64,000 nucleotides of DNA, taken from positions 248,001 through 312,000 of the forward strand of contig JAGOBK010000002.1 of NCBI GenBank assembly GCA_017983465.1. The letters are read 5' to 3'. Numbering within the stretch: position 1 is the first letter of the stretch; the number at the start of each line of letters is the position of its first letter. The notes below the pieces were generated by a model. That model was not told where the DNA came from, searched no databases, and saw only the letters and a program-made list of their open reading frames with translations. The DNA comes from Crocinitomicaceae bacterium (GTDB taxonomy: Bacteria > Bacteroidota > Bacteroidia > Flavobacteriales_D > Crocinitomicaceae). Below, piece after piece: positions 1 through 64,000 of this stretch. The position numbers and the translations under genes were made by a program.

Positions 1-2
1 CT

Positions 3-2927
3 GGTTTTTACCGCTTAAAGGTGAGCGATGCAGCCAATTCAACACTATTGTTTTCACTTACTGGCTATGAAAAACAGGAAGTAAAGCTAAATGGACGAAG
101 CACCCTTGATATCGTTCTTGTGGAACTTGTAAATAACCAACAAGAAGTTATCGTTGGATACGGAACGGCTAAAAGCAAAGAAGTAACTGGAGCAACTTCC
201 AAAGTTAACGGTGAAAATATCGAAAAAATGAGCGTTGCTCGTGTCGATCAAGCCTTACAAGGACAAGTTGCCGGTGTAAATATCGCAACGAACTCAGGTT
301 CACCAGGTGGATCTTCCAACATCCGTATTCGTGGACTATCGACGTTTGGTGATAATGATCCATTAATCTTAGTGGATGGAGTAGTATATGATTCCGAAGG
401 ATTGAATGCCTTGAATCCATCTGACATCAAGTCGATAAACGTCCTAAAAGACGCTACAGCAGGTATTTACGGTGTTCGTGCAGCGAACGGTGTGATCATC
501 GTTGAAACGAAAAAAGGAAACATCAATAGCAAACCTCAAGTAGAATACAACGCTTATTGGGGACAACAACAAACATCTAGAAAACTAGATTTGTTAAGCG
601 CACAGGAATATGCTGTGATCAAAAATGAAATGTTTGCAATGGGCGGACAAGACATGCCATTCAACAATACGAATTTAGGTATTGGAACGCCTTGGCAAGA
701 TTCTGTCTTCCAAACAGCACCAATTCAAAGCCACAACTTAAGTATCAGTGGTGGAACGATGAATACACGCTATTCTATCGCTCTTGGTTACTTTAATCAA
801 GATGGTATCGTTGGTGGACCTAAATCGAATTTCTCTCGTTACAATGCGCGTTTGAACTTCAGCACAGATATGTCCTCTAAACTGAAATTAAACTCAGTAT
901 TGCTTTATTCAAACGATGCACGTAGTACATTGCCTGAAAATGGTATCGGATCTGTTTTATACAACACGATTAACGCATTCCCGAACGTTCCGATTCGCAA
1001 ACCGAATGGACAATTCTCCTATATGGAAGAAGTGAGTGACATCATTAATCCAATTGCTCAAATGCAGAACCAATACAATTGGAACACAGCGAACAAAATT
1101 GTTGGAAAAGAAGAGTTTATATACGAATTCAATGATCATTTGTCCTTCACAAATCGCGTTAACTACAATGTCGCTTTCGTTGATGGGAAAGTATTCTCAC
1201 CACTCGTTTGGTACGGAGATGGTAAATATGCGAATACCGCAATCAACGATGACCTTGAATCACCAACCGTAGAACTTGCACCAGGTGTGGAAATCAACCG
1301 TGGAGCAGCTGTTTATGAAGAGCGTTCAACATTCGTTGATTTAACTTACGAAAGCTTCTTAAACTACGAGAAAACATTCGCTGAAAACCACAAGATTAAA
1401 GGAACTGCTGGTGTTTCTATCTTCCAAAGAGAAGGAAGCTCCCTTAACGGAACGGCTTTCGGGATACCAAACAACTCCGTAGCATATGCTGACATTTCAG
1501 CAAACACAGCACAAGGTGGATATTTAAACAATGTTGGTTCATGGGAATTTACAGAACGTCTTGTTTCCTCATTCTTACGTGCTGAGTACAGCTTTAAAGA
1601 AAAATACATGTTCTCCGGAATCGTTAGACGTGACGGATCAAGCAAATTTGGAGCAAATAGTCGCTACGGTATCTTCCCAACTGCATCTGCAGGATGGTTG
1701 ATGTCCGAAGAATCTTTCTTCAAAGTGAAATTCATCGACTACGCGAAACTTCGCATTAGCTACGGTGTATCTGGAAATGATCAGATTCCTAACTTCGCTT
1801 ACCGTGGATTATTAAACGGAGAAGGAGTTTATGTTTTCGACGATTTAATCACGCAAGGAGTAGCCATTGGACGTCCATCAAACCCAGATTTGAAATGGGA
1901 AACGACACGTCAATTGAACATCGGTGCTGACTTCACTTTTTGGAAAAAACTAGACTTTACAACCAATTATTTTATCAAGAATACGTTTGATTTACTTTTC
2001 CAACCTGACGTAACAGCAATCATTGGTTCATATGGTCCTGGTGGATATCCACCGGTAATCAATGCTGGAAATGTTTCTAACAAAGGTGTTGAATTAGAAT
2101 TTGCTTACCATTTACGCAAGAAAAAAGATTTCTCAACAGACTTGAATTTCAATGTTACCACGATCACAAATAAGGTAACAAAAGTACCAGACGGAGTTGA
2201 TTACATCCCAGGTGCAGGATTTAGTGTTGGAGGAGATATCGCGACACGTTTCCAAGAAGGATACGAAATCGGATATTTCTTTGGATATGAAACAGCAGGA
2301 GTTTACCAAACTCAAGCCGAAATTGATGCTTCAGGGGTCGTACAAGACGGAGCAAAACCAGGCGATTTAATCTTTGTAGATCAAGACGGTGACGGTGTCA
2401 TTAACTTTAATAATGATTCTGATAAAACATACTTAGGATCAGCTATTCCAGACTTTACATTTGGATTCTCTTTCAACGTTCGCTACAAAGCATTTGACCT
2501 TTCAGGGATGCTTTATTCAGCAATCGGACAAGAAATCATTCGTAACTACGAGCGCCAACAACCATACGCTAATCAATTAGGATACATGGTTGACCGTTGG
2601 ACAGGAGAAGGGTCTACAAACGAGAATCCACGTGTGACAACAGAATCCACACGCAACAATTTATTCTCATCGTACTACGTTGAAGATGGTTCATTTGCTC
2701 GTTTGAAAAACGTTCAACTTGGTTACAGCTTCTCTGCAGCTAAATTAAAGAAAATCAAAGTGGATTCATTCCGAATCTATTTATCTGCAAATAACCTATT
2801 TACACTGACACGTTACCAAGGATTCGACCCTGATCTTGGTTCTTCAGGTGCGCTTTCTGCAGGAGTTGATTACGGATTCTATCCGCAAGCAAAAACATTC
2901 ATGGGTGGTGTTCAATTAAAATTCTAA
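3..2927 (+). CDS. SusC/RagA-type TonB-dependent outer-membrane receptor, 5' end cut by window
   Basis: This is the outer-membrane, TonB-driven porin half of a SusCD glycan importer. The reading frame is open from base 3 and already reads as the end of a carboxypeptidase-regulatory-like domain (GFYRLKVSDA, then LTGYEKQEVKLNGR), so the true start lies left of the window. The plug domain follows at roughly residues 40-170 with the family hallmark IRIRGLSTFGDNDPLILVDG and the KDATAGIYGVRAANGV segment. The rest is the 22-strand barrel, ending in the aromatic terminus GGVQLKF. The susD-like gene starts 3 nt after the stop, so the two are surely co-transcribed. Downstream GH16 and GH3 genes suggest a beta-1,3-glucan oligosaccharide as substrate (inference). 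Confidence 0.95.
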   Translation, partial: GFYRLKVSDAANSTLLFSLTGYEKQEVKLNGRSTLDIVLVELVNNQQEVIVGYGTAKSKEVTGATSKVNGENIEKMSVARVDQALQGQVAGVNIATNSGSPGGSSNIRIRGLSTFGDNDPLILVDGVVYDSEGLNALNPSDIKSINVLKDATAGIYGVRAANGVIIVETKKGNINSKPQVEYNAYWGQQQTSRKLDLLSAQEYAVIKNEMFAMGGQDMPFNNTNLGIGTPWQDSVFQTAPIQSHNLSISGGTMNTRYSIALGYFNQDGIVGGPKSNFSRYNARLNFSTDMSSKLKLNSVLLYSNDARSTLPENGIGSVLYNTINAFPNVPIRKPNGQFSYMEEVSDIINPIAQMQNQYNWNTANKIVGKEEFIYEFNDHLSFTNRVNYNVAFVDGKVFSPLVWYGDGKYANTAINDDLESPTVELAPGVEINRGAAVYEERSTFVDLTYESFLNYEKTFAENHKIKGTAGVSIFQREGSSLNGTAFGIPNNSVAYADISANTAQGGYLNNVGSWEFTERLVSSFLRAEYSFKEKYMFSGIVRRDGSSKFGANSRYGIFPTASAGWLMSEESFFKVKFIDYAKLRISYGVSGNDQIPNFAYRGLLNGEGVYVFDDLITQGVAIGRPSNPDLKWETTRQLNIGADFTFWKKLDFTTNYFIKNTFDLLFQPDVTAIIGSYGPGGYPPVINAGNVSNKGVELEFAYHLRKKKDFSTDLNFNVTTITNKVTKVPDGVDYIPGAGFSVGGDIATRFQEGYEIGYFFGYETAGVYQTQAEIDASGVVQDGAKPGDLIFVDQDGDGVINFNNDSDKTYLGSAIPDFTFGFSFNVRYKAFDLSGMLYSAIGQEIIRNYERQQPYANQLGYMVDRWTGEGSTNENPRVTTESTRNNLFSSYYVEDGSFARLKNVQLGYSFSAAKLKKIKVDSFRIYLSANNLFTLTRYQGFDPDLGSSGALSAGVDYGFYPQAKTFMGGVQLKF

Positions 2928-2930
2928 ACG

Positions 2931-4400
2931 ATGAGACTATTTCAAAAATCACTGATACTTACAGGATTAATTATCCTATCTCTATCACAAACAGCTTGTG
3001 ACAAGTTCCTTTCTGTTGATCCTCCATACACACAAGATGTGGAGAACTTCTTTCAAACACCGGAAGATTTTGACCGCGCTTTAACTGGTGCATATGACAT
3101 GTTGCAAGCATCATTCTTAACCATGTGGATTGGAGAAATTGCTTCTGACAATGCCATCGCAGGTGGGGAAAGTGTGAACGATTCACCCGGACTACACCAA
3201 ATCGACAACATGACACACGGAGGTGTGAATGTGGAACTTAGAAATGTTTTTCGTTGGAATTACACGGGATTAACACGTGCAAACTACATTCTTGAAAACA
3301 AAGACAACATCGACTTTCCAGGTAAAGCACATATCATCGCAGAAGCGAAGTTCTTACGCGCTTACTACTACTTTGAGTTAGTGAAATACTTCGGAGATGT
3401 TCCTTTAATCATCGACAAACGCATCGGTATTGAAGAAGCACTTCAAATTGCTCGTTCACCAAAAGCTGAAGTATATGCACAAATCGAAAAAGATTTGAAA
3501 GATGCATCAGAAGTATTAAATCCTGTTGCAAGTCAAAAAGGAAGAGCTACAAAAGGTGCAGCCTTGTCTTTCCTTGGGAAAGTATACTTATACCAAAACA
3601 AATTTACCGAAGCTGCAGCTACATTTGACGAAGTTATTGCCTCTGGAAGTTACAGCTTAACTCCAAGTTATGTTGACTTATTTTCTGTTGCCAATGAAAA
3701 CAACAGCGAAACAGTATTCGATGTACAATACACTGGCTTAGAAGGTGGAAGTTACGGTTGTTTAATCTGTCTTGAAGGAAATGCAGCAGTTGGATTCCAA
3801 GGAATTCGTCAGTACAATGGACCGGTTTACGGAGATGGAAACAGTTACAACTTGCCAACGCAAGAATTGTATGATGCGTTCAGTTCAATCGATGGTCGAC
3901 GCGCTGCTACTATTTTAGACATCGATGCGTTTATCGCAACACAACCGAATCCAGCCGCTATCACCTACGCTGAAGGCGCTGGTGGACACACGGGATACTA
4001 CAACAATAAATACATCAAACGTCAAGGTGAAATTGGACTTCCTGACAACGACTTAACAAGTCCTGTCAATTACCGTGTGATGCGCTATTCTGATGTGCTT
4101 TTAATGGCAGCAGAGGCTCATTACCAACTTGGACATACATCAACTGCACAGCAGTTTGTTAACCAAGTAAGAGGTCGTGCTGGTGTACCAGGAATTCCTG
4201 TTAATTCAATTGAGGTAATCTATAAAGAACGTCGCTTCGAATTATCCGGAGAAGGATTACGCTTCTTCGACTTAGTACGAACAGGACAAGCGGCGACCTA
4301 TATTGATGGTTTCGTTACAGGTAAACATGAATTATTCCCAATTCCTCAAGTTGAAATTGACTTAACAGGAGGAAATTGGTCACAAAACCCAGGTTATTAA
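2931..4400 (+). CDS. SusD/RagB-family glycan-binding outer-membrane lipoprotein
   Basis: This is the surface lid lipoprotein that captures oligosaccharides for the SusC channel. The 489-residue length is normal for the family. The N-terminus is a lipoprotein signal ending SLSQTAC with Cys23 as the lipidated residue. The SusD fold is recognisable from the VDPPYTQDVENFFQTPEDF opening, the ARFLRAYYYFELV-like helix (here EAKFLRAYYYFELVKYFGD) and the C-terminal YKERRFELSGEGLRFFDLVR signature. It starts 3 nt after susC and is followed 11 nt later by the PKD lipoprotein, so it belongs to the same operon. Ligand specificity cannot be read from sequence; the neighbouring GH16 and GH3 enzymes suggest laminarin-type glucan. 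Confidence 0.95.
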   Translation: MRLFQKSLILTGLIILSLSQTACDKFLSVDPPYTQDVENFFQTPEDFDRALTGAYDMLQASFLTMWIGEIASDNAIAGGESVNDSPGLHQIDNMTHGGVNVELRNVFRWNYTGLTRANYILENKDNIDFPGKAHIIAEAKFLRAYYYFELVKYFGDVPLIIDKRIGIEEALQIARSPKAEVYAQIEKDLKDASEVLNPVASQKGRATKGAALSFLGKVYLYQNKFTEAAATFDEVIASGSYSLTPSYVDLFSVANENNSETVFDVQYTGLEGGSYGCLICLEGNAAVGFQGIRQYNGPVYGDGNSYNLPTQELYDAFSSIDGRRAATILDIDAFIATQPNPAAITYAEGAGGHTGYYNNKYIKRQGEIGLPDNDLTSPVNYRVMRYSDVLLMAAEAHYQLGHTSTAQQFVNQVRGRAGVPGIPVNSIEVIYKERRFELSGEGLRFFDLVRTGQAATYIDGFVTGKHELFPIPQVEIDLTGGNWSQNPGY

Positions 4401-4411
4401 AATTTAGAGTT

Positions 4412-5263
4412 ATGAAAATGAAACTACTATTTTCAGCAAGCATCTTAGCATTACTTTTTGCTTGTAAAAAAGATAATCCGCAATTAGGTCCTGCACCTAC
4501 AGCTGCAGATGCTGCATTTACTTATACCCCATCTGCAAGTAATGCGAACATCATTGAGTTTACCGCAAATAATCCAGATCTTCAATGTCTTTGGGACTTT
4601 GGAAATGGGACCAAAGCGAAAGGAGCTACCGTAAGTTCTCCATATCCATACGCTGGGACTTACACAGTGAAATTAACTGTATTTTCCTCTGGGGGAAGCA
4701 AAAGTTCTTCTCAAGAAATTACCATTGCTCAGGACAACTTAGGACTTCTAAACAACCCTATTTTCATCATGTTAACTGGTGGTATTAATGGTCCAGGATA
4801 TAAAACATGGGTGATTGATTCTACTGCAGATGGACACATGGGCGTTGGACCAGATCCAATTAGTCCGTTAGGTGATATTCCAGAATGGTGGTCAGCTGGC
4901 GGTTTAGACAAAGCTGGCGCAGGTTTGTACGGAGATCAATACGTATTCCATTTAAACGGATTCAAATTCGACATGATCAATCATGGTGATGTGTATGTGC
5001 ACAATTCACTTTCTGCTAGTTTTCCGGGGTCCTTTCAAAACCTAGGAGATTATACAGCTCCTTTCGATGATCAAATGAACGAATCATGGACATTACTTGA
5101 AAACGCAGATACTACTATTACCCTTACCAATAATGCGTTTATGGGGTTCTATACAGGAGTGCATACCTACAGAATATTGGATATCACTGACTCTACACTA
5201 TCTTTACAATATAAACATCACGCAGGCGGTTTCAATTGGTATTTACGTCTGAAAAGTGAATAA
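4412..5263 (+). CDS. PKD-domain surface lipoprotein, candidate surface glycan-binding protein
   Basis: A 283-residue lipoprotein starting at ATG 4412; an in-frame start at 4376 would lie inside susD and precede the signal sequence. The signal MKMKLLFSASILALLFAC puts the lipidated Cys at residue 18. Residues about 30-110 form a PKD domain, with the CLWDFGNGTKAKG and YAGTYTVKLTVFSSGGS landmarks. The remaining 170 residues are rich in Trp, Gly and Asp and I do not recognise a named domain. A lipoprotein right after susD in a glycan locus is typically a surface glycan-binding protein (SusE-position protein). That role is inferred from position, with PKD as the usual N-terminal spacer. Confidence 0.8.
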   Translation: MKMKLLFSASILALLFACKKDNPQLGPAPTAADAAFTYTPSASNANIIEFTANNPDLQCLWDFGNGTKAKGATVSSPYPYAGTYTVKLTVFSSGGSKSSSQEITIAQDNLGLLNNPIFIMLTGGINGPGYKTWVIDSTADGHMGVGPDPISPLGDIPEWWSAGGLDKAGAGLYGDQYVFHLNGFKFDMINHGDVYVHNSLSASFPGSFQNLGDYTAPFDDQMNESWTLLENADTTITLTNNAFMGFYTGVHTYRILDITDSTLSLQYKHHAGGFNWYLRLKSE

Positions 5264-5267
5264 CATC

Positions 5268-6365
5268 ATGATTATGAGCATTCATCACCTTATTGTTTTC
5301 GTTTTTGCTGGACTCGCAGGCTGCGACAAAAATAAACCGCCAGTTGTTACTTTGCCAACAAATTTGGTGACTTCCATCACTACGACCGGTGGATTAGTAG
5401 ACGTACAAGCTACTGCTGAACACGCAAATTTCTATACGGTTACTTTTTATCACAACAATGATTCAACTGTAGTTGAAACAACAGATGGACATGCTGCTCA
5501 TACTTATTTAGCAACTGGAACCTATTCGATAAAAACTTGTGCTCACACCACTTATGCAGACTTTATTCAAAAAGTAGAAAATGTGGCTGTTACAGTTACA
5601 GGTGGTAGTACTTCAGGAGCTCCAACAACTGGATATAGCACTCCAAACTCTTACGCCAATTATTCATTAGTTTGGAGCGACGAATTTAACGGCTCAAGTC
5701 TTTCCAGTGATTGGACATTTGATATCGGAACCGGAAGCGGTGGATGGGGTAACAATGAATTACAATACTACACCAATCAAAATTACACGCTAAACGGAGG
5801 ATATTTAGAAATTACAGCGAAGAACCAACCCTTTAATTCACAGTTGTATACTTCCACTCGCATGAAAACGCAAGGAATTAAATCATGGAAATACGGACGT
5901 ATCGATATTCGTGCCGCCATTCCTTACGGACAAGGGATCTGGCCAGCACTTTGGATGTTAGGTGACAATATTTCCACCGTAGGATGGCCATCTTGTGGAG
6001 AAATCGACGTCATGGAATTAATTGGTGGCGCAGGTGCAAACGACCGCACTGTACATGGAACCGCACACTGGAGCGACAATGGTGCTCATGCCCAATATGG
6101 AAACAGTACCACATTGCCATCCGGTAAATACGCTGATGAATTTCACGTGTTCTCCATTGTATGGAATCAGAATAGCATTACTTGGTTACGAGATGACATA
6201 GCGTATAATACGCTCAACATAAGCCCAGCGAACCTCAGTGAATTTAAGGAGAAATTTTTCCTGATTTTCAATGTAGCCGTAGGTGGTAACTGGCCAGGAA
6301 ATCCAGATGCTACTACTGTTTTCCCTCAGACCATGTATGTTGATTACGTTCGCGTTTTTCAATAA
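5268..6365 (+). CDS. GH16 family endo-beta-1,3-glucanase (laminarinase-like) lipoprotein
   Basis: A secreted endo-acting glycoside hydrolase of family 16. The catalytic motif is E-I-D-V-M-E, with nucleophile Glu245, assisting Asp247 and acid/base Glu250 when counted from ATG 5268. The one-residue bulge (EIDVME rather than EIDIE-type spacing) is the laminarinase/beta-glucanase form. The GH16 jelly roll covers about residues 130-365 and includes YGRIDIRAAIPYGQGIWPALWMLG. A lipobox (GLAGC) shows membrane anchoring. Residues about 30-110 form a small beta-rich domain of unknown type. I chose ATG 5268 over GTG 5256, which overlaps the previous stop; ATG 5274 is also possible. Product oligosaccharides would be taken up by the SusCD pair and trimmed by the GH3 enzyme. 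Confidence 0.9.
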   Translation: MIMSIHHLIVFVFAGLAGCDKNKPPVVTLPTNLVTSITTTGGLVDVQATAEHANFYTVTFYHNNDSTVVETTDGHAAHTYLATGTYSIKTCAHTTYADFIQKVENVAVTVTGGSTSGAPTTGYSTPNSYANYSLVWSDEFNGSSLSSDWTFDIGTGSGGWGNNELQYYTNQNYTLNGGYLEITAKNQPFNSQLYTSTRMKTQGIKSWKYGRIDIRAAIPYGQGIWPALWMLGDNISTVGWPSCGEIDVMELIGGAGANDRTVHGTAHWSDNGAHAQYGNSTTLPSGKYADEFHVFSIVWNQNSITWLRDDIAYNTLNISPANLSEFKEKFFLIFNVAVGGNWPGNPDATTVFPQTMYVDYVRVFQ

Positions 6366-6388
6366 ACATTCCATAAAATAAAACACCT

Positions 6389-8692
6389 ATGAAAAATTTA
6401 CTTTACTACTTCGGTGGCATGCTTTTGCTATTGTTTTCATGTAAGAGCGCACAATCCATCACTACATCTAATACTTCCCCTGAAGACAAATCGTTAAATG
6501 TCCGCATTGCACAAATGTCGATTGAGGAAAAAGTTGGACAAACTTGTCAAATTACATTGGACGTCATCTCGCAAACAGATGCCAAAGGGGCAACACTTAC
6601 TCCGACAACAATTGATACAGCAAAACTAAACGAAGCGATCCTTAAATACCATGTAGGATCCGTTTTAAATGTTGGTTGGCACACATTAAGTTTAGATGAA
6701 TGGAAAGGGGTTATTCCTGCCGTTCAACGTTCCTACACAACTGGAAAAACAAACATTCCCGTGATTTATGGAATTGATGCCATTCATGGCGTAAACTACA
6801 CGGTTGGTGCAACTTTATTTCCACAAGAGATTGGATTAGCCGCTACTTGGAATCCAACATTAGCGAAGAAATTCGGAGAAATAACCGCCTATGAAACAAG
6901 AGCATCTGGAATTCCTTGGAATTTTTCACCAGTTTTAGATTTAGGCCGACAACCACTCTGGTCTCGTACCTTTGAAACACTCGGTGAGGATCCCTATCTT
7001 ATTTCACAAATGGGAACGGCGATCATAGATGGTTATCAAGGAAGTACAACTCCTGACGAATTTCACGTTGCTTCATGTATGAAACATTTCGTTGGATATA
7101 GCGGAACGACTAGTGGTCGAGATAGAACTCCAGCGTGGATCCCAGAAAAATACATGAAAGAATTATACTTACCATCATTCAAGGCTGCAGTAGAACATGG
7201 CGCGCTGACTGTGATGATCAATAGTGGAGCAGTAAACGGTATTCCTGGACATATTAATCATCATTTGATTACAGAAACCTTAAAAGAAGAATGGGGATTC
7301 GAGGGATTTGCCGTTTCCGATTGGGAAGATTTTATTATGTTACATACCGTTCACTCAACCGCTCCAAGTCTAGCAGATGCTTATGTACAAGCCTTCAATG
7401 CAGGAGTTGATATGAGCATGGTTCCCTTAAGTCCGCAATACAAAGAATACTGCACGATCATGGTGAATGCTGTGAAATCAGGAAAAATTTCCATGGACCG
7501 ATTGGATGACGCCGTTCGCAGAATTTTACGCGTTAAATCAAGATTGGGCTTGTTTGAAAGACCGGTACCAACATTTGAAAACTACCCTAAATTTGGCTGC
7601 GCTGAATTCCAACAAGCGTCCCTCAATACAGCATTGGAGTCCATTACACTCTTGAAAAACGAAAATGGAATTTTACCATTATCAAAAAATCAAAAAGTGT
7701 TGATTGCTGGACCAACATCTAACAACCTCGTTTACTTGAATGGCGCTTGGACACATACATGGCAAGGAGTAGATACAGCTTTCAACACGAGTGGATGTCT
7801 AACCGTTCGCGCGGCTTTTGAGAAGAAATTAGGGAAGGAAAACTGCTTGTATTCTCAAGGAGCAGAACTATATACCGAAAATGCATTTGAAAAAACTCGC
7901 TTTGTGAATTTAACAGATTACAAAGAGAAATTAAAGTTGGCTGATGTCGTTATTTTATGTCTTGGTGAACTTCCAGCTACGGAAAAGCCAGGAGATATCC
8001 TGTCTCTGAATCTAGATTCCGAACAACGTGAACTAGCGAAAATGGCTTACGAGCAAAACAAAAAAGTCATCTTAGTTCTCCTAGAAGGAAGGCCGCGTAT
8101 CATTCATGACATCGTTTCTGGAGCTTCAGGAATCATTCAAGCGTATTTACCTGGGAATTATGGTGCAGAGGCTTTGGTATCCTTAATGCTCGGAGAAAAG
8201 AACTTTAGCGGAAAACTTCCATACACTTATCCAAAATTCGATGGTGTCATTGAATTTTACGACCATCCAAAAAGTGTAGACCGATCGAAATCAGGTGATT
8301 TCAGTGCGTACAATCCTGAATGGGACTTTGGTTATGGGCTAAACTATTCAAGTTTTGAATACACTGCTTTATCCTTGAATCAAACCATCTTTTCAGATAA
8401 CGACAGCATCGCTGTGACAGTAACTCTAAAAAACAGCAGCTCCATAGCTGGGAAAGAAGTGATTCAACTTTATGTGAGCGATGACTATGCGAGTTTGATT
8501 CCGACAGGTAAATCATTAAAACGATTCTTAAAAATCGATGTTCCTGCTCAAACAGAAGTAAGTAAAACATTCTATCTAAACTTAAAAGATTTTCAATTTG
8601 TTGGAAACTCAGGTGAATTCATAGTAGAAGAAGGAGAGTTTACCATACGAGTAGGTAATCTGACAAAAAAAGTAAGTTATAAAAAGAAATAA
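6389..8692 (+). CDS. GH3 family beta-glucosidase (periplasmic/outer-membrane lipoprotein)
   Basis: Exo-acting beta-glucosidase of 767 residues that would release glucose from beta-glucan oligosaccharides. A lipoprotein signal ends LLLLFSC with Cys18. The N-terminal barrel domain contains IPVIYGIDAIHG, CMKHFVGYS and the nucleophile motif FAVSDW with Asp311. The C-terminal alpha/beta sandwich begins near residue 420 (ESITLLKNENGILPL), and a fibronectin-III-like domain closes the protein (KEVIQLYVSD). This is the standard three-domain GH3 layout of BglX-type enzymes. It lies 23 nt after the GH16 gene and ends the co-directional enzyme block. Exact linkage specificity (beta-1,3 against beta-1,4) is inferred only from the GH16 partner. 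Confidence 0.93.
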   Translation: MKNLLYYFGGMLLLLFSCKSAQSITTSNTSPEDKSLNVRIAQMSIEEKVGQTCQITLDVISQTDAKGATLTPTTIDTAKLNEAILKYHVGSVLNVGWHTLSLDEWKGVIPAVQRSYTTGKTNIPVIYGIDAIHGVNYTVGATLFPQEIGLAATWNPTLAKKFGEITAYETRASGIPWNFSPVLDLGRQPLWSRTFETLGEDPYLISQMGTAIIDGYQGSTTPDEFHVASCMKHFVGYSGTTSGRDRTPAWIPEKYMKELYLPSFKAAVEHGALTVMINSGAVNGIPGHINHHLITETLKEEWGFEGFAVSDWEDFIMLHTVHSTAPSLADAYVQAFNAGVDMSMVPLSPQYKEYCTIMVNAVKSGKISMDRLDDAVRRILRVKSRLGLFERPVPTFENYPKFGCAEFQQASLNTALESITLLKNENGILPLSKNQKVLIAGPTSNNLVYLNGAWTHTWQGVDTAFNTSGCLTVRAAFEKKLGKENCLYSQGAELYTENAFEKTRFVNLTDYKEKLKLADVVILCLGELPATEKPGDILSLNLDSEQRELAKMAYEQNKKVILVLLEGRPRIIHDIVSGASGIIQAYLPGNYGAEALVSLMLGEKNFSGKLPYTYPKFDGVIEFYDHPKSVDRSKSGDFSAYNPEWDFGYGLNYSSFEYTALSLNQTIFSDNDSIAVTVTLKNSSSIAGKEVIQLYVSDDYASLIPTGKSLKRFLKIDVPAQTEVSKTFYLNLKDFQFVGNSGEFIVEEGEFTIRVGNLTKKVSYKKK

Positions 8693-8841
8693 TATAGGTT
8701 GAACATTTTTCAACTCGACTTGTTTAAAGACAAAAATATGTGAGGATTTTTATCCTTATTGTATTTTTTACTATATTAGTTTCGGTTTTCACATGGAAAT
8801 CAACTATTTTTGAAGTATAAACCTTTTATTAATTAAAAAAC
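8693..8841 (+). promoter_or_regulatory. Intergenic leader before the T9SS repeat protein, possible promoter
   Basis: AT-rich 149-bp gap. It contains TTG at 8759-8761 and TAGTTTCG at 8777-8784, a one-mismatch version of the Bacteroidota TAnnTTTG -7 box, but the 15-nt spacer is shorter than usual. This would leave a leader of roughly 50 nt before ATG 8842. A weak hairpin (8698-8714) sits just after the GH3 stop. The assignment is tentative. Confidence 0.3.
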
Positions 8842-10284
8842 ATGAAAAAACTTTACATTTTATTCCTACTTCCTTTCTTTGGACTTAATGCCCAAATTGA
8901 AAGTACTTGGAAACTGGCACCACAAGCGGGAGCTTTGGCTGTTGGTCCTGATGCTACAAACTTAACGTGGTGGTCAAACTCTTCTGGAGACGTTGCTACA
9001 AGAGCTTGTTTATTCGATGATTCAGTGACATTTGCTGCAGGTGGAACAATGACACATTACATGGATGGTAACACTTGGTTAGAAGGATGGCAAGGTGCTG
9101 CACCAGATGGTTGTGGTACTCCAGTAGCTCCACACAATGGTGGTCAAGCAACTTACAACTACGATGCTACAGCAGGAACTTTAACAGTAACTGGTCTTGG
9201 AGCTCATCTTGGATTGGCTAAAGTAACAAACACAGGAGAATTGACTAGTCCAGCTAACGCGGTTTCTTCAATTACCTACAATGTTGCTTTTTCAAACGGT
9301 GGAAATACCATGACAGTAGGACTTAACTTTGGTCCTGGTTACTGGCAGTTTACTTACCAAAAAACACAAATTGTTCAAGCAGCGACACCATTAATCACGT
9401 TCCAAGTGAACATGAATAACTACACTGGAGCATCTTTTAACACAGTTTATGTAAGTGGTACATTTAACAACTGGAGTGGTAACGCTAACCCGATGACTGA
9501 TGCGAATGCAGACGGAATTTGGGAAGTAACTTTACCAATCAATGCAGGAGCAATCGAATACAAATTCTCTTTAGACAACTGGACAAACTCTGAGCAGTTT
9601 GCTGGTGGTGAAACGTGTACTGTAACAAACGGAGGTTTCACTAACCGTTCTTACACAGTTGCAGGTGATGCTAACTTAGGAGCAGTATGTTACGAAAGTT
9701 GTTCAGTTTGTACAGCTAACGTTACGTTCAAAGTAGATATGAATAACTACACTGGAGCAGCGTTTACAGGTGTATTCATCAACGGTACATTCAACGGATG
9801 GAACGGAACTTCTAATCCAATGACTGACGCAAACTTAGATGGAGTTTGGGATGTTACTTTACCATTGCCTAACGGAACAATCGAGTACAAATTTACATTA
9901 GACGGTTGGAACGCTTCTGAGCAATTTGCTGGTGGTGAAACATGTACAATCACAACAGGTGGATTCACTAACCGTGTTTACACAGTTGCTGGTGCTGCTG
10001 ACCTAGGTGTTGTATGTTACGAAAGCTGTGTTGCTTGTCTTGGTGGATTGAATGAAAATGTAGCTGCTACATTCACATTAATGCCGAATCCAGCTCAAAC
10101 ATCTTTCAACATCGTTTCTTCTGAAGAAATCACAGAAATCGAATTAGTTGACTTAAGCGGAAAATCAGTTCGCAAAGTAGCTGGTACAACTCAAGTAAAT
10201 GTTGCTGACCTTGTTCAAGGAATGTACACAGTGATCGTTCGTTCTGAAAACGGAACTTCAACTTCACGTGTAATCGTTGAATAA
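8842..10284 (+). CDS. T9SS-secreted protein with two tandem starch-binding-like (E-set/CBM48-like) repeats
   Basis: A 480-residue exported protein. It has a Sec signal (MKKLYILFLLPFFGLNAQ) and a type A T9SS sorting domain from about residue 412 (LMPNPAQTSFNIVSS to the end). Residues 19-180 are a Trp/Gly-rich domain with repeated aromatic residues that I do not recognise. Residues about 185-293 and 294-400 are two very similar 109-residue repeats, each with a GTFNxWxGxxNPMTDAN loop, an IEYKFxLDxW strand and a paired-Cys end (CYESC). They resemble the immunoglobulin-like starch-binding folds seen beside GH16 genes in laminarin loci. There is no catalytic motif. It probably binds glucan on the surface or in the medium. 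It has its own terminator. Confidence 0.82.
   Translation: MKKLYILFLLPFFGLNAQIESTWKLAPQAGALAVGPDATNLTWWSNSSGDVATRACLFDDSVTFAAGGTMTHYMDGNTWLEGWQGAAPDGCGTPVAPHNGGQATYNYDATAGTLTVTGLGAHLGLAKVTNTGELTSPANAVSSITYNVAFSNGGNTMTVGLNFGPGYWQFTYQKTQIVQAATPLITFQVNMNNYTGASFNTVYVSGTFNNWSGNANPMTDANADGIWEVTLPINAGAIEYKFSLDNWTNSEQFAGGETCTVTNGGFTNRSYTVAGDANLGAVCYESCSVCTANVTFKVDMNNYTGAAFTGVFINGTFNGWNGTSNPMTDANLDGVWDVTLPLPNGTIEYKFTLDGWNASEQFAGGETCTITTGGFTNRVYTVAGAADLGVVCYESCVACLGGLNENVAATFTLMPNPAQTSFNIVSSEEITEIELVDLSGKSVRKVAGTTQVNVADLVQGMYTVIVRSENGTSTSRVIVE
9394..10041 (+). repeat. Tandem in-frame duplication, period 327 bp
   Basis: Copy 1 spans about 9394-9720 and copy 2 about 9721-10041. The stretch beginning ATGAATAACTACACTGGAGC occurs at 9412 and 9739, fixing the period at 327 bp (109 codons). 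A second long match covers TTTGCTGGTGGTGAAAC followed by GGNTTCACTAACCG. Identity is high at the DNA level, not only in protein, which suggests a recent duplication or gene-conversion homogenisation of the glycan-binding-like domain. Confidence 0.85.
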
Positions 10285-10308
10285 TACACAGAAATAATTG
10301 AATAAAGG

Positions 10309-10335
10309 AAGAGGGGCTTGTCCCCTCTTTTTTTT
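10309..10335 (+). terminator. Rho-independent terminator after the T9SS repeat protein
   Basis: An 8-bp stem AAGAGGGG/CCCCTCTT with loop CTTGT is followed by a run of eight T. It lies 24 nt after the stop codon and closes the polysaccharide locus transcript. Confidence 0.9.
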
Positions 10336-10379
10336 GTCCAAAAATTTAGAAATAAGGTTTTATATGCTTGTTCTTTCCG

Positions 10380-10387
10380 TACTTTTG
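10380..10387 (+). promoter_or_regulatory. Perfect -7 box TACTTTTG, 4 nt before ATG 10392
   Basis: This matches the Bacteroidota -7 consensus TAnnTTTG exactly. Only TCCC separates it from the start codon, so transcription would begin at or next to the ATG. No clear -33 TTG lies 19-21 nt upstream. The position of the box is also what makes ATG 10392 preferable to an upstream TTG. Confidence 0.6.
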
Positions 10388-10391
10388 TCCC

Positions 10392-10751
10392 ATGGATCAC
10401 GACATCGAATTGAAATTTCAAAAAGTTAAAAAAAGCCTAGAAAAAGACTTTGGTCCAGGATTAGATGTTCCCTCTTTGTTATTTCTTATTGGTGTCAATG
10501 AACTAGGTATTGGCTACAAAGATTTCAGCAAACAAGAAAAGACTGAATTAATGCACGTTGCCATTTGTACACTACTCGAACCTTACGGTTATTATGAATT
10601 TGAAGGCAGAGATAAAGATCAATGGCCACATTTTAAGCTAAACCAATTGATTCCAGCGCTAGGACATCAAGAGGAACAACATTTGATGAAAGAGGCAATG
10701 ATTGACTACTTCACTCAAAATGACTACTATACCCCAGAAGAAACAGATTGA
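10392..10751 (+). CDS. Conserved hypothetical protein, 119 aa
   Basis: A small, acidic, soluble protein (MDHDIELKFQKVKKSLEKDFG start) with no signal peptide or membrane segment. It looks mostly helical, with an aromatic C-terminal half (EPYGYYEFEGRDKDQWPHF). I do not recognise a named family; proteins of this type are common next to respiratory or housekeeping genes in Flavobacteriales, but no function can be assigned. It stands between the polysaccharide locus terminator and ctaB, has its own -7 box, and is separated from ctaB by 66 nt carrying another promoter, so it is probably a single-gene transcript. Confidence 0.75.
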   Translation: MDHDIELKFQKVKKSLEKDFGPGLDVPSLLFLIGVNELGIGYKDFSKQEKTELMHVAICTLLEPYGYYEFEGRDKDQWPHFKLNQLIPALGHQEEQHLMKEAMIDYFTQNDYYTPEETD

Positions 10752-10781
10752 TCTTCCTCAAGAAAAGACCTTGTAAAAATG

Positions 10782-10813
10782 TTGTAGAAGAACAAGCTTA
10801 ATTCGTAATTTTG
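10782..10813 (+). promoter_or_regulatory. Promoter of ctaB: TTG-N21-TAATTTTG
   Basis: A -33 TTG at 10782-10784 and a perfect -7 TAATTTTG at 10806-10813 are 21 nt apart, within the Bacteroidota range. The -7 box ends 4 nt before ATG 10818, implying a leaderless or near-leaderless transcript. Confidence 0.7.
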
Positions 10814-10817
10814 CACC

Positions 10818-11690
10818 ATGACTCAAGAGACTACTCAAGCTCCATCCACTTTTAAAACCTATTTGGTTTTCACAAAATTTCGATTGTCATTTCTAGTGAT
10901 TTTATCCGCACTTTCCGGATATTTATTCGCTGGCGGAAAGGATGGGTTAGTCATTTTCTATTTAATGCTTGGAGGGACACTTGTAACCGCAGCATCAAAC
11001 GGAGCAAATCAAATATGGGAACGCGATTTAGATAAATTCATGAACCGCACCAATCGCCGTCCCTTACCTACCGGACAAATGTCCTTGCGTGAAGCCTACA
11101 TTATTTGCACATTCTCATTGATCAGTGGAACGATTTTATTAGCATTAATCAATTGGAAAAGTGCCATTCTAGGTGTGCTGGCATTTATCAGTTACGTCTT
11201 CATTTATACTCCTCTCAAGCAAAAAACACCTTGGGCCGTTTTCGTTGGTGCCTTTCCGGGTGCCATTCCTCCGCTATTAGGAGCCATTGCACACACAAAT
11301 GCTTTTGGATTCGAGCCTGGAGTACTGTTTTTTGTCCAATTCACATGGCAATTCCCTCATTTTTGGGCAATTGCATGGGTCTTGTACGACGATTATAAAA
11401 AAGCAGGGTTTTCTCTTTTGCCTTCAAGAACTGGGAGATCCAAACATTCCGCCTTTCAAATCATGCTTTACGCTTTAGCACTTATTCCATTTAGTTTAGT
11501 TCCATGGCTATTAGGCTGGACAGGTATCTATTCATTAATTATTGCAAGTGTATTGGGAATTGGTTTCTTTCTCTATGCATACAAACTTTACCACAGTCTA
11601 GAAGTTTTAGATGCACGTAAACTTATGTTCGCCTCATTTGTTTATTTACCGATCATACAATTTGTTTACGTATTTGATCGCACTTTATAA
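10818..11690 (+). CDS. ctaB: Protoheme IX farnesyltransferase (heme O synthase)
   Basis: A UbiA-superfamily membrane prenyltransferase that adds a farnesyl group to protoheme to make heme O, the precursor of heme A for the terminal oxidase. It has 290 residues and about eight to nine membrane helices. The allylic-diphosphate/Mg site is visible as N64-x3-E68-x-D70-x-D72 followed by RTNRRPLP. The second conserved loops are YTPLKQKTPWAV and YDDYKKAGFSLLPS, both typical of CtaB/CyoE rather than of other UbiA enzymes. The first Asp of the usual NxxxD motif is Glu68 here. It opens a cluster of oxidase subunit III, subunit IV and SCO genes. The next gene follows after 31 nt. Confidence 0.93.
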   Translation: MTQETTQAPSTFKTYLVFTKFRLSFLVILSALSGYLFAGGKDGLVIFYLMLGGTLVTAASNGANQIWERDLDKFMNRTNRRPLPTGQMSLREAYIICTFSLISGTILLALINWKSAILGVLAFISYVFIYTPLKQKTPWAVFVGAFPGAIPPLLGAIAHTNAFGFEPGVLFFVQFTWQFPHFWAIAWVLYDDYKKAGFSLLPSRTGRSKHSAFQIMLYALALIPFSLVPWLLGWTGIYSLIIASVLGIGFFLYAYKLYHSLEVLDARKLMFASFVYLPIIQFVYVFDRTL

Positions 11691-11721
11691 TCGTACATTC
11701 ATTCCTTAAATCGAACACGCC

Positions 11722-12807
11722 ATGAGCACCGAAAACGAAGAAAAAATGACTAAAAAAAGAGATTTCTCCAACGAAATTAGTCCGGAAGTAAAGGAGAAAA
11801 TGAAGAAAAACCTTGTTTACGTAGGGATTTTCAGTGTGATCATGTTATTTGCTGGGTTTACATCAGGATACTATGTATCCATGGGTGATTCCTTTTGGTT
11901 AAAATACCCAATGCCTACATTCTTTTGGCTAAGTACCGCGAGTATTGCCTTGAGTAGTTTAGCATTTGTGCTTGCTATTCAAAGCGCTAAAAAAAATCAA
12001 CAAGGAAAAATCAAACTATGGATGGCTGCTACATTGATTTTTGGTGCAGGATTCATCTATTGTCAATTCAAAGGATACGGCGAATTGGTTCGAAATGGAT
12101 TTCATGCAGTCAATAATTTAGTCGTTACCGACGGACGTTATGGTGATTATTTCGAAGTCAAATACAACAATAAATTCATTGATGTAGATGGGAACAAATT
12201 TGTTTACGAAGGAAAAGAGATGAATGACAATGACTTCAAGGCATTTCAAAACTTCATGGGACAATTTATCGCGGTTAAACAAAATGAAGCTCTTCGTTTA
12301 ACAAAAGCAGATGGGCGTTTTGAACTGTACTTCAATCACCAACCACTAGTGATCAAAAAAGGACTTTTGTTTGCAAATGACTCCACACAACTACAATTCA
12401 CCGATGAAATTCGCCTGAGTCAATTAGCCGTGAATATCAAAGATAAGCGCGGTGATTTTTTTGCTAGAGGTGAATATGGTAAAGACTTTACGATATTCTA
12501 CAAAAAGCAAAAACTAGATTACAAAGACAGAAAATTGTGGTACAAAGGGAAAACGATTAAACCACATTTACAAGTGAAAGCCATGGAATCTGCCGACTCA
12601 GCTTCACAATATCTTTACCTAATTACCTTTGTTCACTTACTGCACGTTCTCGTTGCGTTAATCTATTTATTAAAGGTATCAACAGCTTCATTTAGAGGCA
12701 ATTTCAATTCAGAGAACCATTTGTCCTTGCGATTAAGCGCATTATTCTGGCACTTTTTAGGCGTTTTATGGTTAGCTTTACTCTTGTTTTTCATATTTAT
12801 TCACTAA
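11722..12807 (+). CDS. ctaE: Cytochrome c oxidase subunit III-like protein with a large soluble insert
   Basis: A heme-copper oxidase subunit III-family membrane protein, here 361 residues against about 190-200 for compact bacterial versions. Three membrane helices lie at about residues 33-53, 66-90 and 98-117, and two more near 290-312 and 330-358. Between helices 3 and 4 is an insert of roughly 170 residues, beta-rich with repeated Lys/Asp/Tyr turns (VDGNKFVYEGKEMND, LWYKGKTIKPHLQVK). Subunit III stabilises proton uptake in the catalytic core; the insert has no role I can name. It is followed 20 nt later by a second subunit III gene. Subunits I and II are not in the window. Confidence 0.8.
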   Translation: MSTENEEKMTKKRDFSNEISPEVKEKMKKNLVYVGIFSVIMLFAGFTSGYYVSMGDSFWLKYPMPTFFWLSTASIALSSLAFVLAIQSAKKNQQGKIKLWMAATLIFGAGFIYCQFKGYGELVRNGFHAVNNLVVTDGRYGDYFEVKYNNKFIDVDGNKFVYEGKEMNDNDFKAFQNFMGQFIAVKQNEALRLTKADGRFELYFNHQPLVIKKGLLFANDSTQLQFTDEIRLSQLAVNIKDKRGDFFARGEYGKDFTIFYKKQKLDYKDRKLWYKGKTIKPHLQVKAMESADSASQYLYLITFVHLLHVLVALIYLLKVSTASFRGNFNSENHLSLRLSALFWHFLGVLWLALLLFFIFIH

Positions 12808-12827
12808 ACTTGCAAAAAATTAGTTAA

Positions 12828-13853
12828 ATGGCTGGACATACAACACAACTAGATGCCAAGACCCTTTGGGGTGGAAAAGAATCGCCTTTTCAAACAAGCT
12901 ATGGTAAATTAATGATGTGGTTTTTCCTCGTGTCAGATGCACTGACATTTAGTGGATTACTTATTGCTTATGGATTTACGCGTCACGATGCGCAAGATGC
13001 ATGGCCAATTGGTGAAGAAACCTTCAACTCCATGCCTTTCTTAGGACACGGTTATCCCCTACTCTATGTGGCATTAATGACGTTTATTCTAATCGTTTCT
13101 TCTGTTACAATGGTATTAGCTGTTGAGGCAGGACACAGAATGGACAGAAAAGGTGTTACAAACTGGATGATTGCCACTATTATTGGTGGATTCTTCTTTG
13201 TTGGTTCTCAAGCATGGGAATGGTCTCACTTTATTCATGGTTCTGAATTTGGAAAAATCGAACTAGCTGATGGCTCACAAGCCATTGTAAAAGGACATTT
13301 CGGTGAAATCAAAAACTTCACTGTAATTGAAGCAGGTAAACACCACAAGGTTGGTGAAGTCATGAATGAAGACTTAATGCATGAATTCCAACATGCTGCT
13401 GAGAAGGGACATCTTGAAGGTGGAAACATTCATTTTGCAGACGGAACCGTTGCTAAAATCAATAAAGCGAAAGACCATGAGATGAAATTAATCATCAAAA
13501 AATCTGGTTCTAAACATGAAATTGGCTCTGCTCCAATTACAGGTGCTGCTGCTGAAAAAATGTACTATGAAGCGCTTTACAGTGGTGAAGCAAACCGTGT
13601 AGTTTACGGTGCAAACATGAAACAAAACGAATACGGTCCACAACAATACGCTCAGTTCTTCTTCTTCATTACTGGATTCCACGGTTTCCACGTATTCTCT
13701 GGAGTAATGATCAACATCATCATTTTAATTGGTGTTCTTGGTGGAACTTACCACAAACGTGGACACTACGAGATGGTTGAAAAAACTGGACTTTACTGGC
13801 ACTTTGTCGATTTAGTTTGGGTGTTTGTATTTACATTCTTCTACTTGATCTGA
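12828..13853 (+). CDS. ctaE: Cytochrome c oxidase subunit III with soluble insert (second copy)
   Basis: A second subunit III-family protein, 341 residues. Its helices are closer to consensus: LMMWFFLVSDALTFSGLL, LLYVALMTFILIVSSVTM, WMIATIIGGFFFVGSQAWEW, then FFFFITGFHGFHVFSGV and GLYWHFVDLVWVFVFTFFY. The last two carry the conserved HGxHVxxG and WHFVDxVWxxxF signatures. An insert of about 110 residues (around 145-255) lies between helices 3 and 4, with paired motifs ADGSQAIVKG and ADGTVAKINK. A moderate insert here is, as I recall, common in Flavobacteriia. It sits between the first copy and subunit IV and is surely part of one oxidase operon. Confidence 0.9.
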   Translation: MAGHTTQLDAKTLWGGKESPFQTSYGKLMMWFFLVSDALTFSGLLIAYGFTRHDAQDAWPIGEETFNSMPFLGHGYPLLYVALMTFILIVSSVTMVLAVEAGHRMDRKGVTNWMIATIIGGFFFVGSQAWEWSHFIHGSEFGKIELADGSQAIVKGHFGEIKNFTVIEAGKHHKVGEVMNEDLMHEFQHAAEKGHLEGGNIHFADGTVAKINKAKDHEMKLIIKKSGSKHEIGSAPITGAAAEKMYYEALYSGEANRVVYGANMKQNEYGPQQYAQFFFFITGFHGFHVFSGVMINIIILIGVLGGTYHKRGHYEMVEKTGLYWHFVDLVWVFVFTFFYLI

Positions 13854-13878
13854 TTTAATCACACTAAAATATATTCTC

Positions 13879-14247
13879 ATGGAAAGAGATGATTTAATTG
13901 AATATTCATTACACAATCACCACGACGAGGCTCAAGGAAAGTCAATTCGTAAAAAAATTCTTCAAGTAACATTATTACTTACTGCTATTACAACGGTTGA
14001 AGTTTTTTTAGGTGCACTCATTAAACAAAGCAGTGATGCTTGGGCATTTGTAAAATGGTCATTCATCATCATGACCCTTGTGAAAGCTGCATATATTGTG
14101 ATGGTATTTATGCACTTAGGTGACGAGAAAAAAGCGCTTAGAAATGTTGTATTGATTCCATACGCAATTTTTATTTTATACTTGATTTTCATCCTAATTT
14201 GGGAAGGAACAATGGTATCTGCAACTTGGAAATCTTTCGGATTCTAA
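13879..14247 (+). CDS. ctaF: Cytochrome c oxidase subunit IV (caa3-type small subunit)
   Basis: A 122-residue, three-helix membrane protein of the prokaryotic oxidase subunit IV family. It has an N-terminal cytosolic stretch with His and acidic residues (LHNHHDEAQGKSIRKKI), then helices near 30-50, 60-80 (SFIIMTLVKAAYIVMVFMHLGDEKKAL, the family signature) and 88-110. It probably helps assembly or stability of the oxidase. It begins 25 nt after the second subunit III and ends 3 nt before the first SCO-like gene, so the block is one operon. Confidence 0.88.
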   Translation: MERDDLIEYSLHNHHDEAQGKSIRKKILQVTLLLTAITTVEVFLGALIKQSSDAWAFVKWSFIIMTLVKAAYIVMVFMHLGDEKKALRNVVLIPYAIFILYLIFILIWEGTMVSATWKSFGF

Positions 14248-14250
14248 TAC

Positions 14251-14946
14251 ATGCCACAAACACAGCAACCAAGAAGTCGTGCTAAATCGATTCTAGCTTT
14301 GCTGTTGGTCTTTGGTCCAGCACTTTTCCTTATACTCATTTCTACGCGTCGCTGTGAACACAAGTTCAAACAGTTGGATGACTACGGATTGGTAAAAGCA
14401 CCTTCGTTTGAAATCTTTGAAAACGGAACATACCAAACCAAGAAATTAAGTGATTACAAAGGAGATCTTGTCGTTATTTCTACGATTCAAACGACCTGTC
14501 CCAAAGAATGCGGTATTTCTCTTTGGCACTTCAATCAAATCCTGTTTCAACACATCCGTAAAAACAAGCGCAAAAAGCTAAAACAAGTTCGACTTATTTC
14601 TTTTGCTACAGATGAGTTCGGACGTCCAGCAAGCGACGAACAAATTCAAACGATTAGAGAGATGCTTGAAGACGATGTGGAGGACTACGATCCATCCCTT
14701 TGGATTATCGCGAAAGGTGACCCTGCGAAAGTGTACGACATCAAGCACAACAACCAACGTTTGTACAGAAAAGGGAAAGAATACTTTGGCGGTGTAAGTT
14801 ATTCCTCACTTATGCTTCTACTCGATAAACAAAATCACCTCAGAATGGTTTTAAAAGGTGATGAAGAGGGAATGATTCGCCGAATGAAAGAACACCTTGC
14901 CCTGCTTCAAAAGCAATATGATAAAGAACGGGCAAAAAATGGCTAA
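14251..14946 (+). CDS. SCO1/SenC-family thioredoxin-fold protein lacking the conserved copper His
   Basis: A 231-residue protein with an N-terminal membrane anchor (about residues 13-31, LALLLVFGPALFLILIS) and a thioredoxin-like SCO domain facing the periplasm. The copper-type dithiol is present as C83-P-K-E-C87. In SCO proteins a downstream His completes the copper site; at the aligned place this protein has Tyr184 (VSYSSLMLLLD, compared with AHSGSFTLVD in the next gene). It may therefore be a thiol-disulfide reductant for the CuA site rather than a copper carrier (inference). Its stop overlaps the start of the second SCO gene. Otherwise it could be a diverged, redundant copy. Confidence 0.8.
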   Translation: MPQTQQPRSRAKSILALLLVFGPALFLILISTRRCEHKFKQLDDYGLVKAPSFEIFENGTYQTKKLSDYKGDLVVISTIQTTCPKECGISLWHFNQILFQHIRKNKRKKLKQVRLISFATDEFGRPASDEQIQTIREMLEDDVEDYDPSLWIIAKGDPAKVYDIKHNNQRLYRKGKEYFGGVSYSSLMLLLDKQNHLRMVLKGDEEGMIRRMKEHLALLQKQYDKERAKNG

Positions 14947-15607
14947 ACTAACTTTTCTCTTTGTGCTTTTTGCGTTGCTCTATTCTTGCAGTAACGAAAC
15001 TCCACCGAAACTTCCGATATTGGGTAACGCCGACATTCTCTATAAAACTGTAGATGGAAAAGAAATAACGGACACCATTTATCCAACAATCCCTGCTTTC
15101 TACTTTTTAAATCAAGATAGTCTTCCAGTTACCAATGAAAGCTACAAAAACCGGATTTGGGTTGTGGAATTTTTCTTTGCTACGTGTCCGACCATTTGTC
15201 CGATTATGAATGTGCAATTCAACAAACTAAATCAGGAAACGAAGAAGTACAAAAAACACATACAATTTCTATCGTTTAGTATTAATCCAAAGAATGATCG
15301 TCCATTCGTTTTAACTAAATACAAACGCGACCACGGAATCACTGCGAATAACTGGGATTTTCTAACTGGAAATGAAGCCGAAACACATCGTTTAGGCATC
15401 GAAAACTTTTTAACCTTTGCAGGAAGAGATGACGAAGCCGAAGGTGGATACGCACACTCTGGCTCCTTTACTCTTGTTGATAAAACCGGACATGTGCGCG
15501 GTGTTTATGCTGTAACCAATATGGACTTGAGCGTAAATGCGAAAGAATACAAACGACTTAAAACCGATTTAATTAACCTTTTGAACTATGAATACGATGT
15601 CAAATAA
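14939..15607 (+). CDS. SCO1/SenC-family copper chaperone lipoprotein
   Basis: A 222-residue lipoprotein (signal FVLFALLYSC) with a canonical SCO domain. The copper ligands are all visible: C83 and C87 in CPTIC, and His173 in AHSGSFTLVD. SCO proteins deliver or reduce copper for the CuA centre of oxidase subunit II. I chose ATG 14939, which overlaps the previous gene by 8 nt and begins the lipoprotein signal; an earlier in-frame ATG at 14897 would lie within the upstream gene. The 3' end overlaps the next gene by 20 nt, a sign of translational coupling. Confidence 0.92.
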   Translation: MAKLTFLFVLFALLYSCSNETPPKLPILGNADILYKTVDGKEITDTIYPTIPAFYFLNQDSLPVTNESYKNRIWVVEFFFATCPTICPIMNVQFNKLNQETKKYKKHIQFLSFSINPKNDRPFVLTKYKRDHGITANNWDFLTGNEAETHRLGIENFLTFAGRDDEAEGGYAHSGSFTLVDKTGHVRGVYAVTNMDLSVNAKEYKRLKTDLINLLNYEYDVK

Positions 15608-16118
15608 CAACCTTCCATCCTCTAAATACAGAAAACTTGTCGTTGCTGTATCCATTATTATTCCAATCGCAGTAGCTGCACTTTTTGGAATTAAAGTAGA
15701 AGGCGTCGATTTATCGTGTTTACCGCCCTTTTACGCCACTTTAAATGGTCTGACGGCTGTTCTTTTAATTCTAGCGTTAGTCTTCATTAAACAAGGGAAT
15801 ATGAAGCTCCATCAACGCACGATTCAAGCATGTTTAGCAATTAGTTTGTTATTCTTGCTTTGTTACGTTGCGTACCACATGACTTCAGATAGTACCGCGT
15901 ACGAAGGATCATACAAAGCTATTTATTACTTCATCTTGATCTCACATATCCTGCTAAGCGTTGCTGTAATTCCAGTCGTGTTATTTACTTACTTATTCGC
16001 ACTAGAAGGAAATTATACGAAACACAAGAAGTACACGCGATTTGCCTTTCCAATTTGGTTATATGTTGCAGTGACAGGTGTGGTGGTTTATTGGATGATT
16101 TCTCCGTACTACGTCTAA
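15588..16118 (+). CDS. DUF420 family membrane protein
   Basis: A 176-residue integral membrane protein of the DUF420 (YozB-like) family. Five hydrophobic segments are visible: about 18-36, 49-67, 80-98, 112-133 and 151-171. The family marks are PPFYATLNGLTAVLL in helix 2, the KLHQRTIQACLAIS loop, and YFILISHILLS and TKHKKYTRFAFPIWLYVAVTGVVVYWM. Members commonly close cytochrome oxidase/SCO operons and are suspected oxidase assembly factors; their biochemistry is unknown. It overlaps the SCO gene by 20 nt. A start at ATG 15597 is also possible. Confidence 0.88.
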   Translation: MNTMSNNNLPSSKYRKLVVAVSIIIPIAVAALFGIKVEGVDLSCLPPFYATLNGLTAVLLILALVFIKQGNMKLHQRTIQACLAISLLFLLCYVAYHMTSDSTAYEGSYKAIYYFILISHILLSVAVIPVVLFTYLFALEGNYTKHKKYTRFAFPIWLYVAVTGVVVYWMISPYYV

Positions 16119-16171
16119 GTAAACTCGGTAAAAAAAGTGTAACTTTCAGTTCAAACTTTAAATTTTACAAA

Positions 16172-16609
16172 ATGGACCAAACTCATTTACACCTCATCAC
16201 CAATCATCTTGCCATCATTGGAACATTATTCGCTGGAATAGTACTTCTCATCGGACTCATCTCAAACACCGTTCAAACGCGTATCGCTGCGTTCATTTTA
16301 ATGCTCATTTCTAGTATAGGTGGTTACATCACTTTCAAGACTGGACACGAAGCAGAGGAAACCGTTGAACACATGAAAGGAATCAGTGAATACGTTATCG
16401 AACAACACGAAGAATTCGCAGAAAAAGCGCTGTGGTTCATTATTTTACTATTCATTGCTTCACTTGTCGGATTGTACGCAGGAAAAAAGAAGCTGTTATC
16501 CGAGAAAAAAATCTCCTGGATTATCCTACTCATTAGCCTTATTAGCTTTGCTGTATTTGCATGGACCGGTTATTTAGGCGGGCTAATTATGCATGCAACT
16601 GATATTTAA
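16172..16609 (+). CDS. Four-helix membrane protein of unknown function
   Basis: A 145-residue protein with four hydrophobic segments (about 10-28, 34-53, 80-98 and 107-127) and a conserved-looking HEAEETVEHM loop in the middle (THGHEAEETVEH-like His/Glu cluster between helices 2 and 3). I chose ATG 16172 because the longer frame from 16055 lies inside the DUF420 gene. It follows the oxidase block on the same strand after 53 nt, and the His/Glu cluster could bind metal, but I do not recognise a family and assign no function. Confidence 0.75.
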   Translation: MDQTHLHLITNHLAIIGTLFAGIVLLIGLISNTVQTRIAAFILMLISSIGGYITFKTGHEAEETVEHMKGISEYVIEQHEEFAEKALWFIILLFIASLVGLYAGKKKLLSEKKISWIILLISLISFAVFAWTGYLGGLIMHATDI

Positions 16610-16621
16610 TTACCTTCTTTC

Positions 16622-17059
16622 ATGATTTCTTCTGATAAACAAAATCGCTACGACAAAGCATACCTAAGACTTGCCTTAAGTTGGGCGCAGCTTTCTCATT
16701 GCGCTCGTAAAAAAGTGGGGGCAATCATCGTAAAAGATTCCATCATTATTTCTGACGGATATAATGGGACTCCTGCAGGTTTCGATAATTGTTGTGAAAA
16801 CGAAGAAGGAAATACACATTGGTACGTATTACACGCAGAAGCAAATGCCATTTTGAAAGTCGCTAGGTCCTCTAACAACTGTAAAGATGCTACGCTTTAT
16901 TTAACACATTCACCCTGTAAAGACTGCAGCAAACTCGTTCTGCAATCTGGTATCACACGCCTTGTTTATCAAGAAGCGTACAAAGATACTTCTGGAATAG
17001 ATTTTCTTAAAAACGCAGGATTAGAAGTGGTACAATTAGAAAACTGTGACGATGTCTGA
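16622..17059 (+). CDS. Deoxycytidylate (dCMP) deaminase
   Basis: A zinc-dependent cytosolic deaminase of 145 residues that converts dCMP to dUMP for thymidylate synthesis. The zinc and proton-shuttle residues are H71-A-E73 and P98-C99-K-D-C102, the standard CDA-fold HAE/PCxxC pair. The CARKKVGAII and DGYNGTPAGFDNC segments identify the ComEB/dCMP deaminase group rather than tRNA or cytidine deaminases. It starts 12 nt after the membrane protein and overlaps the S41 protease start by 8 nt, a common Bacteroidota gene pair. Confidence 0.93.
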   Translation: MISSDKQNRYDKAYLRLALSWAQLSHCARKKVGAIIVKDSIIISDGYNGTPAGFDNCCENEEGNTHWYVLHAEANAILKVARSSNNCKDATLYLTHSPCKDCSKLVLQSGITRLVYQEAYKDTSGIDFLKNAGLEVVQLENCDDV

Positions 17060-18623
17060 ACAAGTTAAAAGCAACTATATTCTTCCCATTATCTTATCAC
17101 TCGTTCTTGCGAGTGGACTTCTAGGCGGGATTCTTCTCAAAGATGTAGACAAAACATCTTCTAGAGACATCCAAAAATTGGAAGATGTACTTACCTTACT
17201 CGATAAAAACTACGTTGATAAAGTTGACAAAGATGCCATTTTTGAAGCAACAATATCAGACATGCTTCACAAACTGGATCCACACAGCAATTACATTTCT
17301 GCCAAGGATATGAAATCCGTTAACGAATCCATCGAAGGAAAATTCGGAGGTGTTGGGATACGCTTTTTGCTGTTACGAGATACCATTTGTGTGACCAATA
17401 TTATCGATCAGTCTCCTTCCCAACAAGCGGGAATGAAAGCAGGTGATAAAATTGTCAGCGTTAATGGAAAGAGAATCTGTGGCAAGGGAATTACAAATGA
17501 TAAAGTACTGGCAACGTTAAAAGGAAAACCAGGAACCAACCTTAGCGTAACTTTTGTTCGCGGCAAAAAGAAAATAACCACAAACTTAGTTCGTGGGATT
17601 ATTCCTATTTCTTCCATTCCATGTGCGTACATGATCGACAAACAAACTGGTTATATCTTGATTAGTGAATTTTCACAAGTAACCTCGGAAGAGTTTTATG
17701 TGGAAAGCACGAAATTATTGGGGCAAGGAATGACAAAAATGGTCTTAGATTTACGCAACAATCCAGGTGGAGTTATGGCTTCAGCAATTGATATAGCGGA
17801 TGCTTTCTTGGCAAAAAACAATATGATTTTAAAGTCAAAAGGTAAAAATGAAGGGGAACGCACCTATTATTCTACATCTGGAGGACACCTTGAAAAAACG
17901 AAAGTAGTGGTGCTTATCAATGCACATTCCGCTTCAGCAAGTGAAATCTTAGCCGGTGCCATTCAAGATAACGACAGGGGAATAATTGTTGGACGACGCT
18001 CTTACGGAAAAGGATTGATTCAGAAAGACGAAGTATTGAGAGACGGAAGCAACCTTCGTTTAACCATTGCACGTTATTATACGCCTTCTGGACGCTGTAT
18101 TCAGCGCTCATATAAAGGTGGCTATGATAATTACATGAGAGACGAGGAACGCATCACTAGAAACGAATACTTCAAACCTGATAGTTCCATTTTTGTTGAT
18201 TCACTGAAATTCAAGACAAAGCATGGGCGAACAGTCTATGGCGGCGGCGGGATTATGCCCGATGTTTTTGTTCCAGGGGATACTTCAGGAAGTTCTTTTT
18301 ACTTGACGGAACTACAATGGAGTGGCGCGGGAAGAGCTTTTGCCTTCGATTTTATGCAAGCAAACCGAGCAAAATGGTCCACGGCCAAAGACTTTGTTAA
18401 AGAGTTTGAAGTAAGTGAGGATTTATTAAAACGCTTCATTTCCTTTGCGCAAAAGGACTTTCACGTTCAAAAAGACCCTCTTGGATTAGCGGTCAGTAAG
18501 GAAGTGATTAAACGAATGCTGAAAGCAGAAATTGCCAGTCAAAACTGGACAGAAGAAGGATACTACAGAGTCCTGAATCCATTTGATAAAGAACTCATGA
18601 AAGCAATCTCTTGTTTCCGTTAG
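17052..18623 (+). CDS. S41 family carboxyl-terminal processing protease
   Basis: A PDZ-containing serine protease exported to the periplasm with an uncleaved-looking N-terminal anchor (IILSLVLASGLLGGILL, about residues 12-28). The PDZ domain lies near 95-175 (GGVGIRF to VRGIIP). The catalytic Ser/Lys dyad is visible: Ser295 in HSASASEIL and Lys320 in SYGKGLIQ, 25 residues apart as in characterised CtpA enzymes. Such proteases trim or degrade exported proteins from their C-termini. The 523-residue length is typical for Bacteroidota. I chose ATG 17052; GTG 17046 would add two residues. It overlaps the deaminase gene by 8 nt. Confidence 0.92.
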   Translation: MSEQVKSNYILPIILSLVLASGLLGGILLKDVDKTSSRDIQKLEDVLTLLDKNYVDKVDKDAIFEATISDMLHKLDPHSNYISAKDMKSVNESIEGKFGGVGIRFLLLRDTICVTNIIDQSPSQQAGMKAGDKIVSVNGKRICGKGITNDKVLATLKGKPGTNLSVTFVRGKKKITTNLVRGIIPISSIPCAYMIDKQTGYILISEFSQVTSEEFYVESTKLLGQGMTKMVLDLRNNPGGVMASAIDIADAFLAKNNMILKSKGKNEGERTYYSTSGGHLEKTKVVVLINAHSASASEILAGAIQDNDRGIIVGRRSYGKGLIQKDEVLRDGSNLRLTIARYYTPSGRCIQRSYKGGYDNYMRDEERITRNEYFKPDSSIFVDSLKFKTKHGRTVYGGGGIMPDVFVPGDTSGSSFYLTELQWSGAGRAFAFDFMQANRAKWSTAKDFVKEFEVSEDLLKRFISFAQKDFHVQKDPLGLAVSKEVIKRMLKAEIASQNWTEEGYYRVLNPFDKELMKAISCFR

Positions 18624-18629
18624 AATAAT

Positions 18630-18743
18630 TTATTTTTTTCGCTCAGAAAGGAACAAAACAATAAAAATACCCACCATTCCTAAGACGGTAAAAACGGCTA
18701 CCCAAAAAGTGCTTCCTATTGCTAAAGGTAAAAGTATACTCAT
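18630..18743 (-). CDS. Candidate 37-aa single-helix membrane protein
   Basis: A short frame of 37 codons reading MSILLPLAIGSTFWVAVFTV then a hydrophobic run and the basic tail SERKK. It has one membrane helix with a positive cytosolic end, the layout of small respiratory or stress membrane proteins. It occupies a 234-bp gap between convergent genes and starts at ATG 18743. TAATTTTC, one mismatch from the -7 consensus, lies upstream on the minus strand. There is no family recognition, so this is a candidate only. Confidence 0.4.
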   Translation of the reverse strand: MSILLPLAIGSTFWVAVFTVLGMVGIFIVLFLSERKK

Positions 18744-18857
18744 GGCATTTTTTATGAAAATTAGTCGTTAATCGCATACAACTCCATGGAAATGAACATT
18801 CACGAGAAGACAATTATCAAACATGCCATGTCAACGATAATAGCTTGATTTTTAGAA

Positions 18858-20078
18858 TCAAAAGGCTAATGTAAAGCGGTAATGTTTCCCGTCAATGGTT
18901 AAATAATATCCGCCAGAAGGCAAATTGCTAAGATCCAACAATAAGGATGAATCGACATCCATTTCTCCAGAAATTTGACCAATCTCACTCTGAATGAGTA
19001 CCCTTTTTCCACTCCACGATGAAGGAACATTTATCACGTGAGTAGATGGATTTGGGTAAAGAGCAGGAATTGGCTCCATCGGAAACGCGTTTATCCCAGA
19101 ATCACCGGAAAAAAAAGAAGTGAAATCCAAAGAAAATAATTTGGGCGGTATGGTAATAACCGAGGTTATTTGTTCCGCGCTCATAAAACCTGATACAGAA
19201 TCCTTAAGCGCTATCCCCTCCGTTTGTGAAAGTGTAAGCATATTTCCAAGTTCAATCCTTCGTTTATTACCATTAAAAATAGCATCGCCAGGATAATCGA
19301 AAAGCAAGTAAACGAAACTTGTATAGAAATTCGACCCGTTATTTTTATAACCTAAAGCGATCACTCTTTTCGAAGCTGAATCAAGACTCACATCGGTAAG
19401 TAAACCATCCACAAACATTGAATCTTGTGGGAAAACGGTTAGCGTATCGTTCCATACTGATTCAAATCGGTAACGCTTCGTATAAAAATTAGCCCAACCT
19501 TTCGAGAGCAGCACCAAGGAATCGTTGTCAAAATAAAAGGATTCACAGTCAAACGAATGTCCATTGGTCGGATAGCTAAAACTAGTCTGATCACCATATT
19601 TAAAGGTGCGTTTCTGTGCAAGAATCTGATTGTTACCGCTTAATAAATCAGATTTATTCACCTCATAAATACAAAGGTTTGTTCTGTTTCCGGAATTGTT
19701 TCCGAAATCACCAATATAAAAATGAGTGCTGCTTTGGGTCAGTGCTTCCCAATCTACGTTGGTGGCATTCGTGATGTAAAACGTATCCAATACATTTCCA
19801 CTTTGATCTAACTTATACATACAGGGGGCAGAACCTCCATCATTGACCATCCAAAGGTGTTGATTCCAAAAAATCATCCCCGAATTCTCCAGTAATGTAC
19901 TCGGTAAATTTTGAATAAGCACAGGTGTATGATTGGATACTGGATAGACGCATGAACCGTCATTACTGCTCGCAGACGCATCAAAATTGTCCGCTTGAGG
20001 GTCAGTGCAACCATTCTGTGCAAATAAGCCCAAGAAAGGACAAAAAAACAAGAGGCTTAAAACAATTTTTCTTCCCAA
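18858..20078 (-). CDS. T9SS-exported protein with Cys-rich DPxAxNxD motif, type A sorting domain
   Basis: A 406-residue secreted protein. The likely start is TTG 20078, which gives a clean signal peptide (GRKIVLSLLFFCPFLGLFAQ); no ATG or GTG is available before it except far upstream inside the next gene. After the signal comes one GCTDPQADNFDASASSNDGSC motif, then a region of about 280 residues resembling a beta-propeller-like esterase/SMP-30 surface domain (LLENSGMIFW, WEALTQSSTHFYIGDFGNN, DCESFYFDNDSLVLLSKGW). A type A T9SS sorting domain closes it (ALYPNPSTHVINVPS). It overlaps the solute-binding-like gene by 22 nt, so it is translationally coupled. The function is unknown. Confidence 0.75.
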   Translation of the reverse strand: MGRKIVLSLLFFCPFLGLFAQNGCTDPQADNFDASASSNDGSCVYPVSNHTPVLIQNLPSTLLENSGMIFWNQHLWMVNDGGSAPCMYKLDQSGNVLDTFYITNATNVDWEALTQSSTHFYIGDFGNNSGNRTNLCIYEVNKSDLLSGNNQILAQKRTFKYGDQTSFSYPTNGHSFDCESFYFDNDSLVLLSKGWANFYTKRYRFESVWNDTLTVFPQDSMFVDGLLTDVSLDSASKRVIALGYKNNGSNFYTSFVYLLFDYPGDAIFNGNKRRIELGNMLTLSQTEGIALKDSVSGFMSAEQITSVITIPPKLFSLDFTSFFSGDSGINAFPMEPIPALYPNPSTHVINVPSSWSGKRVLIQSEIGQISGEMDVDSSLLLDLSNLPSGGYYLTIDGKHYRFTLAF

Positions 20079-20911
20079 TTTGCTGCTTGATTTTCCGTTA
20101 ACAATCCCAAATCTACTAATTCGGCAACTACATTGGTGAAATCTTGAGTAGCCAATTCTTGTCCATAATTCCACTCGGTTTGGCCCAACCATTTTTGCAC
20201 CTCTTCCTGAGGCAAAGCGTACCTCCAAGCAAATTGTTCAGCAGCATTTACTTCATTTTTGAGGCGAGATGCTTCTTTTTGAACGATGGAAAGCATTTCA
20301 CTTAACAATGCTTTATCCGAATGAACCAACTCACTTCTTACTGCCACCACAAAACATGGCCAAGGGGTTAAGACCTCATCTAATAAGCGACATTTACCTT
20401 GATCCACAAATGGGGAGGTGGTGAATTTTTCCCAAAGAAATCCTTGAGCCTCTCCATTATTTAAGGCCCAAATTCCTCCATAAACATCACCCACAACATT
20501 AAACTTTAATTCATCTAAGTTCCATTTTTCTTGGCGTGCCTTCACATAAGCCATGAGGTGAGACCCTGATCCTTCTCGTGATATTGCAAAGGTTTTTCCG
20601 TCTAAATCACGTACTTCTTTTATTGATTGGTCAACGGGTACGTGAAGTCCCCAACACAATGGACTTGCGACATAAACGTTCAGAATTTTTGCATCGAGTC
20701 CTTGTAATATCGCGCGGGTTATTCCTTCGGTCAAAAGAACGGCAATATCTATGGAGCCAGCCTGGAGTCCTTTGATCATTTGTCCTGTTCCACCCGTCAT
20801 ATCAGACCAATGTAATTCAAGACCTAACGATTGAAACGCACCCTCTTCGATGGCATTACGCCAAGGAAGATTAAAATGTTCTGGTACTCCGCCTATTTTA
20901 AATCGCTTCAT
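20057..20911 (-). CDS. Ca3427-like type 2 periplasmic-binding-fold protein without signal peptide
   Basis: A 284-residue NMT1/THI5/SsuA-like binding-fold protein. The start (MKRFKIGGVPEHFNLPWRNA) goes straight into the first beta strand with no signal peptide, so the product should stay in the cytosol. Landmarks are the GGTGQMIKGLQAGSIDIAVLLTEG hinge region and the FAISREGSGSHLMAYV loop. I recall this as the Ca3427-like PBP2 subfamily. There is no matching importer permease nearby: the upstream gene, overlapping by 4 nt (ATGA), is an exporter-type ABC protein. Possible roles are a cytosolic enzyme-like or ligand-sensing protein. The ligand is unknown. Confidence 0.8.
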   Translation of the reverse strand: MKRFKIGGVPEHFNLPWRNAIEEGAFQSLGLELHWSDMTGGTGQMIKGLQAGSIDIAVLLTEGITRAILQGLDAKILNVYVASPLCWGLHVPVDQSIKEVRDLDGKTFAISREGSGSHLMAYVKARQEKWNLDELKFNVVGDVYGGIWALNNGEAQGFLWEKFTTSPFVDQGKCRLLDEVLTPWPCFVVAVRSELVHSDKALLSEMLSIVQKEASRLKNEVNAAEQFAWRYALPQEEVQKWLGQTEWNYGQELATQDFTNVVAELVDLGLLTENQAANWEEKLF

Positions 20912-22683
20912 AATTCCTTTTGATTAAAAAATTGCCTGTCGTATAATCGTTTATAATAACCGTTTTCGAGTTGCAGCAATTCCTGATGATTTCCTATTTC
21001 AACCAATTCGCCTTTTTCCATCACCACAATTCTGTCCGCTTTTTGAATTGTTGATAGTCGATGTGCTATGACGATTGATGTCCTTCCTGAAGTGATTTTC
21101 TCCGTGGCCCGTTGTATCAACTGTTCACTTTCACTATCCACATTCGAAGTTGCTTCATCCAATATTAAAATTTGAGGAGCATAAATGTAGGCACGAATAA
21201 ATGCGATTAATTGCCTTTGTCCAACTGAAAGCATCCCTCCTCTTTCACCAATTTCATGCTGATAATTACCCGGTAATTTCATGATAAAATCATGCGCGCC
21301 AACCGCTTTTGCCGCAGATTCCACATCCGCTTGAGTAAACTGTGGATCGCCAAGAGTAATATTCGAAAAAATTGTTCCTGAAAAAAGGAAGACATCTTGC
21401 AATACTATCGCAATGTTTTTTCTTAACTCCGACAATTTTATCTCTTGGATCGGAACACTTCCGATGCTGATGGTTCCCGAATCGTGTTCATAAAAACGAC
21501 CGAGTAAATTAACGATGGATGTTTTACCTGCACCTGTAGCTCCAACAAAAGCAACGGTTTCACCATGATGAATAGTTAAATTCACATTTTTCAATACCGG
21601 ACTTCCTTCGACGTAAGAAAAATAAACATTTTCAAAACGAACGGATTGTGCAAAATCAACGTTGGTTAATGTCCCACTCTCTTGTAAATCTGCGTGTTCA
21701 TCTAGCACATCAAACACCCTTTCCGCACGAACGGTACCGCGTTGAAGGATGTTGAACTTATCCGCAAGTTGTCTAATTGGACGATACAATTGATTAATCC
21801 ACAAAGTGAATGCAAAGACCTCTCCGTACATAGAACGAATTTCGGCGGATGTTTTTCCGGACACCTGTAGCGCTCCCCAAACCAACAAAAAAGCGACAGA
21901 CAAAGAGCTCAGTATTTCAACAACCGGGAAAAAAATGGAGTTAGCCCATACAGCTTGAATGTGCGCTTGTTTATGTCCCTCATTAATCTTTTCAAAGCGC
22001 TTATACTCTTCTCTTTCTCTATTAAACAATTGAACCACGCTCATTCCGCTTAAACGCTCTTGGACAAACGTGTTCAATTTAGTTACTGCCAGACGTTCTT
22101 TTTGAAAAGAATCCTTCATTGACTTTGCGAAAATTCTCGTTGCCAATAATAAAAAGGGAATCGGAATGAGCGTCATCCATGCTAATTCCCAGTTATTCAT
22201 GAACATGAGTACTAGAATAAATATCAAGGAAAAACAATCCGAAATAATCTCCATAATTCCAGAAGAGAAAACCTCTGTAATTGCCTCCATGTCAGAAACA
22301 ACACGTGTCACCATTGCACCAACCGGATTTTTATCAAAATAGGACATGCGTAATCGGAGAAAGTGTTCAATGATTTTCTTTCTCAAATCACGAATGACCG
22401 ATTGTGCTAACAAATTGGAGAAATAAGAAGAAATCAGTTGAAGAAATCCTTCTAACACCATGACGCTTAAAAGAAGAAGTGACCACCAAAGTAACATGGA
22501 TGGATTCTGTGTTTGGACGATGTATTTGTCCACCATTCGTCCAATTAACAAAGGCCTCAATGGACCCGGAATGGAAAGCAAAAGAACAGAAGTTAATGCA
22601 AGCAATAAGTATTTGCGATATGGTTTCGCAAAAAACAATAAGCGTTTAAATAGCTTTTTTTTCTGTGGTTGATTTGAATTCAT
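20908..22683 (-). CDS. MsbA/MDR-type ABC transporter, fused membrane and ATPase domains
   Basis: A 591-residue half-transporter that works as a homodimer or heterodimer in the inner membrane. Residues about 1-320 hold six helices (ABC transporter type 1). The ATPase domain has Walker A GATGAGKTS, Q-loop VLQDVFLFSG, signature LSVGQRQ (Val in place of the usual Gly at the third position), Walker B ILILDEATSN and switch AHRLSTI. The substrate is unknown; lipids or drugs are typical. Its start is divergent from prs across 128 bp, and it heads the operon with the solute-binding-like and T9SS genes. Confidence 0.92.
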   Translation of the reverse strand: MNSNQPQKKKLFKRLLFFAKPYRKYLLLALTSVLLLSIPGPLRPLLIGRMVDKYIVQTQNPSMLLWWSLLLLSVMVLEGFLQLISSYFSNLLAQSVIRDLRKKIIEHFLRLRMSYFDKNPVGAMVTRVVSDMEAITEVFSSGIMEIISDCFSLIFILVLMFMNNWELAWMTLIPIPFLLLATRIFAKSMKDSFQKERLAVTKLNTFVQERLSGMSVVQLFNREREEYKRFEKINEGHKQAHIQAVWANSIFFPVVEILSSLSVAFLLVWGALQVSGKTSAEIRSMYGEVFAFTLWINQLYRPIRQLADKFNILQRGTVRAERVFDVLDEHADLQESGTLTNVDFAQSVRFENVYFSYVEGSPVLKNVNLTIHHGETVAFVGATGAGKTSIVNLLGRFYEHDSGTISIGSVPIQEIKLSELRKNIAIVLQDVFLFSGTIFSNITLGDPQFTQADVESAAKAVGAHDFIMKLPGNYQHEIGERGGMLSVGQRQLIAFIRAYIYAPQILILDEATSNVDSESEQLIQRATEKITSGRTSIVIAHRLSTIQKADRIVVMEKGELVEIGNHQELLQLENGYYKRLYDRQFFNQKEL

Positions 22684-22693
22684 ACTAGGTTCA

Positions 22694-22701
22694 CAAAATT
22701 A
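22694..22701 (-). promoter_or_regulatory. -7 box TAATTTTG for the ABC exporter operon
   Basis: A perfect TAnnTTTG match on the minus strand, ending 10 nt before the exporter start at 22683. It forms a divergent promoter pair with prs in the 128-bp gap. No good -33 TTG is visible at 19-21 nt. Confidence 0.5.
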
Positions 22702-22761
22702 ACGCAATTCACCAATAAACACCTTGTATTTACGCTTGCTTATAACGGTTCAAGCCAGGAT

Positions 22762-22792
22762 TTTGTAGAAACTTTTATTTTAGCTACCTTTG
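22762..22792 (+). promoter_or_regulatory. Promoter of prs-rplY: TTTG-N19-TACCTTTG
   Basis: TTTG at 22762-22765 and TACCTTTG at 22785-22792 are separated by exactly 19 nt, the full Bacteroidota consensus. It would give a leader of about 12-15 nt before GTG 22812. This is the best complete promoter I find in the window. Confidence 0.8.
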
Positions 22793-22811
22793 CGTTCAAT
22801 TTTCGAAAGAC

Positions 22812-23741
22812 GTGGGAGTAAAAATATTTGCCGGTAGATCATCAGAAGCCCTTGCTGCTAAAGTAGCGGAAAGTTTTGGCGTTGAACTTGGAGACGTAAA
22901 AGTAAGTGTTTTCAGTGATGGAGAATTTCAACCTTCATTTGAGGAAACCGTTCGTGGACAAGATGTTTTTATTGTTCAATCAACCATGCCTCCAACTGAA
23001 AATTTATTCGAGTTGCTACTATTAGTTGATGCTGCACGTCGTGCTTCTGCTCGAAAAATCATTACCGTAATTCCTTATTTTGGATTTGCACGCCAAGACA
23101 GAAAAGACAAACCTCGTGTTGCGATTGGAGCAAAATTAGTTGCTAATATGTTGATGGCTGCTGGAGTTGACCGTGTTATGACGATGGATTTACATGCAGA
23201 TCAAATTCAAGGATTTTTCGAAGTGCCTGTTGATCATTTGTATGCTTCTACTTTGTTTTTATCAGAAATCGAAAAACTTGACACGTCAAATTTAGTTGTT
23301 GCAGCACCAGATGCTGGTGGAGCAAAACGAGCGAATTCATACGCAAAGAGTTTAAATTGTGGTTTAGCGTTGTGCCACAAGCACAGAAAAAGACCAAATG
23401 AAATTGCTGAAATGACTGTCATCGGAGACGTAAACGGAAAAGATGTAATTATCATTGATGATATGTGTGATACCGCAGGTACATTAACAACAGCAGCAGA
23501 CCTTTTAATAGAAAAAGGAGCAAAAAGTGTTCGCGCTTTCTGTACACACGCTGTTTTAAGTGGCCCAGCTTATGAACGTATCGAAAATTCTCAATTAACC
23601 GAACTAATCGTTACCGACACGATTCCAATGTCGAAACACAGCGACAAAATACGTGTAATCACGGTAGCAGAGTTGTTTGGAGATGTGATTAAACGTCTTG
23701 TAAACAACGAGTCAATTAGTTCTCATTTTGTAATCTCTTAA
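22812..23741 (+). CDS. prs: Ribose-phosphate pyrophosphokinase (PRPP synthetase)
   Basis: It makes PRPP from ribose 5-phosphate and ATP for nucleotide, His and Trp synthesis. The 309 residues match class I enzymes. Landmarks are KIFAGRSSEALA at the N-terminus, SDGEFQPSFEETVRGQDVFI, YFGFARQDRKDKPRVAIGAK (ATP loop), TMDLHADQIQGFF and the PRPP loop VIIIDDMCDTAGT. GTG 22812 is the only start that fits the family N-terminus. It lies 11 nt upstream of rplY, the usual prs-L25 pair. Confidence 0.96.
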   Translation: MGVKIFAGRSSEALAAKVAESFGVELGDVKVSVFSDGEFQPSFEETVRGQDVFIVQSTMPPTENLFELLLLVDAARRASARKIITVIPYFGFARQDRKDKPRVAIGAKLVANMLMAAGVDRVMTMDLHADQIQGFFEVPVDHLYASTLFLSEIEKLDTSNLVVAAPDAGGAKRANSYAKSLNCGLALCHKHRKRPNEIAEMTVIGDVNGKDVIIIDDMCDTAGTLTTAADLLIEKGAKSVRAFCTHAVLSGPAYERIENSQLTELIVTDTIPMSKHSDKIRVITVAELFGDVIKRLVNNESISSHFVIS

Positions 23742-23752
23742 TTAATATATAC

Positions 23753-24343
23753 ATGAAAACAGCACATTTGAGCGGTTCGCTTAGAACGAACGTAGGGAAA
23801 AAGGATGCTGCCAGCCTAAGAAATGCTGGTCTAGTTCCTTGTGTGCTTTACGGCCAAGGTGAGCAAACTCACTTCTCAGTAAAGCGAACTGAAATGGACA
23901 AAATTGTTTATTCACCAGAAGTTTACCAAGTTGCCTTGGATATCGATGGTAAAAAAGCAATGGGAATCATTCGTGAATTGCAACAACACCCAACAAAAGA
24001 CACGATTCAACACGTTGACTTTTTGGAGTTAAGCGATACCAAAGCGGTTCGCGTTAAACTTCCAGTGAGATTAACAGGTTCTTCTCGTGGTGTAATGGCC
24101 GGTGGTAAATTAATGACCGTATTCCGTACATTACAATGTATTGGATTAGCGAAAGATCTTCCAGATGCAATTACTTTAGATATTTCTAAATTGCGTATTG
24201 GTCAATCTATCCGTGTAAACAGCATTGAAATTCCAGGTGTTACTTTATTAGACCCTGCAAATGCAGTTGTTGTTTCCGTTAAAATGGCTCGTGGTGCTGT
24301 TAAAGGTGCTGATGCTGAAGACGAGGAAGAAGAAGAAGCATAA
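23753..24343 (+). CDS. rplY: 50S ribosomal protein L25/Ctc
   Basis: A 5S-rRNA-binding ribosomal protein of the long (CTC, TL5-like) form: an N-terminal L25 domain (SLRTNVGKKDAASLRNAGLVPCVLYG) and a C-terminal beta domain (VRVKLPVRLTGSSRGVMAGG). It ends in an acidic tail, DAEDEEEEEA. The 196 residues are typical for Bacteroidota. It follows prs by 11 nt and is closed by a strong terminator. No pth gene follows, although pth is often the third member of this cluster. Confidence 0.95.
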   Translation: MKTAHLSGSLRTNVGKKDAASLRNAGLVPCVLYGQGEQTHFSVKRTEMDKIVYSPEVYQVALDIDGKKAMGIIRELQQHPTKDTIQHVDFLELSDTKAVRVKLPVRLTGSSRGVMAGGKLMTVFRTLQCIGLAKDLPDAITLDISKLRIGQSIRVNSIEIPGVTLLDPANAVVVSVKMARGAVKGADAEDEEEEEA

Positions 24344-24366
24344 GTTCATTCATCCCAAGACTTTCT

Positions 24367-24394
24367 AAACCGCCCTTGTGGCGGTTTTTTTTTT
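24367..24394 (+). terminator. Rho-independent terminator after rplY
   Basis: The stem AAACCGCC/GGCGGTTT has loop CTTGT and continues into a run of T to 24394. It starts 24 nt after the rplY stop. The loop is identical to that of the terminator at 10309. Confidence 0.9.
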
Positions 24395-24465
24395 GCCCAT
24401 TTCACAAGATAATCTGTGACATCGTTTTCGAATTGATAATTGTTCCTTAATTTCGTTCCATCCAT

Positions 24466-25179
24466 ATGGCAACTAAATCTATTGTTATTATTCCTACCTA
24501 CAACGAGCTCGACAATGTCGGGCCAATGGTTCGCGCAATAATGGCACTGGAAAGAAGTTTTGATATCCTCTTCATTGATGATCAATCACCAGATGGGACA
24601 GCTCAAAAAATCGAAGAATTACAAGCATCGCATCCTGAGCGTATTCACCTAGAAAAACGAAGTGGAAAACTTGGTCTAGGAACAGCGTACATTCACGGTT
24701 TTAAATGGGCACTAAAACACCATTACGACTATATTTTCGAGATGGACTGTGATTTTTCTCATAATCCAAATGATTTAATTCGACTGTTAGAAAGTTGTGA
24801 ATCCGGGGTTGATGTCTCCATTGGATCTCGTTATTGTCGAGGCGGTCATGTGAAAAACTGGCCAATGAAACGCATTTTGATGAGTTACTTTGCCAGTGTG
24901 TATGTGCGCATCATTTTACTCATCGGAATAAAAGATACCACCGCTGGATTCAAATGCTATCGAGCGGAAGTACTCCATACAATTAAACTGGACCATGTCA
25001 CCTTTAAAGGATATGCATTTCAAATTTGCATGAAGTATGCCGCGTTGAAACACGGTTTTAAAGTGAAAGAAATCCCTATAACGTTCATAGATCGTATTGT
25101 AGGAGAATCAAAAATGTCCACCGGAATCTTTAAAGAAGCCTTCTTTGGAGTGTGGAAAATGCGAAAAATGGATTTATGA
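24466..25179 (+). CDS. Polyprenol-phosphate mannosyltransferase (GT2 family)
   Basis: A 237-residue glycosyltransferase of the dolichol/polyprenol monophosphomannose synthase group, which transfers mannose from GDP-mannose to a lipid phosphate. The GT-A fold is seen in VIIPTYNELDNV and DDQSPDGTAQKI; the metal-binding motif is D94-C-D96 within FEMDCDFSHNP. It also has GSRYCRGGHVKNWP and DTTAGFKCYRAEVL, characteristic of the subgroup. No C-terminal membrane domain is present. The stop overlaps the pyrC start by 4 nt (ATGA). This gene, dihydroorotase and a DUF4296 lipoprotein are a recurrent Bacteroidota trio. Confidence 0.92.
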   Translation: MATKSIVIIPTYNELDNVGPMVRAIMALERSFDILFIDDQSPDGTAQKIEELQASHPERIHLEKRSGKLGLGTAYIHGFKWALKHHYDYIFEMDCDFSHNPNDLIRLLESCESGVDVSIGSRYCRGGHVKNWPMKRILMSYFASVYVRIILLIGIKDTTAGFKCYRAEVLHTIKLDHVTFKGYAFQICMKYAALKHGFKVKEIPITFIDRIVGESKMSTGIFKEAFFGVWKMRKMDL

Positions 25180-26516
25180 ATAATTATTTGATCAAAGCCG
25201 GTACCATTGTCAATGAAGGAAAACAATTTGTTGGAGATGTATTGATATTAAACGGACGCATCGAAAAAATTGCCACAAGTATCGACTTGCCTAATGGCGT
25301 TACTGAAATCAATGCGGAAGGAAAATATGTCCTGCCCGGATGCATAGATGACCAAGTCCATTTTAGAGAACCAGGGCTCATGCACAAAGGAACTATTTTC
25401 ACGGAGTCTAGAGCTGCGGTTGCTGGAGGTATTACGTCCTTCATGGAAATGCCCAATACGGTTCCAAATGCCTTGACACAAGAATTACTTGAAGACAAAT
25501 ACCAAATTGCCGCGCAAACATCCCTGGCGAATTACTCCTTTTTTATGGGTGCTTCCAATGATAACCTAGAGGAAGTCCTAAAAACAAACCACCAAAATAT
25601 TTGCGGTATAAAAATCTTTATGGGGTCTTCAACGGGAAACATGTTGGTGGACAAAGAAGCGGTCTTAGAAAGCCTCTTTTCACGCGTTTCGATGCTAATT
25701 GCTACTCATTGTGAAGATGAATTAACCGTCCGAACGAACATGGCGCGTTTTAAAGAGCAATATGGCGAAGAAATCCCCATTGAGGCGCACCCATTAATTC
25801 GCAGTGAAGAAGCCTGTTTTCTGTCGTCTTCATTAGCGGTTTCTTTGGCAAAAAAACACCAATCGAGGTTACATATTTTACACATCTCCACGGAAAGAGA
25901 AACGCATTTATTTGACAATTCGCTTCCATTGGAGAAAAAGCACATTACTGCGGAAGCATGTATTCACCACCTTTGGTTTTCAGATCAAGATTATGCAGAA
26001 AAAGGAAACTTCATCAAATGGAATCCAGCGGTGAAAACAGCAGCCGACCGAGAAGGAATCTGGAAAGCAGTACTCGACAACCGAATTGACGTCATTGCGA
26101 CAGATCATGCCCCTCATACACTTGAAGAGAAATCGAACACATACATGGGTGCTCCATCCGGTGGACCTCTTGTTCAACACGCTTTAATTGCGATGTTAGA
26201 AAAAGTTCAAGAAGGACGCATCAGTATTGAACGAGTAGTGGAAAAAATGGCACATGCCCCGGCAACATTATTCAGAATTCAAGAACGTGGTTACATTCGC
26301 GAAGGATACCATGCTGATATTGTCATCGTTGATCCAAACAGACAAACATCGGTTCACAAAGAAAATTGTCTGTCCAAATGTGCATGGTCACCTTTTGAAG
26401 GACACACTTTTGCACATGCAATCGACAGTACATTTATCAATGGACGTCTGGCGTATTCAAAAGGAGAGATTTTTGAAGGAAAATCTGGTTCTAGGCTCTT
26501 ATTTGCTGTTTCATGA
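25176..26516 (+). CDS. pyrC: Dihydroorotase
   Basis: Third-step pyrimidine biosynthesis amidohydrolase, 446 residues, cytosolic. The metal site shows IDDQVHFREPG, where the usual HxH pair reads Q60-V-H62, a substitution I recall as common in Bacteroidota. Other landmarks are AAVAGGITSFMEMPNT, GIKIFMGSSTGNML, HCEDE, ILHISTERE, and the catalytic Asp in ATDHAPHTLEEK. I chose ATG 25176, which overlaps the previous stop by 4 nt. The following lipoprotein gene again overlaps by 4 nt. Confidence 0.93.
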   Translation: MNNYLIKAGTIVNEGKQFVGDVLILNGRIEKIATSIDLPNGVTEINAEGKYVLPGCIDDQVHFREPGLMHKGTIFTESRAAVAGGITSFMEMPNTVPNALTQELLEDKYQIAAQTSLANYSFFMGASNDNLEEVLKTNHQNICGIKIFMGSSTGNMLVDKEAVLESLFSRVSMLIATHCEDELTVRTNMARFKEQYGEEIPIEAHPLIRSEEACFLSSSLAVSLAKKHQSRLHILHISTERETHLFDNSLPLEKKHITAEACIHHLWFSDQDYAEKGNFIKWNPAVKTAADREGIWKAVLDNRIDVIATDHAPHTLEEKSNTYMGAPSGGPLVQHALIAMLEKVQEGRISIERVVEKMAHAPATLFRIQERGYIREGYHADIVIVDPNRQTSVHKENCLSKCAWSPFEGHTFAHAIDSTFINGRLAYSKGEIFEGKSGSRLLFAVS

Positions 26517-26845
26517 CGAAATTGGTAGCCACTTTATGTTTCATGTGTTTCGTTGTGGCTTGTCAACAAACAACAACGAAAAAACCCTCCAATCTCATTG
26601 ATGAGGAAAAGATGAGCCTTGTCTTAGAACAAGTTTTACTCATGGAAAGTCATTACCAAAGTAAAAATGGTGTTCCCGGTATTTACAAAGATGCATTAGA
26701 CGAATCGCTGAGTCAGATTTTTAAAAAACACCACGTAACAAAGAAACAATTCAGAGATAGTTATGTGTTCTATGCGAGTCAGCCTGAAAAGTTCAAAGCA
26801 CTGAATACATCTATAATGGATAGGTTAAGTCGTCAAATACCTTAG
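26513..26845 (+). CDS. DUF4296 lipoprotein
   Basis: A 110-residue lipoprotein with signal ATLCFMCFVVAC (Cys17). The mature part is helical, with the DUF4296 pattern: LVLEQVLLMESHYQ, then IFKKHHVTKKQFRDSYVFYASQPEKF and a terminal IMDRLS. The family is confined to Bacteroidota and of unknown role. It is coupled to pyrC by an ATGA overlap. Its stop codon interlocks with that of convergent murI, sharing bases 26842-26845. Confidence 0.88.
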   Translation: MTKLVATLCFMCFVVACQQTTTKKPSNLIDEEKMSLVLEQVLLMESHYQSKNGVPGIYKDALDESLSQIFKKHHVTKKQFRDSYVFYASQPEKFKALNTSIMDRLSRQIP

Positions 26846-27666
26846 AAACTGTGGTGTTCAGCACGCACAGGATAGCCTAAAAAACGTTCCGCTTTCTCAT
26901 TAAATACAGCAGCAGATTCGGAACTAAAAAATTCCCGTTGGCCACTTTTCGATAATTCTTGGTCCATTTCCGGATGAGCAAGCAGGTATTCTGTTAATTT
27001 CTGAGCGACAATCGGACCCTGAGACACTACTTTGATGTGTTTTCCTGCGATTTGCTGTATTTTCTCTTCAATTACCGGGTAATGTGTGCACGCAAGAACA
27101 ATCGTGTCTATGAGGGGGTCATTCTTTAATAACGCTTGAACATCCTCTTCAATAAAATGAATTCCCGCTGGATGTTGGTGTTTTTCATTTTCTATTAATG
27201 GCACCCACATCGGACAAGCATGTTGAGAGACCAAAATGTCCGGTGCAAATTTTTTCAATTCGATCAAATAGGATTCACTTTGAACGGTTCCCGTTGTACC
27301 AAGGATTCCTACGTGACGTGATTTGCTTAGAAAACCGATTTCCTCCGTACTTGGACGAATGACACCTAGTACGCGTTTGTCTGGAGCAATTTTGGGTAAA
27401 TCTTGTTGTTGAATGGTTCGAAGTGCTTTTGCGGAAGCTGTATTACATGCAAGCACCACTAAGGGACAGCCTTTATCAAACAAAAACTGAACAGCTTCCA
27501 ATGTGTATTCATACACGACATCAAAGGATCGGTTGCCATAAGGAGCTCTCGCATTATCGCCAAAATACACATAATCATACTCCGGTAGTGCTTTTTGCAC
27601 TTCATCGAAAACGGTTAATCCACCGTAGCCAGAGTCAAAAATACCGATGGGAGCTCTTTTGTTCAT
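26842..27666 (-). CDS. murI: Glutamate racemase
   Basis: It converts L- to D-glutamate for peptidoglycan, in the cytosol. The 274 residues begin with PIGIFDSGYGGLTVFDEV and show YFGDNARAPYG. The two catalytic cysteines are C74 in LACNTASA and C193 in ACTHYPV. It sits at the 3' end of the uppS-bamA-ompH-ompH block, as in most Bacteroidota. Here a terminator and its own -7 box separate it from ompH, so it can be expressed independently. Confidence 0.95.
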   Translation of the reverse strand: MNKRAPIGIFDSGYGGLTVFDEVQKALPEYDYVYFGDNARAPYGNRSFDVVYEYTLEAVQFLFDKGCPLVVLACNTASAKALRTIQQQDLPKIAPDKRVLGVIRPSTEEIGFLSKSRHVGILGTTGTVQSESYLIELKKFAPDILVSQHACPMWVPLIENEKHQHPAGIHFIEEDVQALLKNDPLIDTIVLACTHYPVIEEKIQQIAGKHIKVVSQGPIVAQKLTEYLLAHPEMDQELSKSGQREFFSSESAAVFNEKAERFLGYPVRAEHHSF

Positions 27667-27670
27667 GATT

Positions 27671-27678
27671 CAAAACTA
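27671..27678 (-). promoter_or_regulatory. -7 box TAGTTTTG, 4 nt before murI
   Basis: A perfect TAnnTTTG on the minus strand, ending 4 nt before ATG 27666. It lies directly behind the T-tract of the ompH terminator. No TTG occurs at the expected -33 distance. It implies a leaderless murI transcript. Confidence 0.55.
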
Positions 27679-27680
27679 AA

Positions 27681-27710
27681 CAAAAAAGGCAATCACATGG
27701 ATTGCCTTTC
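27681..27710 (-). terminator. Terminator between ompH and murI
   Basis: Read on the minus strand, the stem AAAGGCAATC/GATTGCCTTT with loop CATGT runs into six T. It follows the second ompH stop by about 20 nt and precedes murI. Confidence 0.85.
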
Positions 27711-27729
27711 GTTTTAATATTTCTTCAAA

Positions 27730-28245
27730 TTACTTTTTAGTTGATGCCGCGTCTAGAATCAACAATTCTGTAATAACTTCATTTGTAATATCCATTCCGC
27801 CTTTGTAATACATCGTCATGGAAGATTGATCTAATACGTAATTCAATTTTTTGCGTTCTGAAACGATTTCAATCGCTTTTTGAACACGCTCCAAAATGGG
27901 TTGATTTAATTGCTCACTATACGTTTTCAATTCCTGCTCCAATTCACCTTGGCGAGTTTCCAAGTTTTGTTGCATGCGCATTAGTTTGTTTTGCTCATTC
28001 TCTTTAATCATTGGAGGCATATCATTTCCTTTTTCCATGAAAATTTTATACGCTGCTTCAAATGCTTTTTGCATTTCTTCTAATTCCGCCACTCCTGATT
28101 TTTGAATCTGGTCCAATTGAGAAATTGCCGCTTTGCGAGAAGGCATCGTGTCCAACAATTTTTGTGAATCAACGTGTGCTACTTTCGATTGAGCTGCTGC
28201 TCCAAATCCAATAAATAAAACCAATCCTAATAGTAAATTTTTCAT
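27730..28245 (-). CDS. ompH: OmpH/Skp-family periplasmic chaperone (copy 2)
   Basis: A 171-residue holdase that carries unfolded outer-membrane proteins to BamA. Signal peptide: MKNLLLGLVLFIGFGAAAQ. The mature part starts with the beta segment KVAHVDSQKLLDTMPSR, then two long helices forming the tentacle (about residues 45-125), and returns with YVLDQSSMTMYYKGGMDIT. It follows the first copy after 12 nt and is downstream of bamA, the standard order. Confidence 0.92.
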   Translation of the reverse strand: MKNLLLGLVLFIGFGAAAQSKVAHVDSQKLLDTMPSRKAAISQLDQIQKSGVAELEEMQKAFEAAYKIFMEKGNDMPPMIKENEQNKLMRMQQNLETRQGELEQELKTYSEQLNQPILERVQKAIEIVSERKKLNYVLDQSSMTMYYKGGMDITNEVITELLILDAASTKK

Positions 28246-28257
28246 TCTTTATGTGTG

Positions 28258-28770
28258 TTACTTTGTTATACCCATTTCTTCGAGAACAGAATCGCTCATG
28301 TCGAATTCCTTCTCTGCGTAAACCAAATTACTTTGATTTGCTTTATCAAAAACAAAGGAGTATCCTTCTCTCTTTGCTACTTTTTTCATTGCTGTGAAGA
28401 CTCTATCTTGAATAGGTTTCACTAATTCTTGGCGCTTTTGGAAATAATCGCCGTTGGAACCAAAATGCTGTGTTTGCAATTCGATGACGTCTTTCTCCAA
28501 TTTTTCAATTTCACTCTTGCGCTTTTCCTTTTCCTCTTTTGGAAGAAGTACTTCTTCACGATCAAAACTTGACTTTTTCGTTTTTATGACCTCGTAGCGC
28601 TCTTCAATTTCTTTTGTCCATCGATCGGCCATTTTATCGAGTCTTTCTTTTGCCTCAACATATTCTGGTACATTTTTCAAGATGTAATCAGAATCAATAA
28701 ACGCGTACGATTGTGCATTGGCAAATCGCATGCCAAAAAACAAGATGAAAAGAAAACAATACTTTGACAT
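28258..28770 (-). CDS. ompH: OmpH/Skp-family periplasmic chaperone (copy 1)
   Basis: A 170-residue Skp-like protein with signal MSKYCFLFILFFGMRFANAQ. The start of the mature part, SYAFIDSDYILKNVPEY, and the end, GYSFVFDKANQSNLVYAE, are the beta core; the charged helical arm between them is rich in Lys and Glu (KEEKEKRKSEIEKLEKDV). It lies 51 nt after bamA. The pair of OmpH paralogues may act on different clients; sequence does not tell which. Confidence 0.92.
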   Translation of the reverse strand: MSKYCFLFILFFGMRFANAQSYAFIDSDYILKNVPEYVEAKERLDKMADRWTKEIEERYEVIKTKKSSFDREEVLLPKEEKEKRKSEIEKLEKDVIELQTQHFGSNGDYFQKRQELVKPIQDRVFTAMKKVAKREGYSFVFDKANQSNLVYAEKEFDMSDSVLEEMGITK

Positions 28771-28821
28771 ATAAAAAATTGTTTCTAAAGAACGACGAAG
28801 TTAAACATTTATTGTAATATT

Positions 28822-31377
28822 CTATAATTCCCCAAGGTTCATTCCTATAGTGAAGCTCAATTTGGGGTAAAAGCCTTTGCTCATAATAGAAGCATCAGAA
28901 CCAGATGTTGAACCTGCTCCAGTCGCCCAACTATCTAATTTATCGAAGCCAAATCCGTAATCTAAGCCCAACATACCAAACATCGGTAAGAATACACGGA
29001 TACCAACACCGGCAGCGCGTTTCACATTAAAGGGATTGAATTTATCAAAGGTTGGATATGTATTTCCTGCCTCTAAGAACGTCAGTGCATAAAACGTTGC
29101 CTGCGGATTTAATGAAATTGGATAGCGTAACTCCAAGGTATATTTCGCAATAATTGGATCTCCACCATTTGCAGAAATACTTTGGTCATCATAGCCTCTA
29201 AGCGCAATGATTTCGCGTCCACCTAATTGATTCACACCAGACAAACCACTTCCTCCCATCGAATAGCGATCGAATGGAGTTAATCCTTTTGATTTGTTGT
29301 ACATACCGATGTAACCAAAACCAAAGCGTGGCATCAAGATAAGTTTTTTATCGGCTGTTAATGGCAAGAACCATTCTCCAGTGAATTTGAAACGGTAATA
29401 CTCCAAGAGCAAGTAACGTTCACGATCCGTCATTGATGTATAATCTACATCATCTCTGAAATAAGAATACGGCAGCGTAGCTTTCGCAGTCAATGTGAAA
29501 TTAGATCCACTCTGCGGATAAATTGGGGCACTCACTGAACTTCGTTGAAGCACATATTTTAGTGCAATGTCGTTCGCATAACCCTCATTAAAGAGTGGGA
29601 AACGTGTGTCTTTCATGACATCATAATACTGGTAACTTAATTCATAGTACGCAGTAAAATAATCATCCGGCCATCTTTTTCGGCGTCCGAGACCAACACC
29701 TGTTCCGGTGATGGACAGCCCTGTATAATTCGGGTCTGATCTTAAGAAACCTGTTGTCGATAAAGCCGTTCTGTTTACCCAAAAGGAAAGGGAGTTTGGT
29801 TTCTTTCCGCCTAACCAAGGTTCGGTAAAAGAAAAGTTATATCCTTGGTAATAACGTCCATTGGATTGAGCACGAATGGACAATCGTTGTCCATCACCAC
29901 CTGGAAGGGGTGACCATGCTTCTTTCTTGAAGAAATTTTTCGTAGAAAAATTATTAAATGACAATCCAACTGTACCAATAATTCGTCCTGGAGTAGAAGG
30001 ACCTGCCCCACCGTATCCACCGGACAATTCAATTTGATCGCTTGACTTTTCTTCTACGACGTATTCAATATCCACTGTTCCTTTCGCTGGATTAGGCATC
30101 GGATTCACTTGGAATCCTTGGTCATTGAAAAAGCCCAATTGAGATAATTCACGCTGAGTTCTCATGATGTCTTCTTTATTAAACACATCCCCAGGCTTCG
30201 TTCTTACTTCTCGCAAGATAACGTGGTCATTTGTCTTGGTGTTTCCACGAATGGTAATTGTACCATTTGTGGCGATTTTTCCTTCAATAATGCGTATTTG
30301 ATGATTGATGTGGTTGTTCGTCACATTCGTTTCAACAGGAATTACTTGGAAGAACAAATATCCTTTGTTCATGTACAACGCAGAAATATCTCTACCATCC
30401 GGACCACCAAATAAACGTTGTGTGAAGAGGTCTTTGTTATATAAGTCTCCCTTATTGATTCCCAAAACAGTGTCTAAGAAACTAGAGCGGTACTTTGTGT
30501 TTCCAATCCATTCAACATCCCCAAAATAGTACTTTTCACCCTCATTGATCTGAATCTGAATTTTTAAATTCTTTTCATCCAAGAGATAAACGGTATCATG
30601 AATAATTTGTGCATCGCGTAATCCAACCTTGTTGAACTTCGCCATTAAGGCTGTTTTGTCAGTTTGATAACTAGATTCTGTAAACTTGGAACGTTTGAAC
30701 ACGCGCAACACACCTTTTTGTTTGGTATCTTTCATGGCCATTTTCAACTTCCATAAAGGAACCTCCGTACTTCCAACGATTTCTATTTCCTTGATTCCGA
30801 TTTTAGGTCCTTTGTCTATGGTGATGGCAAAAATTTCAGAATCATTAATAAGGGTATCCTTCGTACGTGTGATGTTTACATTCGCATGGTAAAATCCTTT
30901 TTCACGGAAATAACCCCTGATTTTACTTTTAGTTTGAAAGATTAAATTCTCCGTAATGGTTTTACCCGCATAGAGGGAAATTTCCTCGCGAACTTTATCC
31001 GCTTCTCTTTTGGTGATTCCATCAAACTTAAACTTGGAAAGCTTAGGTCTTGGGACAAGTTCAATGACAAGATAAATTACACCTGCAACTTCTTTTTCTG
31101 CATAAATGGATATGTTGGAAAAAAGTCCTTCACTCCACAAATTTTGAATGGCTTTGTTGATTTGTTGACTTGGCAAGGTGATCATTTGTCCCTGACGCAA
31201 TCCAGCAATCATTTTAATTCCTTGGTGATCGTAATTATCTGCACCAACAACACGAACGGGTCCAATTTCATATTCCTTAGGTGAAGCGTAATCAAAATCC
31301 AAACCTCCTAATGTCGTTGGTCCAGTTTGACTATATGTCACAAAAGAAAAGAATATGAATATAACTAAGTATCTCAT
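28822..31377 (-). CDS. bamA: Outer-membrane protein assembly factor BamA
   Basis: The central Omp85 insertase of the outer membrane, 851 residues. A signal peptide (MRYLVIFIFFSFVTYSQ) is followed by POTRA domains across about residues 30-430 (VRVVGADNYDHQGI, KFDGITKREADKVREEI, KEIEIVGSTEVPLWKL, YYFGDVEWIGNTKYRS, NGTITIRGNTKTNDHVILREV) and a 16-strand barrel from about 450. The barrel has the conserved lid-lock segment near GGREIIALRGYDDQS and ends SFTIGMNLGEL. Its ATG overlaps the uppS stop by 4 nt. Confidence 0.95.
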   Translation of the reverse strand: MRYLVIFIFFSFVTYSQTGPTTLGGLDFDYASPKEYEIGPVRVVGADNYDHQGIKMIAGLRQGQMITLPSQQINKAIQNLWSEGLFSNISIYAEKEVAGVIYLVIELVPRPKLSKFKFDGITKREADKVREEISLYAGKTITENLIFQTKSKIRGYFREKGFYHANVNITRTKDTLINDSEIFAITIDKGPKIGIKEIEIVGSTEVPLWKLKMAMKDTKQKGVLRVFKRSKFTESSYQTDKTALMAKFNKVGLRDAQIIHDTVYLLDEKNLKIQIQINEGEKYYFGDVEWIGNTKYRSSFLDTVLGINKGDLYNKDLFTQRLFGGPDGRDISALYMNKGYLFFQVIPVETNVTNNHINHQIRIIEGKIATNGTITIRGNTKTNDHVILREVRTKPGDVFNKEDIMRTQRELSQLGFFNDQGFQVNPMPNPAKGTVDIEYVVEEKSSDQIELSGGYGGAGPSTPGRIIGTVGLSFNNFSTKNFFKKEAWSPLPGGDGQRLSIRAQSNGRYYQGYNFSFTEPWLGGKKPNSLSFWVNRTALSTTGFLRSDPNYTGLSITGTGVGLGRRKRWPDDYFTAYYELSYQYYDVMKDTRFPLFNEGYANDIALKYVLQRSSVSAPIYPQSGSNFTLTAKATLPYSYFRDDVDYTSMTDRERYLLLEYYRFKFTGEWFLPLTADKKLILMPRFGFGYIGMYNKSKGLTPFDRYSMGGSGLSGVNQLGGREIIALRGYDDQSISANGGDPIIAKYTLELRYPISLNPQATFYALTFLEAGNTYPTFDKFNPFNVKRAAGVGIRVFLPMFGMLGLDYGFGFDKLDSWATGAGSTSGSDASIMSKGFYPKLSFTIGMNLGEL

Positions 31378-32132
31378 TTAATATCATTTAATTGCTCGGA
31401 AGTTTTTCCAAATCTTCTTTCTCTTTGTTGATAAGCAATAATTGCCTTTAAAAATTCATCCTTTCGAAAATCCGGCCAATGCACGGGAGTAAAGTACAAC
31501 TCTGTATAAGACAATTGCCAAAGCAAAAAGTTACTAATTCTACATTCTCCACTTGTGCGAATCAATAATTCTGGATCAGGAATTCCCGATGTATTCAATT
31601 TTTCACTTATCGAATCCTCCGAAATTTGGTCAACAGAAATATCACCATTTTGAACTTCCTCTGCTAACTTTCGGCAAGCGCTAGTTATTTCTGAACGAGC
31701 ACTGTAATTCAACGCTAAAACCAAAGTAAGATTCGTGTTTTCACGTGTTTTATGAGTTGCTTCGTTCAAAGACACTACACAAGACTCGGGAAGCGCTGTA
31801 ATATCACCAATGGTCATCAAACGAACGCCATTTTCATGCATTTCATCCGTCTCATTCGTAATTGCTTGAACAAGTAAATCCATTAGTCCGGCTACTTCCT
31901 CTGCAGGTCGGTTCCAGTTTTCCGTAGAAAAAGCATACATTGTTAAATACTGTACGCCTATTTCTCTAGCTGTTTTAATGATTTCTTTAACGGACAAGAC
32001 ACCTTCCGCGTGTCCAAACAAACGGTGTTGTCCTTGACTTTTAGCCCAACGACCATTACCATCCATAATAAAAGCAACGTGCTTTGGGATGTTTGTTTGT
32101 TCTAACTGGGTCAATAAATTCGTCATTTCCAT
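31374..32132 (-). CDS. uppS: Undecaprenyl diphosphate synthase (isoprenyl transferase)
   Basis: A cis-prenyltransferase making the C55 lipid carrier for cell-wall precursors. The catalytic Asp24 lies in HVAFIMDGNGRWA, followed by QHRLFGHAEGV. Further landmarks are YAFSTENWNRP and the C-terminal RTSGECRISNFLLWQ and EFLKAIIAYQQRERRFG. I chose ATG 32132 (252 residues); a longer frame to 32198 would run into the atpC terminator hairpin. ATG 32126 is an alternative. TACCTTCG, near the -7 consensus, lies 8 nt upstream. It is coupled to bamA by ATGA. Confidence 0.93.
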   Translation of the reverse strand: MEMTNLLTQLEQTNIPKHVAFIMDGNGRWAKSQGQHRLFGHAEGVLSVKEIIKTAREIGVQYLTMYAFSTENWNRPAEEVAGLMDLLVQAITNETDEMHENGVRLMTIGDITALPESCVVSLNEATHKTRENTNLTLVLALNYSARSEITSACRKLAEEVQNGDISVDQISEDSISEKLNTSGIPDPELLIRTSGECRISNFLLWQLSYTELYFTPVHWPDFRKDEFLKAIIAYQQRERRFGKTSEQLNDIK

Positions 32133-32196
32133 GTTCTTAACGAAGGTAATCAAAGAATCTTGTGTTCTGTATGCAAAAACGCATAAACTATTTCTC

Positions 32197-32232
32197 AAAA
32201 AAAAAGGGACTGGTTAACCAAATCCCTTTTTT
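32197..32232 (-). terminator. Terminator after atpC
   Basis: On the minus strand, AAAAAGGGA pairs with TCCCTTTTT around an inner palindrome TGGTTAACCA, and the stem runs into a T-tract of about nine. It lies about 18 nt after the atpC stop. Confidence 0.85.
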
Positions 32233-32249
32233 AATTAGTTTAACGCCAA

Positions 32250-32528
32250 CTATTCAGCTAAAATAATGAGGCGATTATTATTTAATTCTGCTACTCCACC
32301 TTTAATTGAAGCGTGAACTTTCGATCCAGAACGCACCAATAAATTACTCATTTGAGCATCGGCTTCGTTTCCACTTAATTCAAAAATCACTTCTCCACTT
32401 TTCAATGAAGAGATGATCGGTGCGTGATTATTCAACACTTGAAACAAACCGTCTAAACCTGGAAGGGTAACACTTGTTGCCTCTCCTTTAAAAAGACTTG
32501 CTTCTGGAGTGATAATTTCTAATTTCAT
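32250..32528 (-). CDS. atpC: F1 ATP synthase epsilon subunit
   Basis: A 92-residue epsilon subunit containing only the N-terminal beta-sandwich domain (MKLEIITPEASLFKGEA, LPGLDGLFQVLNNHAPIISSL). The C-terminal regulatory helical pair found in enterobacteria is missing, which is usual for short Bacteroidota versions, so the usual epsilon-type inhibition is probably absent. It lies 12 nt after atpD. The atpD-atpC pair stands apart from the rest of the ATP synthase genes, none of which is in the window. Confidence 0.94.
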   Translation of the reverse strand: MKLEIITPEASLFKGEATSVTLPGLDGLFQVLNNHAPIISSLKSGEVIFELSGNEADAQMSNLLVRSGSKVHASIKGGVAELNNNRLIILAE

Positions 32529-32540
32529 GTGTAAAAGGTA

Positions 32541-34082
<1,542 letters not shown>

Positions 34083-34118
34083 TTATTTGAATTTACTAGA
34101 ATAAAATCTAAGATTGTT

Positions 34119-35324
34119 TTATGCGCTTTTTACAATTAATCGCACCGGGAAGTAAGAAAAGACAAAACTAAGGATGGAAACCGAGCCTAAGATTAGGCCG
34201 AAATCTGCCAAAGTGAACACGATAGGAAAAGGAATGTTTGCTCCTGGAATAATTAATATTTCGTTGGTCATCTGGAGAATGCAAACAGCATAACCTAAAA
34301 TTAATCCAAGAAAAATACCCCAACCAGAGATCAATAATCCCTCGTAAAAAAACACCTTGAACACATCGTTTTTACTCATCCCAATAGCACTTAATAAGTG
34401 TACACTCTCCTTTTTCTCCACATAAAGCATGGTTAAGGATGCAATGAGGTTGAATGCTGCTAGAATAAAAACGAACAAAAGGATGATAAAAACAACTAGT
34501 CTTTCCGATTTACTCGTTCGAAAAATCAATTCGTTTTTCTCCAAATTCGTTCGAACCTGAAATGACGTATTTTGAATGGTTTTTTCCAGTTGCTCCTTCA
34601 CTTCTTGCGGATCGTAACCTGGTTTTAGTGAAATGTATAGTTTGCTTATTTCCTGGTCATAACCTAGTAATTCTGAGGCGGATTGAAAATCCCACATCAG
34701 CGCACTTGCATTCACTTCTTGATTGAAATTAACAGCTCCGTCAACAGACAGACGGGCTGAGTGAAAAGGCGCTTTTCCTAGACGGATTTTTACGTTTCGT
34801 TTTGGGGCGTAAATCAATATTTCATCTGTTTGAACAGAACCAATACTCACTTTTAAATTTTGCATTAATTCTGCACCAACAAAAGCAAATCGACCATCTG
34901 AATAAGCGTGCTGTCCTATTCCACCTAATAAATGCTTTTGAATATGGCAATCCGCAAGAAACGATTTCTCAACACCGTAGAGTTTTGCGTTAATCCACTT
35001 TTGCTCATTTCTAAGCACAATGATTTCCTCAATTTGTCTGGAGACATTCCTGATTCCGGGTATAGACTTAATTTTATGGAAATCGATTTCGTTTTCGAAA
35101 AACGTTTTTCGTTGCGTGTGTTGAATGGTAATTGGTGGATCGAACTCACTATATAGTTGTTCAATCATCTTTTCAATTCCATTAAATGCGGAGAGCAAAA
35201 CGACTAACGCCGCGGTGATGATCATTACACCAAAAAGGGATATTCGACTGATGAGCGTGACGATGTTTCGCTTTCCCCTCGACCACAAATACCTTTTTGC
35301 TATGTATAATGGGGTGTTAATCAC
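34119..35324 (-). CDS. LolE/FtsX-type ABC transporter permease
   Basis: A 401-residue inner-membrane permease of the lipoprotein-release/FtsX family. Helix 1 is at about 22-45 (ISLFGVMIITAALVVLLSAFNG), a large periplasmic MacB-like domain at about 50-265, and three helices follow after 270 (VVFIILLFVFILAAFNLIASLTML, LLISGWGIFLGLILGYAVCIL, LADFGLILGSVSILSFVFSYFP). The typical start (YIAKRYLWSRGKRNIVTLISRIS) supports the LolCE group, which moves outer-membrane lipoproteins to LolA. The partner ATPase is not adjacent. It overlaps rbfA by 4 nt. Confidence 0.88.
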   Translation of the reverse strand: MINTPLYIAKRYLWSRGKRNIVTLISRISLFGVMIITAALVVLLSAFNGIEKMIEQLYSEFDPPITIQHTQRKTFFENEIDFHKIKSIPGIRNVSRQIEEIIVLRNEQKWINAKLYGVEKSFLADCHIQKHLLGGIGQHAYSDGRFAFVGAELMQNLKVSIGSVQTDEILIYAPKRNVKIRLGKAPFHSARLSVDGAVNFNQEVNASALMWDFQSASELLGYDQEISKLYISLKPGYDPQEVKEQLEKTIQNTSFQVRTNLEKNELIFRTSKSERLVVFIILLFVFILAAFNLIASLTMLYVEKKESVHLLSAIGMSKNDVFKVFFYEGLLISGWGIFLGLILGYAVCILQMTNEILIIPGANIPFPIVFTLADFGLILGSVSILSFVFSYFPVRLIVKSA

Positions 35325-35659
35325 TTCTTTTTCAGTAACTCATCAATTTTCATGGCATAATCCAACGAATCATCAATGTGAAAAACCAAATCTGGAATTT
35401 TACGAAGGTTTTTCAAGCGGTTTCCAACTTCCCGTCTAATTTTCCCTTGATTGGCACGAATGTTTTCCAGTACCTCGTTTTTATCTGGACCAGCAAAAAC
35501 ACTTAGGAAGCAACGCGCTAAAGATAAGTCTGATGTGACCCTTACCACGGTAACAGTCACCATTGAACCCAAGCAGATTTCACCTGCATTGCGTTGAAAA
35601 AAAGTAGATAATTCAGCTTGAATAACAGCTTCAATTTTATTTTGTCGTATTGAACTCAT
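35321..35659 (-). CDS. rbfA: 30S ribosome-binding factor A
   Basis: A ribosome maturation factor binding the 16S 5' helix, 112 residues with a KH-type fold: IRQNKIEAVIQAELSTFFQR, VTVTVVRVTSDLSLARCFLSVF, IRREVGNRLKNLRKIPDLVFHIDDSLDYAMKIDELL. All family landmarks are present. The ATGA overlap with the permease gene indicates coupling. A perfect -7 box ends 4 nt before the ATG. Confidence 0.94.
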   Translation of the reverse strand: MSSIRQNKIEAVIQAELSTFFQRNAGEICLGSMVTVTVVRVTSDLSLARCFLSVFAGPDKNEVLENIRANQGKIRREVGNRLKNLRKIPDLVFHIDDSLDYAMKIDELLKKK

Positions 35660-35663
35660 GCGT

Positions 35664-35671
35664 CAAAGTTA
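35664..35671 (-). promoter_or_regulatory. -7 box TAACTTTG, 4 nt before rbfA
   Basis: A perfect TAnnTTTG on the minus strand; bases 35660-35663 are all that separate it from ATG 35659. No clear -33. It implies a leaderless rbfA-permease transcript. Confidence 0.55.
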
Positions 35672-35694
35672 TAAAATTAAGCAGGATTTGCATC

Positions 35695-36654
35695 CTATGA
35701 GTTAATTTGAGTCATGTCCAAGATCACTTGTTTCACTTGAAAAACGCTCAACATGCTTTTCCCTTTCGCTTTTTCGTGTCTCTGTTTTCGCTCTTTTTGT
35801 AGCTTTTTCAAGTTTTTAAAGACAGAGATAACAGCGTTGAAGTGAAGCGTGTTTCCAATAAGTAGTTGTCCAAGAGAATTGAAAAGAACACTTAAGAGAT
35901 ACAGGGCATTTAATCCGGAAGGAAGATTCAAGAAATGCAAAAAGTGTTTGTTTCGCTTTGCAATCATCCTTACCCCCTTATTGGGTAGTTTTTTTATCGT
36001 AGAGGATTGTGCATGGTGACATATCGCTAGTGGTTGAAAATAAAGTTTCCAGCCTCGGCGCCATGCTTGGAGACCTAAATCGACATCTTCTGAATAATAC
36101 GGATTATACAATTCGCAAAACCCACCCAATTGATTCAAGTATTCTCTTCGAACCAATGCATTGGCCCCTGATAAAAACATCGTTGGCAATAAATCGGTAC
36201 TTGAAAACGTGTTTTTATTACTCTCGATTCGCAAATATCCAATACGTGGTTTTTTTGCTCCGTCCTGTGGCTCGTTTGTTTCTTGGTCATAAATAGCACC
36301 CATCACACCGAAAGTTTGCTCGTTTTCAAACAAGGACAACTGAGAAGTGAAATAGGAACTAGTTAATTGAACATCGGAGTTTAAAAAACAAACCAAATCC
36401 TTGCTTGCCCGCTTAATCCCTCTATTCATGTTTCCTGCAAATCCAGTATTTACTTCGCTTCTAACAAGAATAATATCTGGAAAATCATGTAAAATAAGAT
36501 TCACAGAATCATCCGTTGAAGCATCATCTGAAACAATAATTTCAAAATCACCAATAGCACTTGATTCCAGTGCTACTTGTGCACATTTAATCGTATCCAC
36601 CAAAAGCTGTTGGCCGTTGTAATTTGGAATAACAATTGAAACACTGAATTTCAT
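35695..36654 (-). CDS. GT2 family glycosyltransferase
   Basis: A 319-residue GT-A glycosyltransferase, probably acting on cell-surface polysaccharide at the cytosolic membrane face. Motifs: VSIVIPNYNGQQLL, VSDDASTDDSV, FAGNMNRGIKRASKDLVCFLNSDVQL (the N-S-D replaces DxD, as in rhamnosyltransferase-like members), GANALVRREYLNQLGGF and YYSEDVDLGLQAWRRGW. A hydrophobic patch near 245-275 may be membrane-associated. It stands alone between the rbfA promoter and the divergent ABC exporter. Confidence 0.9.
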   Translation of the reverse strand: MKFSVSIVIPNYNGQQLLVDTIKCAQVALESSAIGDFEIIVSDDASTDDSVNLILHDFPDIILVRSEVNTGFAGNMNRGIKRASKDLVCFLNSDVQLTSSYFTSQLSLFENEQTFGVMGAIYDQETNEPQDGAKKPRIGYLRIESNKNTFSSTDLLPTMFLSGANALVRREYLNQLGGFCELYNPYYSEDVDLGLQAWRRGWKLYFQPLAICHHAQSSTIKKLPNKGVRMIAKRNKHFLHFLNLPSGLNALYLLSVLFNSLGQLLIGNTLHFNAVISVFKNLKKLQKERKQRHEKAKGKSMLSVFQVKQVILDMTQINS

Positions 36655-36680
36655 GAATGGTATAAATAAAACTGGATAAG

Positions 36681-36688
36681 CAAAAGTA
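36681..36688 (-). promoter_or_regulatory. -7 box TACTTTTG for the GT2 gene
   Basis: A perfect TAnnTTTG on the minus strand, 26 nt before ATG 36654. No clear -33 element. Confidence 0.5.
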
Positions 36689-36740
36689 CATAAATAATCA
36701 CGGTGGAATATTGTGGTAGGTGTGGAGAAAAAGGATTGCG

Positions 36741-36748
36741 TATCTTTG
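36741..36748 (+). promoter_or_regulatory. -7 box TATCTTTG, 4 nt before ATG 36753
   Basis: A perfect TAnnTTTG. TTCC separates it from ATG 36753. A GTG at 36720-36722 lies 18 nt upstream as a possible degenerate -33. The box lies inside the longer open frame starting at 36720, which argues for ATG 36753 as the real start. Confidence 0.6.
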
Positions 36749-36752
36749 TTCC

Positions 36753-38597
36753 ATGAGAACCTTTTGGGAAATTTTTCATTTTGCCTTTAAATACCGCATG
36801 CTCGCTTTATTGACGATCATTGGAAATTTATTATTTACCCTTTTTAACCTTCTTTCTCTCGTTTTATTTATTCCTTTTCTACAGCTTATTTTTAGCTCGA
36901 AAGAATTAAAAACGACCGTTGTTCCCCCACATTATTCTGGGGACCTCGGAAAACTCCCATCTTATTGGGTTGATCTATATAATTACGAAATGCACCACAT
37001 GGTTGTTTCAGATCCAAAGCGCGCGTTAATTACGGTTTGCTTGATGGTTTTTGGTGCTTTTTTCTTTAAAAATCTATCCCGTTATTTTGCAGTTTGGTTT
37101 CAGTCCGAATTACGAGCAAGGGTGGTTAGGGATATACGTAACCTACTTTACGAAAAGGCTATTCGACTTCCACTCGGTTTTCATGCAAATGAACGAAAAG
37201 GAGACTTGTTAACCAGAATGGGACATGATGTTGGAGAAGTGGAAAACGCGGTTGTTTGTACCTTGGAACTCGTTTTTAGAGATCCTATTTCGATTCTTAT
37301 TCATGTTGGAACGTTGCTGTTTATCAGTGCTGAATTGACTGTTGTTTCATTTTTCTTGTTGCCGATATCTGCTTTTGTGATATCCACCGTTGGAAAAAGT
37401 TTAAAGCGTACAGCAAAGCAAGGACAGGAACAACTCGGTTTATTAACCTCCTCTTTTGACGAGAGTTTAAGTGGGGTGAGAATTATTAAATCTTTCAACG
37501 CACTGAATTTTATGTCTGGGGTATTTCAAGCATTGAATCTTCGTCACCAAAAATTAACGACTAAAACGATCAGAAAAAAAGACGTCTCCTCTCTTTTAAA
37601 CGAAACAATTGGAGCTGGTGTCATGATGTGTTTGGTGTGGTTTGGAGGGAAACAAATCCTTGATGGAAACCAAGACGGACATGCATTAACAGGAGAACTG
37701 TTCATTACATTTATCGTTGTCTTTTCCCAATTATTGCGACCGATTCAAGCTGTTTCAAGTGGGATTGCTGTCATTAACAAAGGAAAGGTTTCCCTAGACC
37801 GAATCAATGAAATTTTACATAGTGACGAAAAAATCATCGAGAAAGAAAACGCTCAAGCACTTCAACAGTTTAATTCATCAATTATTTTTGATCAAGTTGG
37901 ATTCAAATACCAACAGGATCCGGTCTTAAAGAACGTTAACTGGGAAGTTAAAAAGGGTTCTGCCGTGGCTATTGTTGGAGAATCAGGAAGTGGAAAGTCT
38001 ACACTAATGGACTTACTATCCCGTTTTTACGATGTTTCTGAAGGAAGTATTCAGATTGACGGACACGATATTCGTGACCTCAAAATACATGATTTAAGAG
38101 ACCTGACGGGAATTGTTTCACAGGAATCAATTTTGTTCAACGTAAGTGTAACAGAGAACATTGCCTTCGGTGATGAACATCCAGATATAGAAAAAGTCTT
38201 GCATGCTGCTAAAATTGCAAACGCTCACTCGTTTATCTCAGAATTAGAAAATGGTTATGACACAGTTATTGGTGAACGTGGGAACAAGCTTTCTGGAGGA
38301 CAAAAACAACGATTAAATATTGCGAGAGCAGTATACAAAGATCCTGCGATACTCATTTTAGATGAAGCCACGTCTGCACTAGATACGGAGTCGGAAAAAC
38401 TTGTTCAAGATGCCTTGGAAACATTAATGCAGGGAAGAACTTCGTTTGTGATAGCCCATCGCTTAAGCACGATAAAGAACGCGGATGAAATCGTTGTCTT
38501 ATCCAAAGGTGAAATCGTTGAAAAGGGAAGTCACGAGGAGTTGCTATCAGCAAAATCTCACTATTATAAATTTTGCTCCTTACAAGGTTTAATATAA
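36753..38597 (+). CDS. MsbA-type ABC transporter, fused membrane and ATPase domains
   Basis: A 614-residue inner-membrane exporter half-transporter. Six helices occupy about residues 10-330, with a long loop after helix 1 (SSKELKTTVVPPHYSGDLG) as in Bacteroidota lipid A/lipid flippases. The ATPase has Walker A GESGSGKST, Q-loop VSQESILFNVSV, signature LSGGQKQRLN, Walker B ILILDEATSALD and switch His AHRLSTI. A flippase for lipid A core is the likeliest role but is not proven; it differs clearly from the exporter at 20908. The start is set by the adjacent -7 box. Confidence 0.92.
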   Translation: MRTFWEIFHFAFKYRMLALLTIIGNLLFTLFNLLSLVLFIPFLQLIFSSKELKTTVVPPHYSGDLGKLPSYWVDLYNYEMHHMVVSDPKRALITVCLMVFGAFFFKNLSRYFAVWFQSELRARVVRDIRNLLYEKAIRLPLGFHANERKGDLLTRMGHDVGEVENAVVCTLELVFRDPISILIHVGTLLFISAELTVVSFFLLPISAFVISTVGKSLKRTAKQGQEQLGLLTSSFDESLSGVRIIKSFNALNFMSGVFQALNLRHQKLTTKTIRKKDVSSLLNETIGAGVMMCLVWFGGKQILDGNQDGHALTGELFITFIVVFSQLLRPIQAVSSGIAVINKGKVSLDRINEILHSDEKIIEKENAQALQQFNSSIIFDQVGFKYQQDPVLKNVNWEVKKGSAVAIVGESGSGKSTLMDLLSRFYDVSEGSIQIDGHDIRDLKIHDLRDLTGIVSQESILFNVSVTENIAFGDEHPDIEKVLHAAKIANAHSFISELENGYDTVIGERGNKLSGGQKQRLNIARAVYKDPAILILDEATSALDTESEKLVQDALETLMQGRTSFVIAHRLSTIKNADEIVVLSKGEIVEKGSHEELLSAKSHYYKFCSLQGLI

Positions 38598-38636
38598 ATA
38601 GAATGTGAATTAAATGTAAAGTAGACACTTTATCAC

Positions 38637-38644
38637 TAAATTTG
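38637..38644 (+). promoter_or_regulatory. -7 box TAAATTTG for the desaturase gene
   Basis: A perfect TAnnTTTG, 17 nt before ATG 38662. No obvious -33 TTG. Confidence 0.5.
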
Positions 38645-38661
38645 ACATCTAAACTAAAAGT

Positions 38662-39771
38662 ATGAATCACCAAACCGTATCTTTTTCTAAAGAAACAAAC
38701 GTAGAATTCTACAAAACACTAAGATCTAGAGTAAATAATTACTTTAAAGAAAATAACATTACCCGTCACGCAAACGCCACAATGGTTATTAAAACAATTG
38801 CGATGTTGGCTATTTACCTCGTTCCATTCGGATTTTTGTTTGTTGCTGGATTGAGTTCATGGGTTTATTTTCTTTGTTGGATTGGAATGGGTATAGGAAT
38901 GGCAGGATGTGGTCTTTCGATCATGCACGATGCAAATCATGGTGCTTATTCACGAAATGAAACCATAAACAAGGCAATCGGAAACGTATTAATTTTACTT
39001 GGCGGAAGCGCGGTGAATTGGAAAATTCAACACAACGTTTTACACCACACGTATACAAACGTTACAAACTTGGACGAAGACATCGATCCACCAGCAAAAC
39101 TTCTACGATTTACACCACACAAAAAGCGTTACGCTCAACACAAATTTCAACACTTGTACGCTTGGTTTTTCTACGGAATGATGACCATGATGTGGTTCTC
39201 AACAAAAGACTTTAAGCAAGCGAAACGATACAAAGAAAAAGACCTAATTAAAACACAAGGAACAACTTACGCACGACACATGTCGTTCATTATTTTATTT
39301 AAAATAATTTACGTTGGATTGTTTATCGTTTGTCCTTTCGTGTTTAGCCCTGCCTCTTGGTCACTTACGCTAATCGGCTTTATCGTGATGCACTTTATCG
39401 CTGGATTCATTCTTTCGATCATCTTTCAACCGGCACATGTCGTTCCAACATCAAACTACCCAATGCCAGATGAATCTGGAAATATTGAGGCAGATTGGGC
39501 AGTTAATCAATTGTACAACACTGCAGATTTCGCTCCGAAAGCAAAGCTTTTCTCTTGGTATGTTGGTGGATTAAATTTCCAAGTTGAACACCATTTATTC
39601 CCAAATATCTGTCACGTTCACTACAGTAAATTAGCTGAAATTGTCAAGTCTACGGCAGAGGAATTTAATCTACCTTATCACTCTTACAAAACATTCTACG
39701 GTGCATTAGCTGATCACACAAAGATGTTGTACAACTTAGGACATTACGACCAAGCTCCTGCTATTCATTAA
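38662..39771 (+). CDS. Membrane fatty acid (acyl-lipid/acyl-CoA) desaturase
   Basis: A 369-residue di-iron desaturase of the inner membrane. The three His boxes are intact: H89-D-A-N-H93, H124-N-V-L-H128-H129 and Q307-V-E-H310-H311. The Gln-initiated third box and HDANH first box are typical of delta-5/delta-6-like or linoleoyl-CoA desaturase-type enzymes in Bacteroidota. There is no N-terminal cytochrome b5 domain, so electrons come from a separate carrier. It probably controls membrane fluidity. It has its own -7 box; the next gene starts 3 nt after the stop. Confidence 0.93.
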   Translation: MNHQTVSFSKETNVEFYKTLRSRVNNYFKENNITRHANATMVIKTIAMLAIYLVPFGFLFVAGLSSWVYFLCWIGMGIGMAGCGLSIMHDANHGAYSRNETINKAIGNVLILLGGSAVNWKIQHNVLHHTYTNVTNLDEDIDPPAKLLRFTPHKKRYAQHKFQHLYAWFFYGMMTMMWFSTKDFKQAKRYKEKDLIKTQGTTYARHMSFIILFKIIYVGLFIVCPFVFSPASWSLTLIGFIVMHFIAGFILSIIFQPAHVVPTSNYPMPDESGNIEADWAVNQLYNTADFAPKAKLFSWYVGGLNFQVEHHLFPNICHVHYSKLAEIVKSTAEEFNLPYHSYKTFYGALADHTKMLYNLGHYDQAPAIH

Positions 39772-39774
39772 GTC

Positions 39775-40125
39775 ATGTTTTTGGATGATTTAAGAAATCA
39801 TTGCATTGGTAAAATAGGTGTTACTGAAGGATTTCCTTTTGATCAAAAAACACTTGTTTTTAAAGTTTTTGGTAAAATGTTCGCATTGGTGGATGTGGAT
39901 GATTTTGATGCCATTAACCTCAAATGTGACCCGGAAAAAGCAATCGAATTAAGAGAATCATTTCAAGGTGTTCAACCAGGCTTTCACATGAATAAAACAC
40001 ATTGGAACTCTGTCTACTTGAATGAAGATGTTTCGGATCAGTTATTAGCAGAGTTAATTGACCATTCCTATGAACTCGTTTACGCCAGTTTACCAAAAAA
40101 AGTAAGGAATGAAAATCCGATTTGA
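39775..40125 (+). CDS. MmcQ/YjbR family protein
   Basis: A 116-residue cytosolic protein of the MmcQ/YjbR (double-wing, DNA-binding-like) family. Landmarks: GVTEGFPFDQKTLVFKVFGKMFALVD, INLKCDPEKAIELRE, GVQPGFHMNKTHWNSVYL and the final SYELVYASLPKK. Its molecular role is undefined. It lies 3 nt after the desaturase and overlaps the S4-domain gene by 17 nt. Confidence 0.9.
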   Translation: MFLDDLRNHCIGKIGVTEGFPFDQKTLVFKVFGKMFALVDVDDFDAINLKCDPEKAIELRESFQGVQPGFHMNKTHWNSVYLNEDVSDQLLAELIDHSYELVYASLPKKVRNENPI

Positions 40126-40492
40126 CAAATATGTTTGGTGTGTTCGTCTAGCAAAAACACGTTCTCAAGCTAGTGAACTCATTTCTAAGGGAAAAATAAG
40201 GCTTAACGGACAAGACGTAAAGTCATCTAAAGAAATAAAAGTCAATGATATTATTGGTGTGCAAAAACACAGCGCAACTTTCAACTATAAAGTACTTTTA
40301 TTACTTGATAAAAGGCTCGGAGCGCCACTCATACCGACGTATATTGAAGACCAAACAACGGAGGAGGAAATCCTCAAATTCAAACAATACCAACTAGCTC
40401 AAAAGGCCTACCGTGAGACAGATGGAAAGCCTACTAAAAAGGACCGTCGTGAGTTAGATAAATTCATGGATGATTGGGGTGAAGAAAGTTAA
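40109..40492 (+). CDS. hslR: S4-domain RNA-binding protein (Hsp15/HslR-like)
   Basis: A 127-residue protein with an S4 domain at about residues 3-62 (IRFDKYVWCVRLAKTRSQASELI, GKIRLNGQDVKSSKEIKVND). The basic C-terminal tail (KAYRETDGKPTKKDRRELDKFMDDW) is the HslR pattern. Hsp15 binds stalled 50S subunits carrying nascent chains. It overlaps MmcQ by 17 nt and its TAA interlocks with the convergent dehydrogenase stop. Confidence 0.88.
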   Translation: MKIRFDKYVWCVRLAKTRSQASELISKGKIRLNGQDVKSSKEIKVNDIIGVQKHSATFNYKVLLLLDKRLGAPLIPTYIEDQTTEEEILKFKQYQLAQKAYRETDGKPTKKDRRELDKFMDDWGEES

Positions 40493-41436
40493 GCAGAGAA
40501 ATAGGAAATGATTTTATCTGCCAATACATTACTCAACTTAAAATAACTTTCTACCGTCCAACCGGCAATATGCGGACTTAATAAGACCTTATCTGATTCC
40601 AGTAAATACCGAAAGTCCTCTGAGTGCTCTTGATCGAAAAACGACTCAAAACTGGACTTCTCATACTCCAAAACATCCAAACAAGCGCCCTTTATTTTAT
40701 TGGATCTTAATCCTTTAACAAGCGTACTTGTATCCACTATTTTTCCCCTAGATAGATTTAACAAGAATGGATTTTTGTGACAGTTTAGGAGAAATTCGTC
40801 GTTAAAAAAATGAACCGTCTCCTTATTTTGAGGAATGTGAAAACTAATGACATCCGCTTGTTCTTGTATGGCTTTCAGTGTACATTCTTGAACAAAGTGA
40901 TCACCGTATCCTGTTTTATACTTATCATATGCCATGACTTTCACATCAAAGCCACGGAGTTTTTTAGCAAAGGCAGCACCATTATTACCATAACCAATAA
41001 TGCCTATTGTTTTTCCATCTAACTCTTCCCCTCTGTTACCTTCACGATCCCAAATTCCCAATCGAATTTCTTGATTAGACTTCACAATCTTGTTTAGCAA
41101 AGAGAGCAACATCCCCAATGCATGCTCAGCAACAGCATTCCTATTTCCTTCAGGAGAATTGAATAGTTGAATGTTGTGTTCTGTACAAAAAGATATGTCT
41201 ATGTTTTCTAAGCCCGACCCAGATCTCGCAACAAATTGTAAATCAGGACATTGGATCAATATTTCCTTAGAAAGCGTAATTCTAGAACGAATTACCAAGC
41301 CTGTTGCGTCTTGGATTTTTGAAGGTAGTTCAAGTGACGGGATTTTCGTTAAATCAATACATTGATAACCGAACAAGGTTAAGCGCTCCTCTAGAATTGG
41401 ATGGACTGAATCAATAAAATATACTTTTCCCTTCAT
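40489..41436 (-). CDS. D-isomer-specific 2-hydroxyacid dehydrogenase (phosphoglycerate dehydrogenase-like)
   Basis: An NAD-dependent dehydrogenase of 315 residues. The cofactor motif is GIIGYGNNGAAFAKKL. The catalytic Arg is in LLNLSRGKIVD, Glu in ACLDVLEYE and His in LLSPHIAGWT, all in family positions. It lacks the C-terminal ACT domain of classical SerA, so the substrate may be 3-phosphoglycerate or another 2-oxo acid. I chose ATG 41436 (KGKVYFIDSVHP) rather than the start seven codons upstream, which lies beside the -7 box at 41455-41462. Confidence 0.88.
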   Translation of the reverse strand: MKGKVYFIDSVHPILEERLTLFGYQCIDLTKIPSLELPSKIQDATGLVIRSRITLSKEILIQCPDLQFVARSGSGLENIDISFCTEHNIQLFNSPEGNRNAVAEHALGMLLSLLNKIVKSNQEIRLGIWDREGNRGEELDGKTIGIIGYGNNGAAFAKKLRGFDVKVMAYDKYKTGYGDHFVQECTLKAIQEQADVISFHIPQNKETVHFFNDEFLLNCHKNPFLLNLSRGKIVDTSTLVKGLRSNKIKGACLDVLEYEKSSFESFFDQEHSEDFRYLLESDKVLLSPHIAGWTVESYFKLSNVLADKIISYFSA

Positions 41437-41454
41437 TCTGACCAGGTGTTTTTT

Positions 41455-41462
41455 CAAATGTA
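41455..41462 (-). promoter_or_regulatory. -7 box TACATTTG for the dehydrogenase
   Basis: A perfect TAnnTTTG on the minus strand, 18 nt before ATG 41436. The rest of the 41458-41655 gap shows no gene and no strong hairpin. Confidence 0.5.
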
Positions 41463-41655
41463 AACAATATTGTCATCATGGTGGATGGAGTTCAAACAAT
41501 TAAGAATATTCAAAATGTATAAAAGAAGTGTTTTTTCAAAATAAACCCTTAAAAAACGGCCTACATAATTTAATTCTCACAATACATCTCAATAGCCGGT
41601 TATGGATTTCAAATCAAAACACATTCAAACCCCTCAGAACGGCTTAAAATGGATT

Positions 41656-43527
41656 TTAGCGGCCCAAATGGATTAATAATACAGAAATATCACTTGGTGA
41701 AACACCTGAAACGCGCGAAGCTTGTCCAATTGTCCTTGGTTTTATTTTTTTCAACTTTTCTTTTGCTTCAGAAGAAATACTTTTCATTTCATCATAATTC
41801 ACCGAATCAGGAATAACGACATCTTCTAAACGAGCTAATTTATTGGCTTGTTCTTTTTCTCGTTCAATGTAACCTTCGTACTTCAATTGTATTTCTGTTT
41901 GAACCAATACATCCGAATCTTTTTCCGCGGCGATTAATGCAGCATCATTTGCTTCAGGACACACCTTTAATAAATCCGCCAGACTAATATGTGGACGAGT
42001 TAACAAACTTGTAATTTTCACCTGCTGATTAATCAGTGTAGATTCCATTTCGGCTAATAACGGGTTTGCTTGTTCTGGCGTAATTCCAATTTTTCTCAAT
42101 TCTTTCTTCAACCAATTTGTTTGTTGAATTTTTTGATAAACATTTTCTAATCGTTCATCATCCGCTAGTCCCAATGCATGACCCAAAGGTGTTAGGCGTT
42201 CATCCGCATTGTCCTGACGTAAAAGTATTCGAAATTCTGCTCGGCTAGTAAACATGCGATAGGGCTCATTCGTTCCTTTTGTAATTAAGTCATCAATCAA
42301 CACCCCAATATATGCATCACTTCGAGATAGAATAAATGGATCTTTATTGTTCAATTTCAAATGCGCATTTATTCCCGCCATTAATCCTTGGCAAGCAGCT
42401 TCTTCATATCCAGTTGTACCGTTTATTTGTCCGGCAAAATACAATCCCTCAATTAATTTTGTTTCCAGTGTATGTTTGAGTTGGGTAGGGGGGAAGTAAT
42501 CATATTCGATTGCATAACCAGGACGAAACATCTTCACGTTTTCAAATCCAGGAATCGTTTTTAATGCAGCTAATTGTACATCTTCGGGAAGCGAGGTACT
42601 GAAACCATTCACATATATTTCAACGGTATCCCAACCTTCCGGCTCCACAAATATTTGATGACGATCTCGGTCGGCAAAACGATTTATTTTATCTTCAATA
42701 CTTGGACAATACCTTGGACCCGTGCTTTTAATAGACCCATTAAACATTGGGGATCTGTCGAAACCAGTTTTTAGCATCTCGTGAGTTTCCGTATTGGTAT
42801 ATGTTATATAACACGGAACCTGTTTTGTTAAAGCACTATTATTGGAATAACTAAACTTTGAGGGATTTTGGTCCCCATCCTGTATTTCCATTTTAGAATA
42901 ATCCAAAGATCGACCATCAACTCTCGGTGGTGTTCCGGTCTTCATTCGTCCGGCTTCAAAACCCAACTGAATTAAATTTTCTGTGATTCCAGTTGATGCT
43001 TTTTCTGCAGCTCTTCCTCCACCAAACTGTTTCTCTCCAAGGTGAATGAGTCCGTTTAAAAACGTGCCGTTTGTTAACACCACAGCATCAGCAAAAATAT
43101 CAATATCGAGGGATGTTTTTACTCCGACAATTTTTCCTTCTTCTACTAAAACTCCCACACACATGTCCTGCCAAAAATCTACATTAGGATTCTGTTCAAG
43201 TAACATTCTCCATTCCCAAGAAAACATCATGCGGTCGTTTTGAGTGCGTGGAGACCACATTGCTGGGCCTTTTGACAAATTCAGCATTCGAAACTGAATA
43301 GCGCTTTTATCACTAACAATACCTGAGCCACCACCCAAAGCATCAATTTCTCGTACAATTTGACCTTTTGCAACTCCTCCCATTGCGGGATTACAGCTCA
43401 TCTGAGCAATGGTATTCATATTCATGGTTAGTAACAAAACCTTACTTCCCATTTTTGCCGCAGCGTTAGCGGCTTCACATCCAGCGTGACCTGCGCCAAC
43501 AACTATAACATCATATTTATCTAACAT
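41656..43527 (-). CDS. mnmG: tRNA uridine-5-carboxymethylaminomethyl modification enzyme MnmG (GidA)
   Basis: A FAD-dependent tRNA wobble-uridine modification enzyme, partner of MnmE. The 623 residues match the family. Landmarks are [19 protein letters not shown] (FAD), [31 protein letters not shown]-like [60 protein letters not shown] and the C-terminal [24 protein letters not shown]. It lies directly downstream of ybeY, with parS-like palindromes between and within them. In many bacteria mnmG is close to the replication origin. Confidence 0.96.
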
Positions 43528-43533
43528 GTCGAT

Positions 43534-43549
43534 TGTTTCACGTGGAACA
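43534..43549. promoter_or_regulatory. parS-like palindrome, site 1
   Basis: TGTTTCACGTGGAACA fits the bacterial parS consensus TGTTnCACGTGnAACA at every fixed position. It lies in the 22-bp gap between ybeY and mnmG, 6 nt upstream of the mnmG start. ParB binds such sites to organise the origin region. Confidence 0.75.
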
Positions 43550-43996
43550 TTAATTTATTAATTCACCCAATGTTTCACGTGGAACATATAGGTTTAAATA
43601 ATGAGCTTCTTTAAACCTCATCATTTCTATATCCTTCTTAGATTTATCTTTGAAACCACAAAGATGAAGAACACCATGGAAAATAACTCTATATAATTCT
43701 TCTTTAAAAATGGTTTTTTCTTTGGTGCTATTATCTAAAACTCTATCTAAAGATATAAGGAGATCACCACTTATTTTACCGTTTTCACAATAATCAAAAG
43801 TTATGATGTCTGTGTAGTAATCATGATTTAGAAAATCCTGGTTTACTTTTAAAAGATATTCGTCCGAACAAAAAACAATGGCAATATCACCTGTAGAAAA
43901 TCCTTCAGCAGAAATTAATGAATTAAGAAAAGTCTTTAATTGTCGAGATTTTACAAACTTTGGTTTAATAACATCGACACTATTTAACGATATCAT
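43550..43996 (-). CDS. ybeY: Endoribonuclease YbeY (rRNA maturation factor)
   Basis: A metal-dependent RNase for 16S 3' end maturation and ribosome quality control, 148 residues. The motif HxxxHxxxxxH reads H107-G-V-L-H111-L-C-G-F-K-D117, so the third ligand is Asp instead of His, as I recall for other Bacteroidota. Other landmarks: [25 protein letters not shown] and [11 protein letters not shown]. The C-terminal codons (VPRET) contain the second parS-like palindrome. It overlaps the RsbW-like gene by 4 nt. Confidence 0.92.
43571..43586. promoter_or_regulatory. parS-like palindrome, site 2 (inside ybeY)
   Basis: A second identical 16-mer TGTTTCACGTGGAACA, 37 bp from site 1, embedded in the C-terminal coding region of ybeY. 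Confidence 0.75.
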
Positions 43997-44406
43997 TTAC
44001 TGAAATAAATTATTACCTCATTACCTGCTTCATTGAAAGCAACCTCATCAGATAAATTTCTCATTAGAAATATACCTCTACCATTCTCTTTCAATATGTT
44101 TTCTGGGGCAGTTGGGTCTGGTAAATTATTATAATCAAATCCATCTCCTTGATCTTTTATTTTAAAACAGAAGGAATCAGTAGCGTCTCCAACGGCTACA
44201 TCAATACTTAATGTACTATTCTGTTCATTTCCGTGACTAATCGCATTATTTACTGCTTCAGTTACAGCAATCAACACATTTCCGAACGCATCTTCCTGAA
44301 CACCAACTGTTTGACAAACTTTCTCCACCAAATTCTCCACATCAACCAGTGATTGGAAATCAGCAGGTAACGTTATTTCCTCAATTATATTAAATCCTTC
44401 TTTCAT
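43993..44406 (-). CDS. RsbW-like serine/threonine kinase/anti-sigma ATPase domain protein
   Basis: A 137-residue single-domain GHKL ATPase. The ATP-binding boxes are visible: N-box VTEAVNNAISHGN, G1 KIKDQGDGFDYNN and G2 NGRGIFLMRNLSDEV. In Firmicutes such proteins bind and phosphorylate anti-sigma factor antagonists. No STAS or sigma gene is adjacent. The order ybeY, this gene, DUF4175 protein is, as I recall, conserved in Bacteroidota, so the role may be linked to that of its neighbours. ATGA-type overlap with ybeY; 24 nt after the DUF4175 gene. Confidence 0.9.
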   Translation of the reverse strand: MKEGFNIIEEITLPADFQSLVDVENLVEKVCQTVGVQEDAFGNVLIAVTEAVNNAISHGNEQNSTLSIDVAVGDATDSFCFKIKDQGDGFDYNNLPDPTAPENILKENGRGIFLMRNLSDEVAFNEAGNEVIIYFSK

Positions 44407-44430
44407 ATCAAGTATTACAGGAAAAAGTCA

Positions 44431-47400
44431 TTAGTTTAGATTGAAATATTGATTTGCTCTTTCCTTATAATACAATCTAAGGGATGGATCAGCGCTCTTC
44501 AATAATTCTATTTCCTTTAATTTGGTTTTGTTATACTCATCAAATCTGATTTTGTTACTAGAATCTATATCTTTTCCTGATTTAGATTCTCTTTTTTCTT
44601 CATAACCTCTTTCCATCATCGCTTTTTCACTTTCCAACAACCTCGTTAGTATTTCCTTCTGGCGGTTAATAAGGTCCTTATTGATGTTTCTATTGATGAT
44701 GCTTTTCTCTTGTTCTTCCAACTCTTTTATTAAAGGATTTAATTGATTACCTAACCCTTTACCCTCCTTATTCATTTCGTTTCTTAACTGTTCCAAACGT
44801 TGACGAATAGCAGTTTGTTCTGCTGCCATTTTGGCCATTTCCTTATTACCCAATCCTAGCATATTTTGACCAGAATTACCAGGACTCGATCCAGGTTGAC
44901 TACCAGGTTTGTTTCCCTGTTTATCACCTGGCTTATCTCCACCCGGATTTGGTCCTTTTTGCATTTGTTCCAATTGCTTTTTCAACATTTCTTTCATGTC
45001 ACCGGTTGACATGGATTGTCCTGGTTTTGGACGACCTTTGCCAGGATTATTACAACTTCCTGATCCCGACATTTCGCTTTGCATTTGACTTTGCATGCTT
45101 TGTAAGGCTTCGTTTAACAGAAGAGCTAAATTGTTGTAAGAAGTCATTACCAATTGTTGGTGTTTATTCAGATCCTTTTTTCTATGGTCATCAATATCTT
45201 CTACAGATAGCCGCTGATTGGACTCAATTGCATTTAATTCTCTATCAATAAAAGAAGCTATTTTAGGTTGACGTTTCGCTAATGCCAACAAACTATCCTT
45301 TACAATTTTCGTTTCATCGATTATACGTTGTTGACGTCTTCCCAGTTTACGGTAGAGAGGGTCCAACGTGGTTACTTTTGAAAATTTATTCATTAACGCT
45401 TCTTGATCGAAACTTAAGGTCATTAAACTTTCTAAAATATTTCGAAGAGATTTCATGTCCTCTTCTTGTTCCTTTTTATTTGCTTGTTGCTGTTTGGCAT
45501 TTAATTGATTTGCCATTGAATTCATTCCTTCTGATGCAGATTTTTGTTTTTCTCCAGCCTTTTTATCTTTACCCTGTTCTAAAGATTCTTTCGCATCATT
45601 TAAATCTTCACTTACTTGTTCTTCCATTTGATCCAGATTACCTAAATCCATGGGTTTATCTAATTCCTTGTTTAGTTCGTCTAATTTTTGAAGGTCCTTT
45701 TTAAGTTCATCAAATTTCTTATTCAGTTCCTCTTGTTTTTTAACTAATTCCTCCTTTGTTAATTCCTCTTTATTTTGATCACGAAGTTCATCTTGTTCTT
45801 TAGCTAAATCCTTCAATTCCTTCTCTACATCATCAATACGTTCGTTTAGCTGCATTTTCTTTAACATCTCAAGGCTTCGGTCCAATTGCTTTTTCATATC
45901 CTCACTGGACTGATTAAGCTCTTCCATTTTTTCCTTTACCTGTTCCTTGTCATTTTGTTGAAGTAATTTTTCTAGATCCTCTAATAATTTCTTTAATTCA
46001 TCATCCATTAATTCATCCAAAAGCTTTTCAATCATCTCTTGTTTTTCGAGTAATTCTTTATCCATAGGAGAAAGCTGATTTTTTTCCTCAAGGCTTTTAT
46101 CCATTTCGTTTTGGATTTTTTCTAACGATTCCAAAAGTGTAGATTGTTCTTCTTTAAGTTGCTGAACTTTATTCAATTTATTCCAATCAGAAGACTTTGA
46201 ATTCATCGTCTCTTTTTTCAATTGAGCGATATTCTTCTGAAACTCCTGAGTCTTTTTTACTAATTGATCTAGATCCTCTTTTGTTCTATTTTGATCCTCT
46301 TGTCTAGAATCATTTAACTCCTCCAAGGTGGGTAATTCATATGTAAATAACTGACTTTTAGCAGCTTTACTACCATTCACGCCATCATTATCATATACGA
46401 CAAAATAATATTCAATTTTATCATTTAATCGAACATCTTCTCTCTTAAAATCAACAGCAAACGTAAAATTCATTTGTGATCCTGCTACCTGTTGAACAGG
46501 CATCCTCACTTCTTTATTTTGTCCATTCTCCCTGATGATTTTATACACAAATTGTAAGGACTTCAATCCATAATCATCTGATGTAATTCCTTTAAAATAC
46601 TTTAATCCTTCGGATATCGTATCTGTTTGTTCAGCAACCTCAATCGATGGAAAAGCATCTTTAATAACATTTACTTTATACTGAATAGTATCATTATCAT
46701 GATTGAAACGATTCTCTAAAATAAATTTCAATACCTTATCGTCTTTACAGAGTTGTTTATATTTAAAAGATTCCTCTTTAAACACGGATCGAAGTTGATT
46801 CCAAAAAACATTCGTTTTGAAAGTATTTTTAGTTCGGATTCGCCACTCCACTTGACTACCTTCTGGTAGTGTTAAATCACCTACATTTTCAATGACTTCA
46901 TTTTCTTTTCCAAGGTAAGATGGATATGTACACAAAGCTTGAATACTTCCAATTAAGGATTTACCGATAACATTTAGTTTGTATTTATCACTGTCAAATT
47001 CATTGGTAGTAAAATAAAAAGTAGCGTTTTTCTTAGGTTTATTTATACTTCCAATAAATTTATTTTTTGTTTTACGAAGTAATAGAAATTTACCTTGGTC
47101 ACTTACAACAAACACTTGATTAGGTAATTCCTTTTTACCAGATGGTGATTCAATTGGAATAATATCTAACTCAATTGGAAAATCAACACCTTCCTCCACC
47201 GTTAAGTTTCTTTTTTTCAATACAAACTGAAAGGGAGCTTGCTCCTTAAAAACCTTATTGTAGTAAACTACATGTTCAGTACCTTGAGTAATTATGGATG
47301 GAATAAAAATGGCTATTCCAATGAAACAAACAAACAACGGAATTAAGTACTTAAAATACTTTCTATTTTCCTCTATTCGTACTGCATTTTTAAAGGGAAT

Positions 47401-47826
47401 AACACTTAATTCTGAAGATCGTTGGTTGACGCTAGCTCTCAATAATTCAATATTCCCTTCCTGATGAATTAAATCATTTTGCAATTGAAGAGTATTTTTT
47501 AATCGATCCGAGATGGAAGGAAAAAAAGAACCAATTATTTCTGCTGCTTGAATTCTACTAATTTGTTTTCCAAATGAAATTAATTTCGATACTGGAATCA
47601 AAATGAATCGAAAACAAACGAAAGCATTTAAACCAATAAAACCGAAAAATAAGATTGCTCGAACGAGTGAATTAAACCTTCCAAAATATTCGAATGTTGT
47701 CGCAAATAAAAAAGAAAATAAAAAAATCACAAAAAACAGCAATAGTCCACGAATCATTTGATTCTTATAGTACTTTCGTATAAAAGCATCTATTTGACCA
47801 ATAAGCGTATCGAAGCTATTTTTCAT
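44431..47826 (-). CDS. DUF4175-domain protein, large membrane-anchored coiled-coil protein
   Basis: A 1131-residue protein. Two N-terminal membrane helices lie at about 27-47 and 57-80 and a third at about 153-172 (FKYLIPLFVCFIGIAIFIPSII). A beta-rich region spans about 190-500. It then has a very long Glu/Lys/Gln-rich coiled coil (about 505-850) and a low-complexity Gly/Pro/Lys/Gln linker (about 945-985). This layout fits DUF4175. Function unknown; size and topology suggest a structural envelope role (inference). TACTTTTA, one mismatch from the -7 consensus, ends 4 nt before ATG 47826. It leads the operon through mnmG. Confidence 0.88.
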   Translation of the reverse strand: MKNSFDTLIGQIDAFIRKYYKNQMIRGLLLFFVIFLFSFLFATTFEYFGRFNSLVRAILFFGFIGLNAFVCFRFILIPVSKLISFGKQISRIQAAEIIGSFFPSISDRLKNTLQLQNDLIHQEGNIELLRASVNQRSSELSVIPFKNAVRIEENRKYFKYLIPLFVCFIGIAIFIPSIITQGTEHVVYYNKVFKEQAPFQFVLKKRNLTVEEGVDFPIELDIIPIESPSGKKELPNQVFVVSDQGKFLLLRKTKNKFIGSINKPKKNATFYFTTNEFDSDKYKLNVIGKSLIGSIQALCTYPSYLGKENEVIENVGDLTLPEGSQVEWRIRTKNTFKTNVFWNQLRSVFKEESFKYKQLCKDDKVLKFILENRFNHDNDTIQYKVNVIKDAFPSIEVAEQTDTISEGLKYFKGITSDDYGLKSLQFVYKIIRENGQNKEVRMPVQQVAGSQMNFTFAVDFKREDVRLNDKIEYYFVVYDNDGVNGSKAAKSQLFTYELPTLEELNDSRQEDQNRTKEDLDQLVKKTQEFQKNIAQLKKETMNSKSSDWNKLNKVQQLKEEQSTLLESLEKIQNEMDKSLEEKNQLSPMDKELLEKQEMIEKLLDELMDDELKKLLEDLEKLLQQNDKEQVKEKMEELNQSSEDMKKQLDRSLEMLKKMQLNERIDDVEKELKDLAKEQDELRDQNKEELTKEELVKKQEELNKKFDELKKDLQKLDELNKELDKPMDLGNLDQMEEQVSEDLNDAKESLEQGKDKKAGEKQKSASEGMNSMANQLNAKQQQANKKEQEEDMKSLRNILESLMTLSFDQEALMNKFSKVTTLDPLYRKLGRRQQRIIDETKIVKDSLLALAKRQPKIASFIDRELNAIESNQRLSVEDIDDHRKKDLNKHQQLVMTSYNNLALLLNEALQSMQSQMQSEMSGSGSCNNPGKGRPKPGQSMSTGDMKEMLKKQLEQMQKGPNPGGDKPGDKQGNKPGSQPGSSPGNSGQNMLGLGNKEMAKMAAEQTAIRQRLEQLRNEMNKEGKGLGNQLNPLIKELEEQEKSIINRNINKDLINRQKEILTRLLESEKAMMERGYEEKRESKSGKDIDSSNKIRFDEYNKTKLKEIELLKSADPSLRLYYKERANQYFNLN

Positions 47827-48235
47827 GAGATAAAAGTATTCAAGATTTTGATACAGGACAAATTTTCGAGTCTGAACTTAGTTATATATAATATATTTCT
47901 TTTTTAAAATTATTTAAAGAATTTATTACTCTTATTAAGGATGTTCATATGTGTAAAAGTTTCAACTCAAAATTTTGATTTACCGTTTTTAACAATTTAT
48001 ACTACATAACACACAAGTTATATGAATGTATTTAATAGAAAATCAATAAGTTACACTGTTATAAACAAAAACACTATTTAAGTCATTGTTTATAATAATA
48101 GAAATTTCTCTTACATAAATTCGTTTATAACCATAGTGATATCAAAGGGTAACTTAAGCAAACTTTTAGTGTATAATTCAAAAAAAGGTGCAATTCGATT
48201 ATTCTTTCAATAAAGCAAGATAAACTTTTGAGTTC

Positions 48236-48254
48236 TTATACACTGTTATTCACA
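48236..48254 (+). promoter_or_regulatory. Two tandem DnaA-box-like 9-mers, 10 bp apart
   Basis: TTATACACT then TTATTCACA begin exactly 10 bp apart in the same orientation, that is, on the same helical face, as expected for cooperative DnaA binding. The second is an exact match to TTATnCACA. Confidence 0.5.
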
Positions 48255-48368
48255 ATTTAATCACTCATATCGTGTATAAGTCGCTTTTTACATTTCAGTA
48301 AAACAAGGGCTTTCCATTTATCATCATATCTAAATAGTTAATAACTCGGGCTATTTGTGAATAGTGTT

Positions 48369-48376
48369 TACCTTTG
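48369..48376 (+). promoter_or_regulatory. -7 box TACCTTTG for rpiB
   Basis: A perfect TAnnTTTG, 19 nt before ATG 48396. No TTG is evident at the expected -33 distance. Confidence 0.5.
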
Positions 48377-48395
48377 TAATCTAAAATAAATAGAG

Positions 48396-48824
48396 ATGAT
48401 TATTCCAATAGGTTGCGATCACGCAGGATTTAAAACGAAAGAACTTATCATTAAACACCTTACAAGTAAAGGATTACAAGTAAAGGATTTCGGTTGTTAT
48501 TCAGAGGATAGTATTGATTATCCTGATTATGCGCACCCTGTGGCACAAATGGTAGAAGAAAACCCAGGAATGATTGGAATTCTTTTGTGTGGTTCTGGTA
48601 ACGGAATCAATATGACCGCTAATAAACATGAAGGTATTCGTAGTGCATTGTGTTGGGAAACCGAAATTGCTAAATTAGCTCGTTCACATAATAATGCGAA
48701 TATTATCGCTATTCCTGCACGTTTTGTATCTGAAGAATTAGCATTGGAAATGGTGGATGCATTTTTAGAAACCGAATTCGAAGGGGGAAGACACCAAAAT
48801 AGAATTAATAAAATTCCTTGTTAG
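48396..48824 (+). CDS. rpiB: Ribose-5-phosphate isomerase B
   Basis: Interconverts ribose 5-phosphate and ribulose 5-phosphate, cytosolic, 142 residues. Landmarks: IGCDHAGFKTKELI at the N-terminus, catalytic Cys65 in LLCGSGNGINM, NKHEGIRSALC and RSHNNANIIAIPARFV. All conserved RpiB positions appear intact. The stop overlaps the convergent OmpA-family gene by 4 nt. Confidence 0.95.
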   Translation: MIIPIGCDHAGFKTKELIIKHLTSKGLQVKDFGCYSEDSIDYPDYAHPVAQMVEENPGMIGILLCGSGNGINMTANKHEGIRSALCWETEIAKLARSHNNANIIAIPARFVSEELALEMVDAFLETEFEGGRHQNRINKIPC

Positions 48825-49945
48825 TTTGTACTAATAAGTATTTCTACGCGTCTATTTGCTTCTTTTTCTTCCTCGGTTTGAGGGTCTTTAAAAATAGGTT
48901 TGGTGTTCCCAAATCCTATAGCTTTCAATCTATTTGAATCCACACCGCCGTCCACTAAATAGTCGACTACTTTTTGCGCGCGTTTTTTAGAAAGTTTCAT
49001 TGATACTAAATCTTTGTCACTGTCCTCGTTTACATGTCCGTGAACTTCAATATTAATCGTTGGATTTAAAATCAGGAAGTCCCTAAGGCGTTTTAATTTA
49101 GGATAGGACTCCTCTAGTACAGTGGACAATCCAGCAACAAAGTAAACATCATCCAATTCAGCCATCATACCTTCTTGAATGGGTTTTAACCATATGGTAT
49201 CTTTAAAACTTGTCTTAATTGGTATCGTTGTGTTTTCTAGGTCTGTTGATAAAAATCCTTCAGCATCGACACGAATGGTTCCTCCTTTAACTTTCTTAAG
49301 TAAGTTCATTTCTAAATCACTGGCACGATAAATACCATTAATTTCTGTGGATCCTTGTAATACGATTCTTGCTTCAATAGGTCTTCGAGTAGACTCATCC
49401 CTTATTGCTAAAGAATAAACCGGTAATCCGTCATTGTATACCAAGTTTAAAGGCCATGTTTTTGAAGCATCAACTTGTTCTGGCTCGAAGGATAATGTAC
49501 ATCGTATTTCTTGTTTGGACTTCTCTTTTGCTAGAAAAACCAAGTAGTACTGATCGTTTAATTCTATGGGTATTTCTGTTTCCAAAGTCACCAATGAGTC
49601 AATGGATTTTTCTAACAATACTTGTAGGTTTTGTTGTTTTAAAGACGCACACAAATTACCTTCCTTTTCTTTTAGTATCATTACGTGAATAGGGGATGAA
49701 GCTTGCTTGAATGATAGCTTTAAGTTCCCTTTTTCCGCACAAGTGAAGTGCAACCAAATTTGGTTTTTACTGGGAGCGCTAAGGTGTTGAAAAACCCCCT
49801 CGGAAGGAATGACTCCTTTTTTCCCAATGAACGACAAAGTGATGGCTCCTTTTGGATTTACATCGAGTGCATGTTCACAGGTGGAATAGTCCTTTTGTTG
49901 TGTAAAGGAAAAAAAAGGAATAAAAAAGAAGAAAACAATACTTCG
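48821..49945 (-). CDS. OmpA-family C-terminal domain protein
   Basis: A cell-envelope protein of about 375 residues with a signal peptide (RSIVFFFFIPFFSFTQ). The start is GTG, with the first base at 49948 in the longest reading, since no ATG precedes the signal in frame. A beta-rich N-terminal half of unknown type is followed by a carboxypeptidase-regulatory-like segment (about 175-250, ESTRRPIEARIVLQGS). The OmpA peptidoglycan-binding domain is at about 270-375 (INIEVHGHVNEDSDKDLVS, LSKKRAQKVVDYLVDGGVDSNRLKAIGFGNTKP, EANRRVEILIST). It lies 15 nt after the DUF4403 gene and is coupled to it. Confidence 0.9.
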   Translation of the reverse strand, partial: RSIVFFFFIPFFSFTQQKDYSTCEHALDVNPKGAITLSFIGKKGVIPSEGVFQHLSAPSKNQIWLHFTCAEKGNLKLSFKQASSPIHVMILKEKEGNLCASLKQQNLQVLLEKSIDSLVTLETEIPIELNDQYYLVFLAKEKSKQEIRCTLSFEPEQVDASKTWPLNLVYNDGLPVYSLAIRDESTRRPIEARIVLQGSTEINGIYRASDLEMNLLKKVKGGTIRVDAEGFLSTDLENTTIPIKTSFKDTIWLKPIQEGMMAELDDVYFVAGLSTVLEESYPKLKRLRDFLILNPTINIEVHGHVNEDSDKDLVSMKLSKKRAQKVVDYLVDGGVDSNRLKAIGFGNTKPIFKDPQTEEEKEANRRVEILISTN

Positions 49946-49963
49946 CACTGTGCGTTTAACGCA

Positions 49964-51349
49964 TCATTTCATCTTTAGTTTCAAGTTGCCAGAAACTTCT
50001 GTCGTTAGGAAAAATCCAGTCGAACCCAATTGAATGGACGAAACAGCTAGACGATCTACCGTGCCAGATAGAAAAACACCATCATCCAGTTTTGTGTTTA
50101 ATTGTTGTGTAATCGTGTTTTTCGTTTCATTCAAGAGGGGATTTAAATCATATTTTGCGGACTTATTTAATTCCTCCAAAACACGTTTATCAAACATCCA
50201 TTTAGCTGTTTTCAGCAGGACACTCTTTGAATTGAGATCATAAGCCAAGTCTGTTAACACAAAAAATTGATCATCCGTAATGATGGGAGTTCCAACAAGA
50301 AAAAACACTCCTTTTTTAGAACCAGAAAAATATACCTGAATAATGAGTTTCTGTTCTTGATTCCCTAAAATATGAAGTGAATCCACCACAATTTCTTTAC
50401 CATTAAACGGAATTTTATATCCCATTAAATCCTTATTCATCATTTTATTAATGGAGTCGTAAGAGGCTTTAACTAGGATGTTTAATTCATATCCTTGTCC
50501 CTTTGTGTATTTCACTTGTTTTGGCAAATCACTATAGACGGCTTGTTCTTTATTGGTGGTGATGAACGGTTCCGCTGTTAATTCTGCCGTCAATTCAGCG
50601 CGTTTATTTACAGCATCGAAAGTGACTGGACTCAAGGCCATACTTTTGGGTTTCAAATAAAGAAGGCCATATCCGCTTAAGTCCATGGGTTCTTCTAACT
50701 GACGCCAAACATCTTTTATTGAAGAGCGAATATCAACTGATTCTATTTGTCTATCGATGTCTTTTTCTAATGATTTTAATTGACCCTTCACTTGTTTTTC
50801 GACTTGAGATGTTGCGTCGTACTTAAAGACGGTGATTTCACACGGGTCCAACACATCAAATAATTGAAGCTTGGTTTCGGTATTAAACATGTATGAATCC
50901 GTTATGGAGACACTTGTGTTATATCCAACCTTTACTCTGCGCATCGGCTCTCCCACGCCGCAACTAGCGAATATTCTTGGAACAGTACACGATCCATTCT
51001 CATCCCATAAACTGTGGCATTTCGGACAATAATTCAACTTCAATTCAAACTTGCCATCAACCTCATAGTATAAACTCGTTTTCTTTAGTTGAAAATTAAT
51101 GGGATCACGTAAAAACTTATATGCAAAGCTAACTCCTTCACATTGTTCTTGTTTTCCTTCAAAGCTTTTAGGCAATGATTTTTCTACCTCTTTCAGTTGA
51201 CTTTGTAAGTCAATTTCAATGGGCACATTTATTTGAGAAACCGAAAGAACAGGCATAGGAGGGTCCATCAGTTCCACAATCGGTTCGGGAATATCGATGG
51301 ATTTACAAGACCAACTTAAAAGTGGGAGTAAAAATAGGATGTATTTCAT
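49964..51349 (-). CDS. DUF4403 family lipoprotein
   Basis: A 461-residue lipoprotein with signal KYILFLLPLLSWSC (Cys15 from ATG 51349; ATG 51364 would add five residues). The DUF4403 pattern is seen: SVSQINVPIEIDLQSQLKEVEKSLPKSF near the start, LQLFDVLDPCEIT, QVKGQLKSLEKDIDRQI, DVWRQLEEPMDL, then QQLNTKLDDGVFLSGTVDRLAV and GFFLTTEVSGNLKL at the end. DUF4403 proteins resemble lipid-binding tubular folds; the role is unknown. It also contains a Cys cluster CPKCHSLWDENGSC, unusual for an envelope protein. Confidence 0.88.
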   Translation of the reverse strand: MKYILFLLPLLSWSCKSIDIPEPIVELMDPPMPVLSVSQINVPIEIDLQSQLKEVEKSLPKSFEGKQEQCEGVSFAYKFLRDPINFQLKKTSLYYEVDGKFELKLNYCPKCHSLWDENGSCTVPRIFASCGVGEPMRRVKVGYNTSVSITDSYMFNTETKLQLFDVLDPCEITVFKYDATSQVEKQVKGQLKSLEKDIDRQIESVDIRSSIKDVWRQLEEPMDLSGYGLLYLKPKSMALSPVTFDAVNKRAELTAELTAEPFITTNKEQAVYSDLPKQVKYTKGQGYELNILVKASYDSINKMMNKDLMGYKIPFNGKEIVVDSLHILGNQEQKLIIQVYFSGSKKGVFFLVGTPIITDDQFFVLTDLAYDLNSKSVLLKTAKWMFDKRVLEELNKSAKYDLNPLLNETKNTITQQLNTKLDDGVFLSGTVDRLAVSSIQLGSTGFFLTTEVSGNLKLKMK

Positions 51350-51406
51350 GATGGGTGATTTCACGAAACGAAGGTATAAATCTTTTGTTTGTTCAAAACA
51401 AAAGAC

Positions 51407-51431
51407 ACAAAAAAGGGGACCGAAGTCCCCT
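51407..51431 (-). terminator. Terminator after icd with TTCG tetraloop
   Basis: On the minus strand, AGGGGAC/GTCCCCT closes the tetraloop TTCG (a C-UUCG-G loop) and runs into six T. It lies 9 nt after the icd stop. Confidence 0.92.
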
Positions 51432-51439
51432 AGAAAAGA

Positions 51440-52669
51440 TTAATTCATTTTTGCTTTTAAGCCCTTATCCAAGGCATCCAAAAATTCTTCCGTGTAAACG
51501 TAATGATCACCATGAGAAACTTTGTTTCCATGAATACATACAGCAAGGTCTTTTGTCATGATACCAGATTCAACTGTTTCAATACAAACGCGCTCTAATG
51601 AAAGACAGAAATCAATTAATTTTTGGTTGTTGTCTAATTTTCCTCTAAATGCCAAGCCTCTTGTCCAAGCAAAAATTGATGCAATTGGATTGGTTGATGT
51701 TTGTTTTCCAGCTTGGTAATCTCTGTAATGACGAGTTACTGTACCGTGAGCTGCTTCAGCCTCCATAATTTCACCGTCTGGTGTAATTAAAACAGAAGTC
51801 ATCAAACCTAAAGATCCAAATCCTTGTGCTACCGTATCAGACTGAACATCACCATCGTAGTTTTTACAAGCCCAAACGAAATTTCCATCCCATTTTAAAG
51901 CAGAAGCAACCATATCATCAATTAAACGGTGCTCGTAAACGATTCCGGCAGCTTCGTATTTAGCTTTAAATTCGTTTTGGTAAATTTCTTCGAAGATGTC
52001 TTTAAAGCGACCATCGTATTTTTTTAGAATGGTGTTTTTCGTGGACAAATAAAGTGGCCATTTTTTGGAAAGTGCCATATTGAAACAAGAATAGGCAAAT
52101 CCACGGATAGAATCATCTGTGTTGTACATCGCCAGACCAACACCATCTCCTTTGAAGTTATACACTTCAAAATTTTGAACTTCACCACCATCTTCCGGAG
52201 TGAACGTCATGGTTAATTTTCCTTTTCCTTTGAAAACTGCATCCGTAGCACGGTACTGATCACCAAAAGCGTGACGACCAACAATGATAGGAGCGGTCCA
52301 GTTTGTCACCAAACGAGGAACATTTTGCATCACGATAGGCTCGCGAAAAACGGTTCCGTCAAGTATGTTACGAATGGTTCCATTTGGAGATTTCCACATG
52401 GATTTCAAGTTGAATTCTTTTACACGTGCTTCATCAGGTGTAATGGTAGCACATTTAATTCCTACTTTATATTCTTTAATTGCTTCCGCAGCATCAATGG
52501 TGATTTGATCATTGGTTTCATCACGTTTTTCGATTCCTAAATCGTAATATTTGATATCAAGATCTAAATAAGGAAGAATCAATTTGTCTTTGATGAATTT
52601 CCAAATAATTCGGGTCATTTCATCCCCATCTAACTCTACTACTGGATTGGCAACTTTAATTTTTGACAT
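51440..52669 (-). CDS. icd: NADP-dependent isocitrate dehydrogenase, eukaryote-like type II
   Basis: A TCA-cycle enzyme converting isocitrate to 2-oxoglutarate. The 409 residues and sequence ([79 protein letters not shown]) place it in the homodimeric group shared with eukaryotic IDH1/IDH2, distinct from E. coli Icd. I chose ATG 52669 ([12 protein letters not shown]). A perfect -7 box TAATTTTG lies 18 nt upstream at 52688-52695. The fumarase gene is nearby on the same strand but separately terminated. Confidence 0.95.
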
Positions 52670-52687
52670 AAGTACATTTTTACAGCA

Positions 52688-52695
52688 CAAAATTA
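52688..52695 (-). promoter_or_regulatory. -7 box TAATTTTG for icd
   Basis: A perfect TAnnTTTG on the minus strand, 18 nt before the chosen start. No -33 TTG at the usual distance. Confidence 0.5.
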
Positions 52696-52801
52696 CGCAA
52701 TTTTTTATGAATTATCCGACAGAATAAATGGGATGAAACCATGCGTTTAAAAGAAAAGAAACATCCTTAAGAACACAGGCCTAACCTGAACAGGTATTTT
52801 C

Positions 52802-53056
52802 TTAATCAAAGAACCAAGTAACGAAAAGCACTAAAATTGACAAGGTGAATCCTAAGGATAAAATGGTTGGGATGAGCTTACTTTCTTTATGATTACCCTC
52901 GAGAAAAAATCGCCACATGACAAAACTGATGATTCCAAATGGATACGCGATAAATAATGCCGCACCATACACCCAAACGATTCCAGCCAAGGAAAACCAA
53001 ATGGCTAAAAGAAAAGAAATGAGTGCTATCCAATCGTTTTTTGTTCTATGCATCAC
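52802..53056 (-). CDS. Small hydrophobic membrane protein, unknown
   Basis: An 84-residue protein with three hydrophobic segments (about 9-24 WIALISFLLAIWFSLA, 28-50 VYGAALFIAYPFGIISFVMWRFF and 61-82 LIPTILSLGFTLSILVLFVTWFF) and a short charged loop EGNHKESK. Methionine 1 or 2 may start it. It stands alone between icd and fumC. I recognise no family. Confidence 0.65.
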   Translation of the reverse strand: MMHRTKNDWIALISFLLAIWFSLAGIVWVYGAALFIAYPFGIISFVMWRFFLEGNHKESKLIPTILSLGFTLSILVLFVTWFFD

Positions 53057-53093
53057 CGAAATAATTAGTAAATCAAATGTACTGTTTTATCAT

Positions 53094-53122
53094 AAAAAAA
53101 GCGGTGAGAGTCCTACCGCTTT
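53094..53122 (-). terminator. Terminator after fumC
   Basis: The stem AAAGCGGT/ACCGCTTT, read on the minus strand, runs into seven T. It lies about 20 nt after the fumC stop. Confidence 0.8.
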
Positions 53123-53141
53123 CCAATTATTTTGCAGATTA

Positions 53142-54539
53142 TTAATCTAACGAACCAATCATTTTAGAAGGATCAACATACAAGTCGTATTCTTCCGCTG
53201 TTACATGACCAAGTCCTACAGCCGCTTCTTTCAACGTTGTACCGTTTTTGTGCGCATATTTTGCGATTTCAGCCGCTTTGTAATAGCCAATTTTCGTGTT
53301 AAGTGCAGTGACCAACATGAGTGAATTGTCTAAGTGTTTTTTCACTACAGGTAAATTTGCTTCAATTCCAGCAGCACAATTATCTGTAAAGGAAACGCAG
53401 GCATCACCAATTAATCGTGCAGATTGCAGGACATTTGCGGCAATAACAGGTTTGAAAACATTTAATTCAAAGTGACCGTTCGAACCAGCGATCGAAACCG
53501 TAACATCGTTACCCATTACCTGTGCACATACCATTGTTAAGGCTTCCGGTTGAGTTGGATTAACTTTTCCAGGCATGATGGATGATCCTGGTTCGTTGTC
53601 TGGAATGATGATTTCACCAATTCCACAACGTGGTCCAGATGATAACATGCGAATATCATTGGCAATTTTCATTAAAGAAACAGCTGATCTTTTCAATGCT
53701 CCAGATAATTCAACCATTGCATCATGTGCTGCGAGTGCTTCAAATTTATTTTTTGCGGTAACGAATGGAAGTCCAGTAAACTCAGCGATTTTTTTAGCTA
53801 CAAGCACATCGTATCCTTTCGGTGTATTTAATCCTGTTCCAACAGCTGTTCCGCCAAGGGCTAATTCACCTACCACCACTAGTGCATTGTTAATGGCACG
53901 AATGGAATAATCAATTTGGGCAACGTATCCACTGAACTCTTGTCCGAGTGTGAGTGGTGTTGCATCCATGAAGTGTGTTCTTCCGGTTTTCACGATGTCC
54001 TTGAATGCCTCTACTTTCGTTTGAAGGGCATTTCTCAAATGGAATAGACCAGGCAAAGTTGTTTCCACGGTCATTTTATATGCCGCAATGTGCATCGCAG
54101 TCGGATACGTATCGTTGGATGATTGTGATTTATTCACATCATCATTTGGATTAAGTACTTTTTCCTCGTCTAATAGATTTCCTCCTTGAAGCACATGTCC
54201 ACGATTTGCAATGACTTCATTACAGTTCATATTGGACTGTGTTCCTGAACCTGTTTGCCAAATTACCAATGGAAATTCTGAGTCGAATTGTCCAGTCAAT
54301 ATTTCGTCGCAAACTTTTGAAATGAGGTCTCTTTTTTCAATAGAAAGGACTCCAAGATCATGATTCGCATGTGCGGCAGCCTTTTTTAAATACGCGAATG
54401 CGTGAATTACTTCAGTGGGCATGGAGCCTTCCGGTCCAATTTTGAAGTTGTTTCTTGAACGTTCTGTTTGTGCTCCCCAATAACGATTAGCAGGTACGTT
54501 AACCTCGCCCATCGTGTCTTTTTCGATCCTAAATTCCAT
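53142..54539 (-). CDS. fumC: Class II fumarate hydratase
   Basis: An iron-free TCA-cycle fumarase, 465 residues, cytosolic tetramer. Family marks: [74 protein letters not shown], and the signature [20 protein letters not shown], whose Ser is in the mobile catalytic loop. The start ATG 54539 is preceded by an AT-rich shared region with the divergent 52-residue gene. Confidence 0.96.
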
Positions 54540-54567
54540 TTTTTAGTGTATTGTAAATTAAATTGTT

Positions 54568-54575
54568 TAATTTTG
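54568..54575 (+). promoter_or_regulatory. -7 box TAATTTTG for the 52-aa gene
   Basis: A perfect TAnnTTTG, 30 nt before ATG 54606. The nearest TTG upstream is only 14 nt away. Shared with the divergent fumC upstream region. Confidence 0.4.
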
Positions 54576-54605
54576 AAGTGTATTCAAACACAAAAATAAT
54601 AGAAG

Positions 54606-54764
54606 ATGAGCACTTTCGGCATTGTATTGTTTCTTTTAATTGGTGGGATGGCATTTTGGATGCTATTATTCTTATTAGGATTCATCCTTCCTTATTGGTT
54701 AACGCTTGGTTTGTTCGAGCAATTACGTCCGAAACGTATCTTCGAAGAGAAAGAAGAAAAATAA
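54606..54764 (+). CDS. 52-aa small membrane protein
   Basis: A short frame encoding MSTFGIVLFLLIGGMAFWML then a further hydrophobic run and a charged tail (RPKRIFEEKEEK). It has one or two membrane helices with an acidic/basic cytosolic end. Too short for ordinary gene calling, but supported by an upstream -7 box, a terminator 18 nt after the stop and good codon structure. I recognise no family. Confidence 0.7.
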   Translation: MSTFGIVLFLLIGGMAFWMLLFLLGFILPYWLTLGLFEQLRPKRIFEEKEEK

Positions 54765-54782
54765 TTCAATATACATTTAATA

Positions 54783-54808
54783 AAAAAGCGCCTTTAGGCG
54801 CTTTTTTT
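54783..54808. terminator. Bidirectional terminator between the small gene and bestrophin
   Basis: The stem AAAAAGCGCC/GGCGCTTTTT with loop TTTA has A-tract on one side and T-tract on the other, so it can stop both transcripts. Its loop region contains the bestrophin stop codon (54794-54796). Confidence 0.88.
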
Positions 54809-55675
54809 GTTTTGAAGAAGTTCACTTGTGTTTCGCTGAATTGTTTCACAAAGCGCGTCCGTTGGTAAATCATTTTCATCTTTACCGAAAGGATCCTCAA
54901 TTTCTTCCGCCAACAATTCCATACTTACTAGCGCATAAAAGACGAATGTCGATATGAAAGCAGAATAATACCCAAACAATTCTACAAATGCCAGCGGCAT
55001 CGTTATCACATAGATGAAGATGAATTTTTTAATAAATAAGCTATATGAAAACGGAATAGGTGTGTTTCGAATGCGCTCACATGCTCCGAGGCTATCCACT
55101 AGGTTATCCAGGTTTTGATTCAGCATACTTAATTCAAGGCTATCCATAATACCTCTTTGTCTCAGTTCCTGAAGTTTTTCACGCAGTGTAAGGATAACCC
55201 AAAGCGCTTGATGAGTTGATTTTTCAAAGGATAACATATCCTCTTGACTCAGAAAACGAGGAGTACTGATGCGCTGACCTCTTAAATGCTCTTTTGCACA
55301 AACAGAAAAAAGCGGAAAGTGATTTTCAAAATATGCTCTTTCATGTGTCGTCAAATCTAGGACGGATAATTTTGAAATAAAATTCCTAGAATCATTGACC
55401 ATGCCTCCCCACATTTTTCTACCTTCCCACCAGCGGTCGTAGGCTGTATTCGTTCTGAATACAAGTAAGAGTGAAATGATAAATCCAAGTAACGAATAAA
55501 CCGTAGTAAGGTTTTTTAAATATGTTGCATTTGGGAAAAAGTGAATTTCTAAAAAAGCAATAAGCGCGGTTAAGAGCCCAATATAGATAAGTTCTTTCCA
55601 AAGCATTCGAGCCGTATCACTTTTGTGAAAGGAGAAAATAAAGGAAAGCCAATTTTTTGGATTGTAGTTAATCAT
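54794..55675 (-). CDS. Bestrophin family (UPF0187) ion channel
   Basis: A 293-residue bacterial bestrophin, a pentameric ion channel of the inner membrane. Membrane helices at about 26-45 and 55-75 are followed by the hallmark RTNTAYDRWWEGRKMWGGMVNDSRNF, and two more lie at about 215-255 (FIYVITMPLAFVELFGYYSAFISTFVFYALVSMEL), ending with AEEIEDPFGKDENDLP, which is the family signature. The conducted ion is not determinable. It has a perfect -7 box upstream. Confidence 0.92.
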   Translation of the reverse strand: MINYNPKNWLSFIFSFHKSDTARMLWKELIYIGLLTALIAFLEIHFFPNATYLKNLTTVYSLLGFIISLLLVFRTNTAYDRWWEGRKMWGGMVNDSRNFISKLSVLDLTTHERAYFENHFPLFSVCAKEHLRGQRISTPRFLSQEDMLSFEKSTHQALWVILTLREKLQELRQRGIMDSLELSMLNQNLDNLVDSLGACERIRNTPIPFSYSLFIKKFIFIYVITMPLAFVELFGYYSAFISTFVFYALVSMELLAEEIEDPFGKDENDLPTDALCETIQRNTSELLQNKKSA

Positions 55676-55692
55676 AGTTATTCATTAGAGCG

Positions 55693-55700
55693 CAAAGCTA
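55693..55700 (-). promoter_or_regulatory. -7 box TAGCTTTG for bestrophin
   Basis: A perfect TAnnTTTG on the minus strand, 17 nt before ATG 55675. Confidence 0.45.
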
Positions 55701-55756
55701 AAAAGAAAGTGGTTAAAGAAAAAAAATGTAATTTCGAATATCAAATTTATACGCAT

Positions 55757-56701
55757 ATGGAAATCACAAAAGAATTATTAGAAAAGCTCAATCAAAAGTA
55801 TGCGTCGTTAGGTGAAAATGTATCATCTTATCTAGAAGGACTTCTTCACACAGACGTAACAACTTATTGGGATTACATTCAATTAGATACACTTTTAACC
55901 TTACAAAAACCGAAAACGAATTTCCCAGATGAAACGATTTTCATCATGTACCATCAAATAACAGAGTTGTATTTTAAATTGGCACTGAGGGAATTTGAAC
56001 AAATCGGAGAAAAGCAAGAATTGACGAAAGCGTATTTCGTTTCACGCGTCACTCGTATAAATCGGTATTTTGATGCGCTCATTAAGAGTTTTGAAATTAT
56101 GATTGAAGGTATGGATCGAGAAGAGTTTTTACAATTTCGCATGGCCTTACTTCCCGCAAGTGGTTTTCAATCTGCTCAATACAGACAAATAGAAATTTAT
56201 AGTACTGATTTCATTCAGTTGGTTGCCAAAGATCGACGCGCAGAATTCGCCATGTCATCTGAAATTGTGGATATGTTTGAGCATATTTATTGGAAAGAGG
56301 GAGCAACGGAAGCGGCAACTGGAAAAAAAACATTGACATTAATTCAGTTCGAGGAAAAATACCGTTCCGCATTTATTGCGCAAGGCGAACAATGCAGAAG
56401 AAAAAACTTATGGCAATCCTACTTAAGATTAAGTTCGGAGGATCAAGAAGATGAAGAAGTAAAAAATGTTTTGAGAGAAAACGACACCAATGTGAATGTC
56501 AATTGGCCTTTAGCTCATTACAAATCAGCAGTGAGGTATTTAGCGCGTGATGCTAGTGATATTGCCGCTACGGGCGGAACGAATTGGCAGAAGTATTTAC
56601 CTCCACGTTTTCAAAAAAGGATTTTTTACCCAAGTTTATGGACGACAGAACAACACGAAAACTGGGGGAAATCTTGGGTGGAAGCTTCTTTGAATAAGTA
56701 A
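55757..56701 (+). CDS. kynA: Tryptophan 2,3-dioxygenase family protein
   Basis: A heme dioxygenase starting tryptophan breakdown to kynurenine, 314 residues. Motifs: TYWDYIQLDTLLTLQKPKTN, IFIMYHQITELYFKLALREF (the TDO substrate/heme region) and FQSAQYRQIEIY, then WPLAHYKSAVRYLA near the end carrying a likely proximal heme His. I chose ATG 55757; the open frame extends upstream to 55625 but would overlap the divergent bestrophin start. TAATTTCG at 55729-55736 is a one-mismatch -7 box. No other kynurenine-pathway gene is adjacent. Confidence 0.9.
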   Translation: MEITKELLEKLNQKYASLGENVSSYLEGLLHTDVTTYWDYIQLDTLLTLQKPKTNFPDETIFIMYHQITELYFKLALREFEQIGEKQELTKAYFVSRVTRINRYFDALIKSFEIMIEGMDREEFLQFRMALLPASGFQSAQYRQIEIYSTDFIQLVAKDRRAEFAMSSEIVDMFEHIYWKEGATEAATGKKTLTLIQFEEKYRSAFIAQGEQCRRKNLWQSYLRLSSEDQEDEEVKNVLRENDTNVNVNWPLAHYKSAVRYLARDASDIAATGGTNWQKYLPPRFQKRIFYPSLWTTEQHENWGKSWVEASLNK

Positions 56702-56704
56702 GCC

Positions 56705-58423
56705 TCAATTTATAACTGTTTTCAAGTAAATTTTAGAGAAGTCGATGATTCCGGAAGGATTCATTTCAAATCCCCGAACGCGTAAATTGATTAAAACAAA
56801 GAAGTCTTCGGAAAAGATGGGTAGAATAACATTTTCGTTCGTGATGATTTCTTCACATGCTTGCTGATAGCGGATTTTTTTCGACAAATCAGTTGTTAAA
56901 ATGGAATTCAAATACAAACGATTATAACGAACGTTGTAGAAGTTGTTTCCAAATGTGTTTTTTCCCGCTCCTTGAAAAAATAAGCGCAGATAGGATTCCG
57001 CATCGGGATAATCACCAACCCATCCTGCTTTCCATAATTGTGCTTTTCCGTTTTTAATTTGCTTATCGCGCTCTTTCGTGCCTACGTATTCTATTTGAAT
57101 TGGAATGCCTAGTCCAGACTTTAATTGTCTACAAACTTCCTTGCACCAAAGGTCTGCATTGCTTCCTTTCTGAGCATTTACCAAAAATGAAATAGGGGGA
57201 AAAGGATGATTCTCATCATAGCCAGCTTCTTTCAAAGACGCCCTTGCGAGTTTTAAATCTTGTTCAAACATTCCGAGATGCGGATTGGAATAGTATGCAC
57301 AAGAAGGAATGAATCCACGGTTAATCGCTTGTCCATCACCACTTAAAATATCGTTGCAAATATGGTTTTTATCTAAGGCAAATTGGAATGCTTTGCGCAC
57401 TAGTGGATTATCGAACGGCTTGGATTTTAGGTTCCAAGCAAGGTAATGCATTTTTGATGCTTTTTGAATATGTACTCTGTGAAGTAAGTTCTTCCCTTTT
57501 TTTGCGTCCGTCAAGGTGCCAAATACTTCTTCTAATTCATTTGCTGGTAAGTCAAAGAGCAGGTCAACTTTTTCTTTAGAAAATAGCGGATATTCTTGTG
57601 TTAATTTTGTGTTGGTCAATATGTGAACCTCATCCAAATAAGGCAATTGATTACCAAATTCATCGTGCATCCAATAATCTTTGTTTTTTAAAAGTTCAAT
57701 TTCAGAGGAAGAGTTTGAGCGAAGATAAAATGGACCAGAACCCACAGGGTGATTACGTAATTCTTTACCATAGTAAATCCAAGAACTTTTTGATAAAATC
57801 CCTAAGCTTGGGTGAGTTAAAAGTTGTTTGAAGTTATTGTAAGGTTGCGTCAAGTGTATTTCTAACTCATAATCATTGATAACTCGAATTCCAGTAACGG
57901 TGGATTTTTCTGGAAGTAATCCTTTATTGAAAAAAGATTCAGAACCCTGTATCTTTCCCATTAATAGGGAGCCTGATTGATTAAGGGGAATATTTGAACA
58001 AGCAAAACTGAACGTGAAAGCAACATCCTCTGCTGTTAATTCGCGAGAGGAACCTTTCGTAAAACAATCATCCTCTTGGAAAAGGACGCCTTGTTTGAGT
58101 TTGATCGTAACTAGTTTACCGTTATTACTGATACGGATATCTTTCGCTAAATAATTTTGAATGGTTCCCTTTGAGTCTGATTGTTTTACAAGTGGGTCAA
58201 ACAATTGACTGATAATTCTTAATTCGGAGAGCGAGTTTGTTTCCAGCGGAAACAAACTAATTAATGACTCTGGAAGCGAATAAGAAAACACCCCACCGTA
58301 AAAACGATCTCCTTTTGCTTGGGAGTTCGAATCGTTTCCACGATAAATGAATAACGTTAGGAAGACAATTACAATCGCGGCAAATAGAAGTGGAATTTTA
58401 GCGCGTTCAATGGTTCGTTTCAT
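56705..58423 (-). CDS. Peptide/oligopeptide ABC transporter substrate-binding protein (SBP_bac_5)
   Basis: A 572-residue extracytoplasmic binding protein of the DppA/OppA family, held by an N-terminal hydrophobic anchor (about residues 11-28, PLLFAAIVIVFLTLFIYRG) instead of a lipobox. Family landmarks: LIKLKQGVLFQEDDCF, LTAEDVAFTFSF, HPVGSGPFYL, VRKAFQFALDKNHIC and GKAQLWKAGWVGDYPDAESYL. No permease or ATPase is adjacent, so its transporter partner is elsewhere or it acts alone. Convergent with kynA, with only 3 nt between them. Confidence 0.9.
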   Translation of the reverse strand: MKRTIERAKIPLLFAAIVIVFLTLFIYRGNDSNSQAKGDRFYGGVFSYSLPESLISLFPLETNSLSELRIISQLFDPLVKQSDSKGTIQNYLAKDIRISNNGKLVTIKLKQGVLFQEDDCFTKGSSRELTAEDVAFTFSFACSNIPLNQSGSLLMGKIQGSESFFNKGLLPEKSTVTGIRVINDYELEIHLTQPYNNFKQLLTHPSLGILSKSSWIYYGKELRNHPVGSGPFYLRSNSSSEIELLKNKDYWMHDEFGNQLPYLDEVHILTNTKLTQEYPLFSKEKVDLLFDLPANELEEVFGTLTDAKKGKNLLHRVHIQKASKMHYLAWNLKSKPFDNPLVRKAFQFALDKNHICNDILSGDGQAINRGFIPSCAYYSNPHLGMFEQDLKLARASLKEAGYDENHPFPPISFLVNAQKGSNADLWCKEVCRQLKSGLGIPIQIEYVGTKERDKQIKNGKAQLWKAGWVGDYPDAESYLRLFFQGAGKNTFGNNFYNVRYNRLYLNSILTTDLSKKIRYQQACEEIITNENVILPIFSEDFFVLINLRVRGFEMNPSGIIDFSKIYLKTVIN

Positions 58424-58461
58424 TATCTACGTTTACATCCCAAATAGGATAAACTTACAGC

Positions 58462-60813
58462 TTATTCAGCAACAAGGTGTAAAAATCCATGTCCTGTAAC
58501 TTCTTGTCCTGAAATATTATAGCCAGTATACTTATAGAAATAGACCCCTTCGTTTGCAATAACTCCGTTGATTTTTCCATCCCATGTTGGATTATTGTTC
58601 ACTAAGTCGTCACTGCTTTTTTCAAAGATCACATTTCCCCAACGGTTAATTATGGTAAGTTCTAATTTCACTACATTTTTTGATTTCAAAAAGTACGTGT
58701 CGTTGTTACCATCAATTCCCGGAGTAAATACATTTGGTGCTTCCACAACCGGTATGGGATAAAAGCAACTTCCATCATCCACGATTGCAGATGCATCGTA
58801 GTTCAACGCATTTGGATCAGTACAACCTGTTTGGAAAATACAAGAGCCGTTATCCACGTTTGCATTTGCATTGTAGTTCAACGCAACCGGATCCATACAA
58901 CCGCAAACATCCACTTGGATGAGGTAGTATGCTGTGTCTGTACATTGTGCGCTTTGGAAAGCAACGAGTCTAACGGTATACATTCCGAATGGTCCTGTGT
59001 AAGTATGTGTCACATTATTTTGATTCGAACTTGTTGCTGTTTGTGTATCTCCGAAATCCCAAGAATAATTATTGGCATTCAAACTGTTGTTTTGGAAAAC
59101 GACATCGAATGGAGCGCACCCTTGAATCGGTGTTCCGGTAAATTCAGCATCTGGTGCATTTTGAATTCCAACAAAAGCACTATCGGAGACCGAACACACG
59201 TTATCTTCTACAGTAATGTAATACCAACCCGATGGAATGTTTTGCCAAACGGATGCATCAATAAATCCATTTGGACCCGGACCTGTCCAAGTATAAGTTG
59301 GAACACCATTTAACCCACTCGCCACTACAGAAACAAAGCCCGTTGGCTGACACGTTGCTAATCCGGTAAAAATCGTGTCAATCGCGATGGTTTGATTCAA
59401 AATTAAACTGACCGTATCTGTTTGTGAAAAGTTACAGTTGTCAGTTGCAGTCACTAAATATTGAACGGTACCATTTTGACTTATTGAACCGATAATGGTA
59501 TCATTCGTGCTTATTGGTACACCGGATATATTTGTCCACTCATATTGGTATGGAGCATATCCACCGAAAGCCGATGCACTGAGCGGAACACTATCATTTG
59601 CACAGAAAATGGTTAAATCAGTTTCCGTAATATTGATAATAGGACCTTCGCCAATGTAAATTGTTCCGGAAGAAATAATCGTATCTCCACATGGATTAAT
59701 GATTTCTACGGAAATCACGACAGATTCAAATCCTTCTGAAACGTTATCTTGGATAGGCGTCAAGTTAATGATAACAGTATCTTCTCCAGGTAAAAATGTA
59801 ATTGGGTTTATTAAGTTATTATAGTCAACACCCTCTTGTGCAACTCCACCAATTGTGTAGTTGATGATTAATGTGTCATTTGTTTGTCCTGCAGGACGCG
59901 TAAAAATGAAATCAGCAAAGGTACATCCCTCGATAATCGTTGTATCTCCAGAAACGGTTGCAACGGCTACGTCTACTGCCGCCGAACTGAAACTTCCTGC
60001 TTCTAAGAATACACCTGAATCATAAGACTGGTCACCAACATTCGAAATAGCCAGCTTTATGTGATAAAGTTGGTTACATTGTACAGCTGCTGCCGCTGTT
60101 AACTTTACCGTTGTTCCATCATATTGAATAGCGTCGCCATATGTTAGTGTGGATGAATTCTCGTTAAACACATAATAATTTGTATTAGAAACATCACCAA
60201 CATTATTGATGGTTACTGGTGTGCCGCCTGGAATAGTCGCAATGTTAACGCCTCCATTTGGATAACCGGCTTGCACATAAGTACCCGTGATTCCCGGACC
60301 CCAAAGAAATAAACCAAAGGCATCATTAAAGGATGACGGAGAAAATTCAGGGTATTCATCTGACCCAAACATGTAATTAAAAATAACAGAATCTCCTTGA
60401 GGAATAAAGTCAAATTCTAATACGACTCCATTTGTAACACTTCCCGCAGCAATGTCATTTAAGTGCGGATCCGATGTAACCAGAGATGTTGCGGGAGCAT
60501 TATTTGTATAATTTGTTTGTGTGTTTGGGCCAATGGCACCAATCGCATTTCCGGTTGTCAAGATCAACCCACTATCAATCGGGAAGGCTGGATTTGTGCT
60601 TGTAAAGAATCCTACGTTTCCTTGAGGAACATTTGCTAAAAGAGGATCTCCATTTATAGTTACGTTTAAAGCGGTCACACCAAATCCAAGCAACACGTTA
60701 TCAACAAGTTGTTGAGGTGATTGAACGGTAGACACAGTGATAGGCTGAGCGAATGAAAGGGTGTTTATTAAGGTAAATACCCCTAAAAAAATTGCGCGTA
60801 AAGAGTTCATCAT
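58462..60813 (-). CDS. Large T9SS-exported surface protein with choice-of-anchor L and type B sorting domain
   Basis: A 783-residue adhesin-like protein. Signal: NSLRAIFLGVFTLINTLSFAQ. Residues about 25-275 form a choice-of-anchor L domain (VLLGFGVTALNVTING, NYMFGSDEYPEF, KLAISNVGDQSYDSGVFLEAGSF). A Calx-beta-like stretch lies at about 280-380, SprB/PKD-type segments at about 390-620 (NNYSWDFGDTQTATSSNQNN), then two DPxALNYxxxAxxDxGSC motifs. A type B (CHU_C) gliding-associated sorting domain closes it (NVFTPGIDGNNDTYFLKS, INRWGNVIFEKS, EGVYFYKYTG). It is exported by T9SS and held on the surface, presumably for adhesion. Confidence 0.9.
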   Translation of the reverse strand: MMNSLRAIFLGVFTLINTLSFAQPITVSTVQSPQQLVDNVLLGFGVTALNVTINGDPLLANVPQGNVGFFTSTNPAFPIDSGLILTTGNAIGAIGPNTQTNYTNNAPATSLVTSDPHLNDIAAGSVTNGVVLEFDFIPQGDSVIFNYMFGSDEYPEFSPSSFNDAFGLFLWGPGITGTYVQAGYPNGGVNIATIPGGTPVTINNVGDVSNTNYYVFNENSSTLTYGDAIQYDGTTVKLTAAAAVQCNQLYHIKLAISNVGDQSYDSGVFLEAGSFSSAAVDVAVATVSGDTTIIEGCTFADFIFTRPAGQTNDTLIINYTIGGVAQEGVDYNNLINPITFLPGEDTVIINLTPIQDNVSEGFESVVISVEIINPCGDTIISSGTIYIGEGPIINITETDLTIFCANDSVPLSASAFGGYAPYQYEWTNISGVPISTNDTIIGSISQNGTVQYLVTATDNCNFSQTDTVSLILNQTIAIDTIFTGLATCQPTGFVSVVASGLNGVPTYTWTGPGPNGFIDASVWQNIPSGWYYITVEDNVCSVSDSAFVGIQNAPDAEFTGTPIQGCAPFDVVFQNNSLNANNYSWDFGDTQTATSSNQNNVTHTYTGPFGMYTVRLVAFQSAQCTDTAYYLIQVDVCGCMDPVALNYNANANVDNGSCIFQTGCTDPNALNYDASAIVDDGSCFYPIPVVEAPNVFTPGIDGNNDTYFLKSKNVVKLELTIINRWGNVIFEKSSDDLVNNNPTWDGKINGVIANEGVYFYKYTGYNISGQEVTGHGFLHLVAE

Positions 60814-60935
60814 AATCTATTGAATTGACACTAAGACCATTTGTTTATAATAATGGTTGCATCACAAAATTAATATAATGTTTGAATAACTAAAAATCAA
60901 TGAATTTTCGCAACTTTGAGTCTCAAAAAAATGGT

Positions 60936-62336
60936 ATGAAAAACACACAAGATTACATACAGATAAATAAAGAAAAATTCCTAAAAGAATTAATGGAATT
61001 ATTGCGTATACCATCGGTTTCTGCCGATCCAGTTTACAAGAATGATGTTGCGCATTGTGCAGATGAATTAGCAAAACACATGAGGGAAATAGGCCTAGAT
61101 GCGGTTGAAATCTGCCCAACTGCTGGACACCCAATTGTGTACGCTGAAAAAATCATTGATTCCGCATTGCCAACTATTTTGGTTTATGGTCACTACGATG
61201 TCCAACCAGCTGATCCAATTGAATTATGGACTTCACCGCCGTTTGAACCTGTTATCAAGGAAACACCGATTCATCCTATGGGAGCCATTTTTGCTCGAGG
61301 TGCTTGTGATGACAAAGGACAAATGTTCATGCATGTGAAAGCGTTTGAAGCCATGATGGCCAGCAACGAACTCCCGTGTAACGTGAAATTTATGATTGAA
61401 GGCGAGGAAGAAGTGGGTAGTCCGAATTTGGCAATTTATGTCAAAGAAAATAAAGCAAAACTAGCGGCAGACATCATTTTAGTTTCTGATACAGGAATGT
61501 TGGCAAATGATGTTCCATCGATTACCACTGGACTTCGCGGATTGAGTTATGTAGAAGTGGAGGTCGTTGGTCCAAATCGAGATTTGCATTCCGGACTATA
61601 CGGCGGTTGTGTGGCGAATCCCATCAATATTTTAACAGAAATGATTGCTTCTCTGCACGATGAAAATGGAAGAATTACCATTCCTGGTTTTTATGACACC
61701 GTGGAAGAATTATCCATAGAGGAACGCAGCGAGATGGCGAAAGCACCATTTTCTAACGAGGCTTATTGCAAAGCGTTGAATATTGAAGAGACACACGGTG
61801 AAGCTACCTATTCTACCATGGAACGTGGGTCGATTCGTCCGACATTGGATGTGAACGGAATTTGGGGTGGATACATCGGAGAAGGCGCAAAAACTGTCAT
61901 TGCATCGAAAGCACAAGCAAAAATTTCCATGCGCTTGGTTCCTCATCAAACATCAGAGGAAATCACAGACTTATTCGTGAAACACTTCGAGTCAATAGCA
62001 CCAAAAAGTGTACGCGTGAAAGTATACCCACATCATGGTGGAGAGCCAGTTGTGACACCGACTGATTCTATTGCATATAAAGCAGCTAGTTTATCGTATG
62101 AAAATACATTTGGTAAAAAACCGATTCCAGTTAGAAGCGGAGGAAGTATTCCAATCATTGCGATGTTTGAACAAGAACTTGGATTGAAAACCATGATGAT
62201 GGGATTTGGTCTTGATAGCGATGCGATTCACTCTCCAAATGAGCATTTCGGGCTTTTCAATTATTACCGAGGCATAGAAACGATTCCTTATTTCTTTGCC
62301 AACTATACTAAATTGATGTTGAATGAAAACGCTTAG
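60936..62336 (+). CDS. M20 family dipeptidase/metallopeptidase
   Basis: A di-zinc peptidase of 466 residues, cytosolic. Zinc ligands and catalytic residues: VYGHYDVQPAD (His, Asp), ARGACDDKGQ (bridging Asp) and IEGEEEVGSPN (catalytic Glu and ligand Glu), with the dimerisation domain from about 200 (RDLHSGLYGGCVANP). The ending with HSPNEHF carries the last His ligand. I chose ATG 60936 because the upstream frame from 60900 gives no family N-terminus. Substrates are probably dipeptides. The next gene overlaps by 14 nt. Confidence 0.92.
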   Translation: MKNTQDYIQINKEKFLKELMELLRIPSVSADPVYKNDVAHCADELAKHMREIGLDAVEICPTAGHPIVYAEKIIDSALPTILVYGHYDVQPADPIELWTSPPFEPVIKETPIHPMGAIFARGACDDKGQMFMHVKAFEAMMASNELPCNVKFMIEGEEEVGSPNLAIYVKENKAKLAADIILVSDTGMLANDVPSITTGLRGLSYVEVEVVGPNRDLHSGLYGGCVANPINILTEMIASLHDENGRITIPGFYDTVEELSIEERSEMAKAPFSNEAYCKALNIEETHGEATYSTMERGSIRPTLDVNGIWGGYIGEGAKTVIASKAQAKISMRLVPHQTSEEITDLFVKHFESIAPKSVRVKVYPHHGGEPVVTPTDSIAYKAASLSYENTFGKKPIPVRSGGSIPIIAMFEQELGLKTMMMGFGLDSDAIHSPNEHFGLFNYYRGIETIPYFFANYTKLMLNENA

Positions 62337-62790
62337 TTTTCTTTTCCTTCTTTTCCTTTTTTCTTCCTGTGCTTCATTTGAAGATCCAGTTGAGGTAGTG
62401 AGTTACGATATGAAAATGGAAAATATAAATTTGGACGAGGCTACTCTCCGTTTTAACATGACCGTACATAATTATACTTGGACGCCCATCAAAATTAAAC
62501 CATCGACACTCGAAATATTTGTCGATGGTGAAAAATTAGGGGATGCATACTTGGATGAAAAAATCCGACTACAATCCAAGAAAGACAATGAAGTCAACAC
62601 TCTTGTGCATGTAAATTTTTCCGATGGAATATTGGGGAAACTTATTCGATATCGTTTTAAAGAAACGGTGCAATTGGAATTACGTGGAAAAGTGAAAACA
62701 GGACTTTTATTCGTTCCGGTTAAAATACCGGTAAATTATTCAAAGGTGATTTCTCCGAAAACCCTAAATCTTAATCTAGACAATCAATAA
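62323..62790 (+). CDS. LEA14-like (LEA type 2) lipoprotein
   Basis: A 155-residue lipoprotein with signal FLFLLFLFSSC (Cys16). The mature part has the LEA type 2/WHy pattern: SYDMKMENINLDEATLRFNMTVHNYTWTPIKI, VDGEKLGDAYLDEKIRLQSKKDNEVNTLVHV, and VQLELRGKVKTGLLFVPVKIPV. Such proteins are linked to desiccation or stress; a role here is not known. Overlaps the peptidase by 14 nt and polA by one base (TAATG), so all three are probably one operon. Confidence 0.82.
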   Translation: MKTLSFLFLLFLFSSCASFEDPVEVVSYDMKMENINLDEATLRFNMTVHNYTWTPIKIKPSTLEIFVDGEKLGDAYLDEKIRLQSKKDNEVNTLVHVNFSDGILGKLIRYRFKETVQLELRGKVKTGLLFVPVKIPVNYSKVISPKTLNLNLDNQ

Positions 62791-64000
62791 TGCTTTCAGC
62801 TGACAAACCAAAAAAACTATTCTTACTAGATGCTTATGCATTGATTTATCGTGCTTATTTTGCCTTTTCGAAAAACCCTAGGGTTAATTCTAAAGGTCAA
62901 AATACGTCAGCTGCATTTGGATTTACAAATGTGCTTATTGATGTTATCAAAAACGAAAAACCGACACATTTAGCTGTTGTTTTTGATCCACCCGGTGGAT
63001 CAGCACATCGTCAAGAAGAATTCGCTGCGTATAAAGCACAACGAGAAGAAATGCCCGAGGATATTCGCTCCATGATTCATCCCATAAAACAAATCGTGGA
63101 GGCTTTTAACGTACCCATTTTAGAAGTTCCTGGTTTTGAGGCAGACGATGTGGTTGGCACAGTGGCAAAGGTGGCGGAAAAACATGGTTTCACCACGTAT
63201 ATGATGACGCCAGATAAAGATTATGCGCAACTTGTAAGCGAGAATATTTTTATGTTCAAACCTGGCAGAGGCGGAAATCCACCAGAGATTTTAGGTGTGA
63301 AAGAAGTGTGTGAAAAGTTTGAAGTGGAACGTCCAGAACAAGTCATTGATATTTTAGGACTTTGGGGAGATGCTTCAGATAACATCCCTGGGATTCCTGG
63401 TATCGGTGAAAAAACAGCGAAAACCTTGATTGCAAAATATGGTTCTGTTGAGAATTTGATTGACCATGCACATGAATTAAAGGGAAAACAGCAAGAAAAT
63501 GTGATCAATTTTGCGGACCAAGGAAGGATTTCAAAAATGTTGGCAACGATTATTTGTGATGTCGATGTGGAGTTTAACGAGTCCGAATTGGAAATGTGTG
63601 ATGTCGATGCAGAAAAAGTCTTGCAGATATTCACGGAATTAGAGTTTAGAACCTTGGCTAAACGCGTTATCGGTGAAGAAATTGTGATTACAACCGCAGC
63701 GAGTGGAGGAAGTCCAAAAGAACCCAAAGATGCTTCACAACTCGATTTATTTGGGGTTCAAAGTATGATTGAACCGCAGGAAGCAACACCGACAGCAAAT
63801 TACAAAACCATTGCTACTGAACGTCCTAGTTATCATTTGATTTCTACTGCGGAAGAGCGAAAAGAATTATTGGAAATTCTATTAAAACATTCACAGGTTT
63901 GTTTTGATACGGAAACAACGGACATTGATGCATTGCATGCCGATCTCGTTGGATTCTCCTTTTCCTACAAAGCAAGGGAAGCATTTTATGTTTCCGTTCC
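62790..64000 (+). CDS. polA: DNA polymerase I, 3' end cut by window
   Basis: The N-terminal 403 codons of a family A DNA polymerase; the gene continues beyond the window. Residues about 8-290 are the 5' nuclease domain, with FLLDAYALIYRAYFAF, VVFDPPGGSAHRQEEF, EADDVVGTVAKVAEK (metal-binding acidic pair) and ILGLWGDASDNIPGIPGIGEKTA. The 3'-5' exonuclease domain then begins with D373-T-E375 in CFDTETTDIDALHA, the intact DEDD exo I motif, so proofreading is probably active, unlike in Taq. ATG 62790 shares one base with the previous stop. Confidence 0.95.
   Translation, partial: MLSADKPKKLFLLDAYALIYRAYFAFSKNPRVNSKGQNTSAAFGFTNVLIDVIKNEKPTHLAVVFDPPGGSAHRQEEFAAYKAQREEMPEDIRSMIHPIKQIVEAFNVPILEVPGFEADDVVGTVAKVAEKHGFTTYMMTPDKDYAQLVSENIFMFKPGRGGNPPEILGVKEVCEKFEVERPEQVIDILGLWGDASDNIPGIPGIGEKTAKTLIAKYGSVENLIDHAHELKGKQQENVINFADQGRISKMLATIICDVDVEFNESELEMCDVDAEKVLQIFTELEFRTLAKRVIGEEIVITTAASGGSPKEPKDASQLDLFGVQSMIEPQEATPTANYKTIATERPSYHLISTAEERKELLEILLKHSQVCFDTETTDIDALHADLVGFSFSYKAREAFYVSV

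Follow-up and report, generated by a model that had tools for sequence, protein, structure and literature searches.

The closest described systems to the locus analysed here are the oxidase subunits III of the COX3 family (PF00510) in their five-helix bacterial form, for example CyoC of E. coli and CtaE of M. smegmatis, the tandem CoxIII gene pair of the Flavobacteriaceae, and the ACIII-aa3 supercomplex of F. johnsoniae. Subunit III is usually viewed as a compact membrane subunit, and in the compact COX3/CyoC topology the loop connecting helix 3 to helix 4 lies on the periplasmic side. In the Flavobacteriaceae pair, CoxIII-1 is a short protein of about 186-200 aa without an insert and CoxIII-2 is mostly 324-353 aa long, which bears out the preliminary description of this DNA, where it was stated that compact subunit III has no extra domain and that one copy in Flavobacteriia carries a moderate insert. 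In F. johnsoniae, alternative complex III (ACIII) contacts the oxidase through a five-helix subunit III, as stated in a passage of a review (PMC8361435). A map of this supercomplex has been published (EMD-7447, as cited in that review), and the species is genetically tractable (PMC8552683).

We analysed a stretch of 64,000 nucleotides from a Crocinitomicaceae bacterium (assembly GCA_017983465.1, contig JAGOBK010000002.1, positions 248,001 to 312,000; hereafter the window), in which two neighbouring subunit III genes each encode a large insert at the same place. What is new here is that both inserts are internal tandem repeats, and a whole bacterial family has a subunit III with a predicted folded, repeat-built cap in place of the usual compact subunit. 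A literature search of titles and the beginnings of abstracts found no description of these CoxIII inserts.

A Pfam search of the window showed that the coxIII pair is part of an oxidase accessory operon (Table 1), in which it is accompanied, like other COX3 genes, by genes for subunit IV and SCO. The UbiA prenyltransferase at its upstream end is presumably CtaB/CyoE. The open reading frames of two adjacent oxidase subunit III genes, as originally described, were confirmed, and CoxIII-1 lay upstream of CoxIII-2 on the same strand in all 147 of the 147 loci checked. The pair shares this composition and order with that of the Flavobacteriaceae; it differs from typical COX3 in that the window's genome has two tandem paralogues for one CoxA. 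Downstream, the first of the two tandem SCO1/SenC-like genes (14251-15607) is strongly diverged, scoring under the Pfam cut-off, and retains the CxxxC pair.

Table 1. Features of the oxidase accessory operon and of the two CoxIII inserts (window positions; residue numbers are those of the respective protein)
Feature	Position	Strand	Evidence
UbiA prenyltransferase, haem O synthase-like	10818..11690	+	PF01040, 8.1e-55
CoxIII-1, 361 aa, five-helix subunit III paralogue with large insert	11722..12807	+	
CoxIII-1 insert, residues about 125-292 (168 aa), between helices 3 and 4	12094..12597	+	AlphaFold2 model
Unit u1: predicted strands 144-148, 154-156, 159-162, helix 169-180	12151..12261	+	model and profiles
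Unit u2: predicted strands 200-204, 210-212, 215-217, helix 226-240	12319..12441	+	model and profiles
Unit u3: predicted strands 256-260, 266-268, 271-274, helix 281-289	12487..12588	+	model and profiles
CoxIII-2, 341 aa, more canonical of the two subunits III, with insert	12828..13853	+	
CoxIII-2 insert, residues about 138-270 (133 aa including conserved tail before helix 4)	13239..13637	+	
Unit v1: predicted strands 143-145, 151-157, 161-168, helix 183-193; conserved D182, H185, H189	13254..13406	+	
Unit v2: predicted strands 200-202, 208-213, 217-225, helix 239-250	13425..13577	+	
Prokaryotic oxidase subunit IV	13879..14247	+	PF03626, 46.9 bits
Diverged SCO1/SenC-like protein with CPKEC	14251..14946	+	PF02630, 17.6 bits, below cut-off
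SCO1/SenC copper protein with CPTIC	14924..15607	+	PF02630, 77.2 bits
DUF420 membrane protein	15588..16118	+	PF04238, 141.1 bits

Both proteins scored above the curated COX3 (PF00510) cut-off of 23.8 bits, CoxIII-1 with 24.4 bits and CoxIII-2 with 49.9 bits. AlphaFold2 models of the whole proteins (pLDDT 90.7 for CoxIII-1 and 83.8 for CoxIII-2) were compared with solved COX3 chains, and over helices III-VII the best matches had Z 18.8 at 1.9 A with 178 residues aligned for CoxIII-1 and Z 18.3 at 3.9 A with 186 residues aligned for CoxIII-2. The last-helix motif WHFVD.VW, which we take to be the canonical COX3 motif of that helix, is present in CoxIII-2 and is also visible in the alignment with 6adq_G; the CoxIII-1 consensus at that place is WHFLG.LW. 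CoxIII-1 and CoxIII-2 are paralogous five-helix subunits III. They share the five-helix core with other COX3 proteins and differ from them in the inserts between helices 3 and 4. These had been sized at about 170 and about 110 residues, and the location and the first size held, whereas the second was a little low. Both had also been called beta-rich, but they are more than that: the modelled inserts are mixed beta and alpha.

In the CoxIII-1 model, helices H94-124 and H293-324 flank the insert, and the 10-residue mean pLDDT for residues 131-290 is 90-97, indicating an ordered rather than a disordered insert. The repeat was first noticed in the CoxIII-1 alignment, where a common motif occurs at residues 138 and 250 and the middle copy is degenerate. 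Comparison of the unit slices of 46 sequences by hhalign gave probabilities of 96.5% for u1-u3, 95.7% for u2-u3 and 80.7% for u1-u2. As a control, 40 column-shuffles were made per unit pair, and none of the 40 scored as high for any of these three pairs. The first strands of the units start at residues 144, 200 and 256 of the model, an exact period of 56 residues. Profiles and predicted structure together show that the insert consists of three tandem beta-beta-beta-alpha units of exactly 56 residues. Searched alone, the CoxIII-1 insert gave no Pfam match, and its profile found no second copy elsewhere in its own genome.

The CoxIII-2 insert is likewise predicted to be ordered, with a 10-residue mean pLDDT of 86-93 over residues 131-280, and ends in a conserved YGAN....NEYG stretch ahead of helix 4. 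Its two units matched each other by hhalign with 95.1% probability, a value that again none of 40 column-shuffles reached, and their first strands, at residues 143 and 200 of the AlphaFold2 model, are 57 residues apart. By the same kinds of evidence, this insert is shown to consist of two tandem units of 57 residues with a predicted beta-beta-beta-alpha order. Alone against Pfam, it gave one weak match of 9 residues (E 0.065). Of 40 added genomes of the family, 31 have a CoxIII-2 with two v-units and 2 a CoxIII-2 with a single one, while in the other 7 no v-unit was detected.

The conserved residues of the v1 helix, arranged as D-x2-H-x3-H in the window's family, raise the question of whether the CoxIII-2 insert could bind an ion of either zinc or copper, with D182, H185 and H189 as ligands on the same face of that helix, perhaps to store or sense copper. 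Among 83 aligned CoxIII-2 sequences, H185 is conserved in 72 of the 73 with a residue at the position, H189 in 71 of 73 and D182 in 67 of 73, and H157 occurs in 58 of 83 and H173 in 60 of 83; in addition, two SCO-like genes with CxxxC adjoin the pair. Conserved histidines can, however, be purely structural, and the family genomes with a single v-unit or none have presumably working oxidases. We therefore regard metal binding as a rather unlikely role. We also asked whether an HExxH-like run at residues 185-189 could be a protease motif, and discarded the idea because relatives have T, Q, E or A at position 186. The CoxIII-2 inserts of two other loci, L038 (431 aa) and L060 (334 aa), contain stretches rich in histidine, for example HGHGHGEDH in L038.

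By homology with the COX3 topology, the loop from helix 3 to helix 4, and with it both inserts, would lie on the same, periplasmic, side. The positive-inside count agrees only weakly with this placement: in the two proteins the mean number of K and R in the short loops is 2.5 and 3.0 for loop 2-3, and 1.1 and 0 for loop 1-2. As profiles and models show, this loop has in each protein expanded into a folded cap in which a unit of roughly 56 residues was duplicated in tandem, through tripling in CoxIII-1 and, in CoxIII-2, through doubling of units unrelated to these in sequence. We propose that the caps are accessory domains outside the membrane. They would broaden or shield the oxidase's periplasmic surface next to subunit II and ACIII, and may stabilise or space the oxidase-ACIII assembly, each cap acting alone and not as one half of an obligate pair. 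We give such a structural cap or spacer role on the aa3 oxidase about an even chance, and we infer the contact with ACIII.

That the two inserts differ in sequence, as had been noted, was confirmed. The u- and v-units have the same order of elements, and hhalign found no convincing relation between them, with a probability of at most 11%. The pair u1-v2 was the only u-v pair above all shuffles (score 17.8, shuffled best 13.1), and we rejected it as too weak to claim relatedness; the whole inserts were likewise rejected as relatives (probability 1.7%, score 18.4, shuffled best 16.7). Foldseek and VIA-align searches with the whole models returned COX3 chains and unrelated helical proteins, with no insert fold among them.

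The preliminary description had suggested that the two inserts may combine into a single extra-membrane module, possibly for docking cytochrome c or ACIII. The inserts are indeed predicted to be folded, their places in the two proteins coincide, COX3 topology puts them on the same side, and their genes are adjacent in a fixed order. Neither disorder nor placement on opposite sides of the membrane, the two outcomes named beforehand as speaking against the idea, was seen. The window inserts moreover have opposite net charges, +5 for the first and -3 for the second. Over 40 pairs, however, the net charge ranged from -10 to +8 for insert 1 and from -14 to +5 for insert 2, so that opposite charge is not conserved. 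In the 7 of 40 added family genomes that lack v-units, CoxIII-2 is only 232-253 aa long and CoxIII-1 still has three u-units. Conversely, CoxIII-2 has at least 320 aa in 33 of the 64 loci whose CoxIII-1 is shorter than 205 aa and free of the insert. These results show that the two inserts come and go independently in evolution and are no obligate pair, which weakens their pairing as one module; the CoxIII genes are a pair, but their inserts are not. We consider the joint docking module quite improbable, even though ACIII genes are present in nearly all genomes of the family (see below) and ACIII is reported to contact subunit III in F. johnsoniae. Neither window insert has a cysteine or a CXXCH haem motif, and this, together with the lack of charge conservation, makes it unlikely that the inserts transfer electrons directly or dock by simple electrostatics.

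On a second, unrooted tree, the observed distribution takes at least three changes in v-unit number and at least six in u-unit number. The v-less Crocinitomicaceae members group there with other families, apart from the rest of their own, so that gene tree and genome grouping differ. Given this grouping and the unrooted tree, we do not claim an order of gain and loss.

The CoxIII-2 insert has a counterpart outside the family. When 33 Flavobacteriaceae CoxIII-2 inserts were compared with those of the window's family, hhalign gave 98.4% probability over 100 columns, with a score of 83, whereas the best of 40 shuffles scored 16. The profile match indicates that the window CoxIII-2 insert is homologous to the Flavobacteriaceae insert at the same place, and the moderate insert of Flavobacteriia is most likely this same ancient domain after strong divergence. 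A v-unit profile pooled over the window's family did not detect the Flavobacteriaceae inserts. The CoxIII-1 insert falls outside that insert family, with a profile probability of 4.2% against the Flavobacteriaceae insert and 1.7% against the window CoxIII-2 insert, and the Flavobacteriaceae CoxIII-1, unlike that of the window, is short and without insert.

The window's own genome has one A-type CoxA. Two other COX1 hits look like CcoN-CcoO fusions from their sequences. With a single A-type CoxA, both subunits III most likely serve one enzyme, the aa3-type oxidase. The oxidase genes form two separate clusters: actA-F followed by coxB-coxA (contig C7, 104000-123500) lie on the same contig as the coxIII pair, about 148 kb away. 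The CoxB encoded there gave only a weak match to the COX2 periplasmic domain profile. At the level of genes, the genome resembles F. johnsoniae in having ACIII genes with coxB-coxA. ActD was found in 151 of the 155 genomes of the family; the other 4 have the insert and no ActD hit, and are assemblies of 220-360 contigs and so little informative.

By analogy with the F. johnsoniae contact, the CoxIII cap could sit near the ACIII interface. Since the cap is on the subunit reported to meet ACIII, subunit III would be a place where respiratory supercomplexes can gain extra-membrane parts. In the known F. johnsoniae complex, one would expect the CoxIII-2 insert only. The CoxIII-1 insert is absent from the Flavobacterium loci examined, and the window's CoxIII-1 cap has no counterpart there. 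The CoxIII-1 insert is therefore probably not needed for docking in general.

The CoxIII-1 insert profile matched in 153 of the 155 Crocinitomicaceae genomes, representing 22 of 23 genera, and three u-units were detected in CoxIII-1 of all 40 added family genomes. In a sample of the class (149 genomes) the insert profile matched five, four of them from the window's family and one, partially, in another family. These counts come from uneven genome sampling, in which many relatives are metagenome-assembled. The CoxIII proteins of one family member (G388) are identical to those of Lishizhenia tianjinensis, placed by NCBI in the Crocinitomicaceae. The CoxIII-1 proteins of the order's other families have 240-429 aa, with none to three u-units detected; among 66 CoxIII-1 proteins shorter than 205 aa, a u-unit was found only in a fragment of the window's own gene.

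The single unit of CoxIII-1 proteins of 236-270 aa matched u3 best in 17 of 17 cases, five of them below 10 bits, which makes u3 the likeliest original unit as judged from these profile matches. A first tree of the helix core had one clade of 50 rows, all with a CoxIII-1 of at least 240 aa, and a unit was detected in 46 of the 50. Two loci outside this clade (L091 and L103) each have one unit, so a single origin of the u-unit is not proven.

Both inserts are under clear purifying selection. For the CoxIII-1 insert, dN was 0.024 and dS 0.93 against the nearest relative, and 0.147 and 1.9 against another; dN/dS is about 0.03-0.08 where dS could be estimated. The insert evolves faster than the core, which is expected of a scaffold but also of a drifting loop. 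We weighed whether the inserts could be tolerated loop growth without an important function, that is, constructive neutral expansion. The faster evolution would fit this, as would the wide length variation between families (186-429 aa for CoxIII-1, 217-451 aa for CoxIII-2). The low dN/dS, the retention of three units throughout the added family genomes, the spread of the insert over 22 genera, the conserved glycines of the CoxIII-1 insert and the high-confidence predicted fold all argue in the other direction, and we judge neutral growth to be unlikely.

The CoxIII-1 cap may further be a tunable module of beta-beta-beta-alpha repeats that sets the periplasmic geometry between aa3 and ACIII, its units numbering zero, one, three or perhaps more according to lineage. 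This reading is speculative and has, in our estimate, a low probability; if it were true, unit number would mark lineage-specific supercomplex architectures in Bacteroidota.

Some individual loci deviate from these patterns. In a genome of the same genus (locus L034, genome G012), the protein match of the CoxIII-1 of 401 aa is interrupted by a stop and its unit hits are fragmentary, which we read as a possible frameshift, assembly error or decaying copy. The CoxIII-1 of a Cytophagaceae bacterium (L092), 334 aa long, lies outside the order clade and has no detectable unit; it probably has an independent insert. Elsewhere in the window, positions 2931-8692 encode a SusD-like lipoprotein, a PKD-like lipoprotein and look-alikes of GH16- and GH3-type glycosidases, named by reading the translations, and this region is a probable beta-glucan utilisation cluster.

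What the first reader, a model, noticed from the sequence alone, without database searches (positions are those of the whole stretch)
43534..43586. Two identical perfect parS-like palindromes 37 bp apart at the mnmG/ybeY junction
Seen: TGTTTCACGTGGAACA twice, at 43534-43549 (intergenic) and 43571-43586 (inside ybeY coding sequence); each fits TGTTnCACGTGnAACA at every fixed base. Known: this consensus is conserved ParB-binding parS across most bacteria. Two copies of a 14-fixed-base motif within 53 bp are very unlikely by chance. One copy is forced to coexist with a conserved YbeY C-terminal coding sequence (VPRET).
Basis: partly seen in the sequence, partly recalled or inferred. Interest (0 to 1): 0.68.

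Follow-up and report, generated by a model that had tools for sequence, protein, structure and literature searches.

The report
Chromosome centromere sites overlapping ybeY gene
The two identical palindromes are this bacterium's chromosome "centromere" (parS) sites, the docking points for the ParB segregation protein; they sit beside the likely replication origin, and the DNA signal is kept so strictly in relatives that it dictates the end of the neighbouring ybeY protein.

Summary
In detail: TGTTTCACGTGGAACA occurs at 43534-43549 and 43571-43586. These are the only exact matches to TGTTNCACGTGNAACA in the 2.56-Mb genome (0.01 expected). The parS reading is strongly supported. The genome has one ParB with parS-type contact residues beside a ParA. 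All 54 same-genus genomes whose mnmG was found carry parS-like sites at the ybeY/mnmG junction (50 exact, 4 with one mismatch), and parS stays with mnmG across Bacteroidota. In 34 genus genomes encoding V[SP]RET, all 34 use exactly the parS codons. Other relatives read the same DNA in two other frames (LFHVKQ/H, FT*), so selection acts on the DNA; VPRET is not a conserved YbeY motif but is written by the centromere. GC3 skew changes sign within the window, and a 569-bp AT-rich, DnaA-box-enriched gap 4.2 kb away (47827-48395), conserved in 13/13 relatives, is a good oriC candidate. In three complete relatives the skew origin falls 16-28 kb from parS and dnaA is 1.7-1.9 Mb away; in two of them parAB was also located, near the terminus. 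No Smc-ScpAB was found. The sites are ordinary parS in kind; the overlap, oriC candidate and distant parAB/dnaA are the interesting parts. ParB binding and origin function are inferred.

The parts
43534..43549 (.). parS copy 1 (TGTTTCACGTGGAACA), between the ybeY stop and the mnmG start
   Evidence: the mnmG-proximal site usually lies 22-27 bp upstream of the mnmG ATG in the genus
43571..43586 (.). parS copy 2 (TGTTTCACGTGGAACA), overlapping codons for V-P-R-E-T near the ybeY 3' end
43550..43996 (-). ybeY (endoribonuclease YbeY); its C-terminal tail is partly written by parS copy 2
   Evidence: PF02130, E 1.6e-22; ORF
41656..43527 (-). mnmG/gidA; the gene that parS stays with across Bacteroidota
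   Evidence: PF01134, E 1.3e-165
43993..44406 (-). RsbW-like/HATPase_c_2 anti-sigma-type kinase gene, upstream member of the conserved rsbW-ybeY-mnmG block
   Evidence: PF13581; synteny
44431..47826 (-). large DUF4175 gene between the parS block and the candidate oriC
   Evidence: PF13779; conserved in 13/13 same-genus relatives fetched
47827..48395 (.). candidate oriC: 569-bp intergenic region, 76% AT, holds the most AT-rich 200 bp of the window and a cluster of TTATNCAC DnaA-box-like words (48168, 48236, 48246, 48271)
   Evidence: per-gene GC3 skew changes sign here
48396..48824 (+). rpiB-like sugar isomerase gene (named from its sequence), right border of the candidate oriC
   Evidence: arrangement conserved in 13/13 relatives

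Best explanation
The two palindromes are the chromosomal parS centromere of a freshwater Crocinitomicaceae-type bacterium (Bacteroidota). Inferred mechanism, from the known ParABS pathway: ParB dimers bind each 16-bp site, load CTP, clamp and slide onto flanking DNA, and the ParB-coated region is moved by ParA so that newly copied origins separate first. Shown here by sequence: the sites are the only exact copies in the genome; a ParB with parS-type residues is present; the sites are conserved at the same place; and the place is origin-proximal. Two close copies likely give redundancy. Copy 2 coexists with ybeY because the tail of YbeY tolerates whatever residues the fixed DNA encodes.
For: Only two exact sites genome-wide. 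Single ParB with ParB_N, HTH_ParB and ParB_C next to ParA, hitting ParB-family solved structures, including the Caulobacter ParB chain 6t1f at E 1.8e-47. Contact residues equivalent to Caulobacter Q162, K171, S172, R173, N178, G201 and R204 are kept (Q157, K166, S167, R168, N173, G196, R199; residue roles from PMC7383237). Junction sites in 54/54 genus genomes with mnmG. All 5 near-complete family genomes that lack an exact site but have 1-mismatch sites carry them at mnmG. parS codons invariant in 34/34 while conserved Val/Arg/Thr codons elsewhere in YbeY have top-codon fractions of 0.25-0.60. Three reading frames for the same DNA. Skew origins 16-28 kb from parS in three complete relatives, 0/300 permutations as good. 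GC3 skew sign change and candidate oriC within the window.
Against: No binding data. The assembly is in 13 contigs, so the whole-chromosome position in this strain is read from relatives plus the local GC3 switch. Caulobacter G170 is Ala here (G, A or S in relatives). ParB and ParA lie far from parS, unlike the textbook layout.
Confidence: 0.95

Rival explanations
1. The palindromes are operators that let ParB or another regulator control mnmG and ybeY transcription, with segregation secondary.
For: The proximal site usually sits 22-27 bp upstream of the mnmG start codon; ParB can affect nearby promoters in some species (PMC7022226).
Against: In many Bacteroidales the site lies downstream of mnmG instead, and genus g7 has a copy in the middle of ybeY; position relative to promoters is not kept, position relative to mnmG and the origin is.
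Confidence: 0.08
2. The sites serve mainly to load an unidentified, non-Smc-ScpAB condensin rather than as a ParA-driven centromere.
For: ScpB absent in 7 of 7 family genomes while control genomes score; no SMC above its cut-off in 5 of 5; arm alignment without known condensins reported for Bacteroides caecimuris (PMC10197239).
Against: A ParA gene sits beside parB; no candidate loader was found; the two roles are not exclusive.
Confidence: 0.15
3. Chance palindromes, or a coding motif of YbeY that happens to resemble parS.
For: One copy lies in coding sequence.
Against: 0.010 expected per genome; reversed control 0 in 150 genomes; different reading frames and invariant codons.
Confidence: 0.01

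Closest known systems
Chromosomal ParABS / parS (TGTTNCACGTGNAACA; Livny et al. 2007, not held; review PMC7333895)
   Same: Same 16-bp palindrome, canonical ParB with parS-type residues, adjacent ParA, few clustered origin-proximal sites.
   Different: parAB and dnaA are far from parS; in two complete relatives parB lies 87-95% of the way from origin to terminus, against the usual par operon in the origin domain (PMC7022226).
Pseudomonas aeruginosa parS cluster (PMC4368675)
   Same: parS sites overlapping coding sequences are normal: nine of ten there are thought to be within genes.
   Different: Here the overlapped gene end varies in reading frame between species while the DNA stays fixed.
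Bacteroides caecimuris / Muribaculum intestinale parS and origin (PMC10197239)
   Same: Bacteroidota with parS clusters, no recognised condensin, and an origin that need not coincide with dnaA.
   Different: That study does not describe the mnmG link or the ybeY overlap in the passages read.
Elizabethkingia meningoseptica predicted oriC (PMC8994065)
   Same: Flavobacteriia genome with predicted oriC (0.74 Mb) far from dnaA (2.61 Mb).
   Different: Candidate oriC here is tied to a conserved DUF4175-rpiB gap beside the parS block.

Membership tests
Chromosomal parS site | Matches the 16-bp palindrome TGTTNCACGTGNAACA | tested here: met
   two sites, 0 mismatches
Chromosomal parS site | Cognate ParB with parS-type recognition residues (R173, G201 in Caulobacter numbering) | tested here: met
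   R168 and G196 in this ParB (PMC7383237)
Chromosomal parS site | ParA partner in the genome | tested here: met
   ParA-type ATPase directly upstream of parB
Chromosomal parS site | Few copies, clustered, not scattered | tested here: met
   2 exact copies 37 bp apart in 2.56 Mb
Chromosomal parS site | Origin-proximal | tested here: met
   skew origin 16-28 kb away in three complete relatives at about 115-kb sampling; GC3 switch in this window
Chromosomal parS site | Bound by ParB in vivo or in vitro | not testable with these tools
   needs ChIP-seq or gel shift
Classical ParABS layout (parAB operon in the origin domain) | parAB near oriC | tested here: not met
   parB 87% (G004) and 95% (G070) of the way from origin to terminus; in this assembly on another contig
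Smc-ScpAB loading at parS | Smc and ScpB encoded | tested here: not met
   no ScpB in 7 genomes; no SMC over cut-off in 5 genomes
Noc binding site (NBS) | Noc-type protein (Q173, K179/K184, R201) | tested here: not met
   the only HTH_ParB protein has R168 and G196
oriC (candidate 47827-48395) | AT-rich intergenic region with a DnaA-box cluster at the skew switch | tested here: met
   25 TTATNCAC words in 14 genomes against 1.6 expected; TTATACAC is the top 8-mer, 11/14 genomes; skew
oriC (candidate 47827-48395) | Replication starts there | not testable with these tools
   needs marker-frequency sequencing

The most novel reading that the evidence does not exclude
In this family the centromere and oriC have stayed together beside mnmG while both trans-acting genes (parAB and dnaA) moved to the terminus half, and ParB-parS works without Smc-ScpAB. 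parS copies turn over within about 150 bp and rewrite the YbeY tail in whichever frame they fall.
Probability: 0.4. Interest if true: 0.58.

Novelty: new member of a known kind. Interest (0 to 1): 0.42.

Why it matters
It gives a precise centromere and a testable origin for an uncultured-type freshwater lineage. It also gives many natural replicates for the open question why parS sites stay clustered in a narrow zone (raised in PMC7333895), because sites are seen gained, lost and shifted within about 150 bp across 54 species. It warns that dnaA is a poor origin marker in these genomes; parS and mnmG are better. It shows a protein end set by a DNA-binding site.

Tried and rejected
Plain GC skew of the window was noisy. 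The exact E. coli-type DnaA box pattern TTATNCACA was not enriched over the whole window; the cluster appeared only with the shorter 8-base core in the AT-rich gap, then held up in relatives and in an unbiased 8-mer count. Two off-locus exact matches in relatives (L018, L032, with G at the free position) and the own genome's 1-mismatch site (L003) are not at mnmG and were set aside as chance. The one near-complete same-genus genome without a site (G108) has no mnmG in its assembly. Regular helical spacing of the two sites was considered and not supported: spacings run from 24 to 50 bp. Livny et al. 2007 is not held, so whether Bacteroidetes parS near gidA was tabulated there could not be checked.

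Full report
Observation. Two copies of TGTTTCACGTGGAACA lie at 43534-43549 and 43571-43586, 37 bp apart start to start. Copy 1 fills most of the 22-bp space between the ybeY stop and the mnmG start; copy 2 lies in ybeY codons for VPRET. They are the only exact matches to TGTTNCACGTGNAACA in the genome, where 0.010 would be expected from base composition, and 2.5e-9 for a close pair.

The partner proteins. The genome has one HTH_ParB protein, encoded directly after a ParA-type ATPase. It aligns with ParB-family chains of solved structures at E down to 7.5e-51, among them Caulobacter ParB 6t1f at 1.8e-47. Residues that contact parS in Caulobacter ParB (PMC7383237) are kept: R173 and G201, which separate ParB from Noc, are R168 and G196 here, and Q162, K171, S172, N178 and R204 are also matched; only G170 is Ala. 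The residue mapping was done by hand from motif spacing.

Conservation of the place. In the family, 132 of 150 genomes carry exact sites and the reversed control none. Of 30 fetched loci, 28 are at the rsbW-ybeY-mnmG block. The six near-complete genomes without an exact site resolve as follows: five have 1-mismatch sites, which lie at mnmG, and G108 has no mnmG in its assembly. In the genus, 54 of 54 junctions have a parS-like site: 32 with two exact, 18 with one exact, 4 with one-mismatch sites only or mainly. Over 80 named Bacteroidota ybeY loci there are 115 exact and 34 one-mismatch sites against 0 and 0 for the reversed motif; where mnmG is in the stretch, exact sites are upstream in 31, downstream in 24 and on both sides in 3. 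Where ybeY and mnmG are in opposite orientation (L104, L123), the site stays at the mnmG end. In a phylum-wide sample, 184 of 247 genomes have an exact site.

DNA first, protein second. In the genus the YbeY tail reads V[SP]RET in 34 of 54 genomes, LFHVKQ/H in others, and GFT-stop in two; SFT-stop occurs in other Bacteroidota, and Aquimarina reads MFHVEH. These are three readings of the same DNA. In the 34 V[SP]RET genomes all use the parS codons exactly (32 TCA-Ser, 2 CCA-Pro at the free position), while equally conserved YbeY residues use mixed codons: top fractions 0.25-0.37 for Arg, 0.28-0.31 for Thr, 0.40-0.60 for Val. Genus g7 has a parS inside mid-ybeY (NVSRETEL) 136 bp from a second intergenic site. 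So parS copies come and go within a narrow zone and the protein yields. The genomes share ancestry, so the 34 are not independent; the synonymous saturation at other codons is the control for that.

Origin. In three complete relatives (two genera), sampled GC skew places the origin 16-28 kb from parS at about 115-kb sampling (0 of 300 permutations as good; bootstrap intervals reach a few hundred kb), with dnaA 1.66-1.87 Mb away. In the two with parB located, parB is 87% and 95% of the way to the terminus. In this window per-gene GC3 skew is mostly negative up to 47.8 kb and mostly positive from about 51 kb. The gap 47827-48395 holds the most AT-rich 200 bp of the window. The DUF4175 / gap / rpiB arrangement is conserved in 13 of 13 relatives (432-653 bp, 71-82% AT), and TTATNCAC words number 25 against 1.6 expected in dinucleotide shuffles (maximum 5); TTATACAC is the most enriched 8-mer, in 11 of 14 genomes against 0.59 expected. 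It is therefore a good oriC candidate, 4.2 kb from parS. Origin function is inferred.

Mechanism. From established ParABS work (PMC7333895): ParB nucleates on parS, slides as a CTP clamp, and ParA moves the complex. No ScpB was found in 7 family genomes and no SMC above its cut-off in 5, in line with the report that two gut Bacteroidetes lack known condensins (PMC10197239). So the usual Smc loading step is probably absent or done by something else.

What is known and what is not. parS in coding sequence is ordinary (PMC4368675). dnaA away from the origin is already reported for Bacteroidota (PMC8994065, PMC10197239). The par operon far from parS departs from the usual rule (PMC7022226). I did not find a description of the mnmG/ybeY parS link in the papers held, but Livny 2007 could not be read, so priority is uncertain.

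Verdict. The finding is real and correctly read as parS. It is a new member of a known kind, with an unusually clear case of a centromere dictating a protein end and an unusual placement of its trans-acting genes.

Noticed in passing
window 47827-48395: AT-rich, DnaA-box-enriched gap between a DUF4175 gene and rpiB at the GC3 skew switch: candidate oriC, conserved in 13/13 same-genus relatives.
   Followed up: yes
G070, G004, G096, G078 (relatives): dnaA is far from parS in all four, and parB is also far from parS in G070, G004 and G078; by the skew fits (G070, G004, G096) dnaA lies in the terminus half, and parB is close to the terminus in G070 and G004.
   Followed up: partly
G000 and six relatives: No ScpB (7 genomes) and no SMC above its family cut-off (5 genomes), so ParB-parS seems to work without Smc-ScpAB.
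   Followed up: partly
G092, G164 and G154 junctions (L295, L303, L299): The ybeY copy has a mutated core (CATGTG), giving VSCET; in G092 and G164 the second copy also has one mismatch: possible decay or altered specificity.
   Followed up: no
L019-L028 (genus g7): parS in the middle of ybeY (NVSRETEL) in a set of species, 136 bp from the intergenic copy in nine of the ten.
   Followed up: partly
L121 (Filimonas zeae): Six one-mismatch parS-like sites over 2 kb between ybeY and mnmG and no exact one.
   Followed up: no
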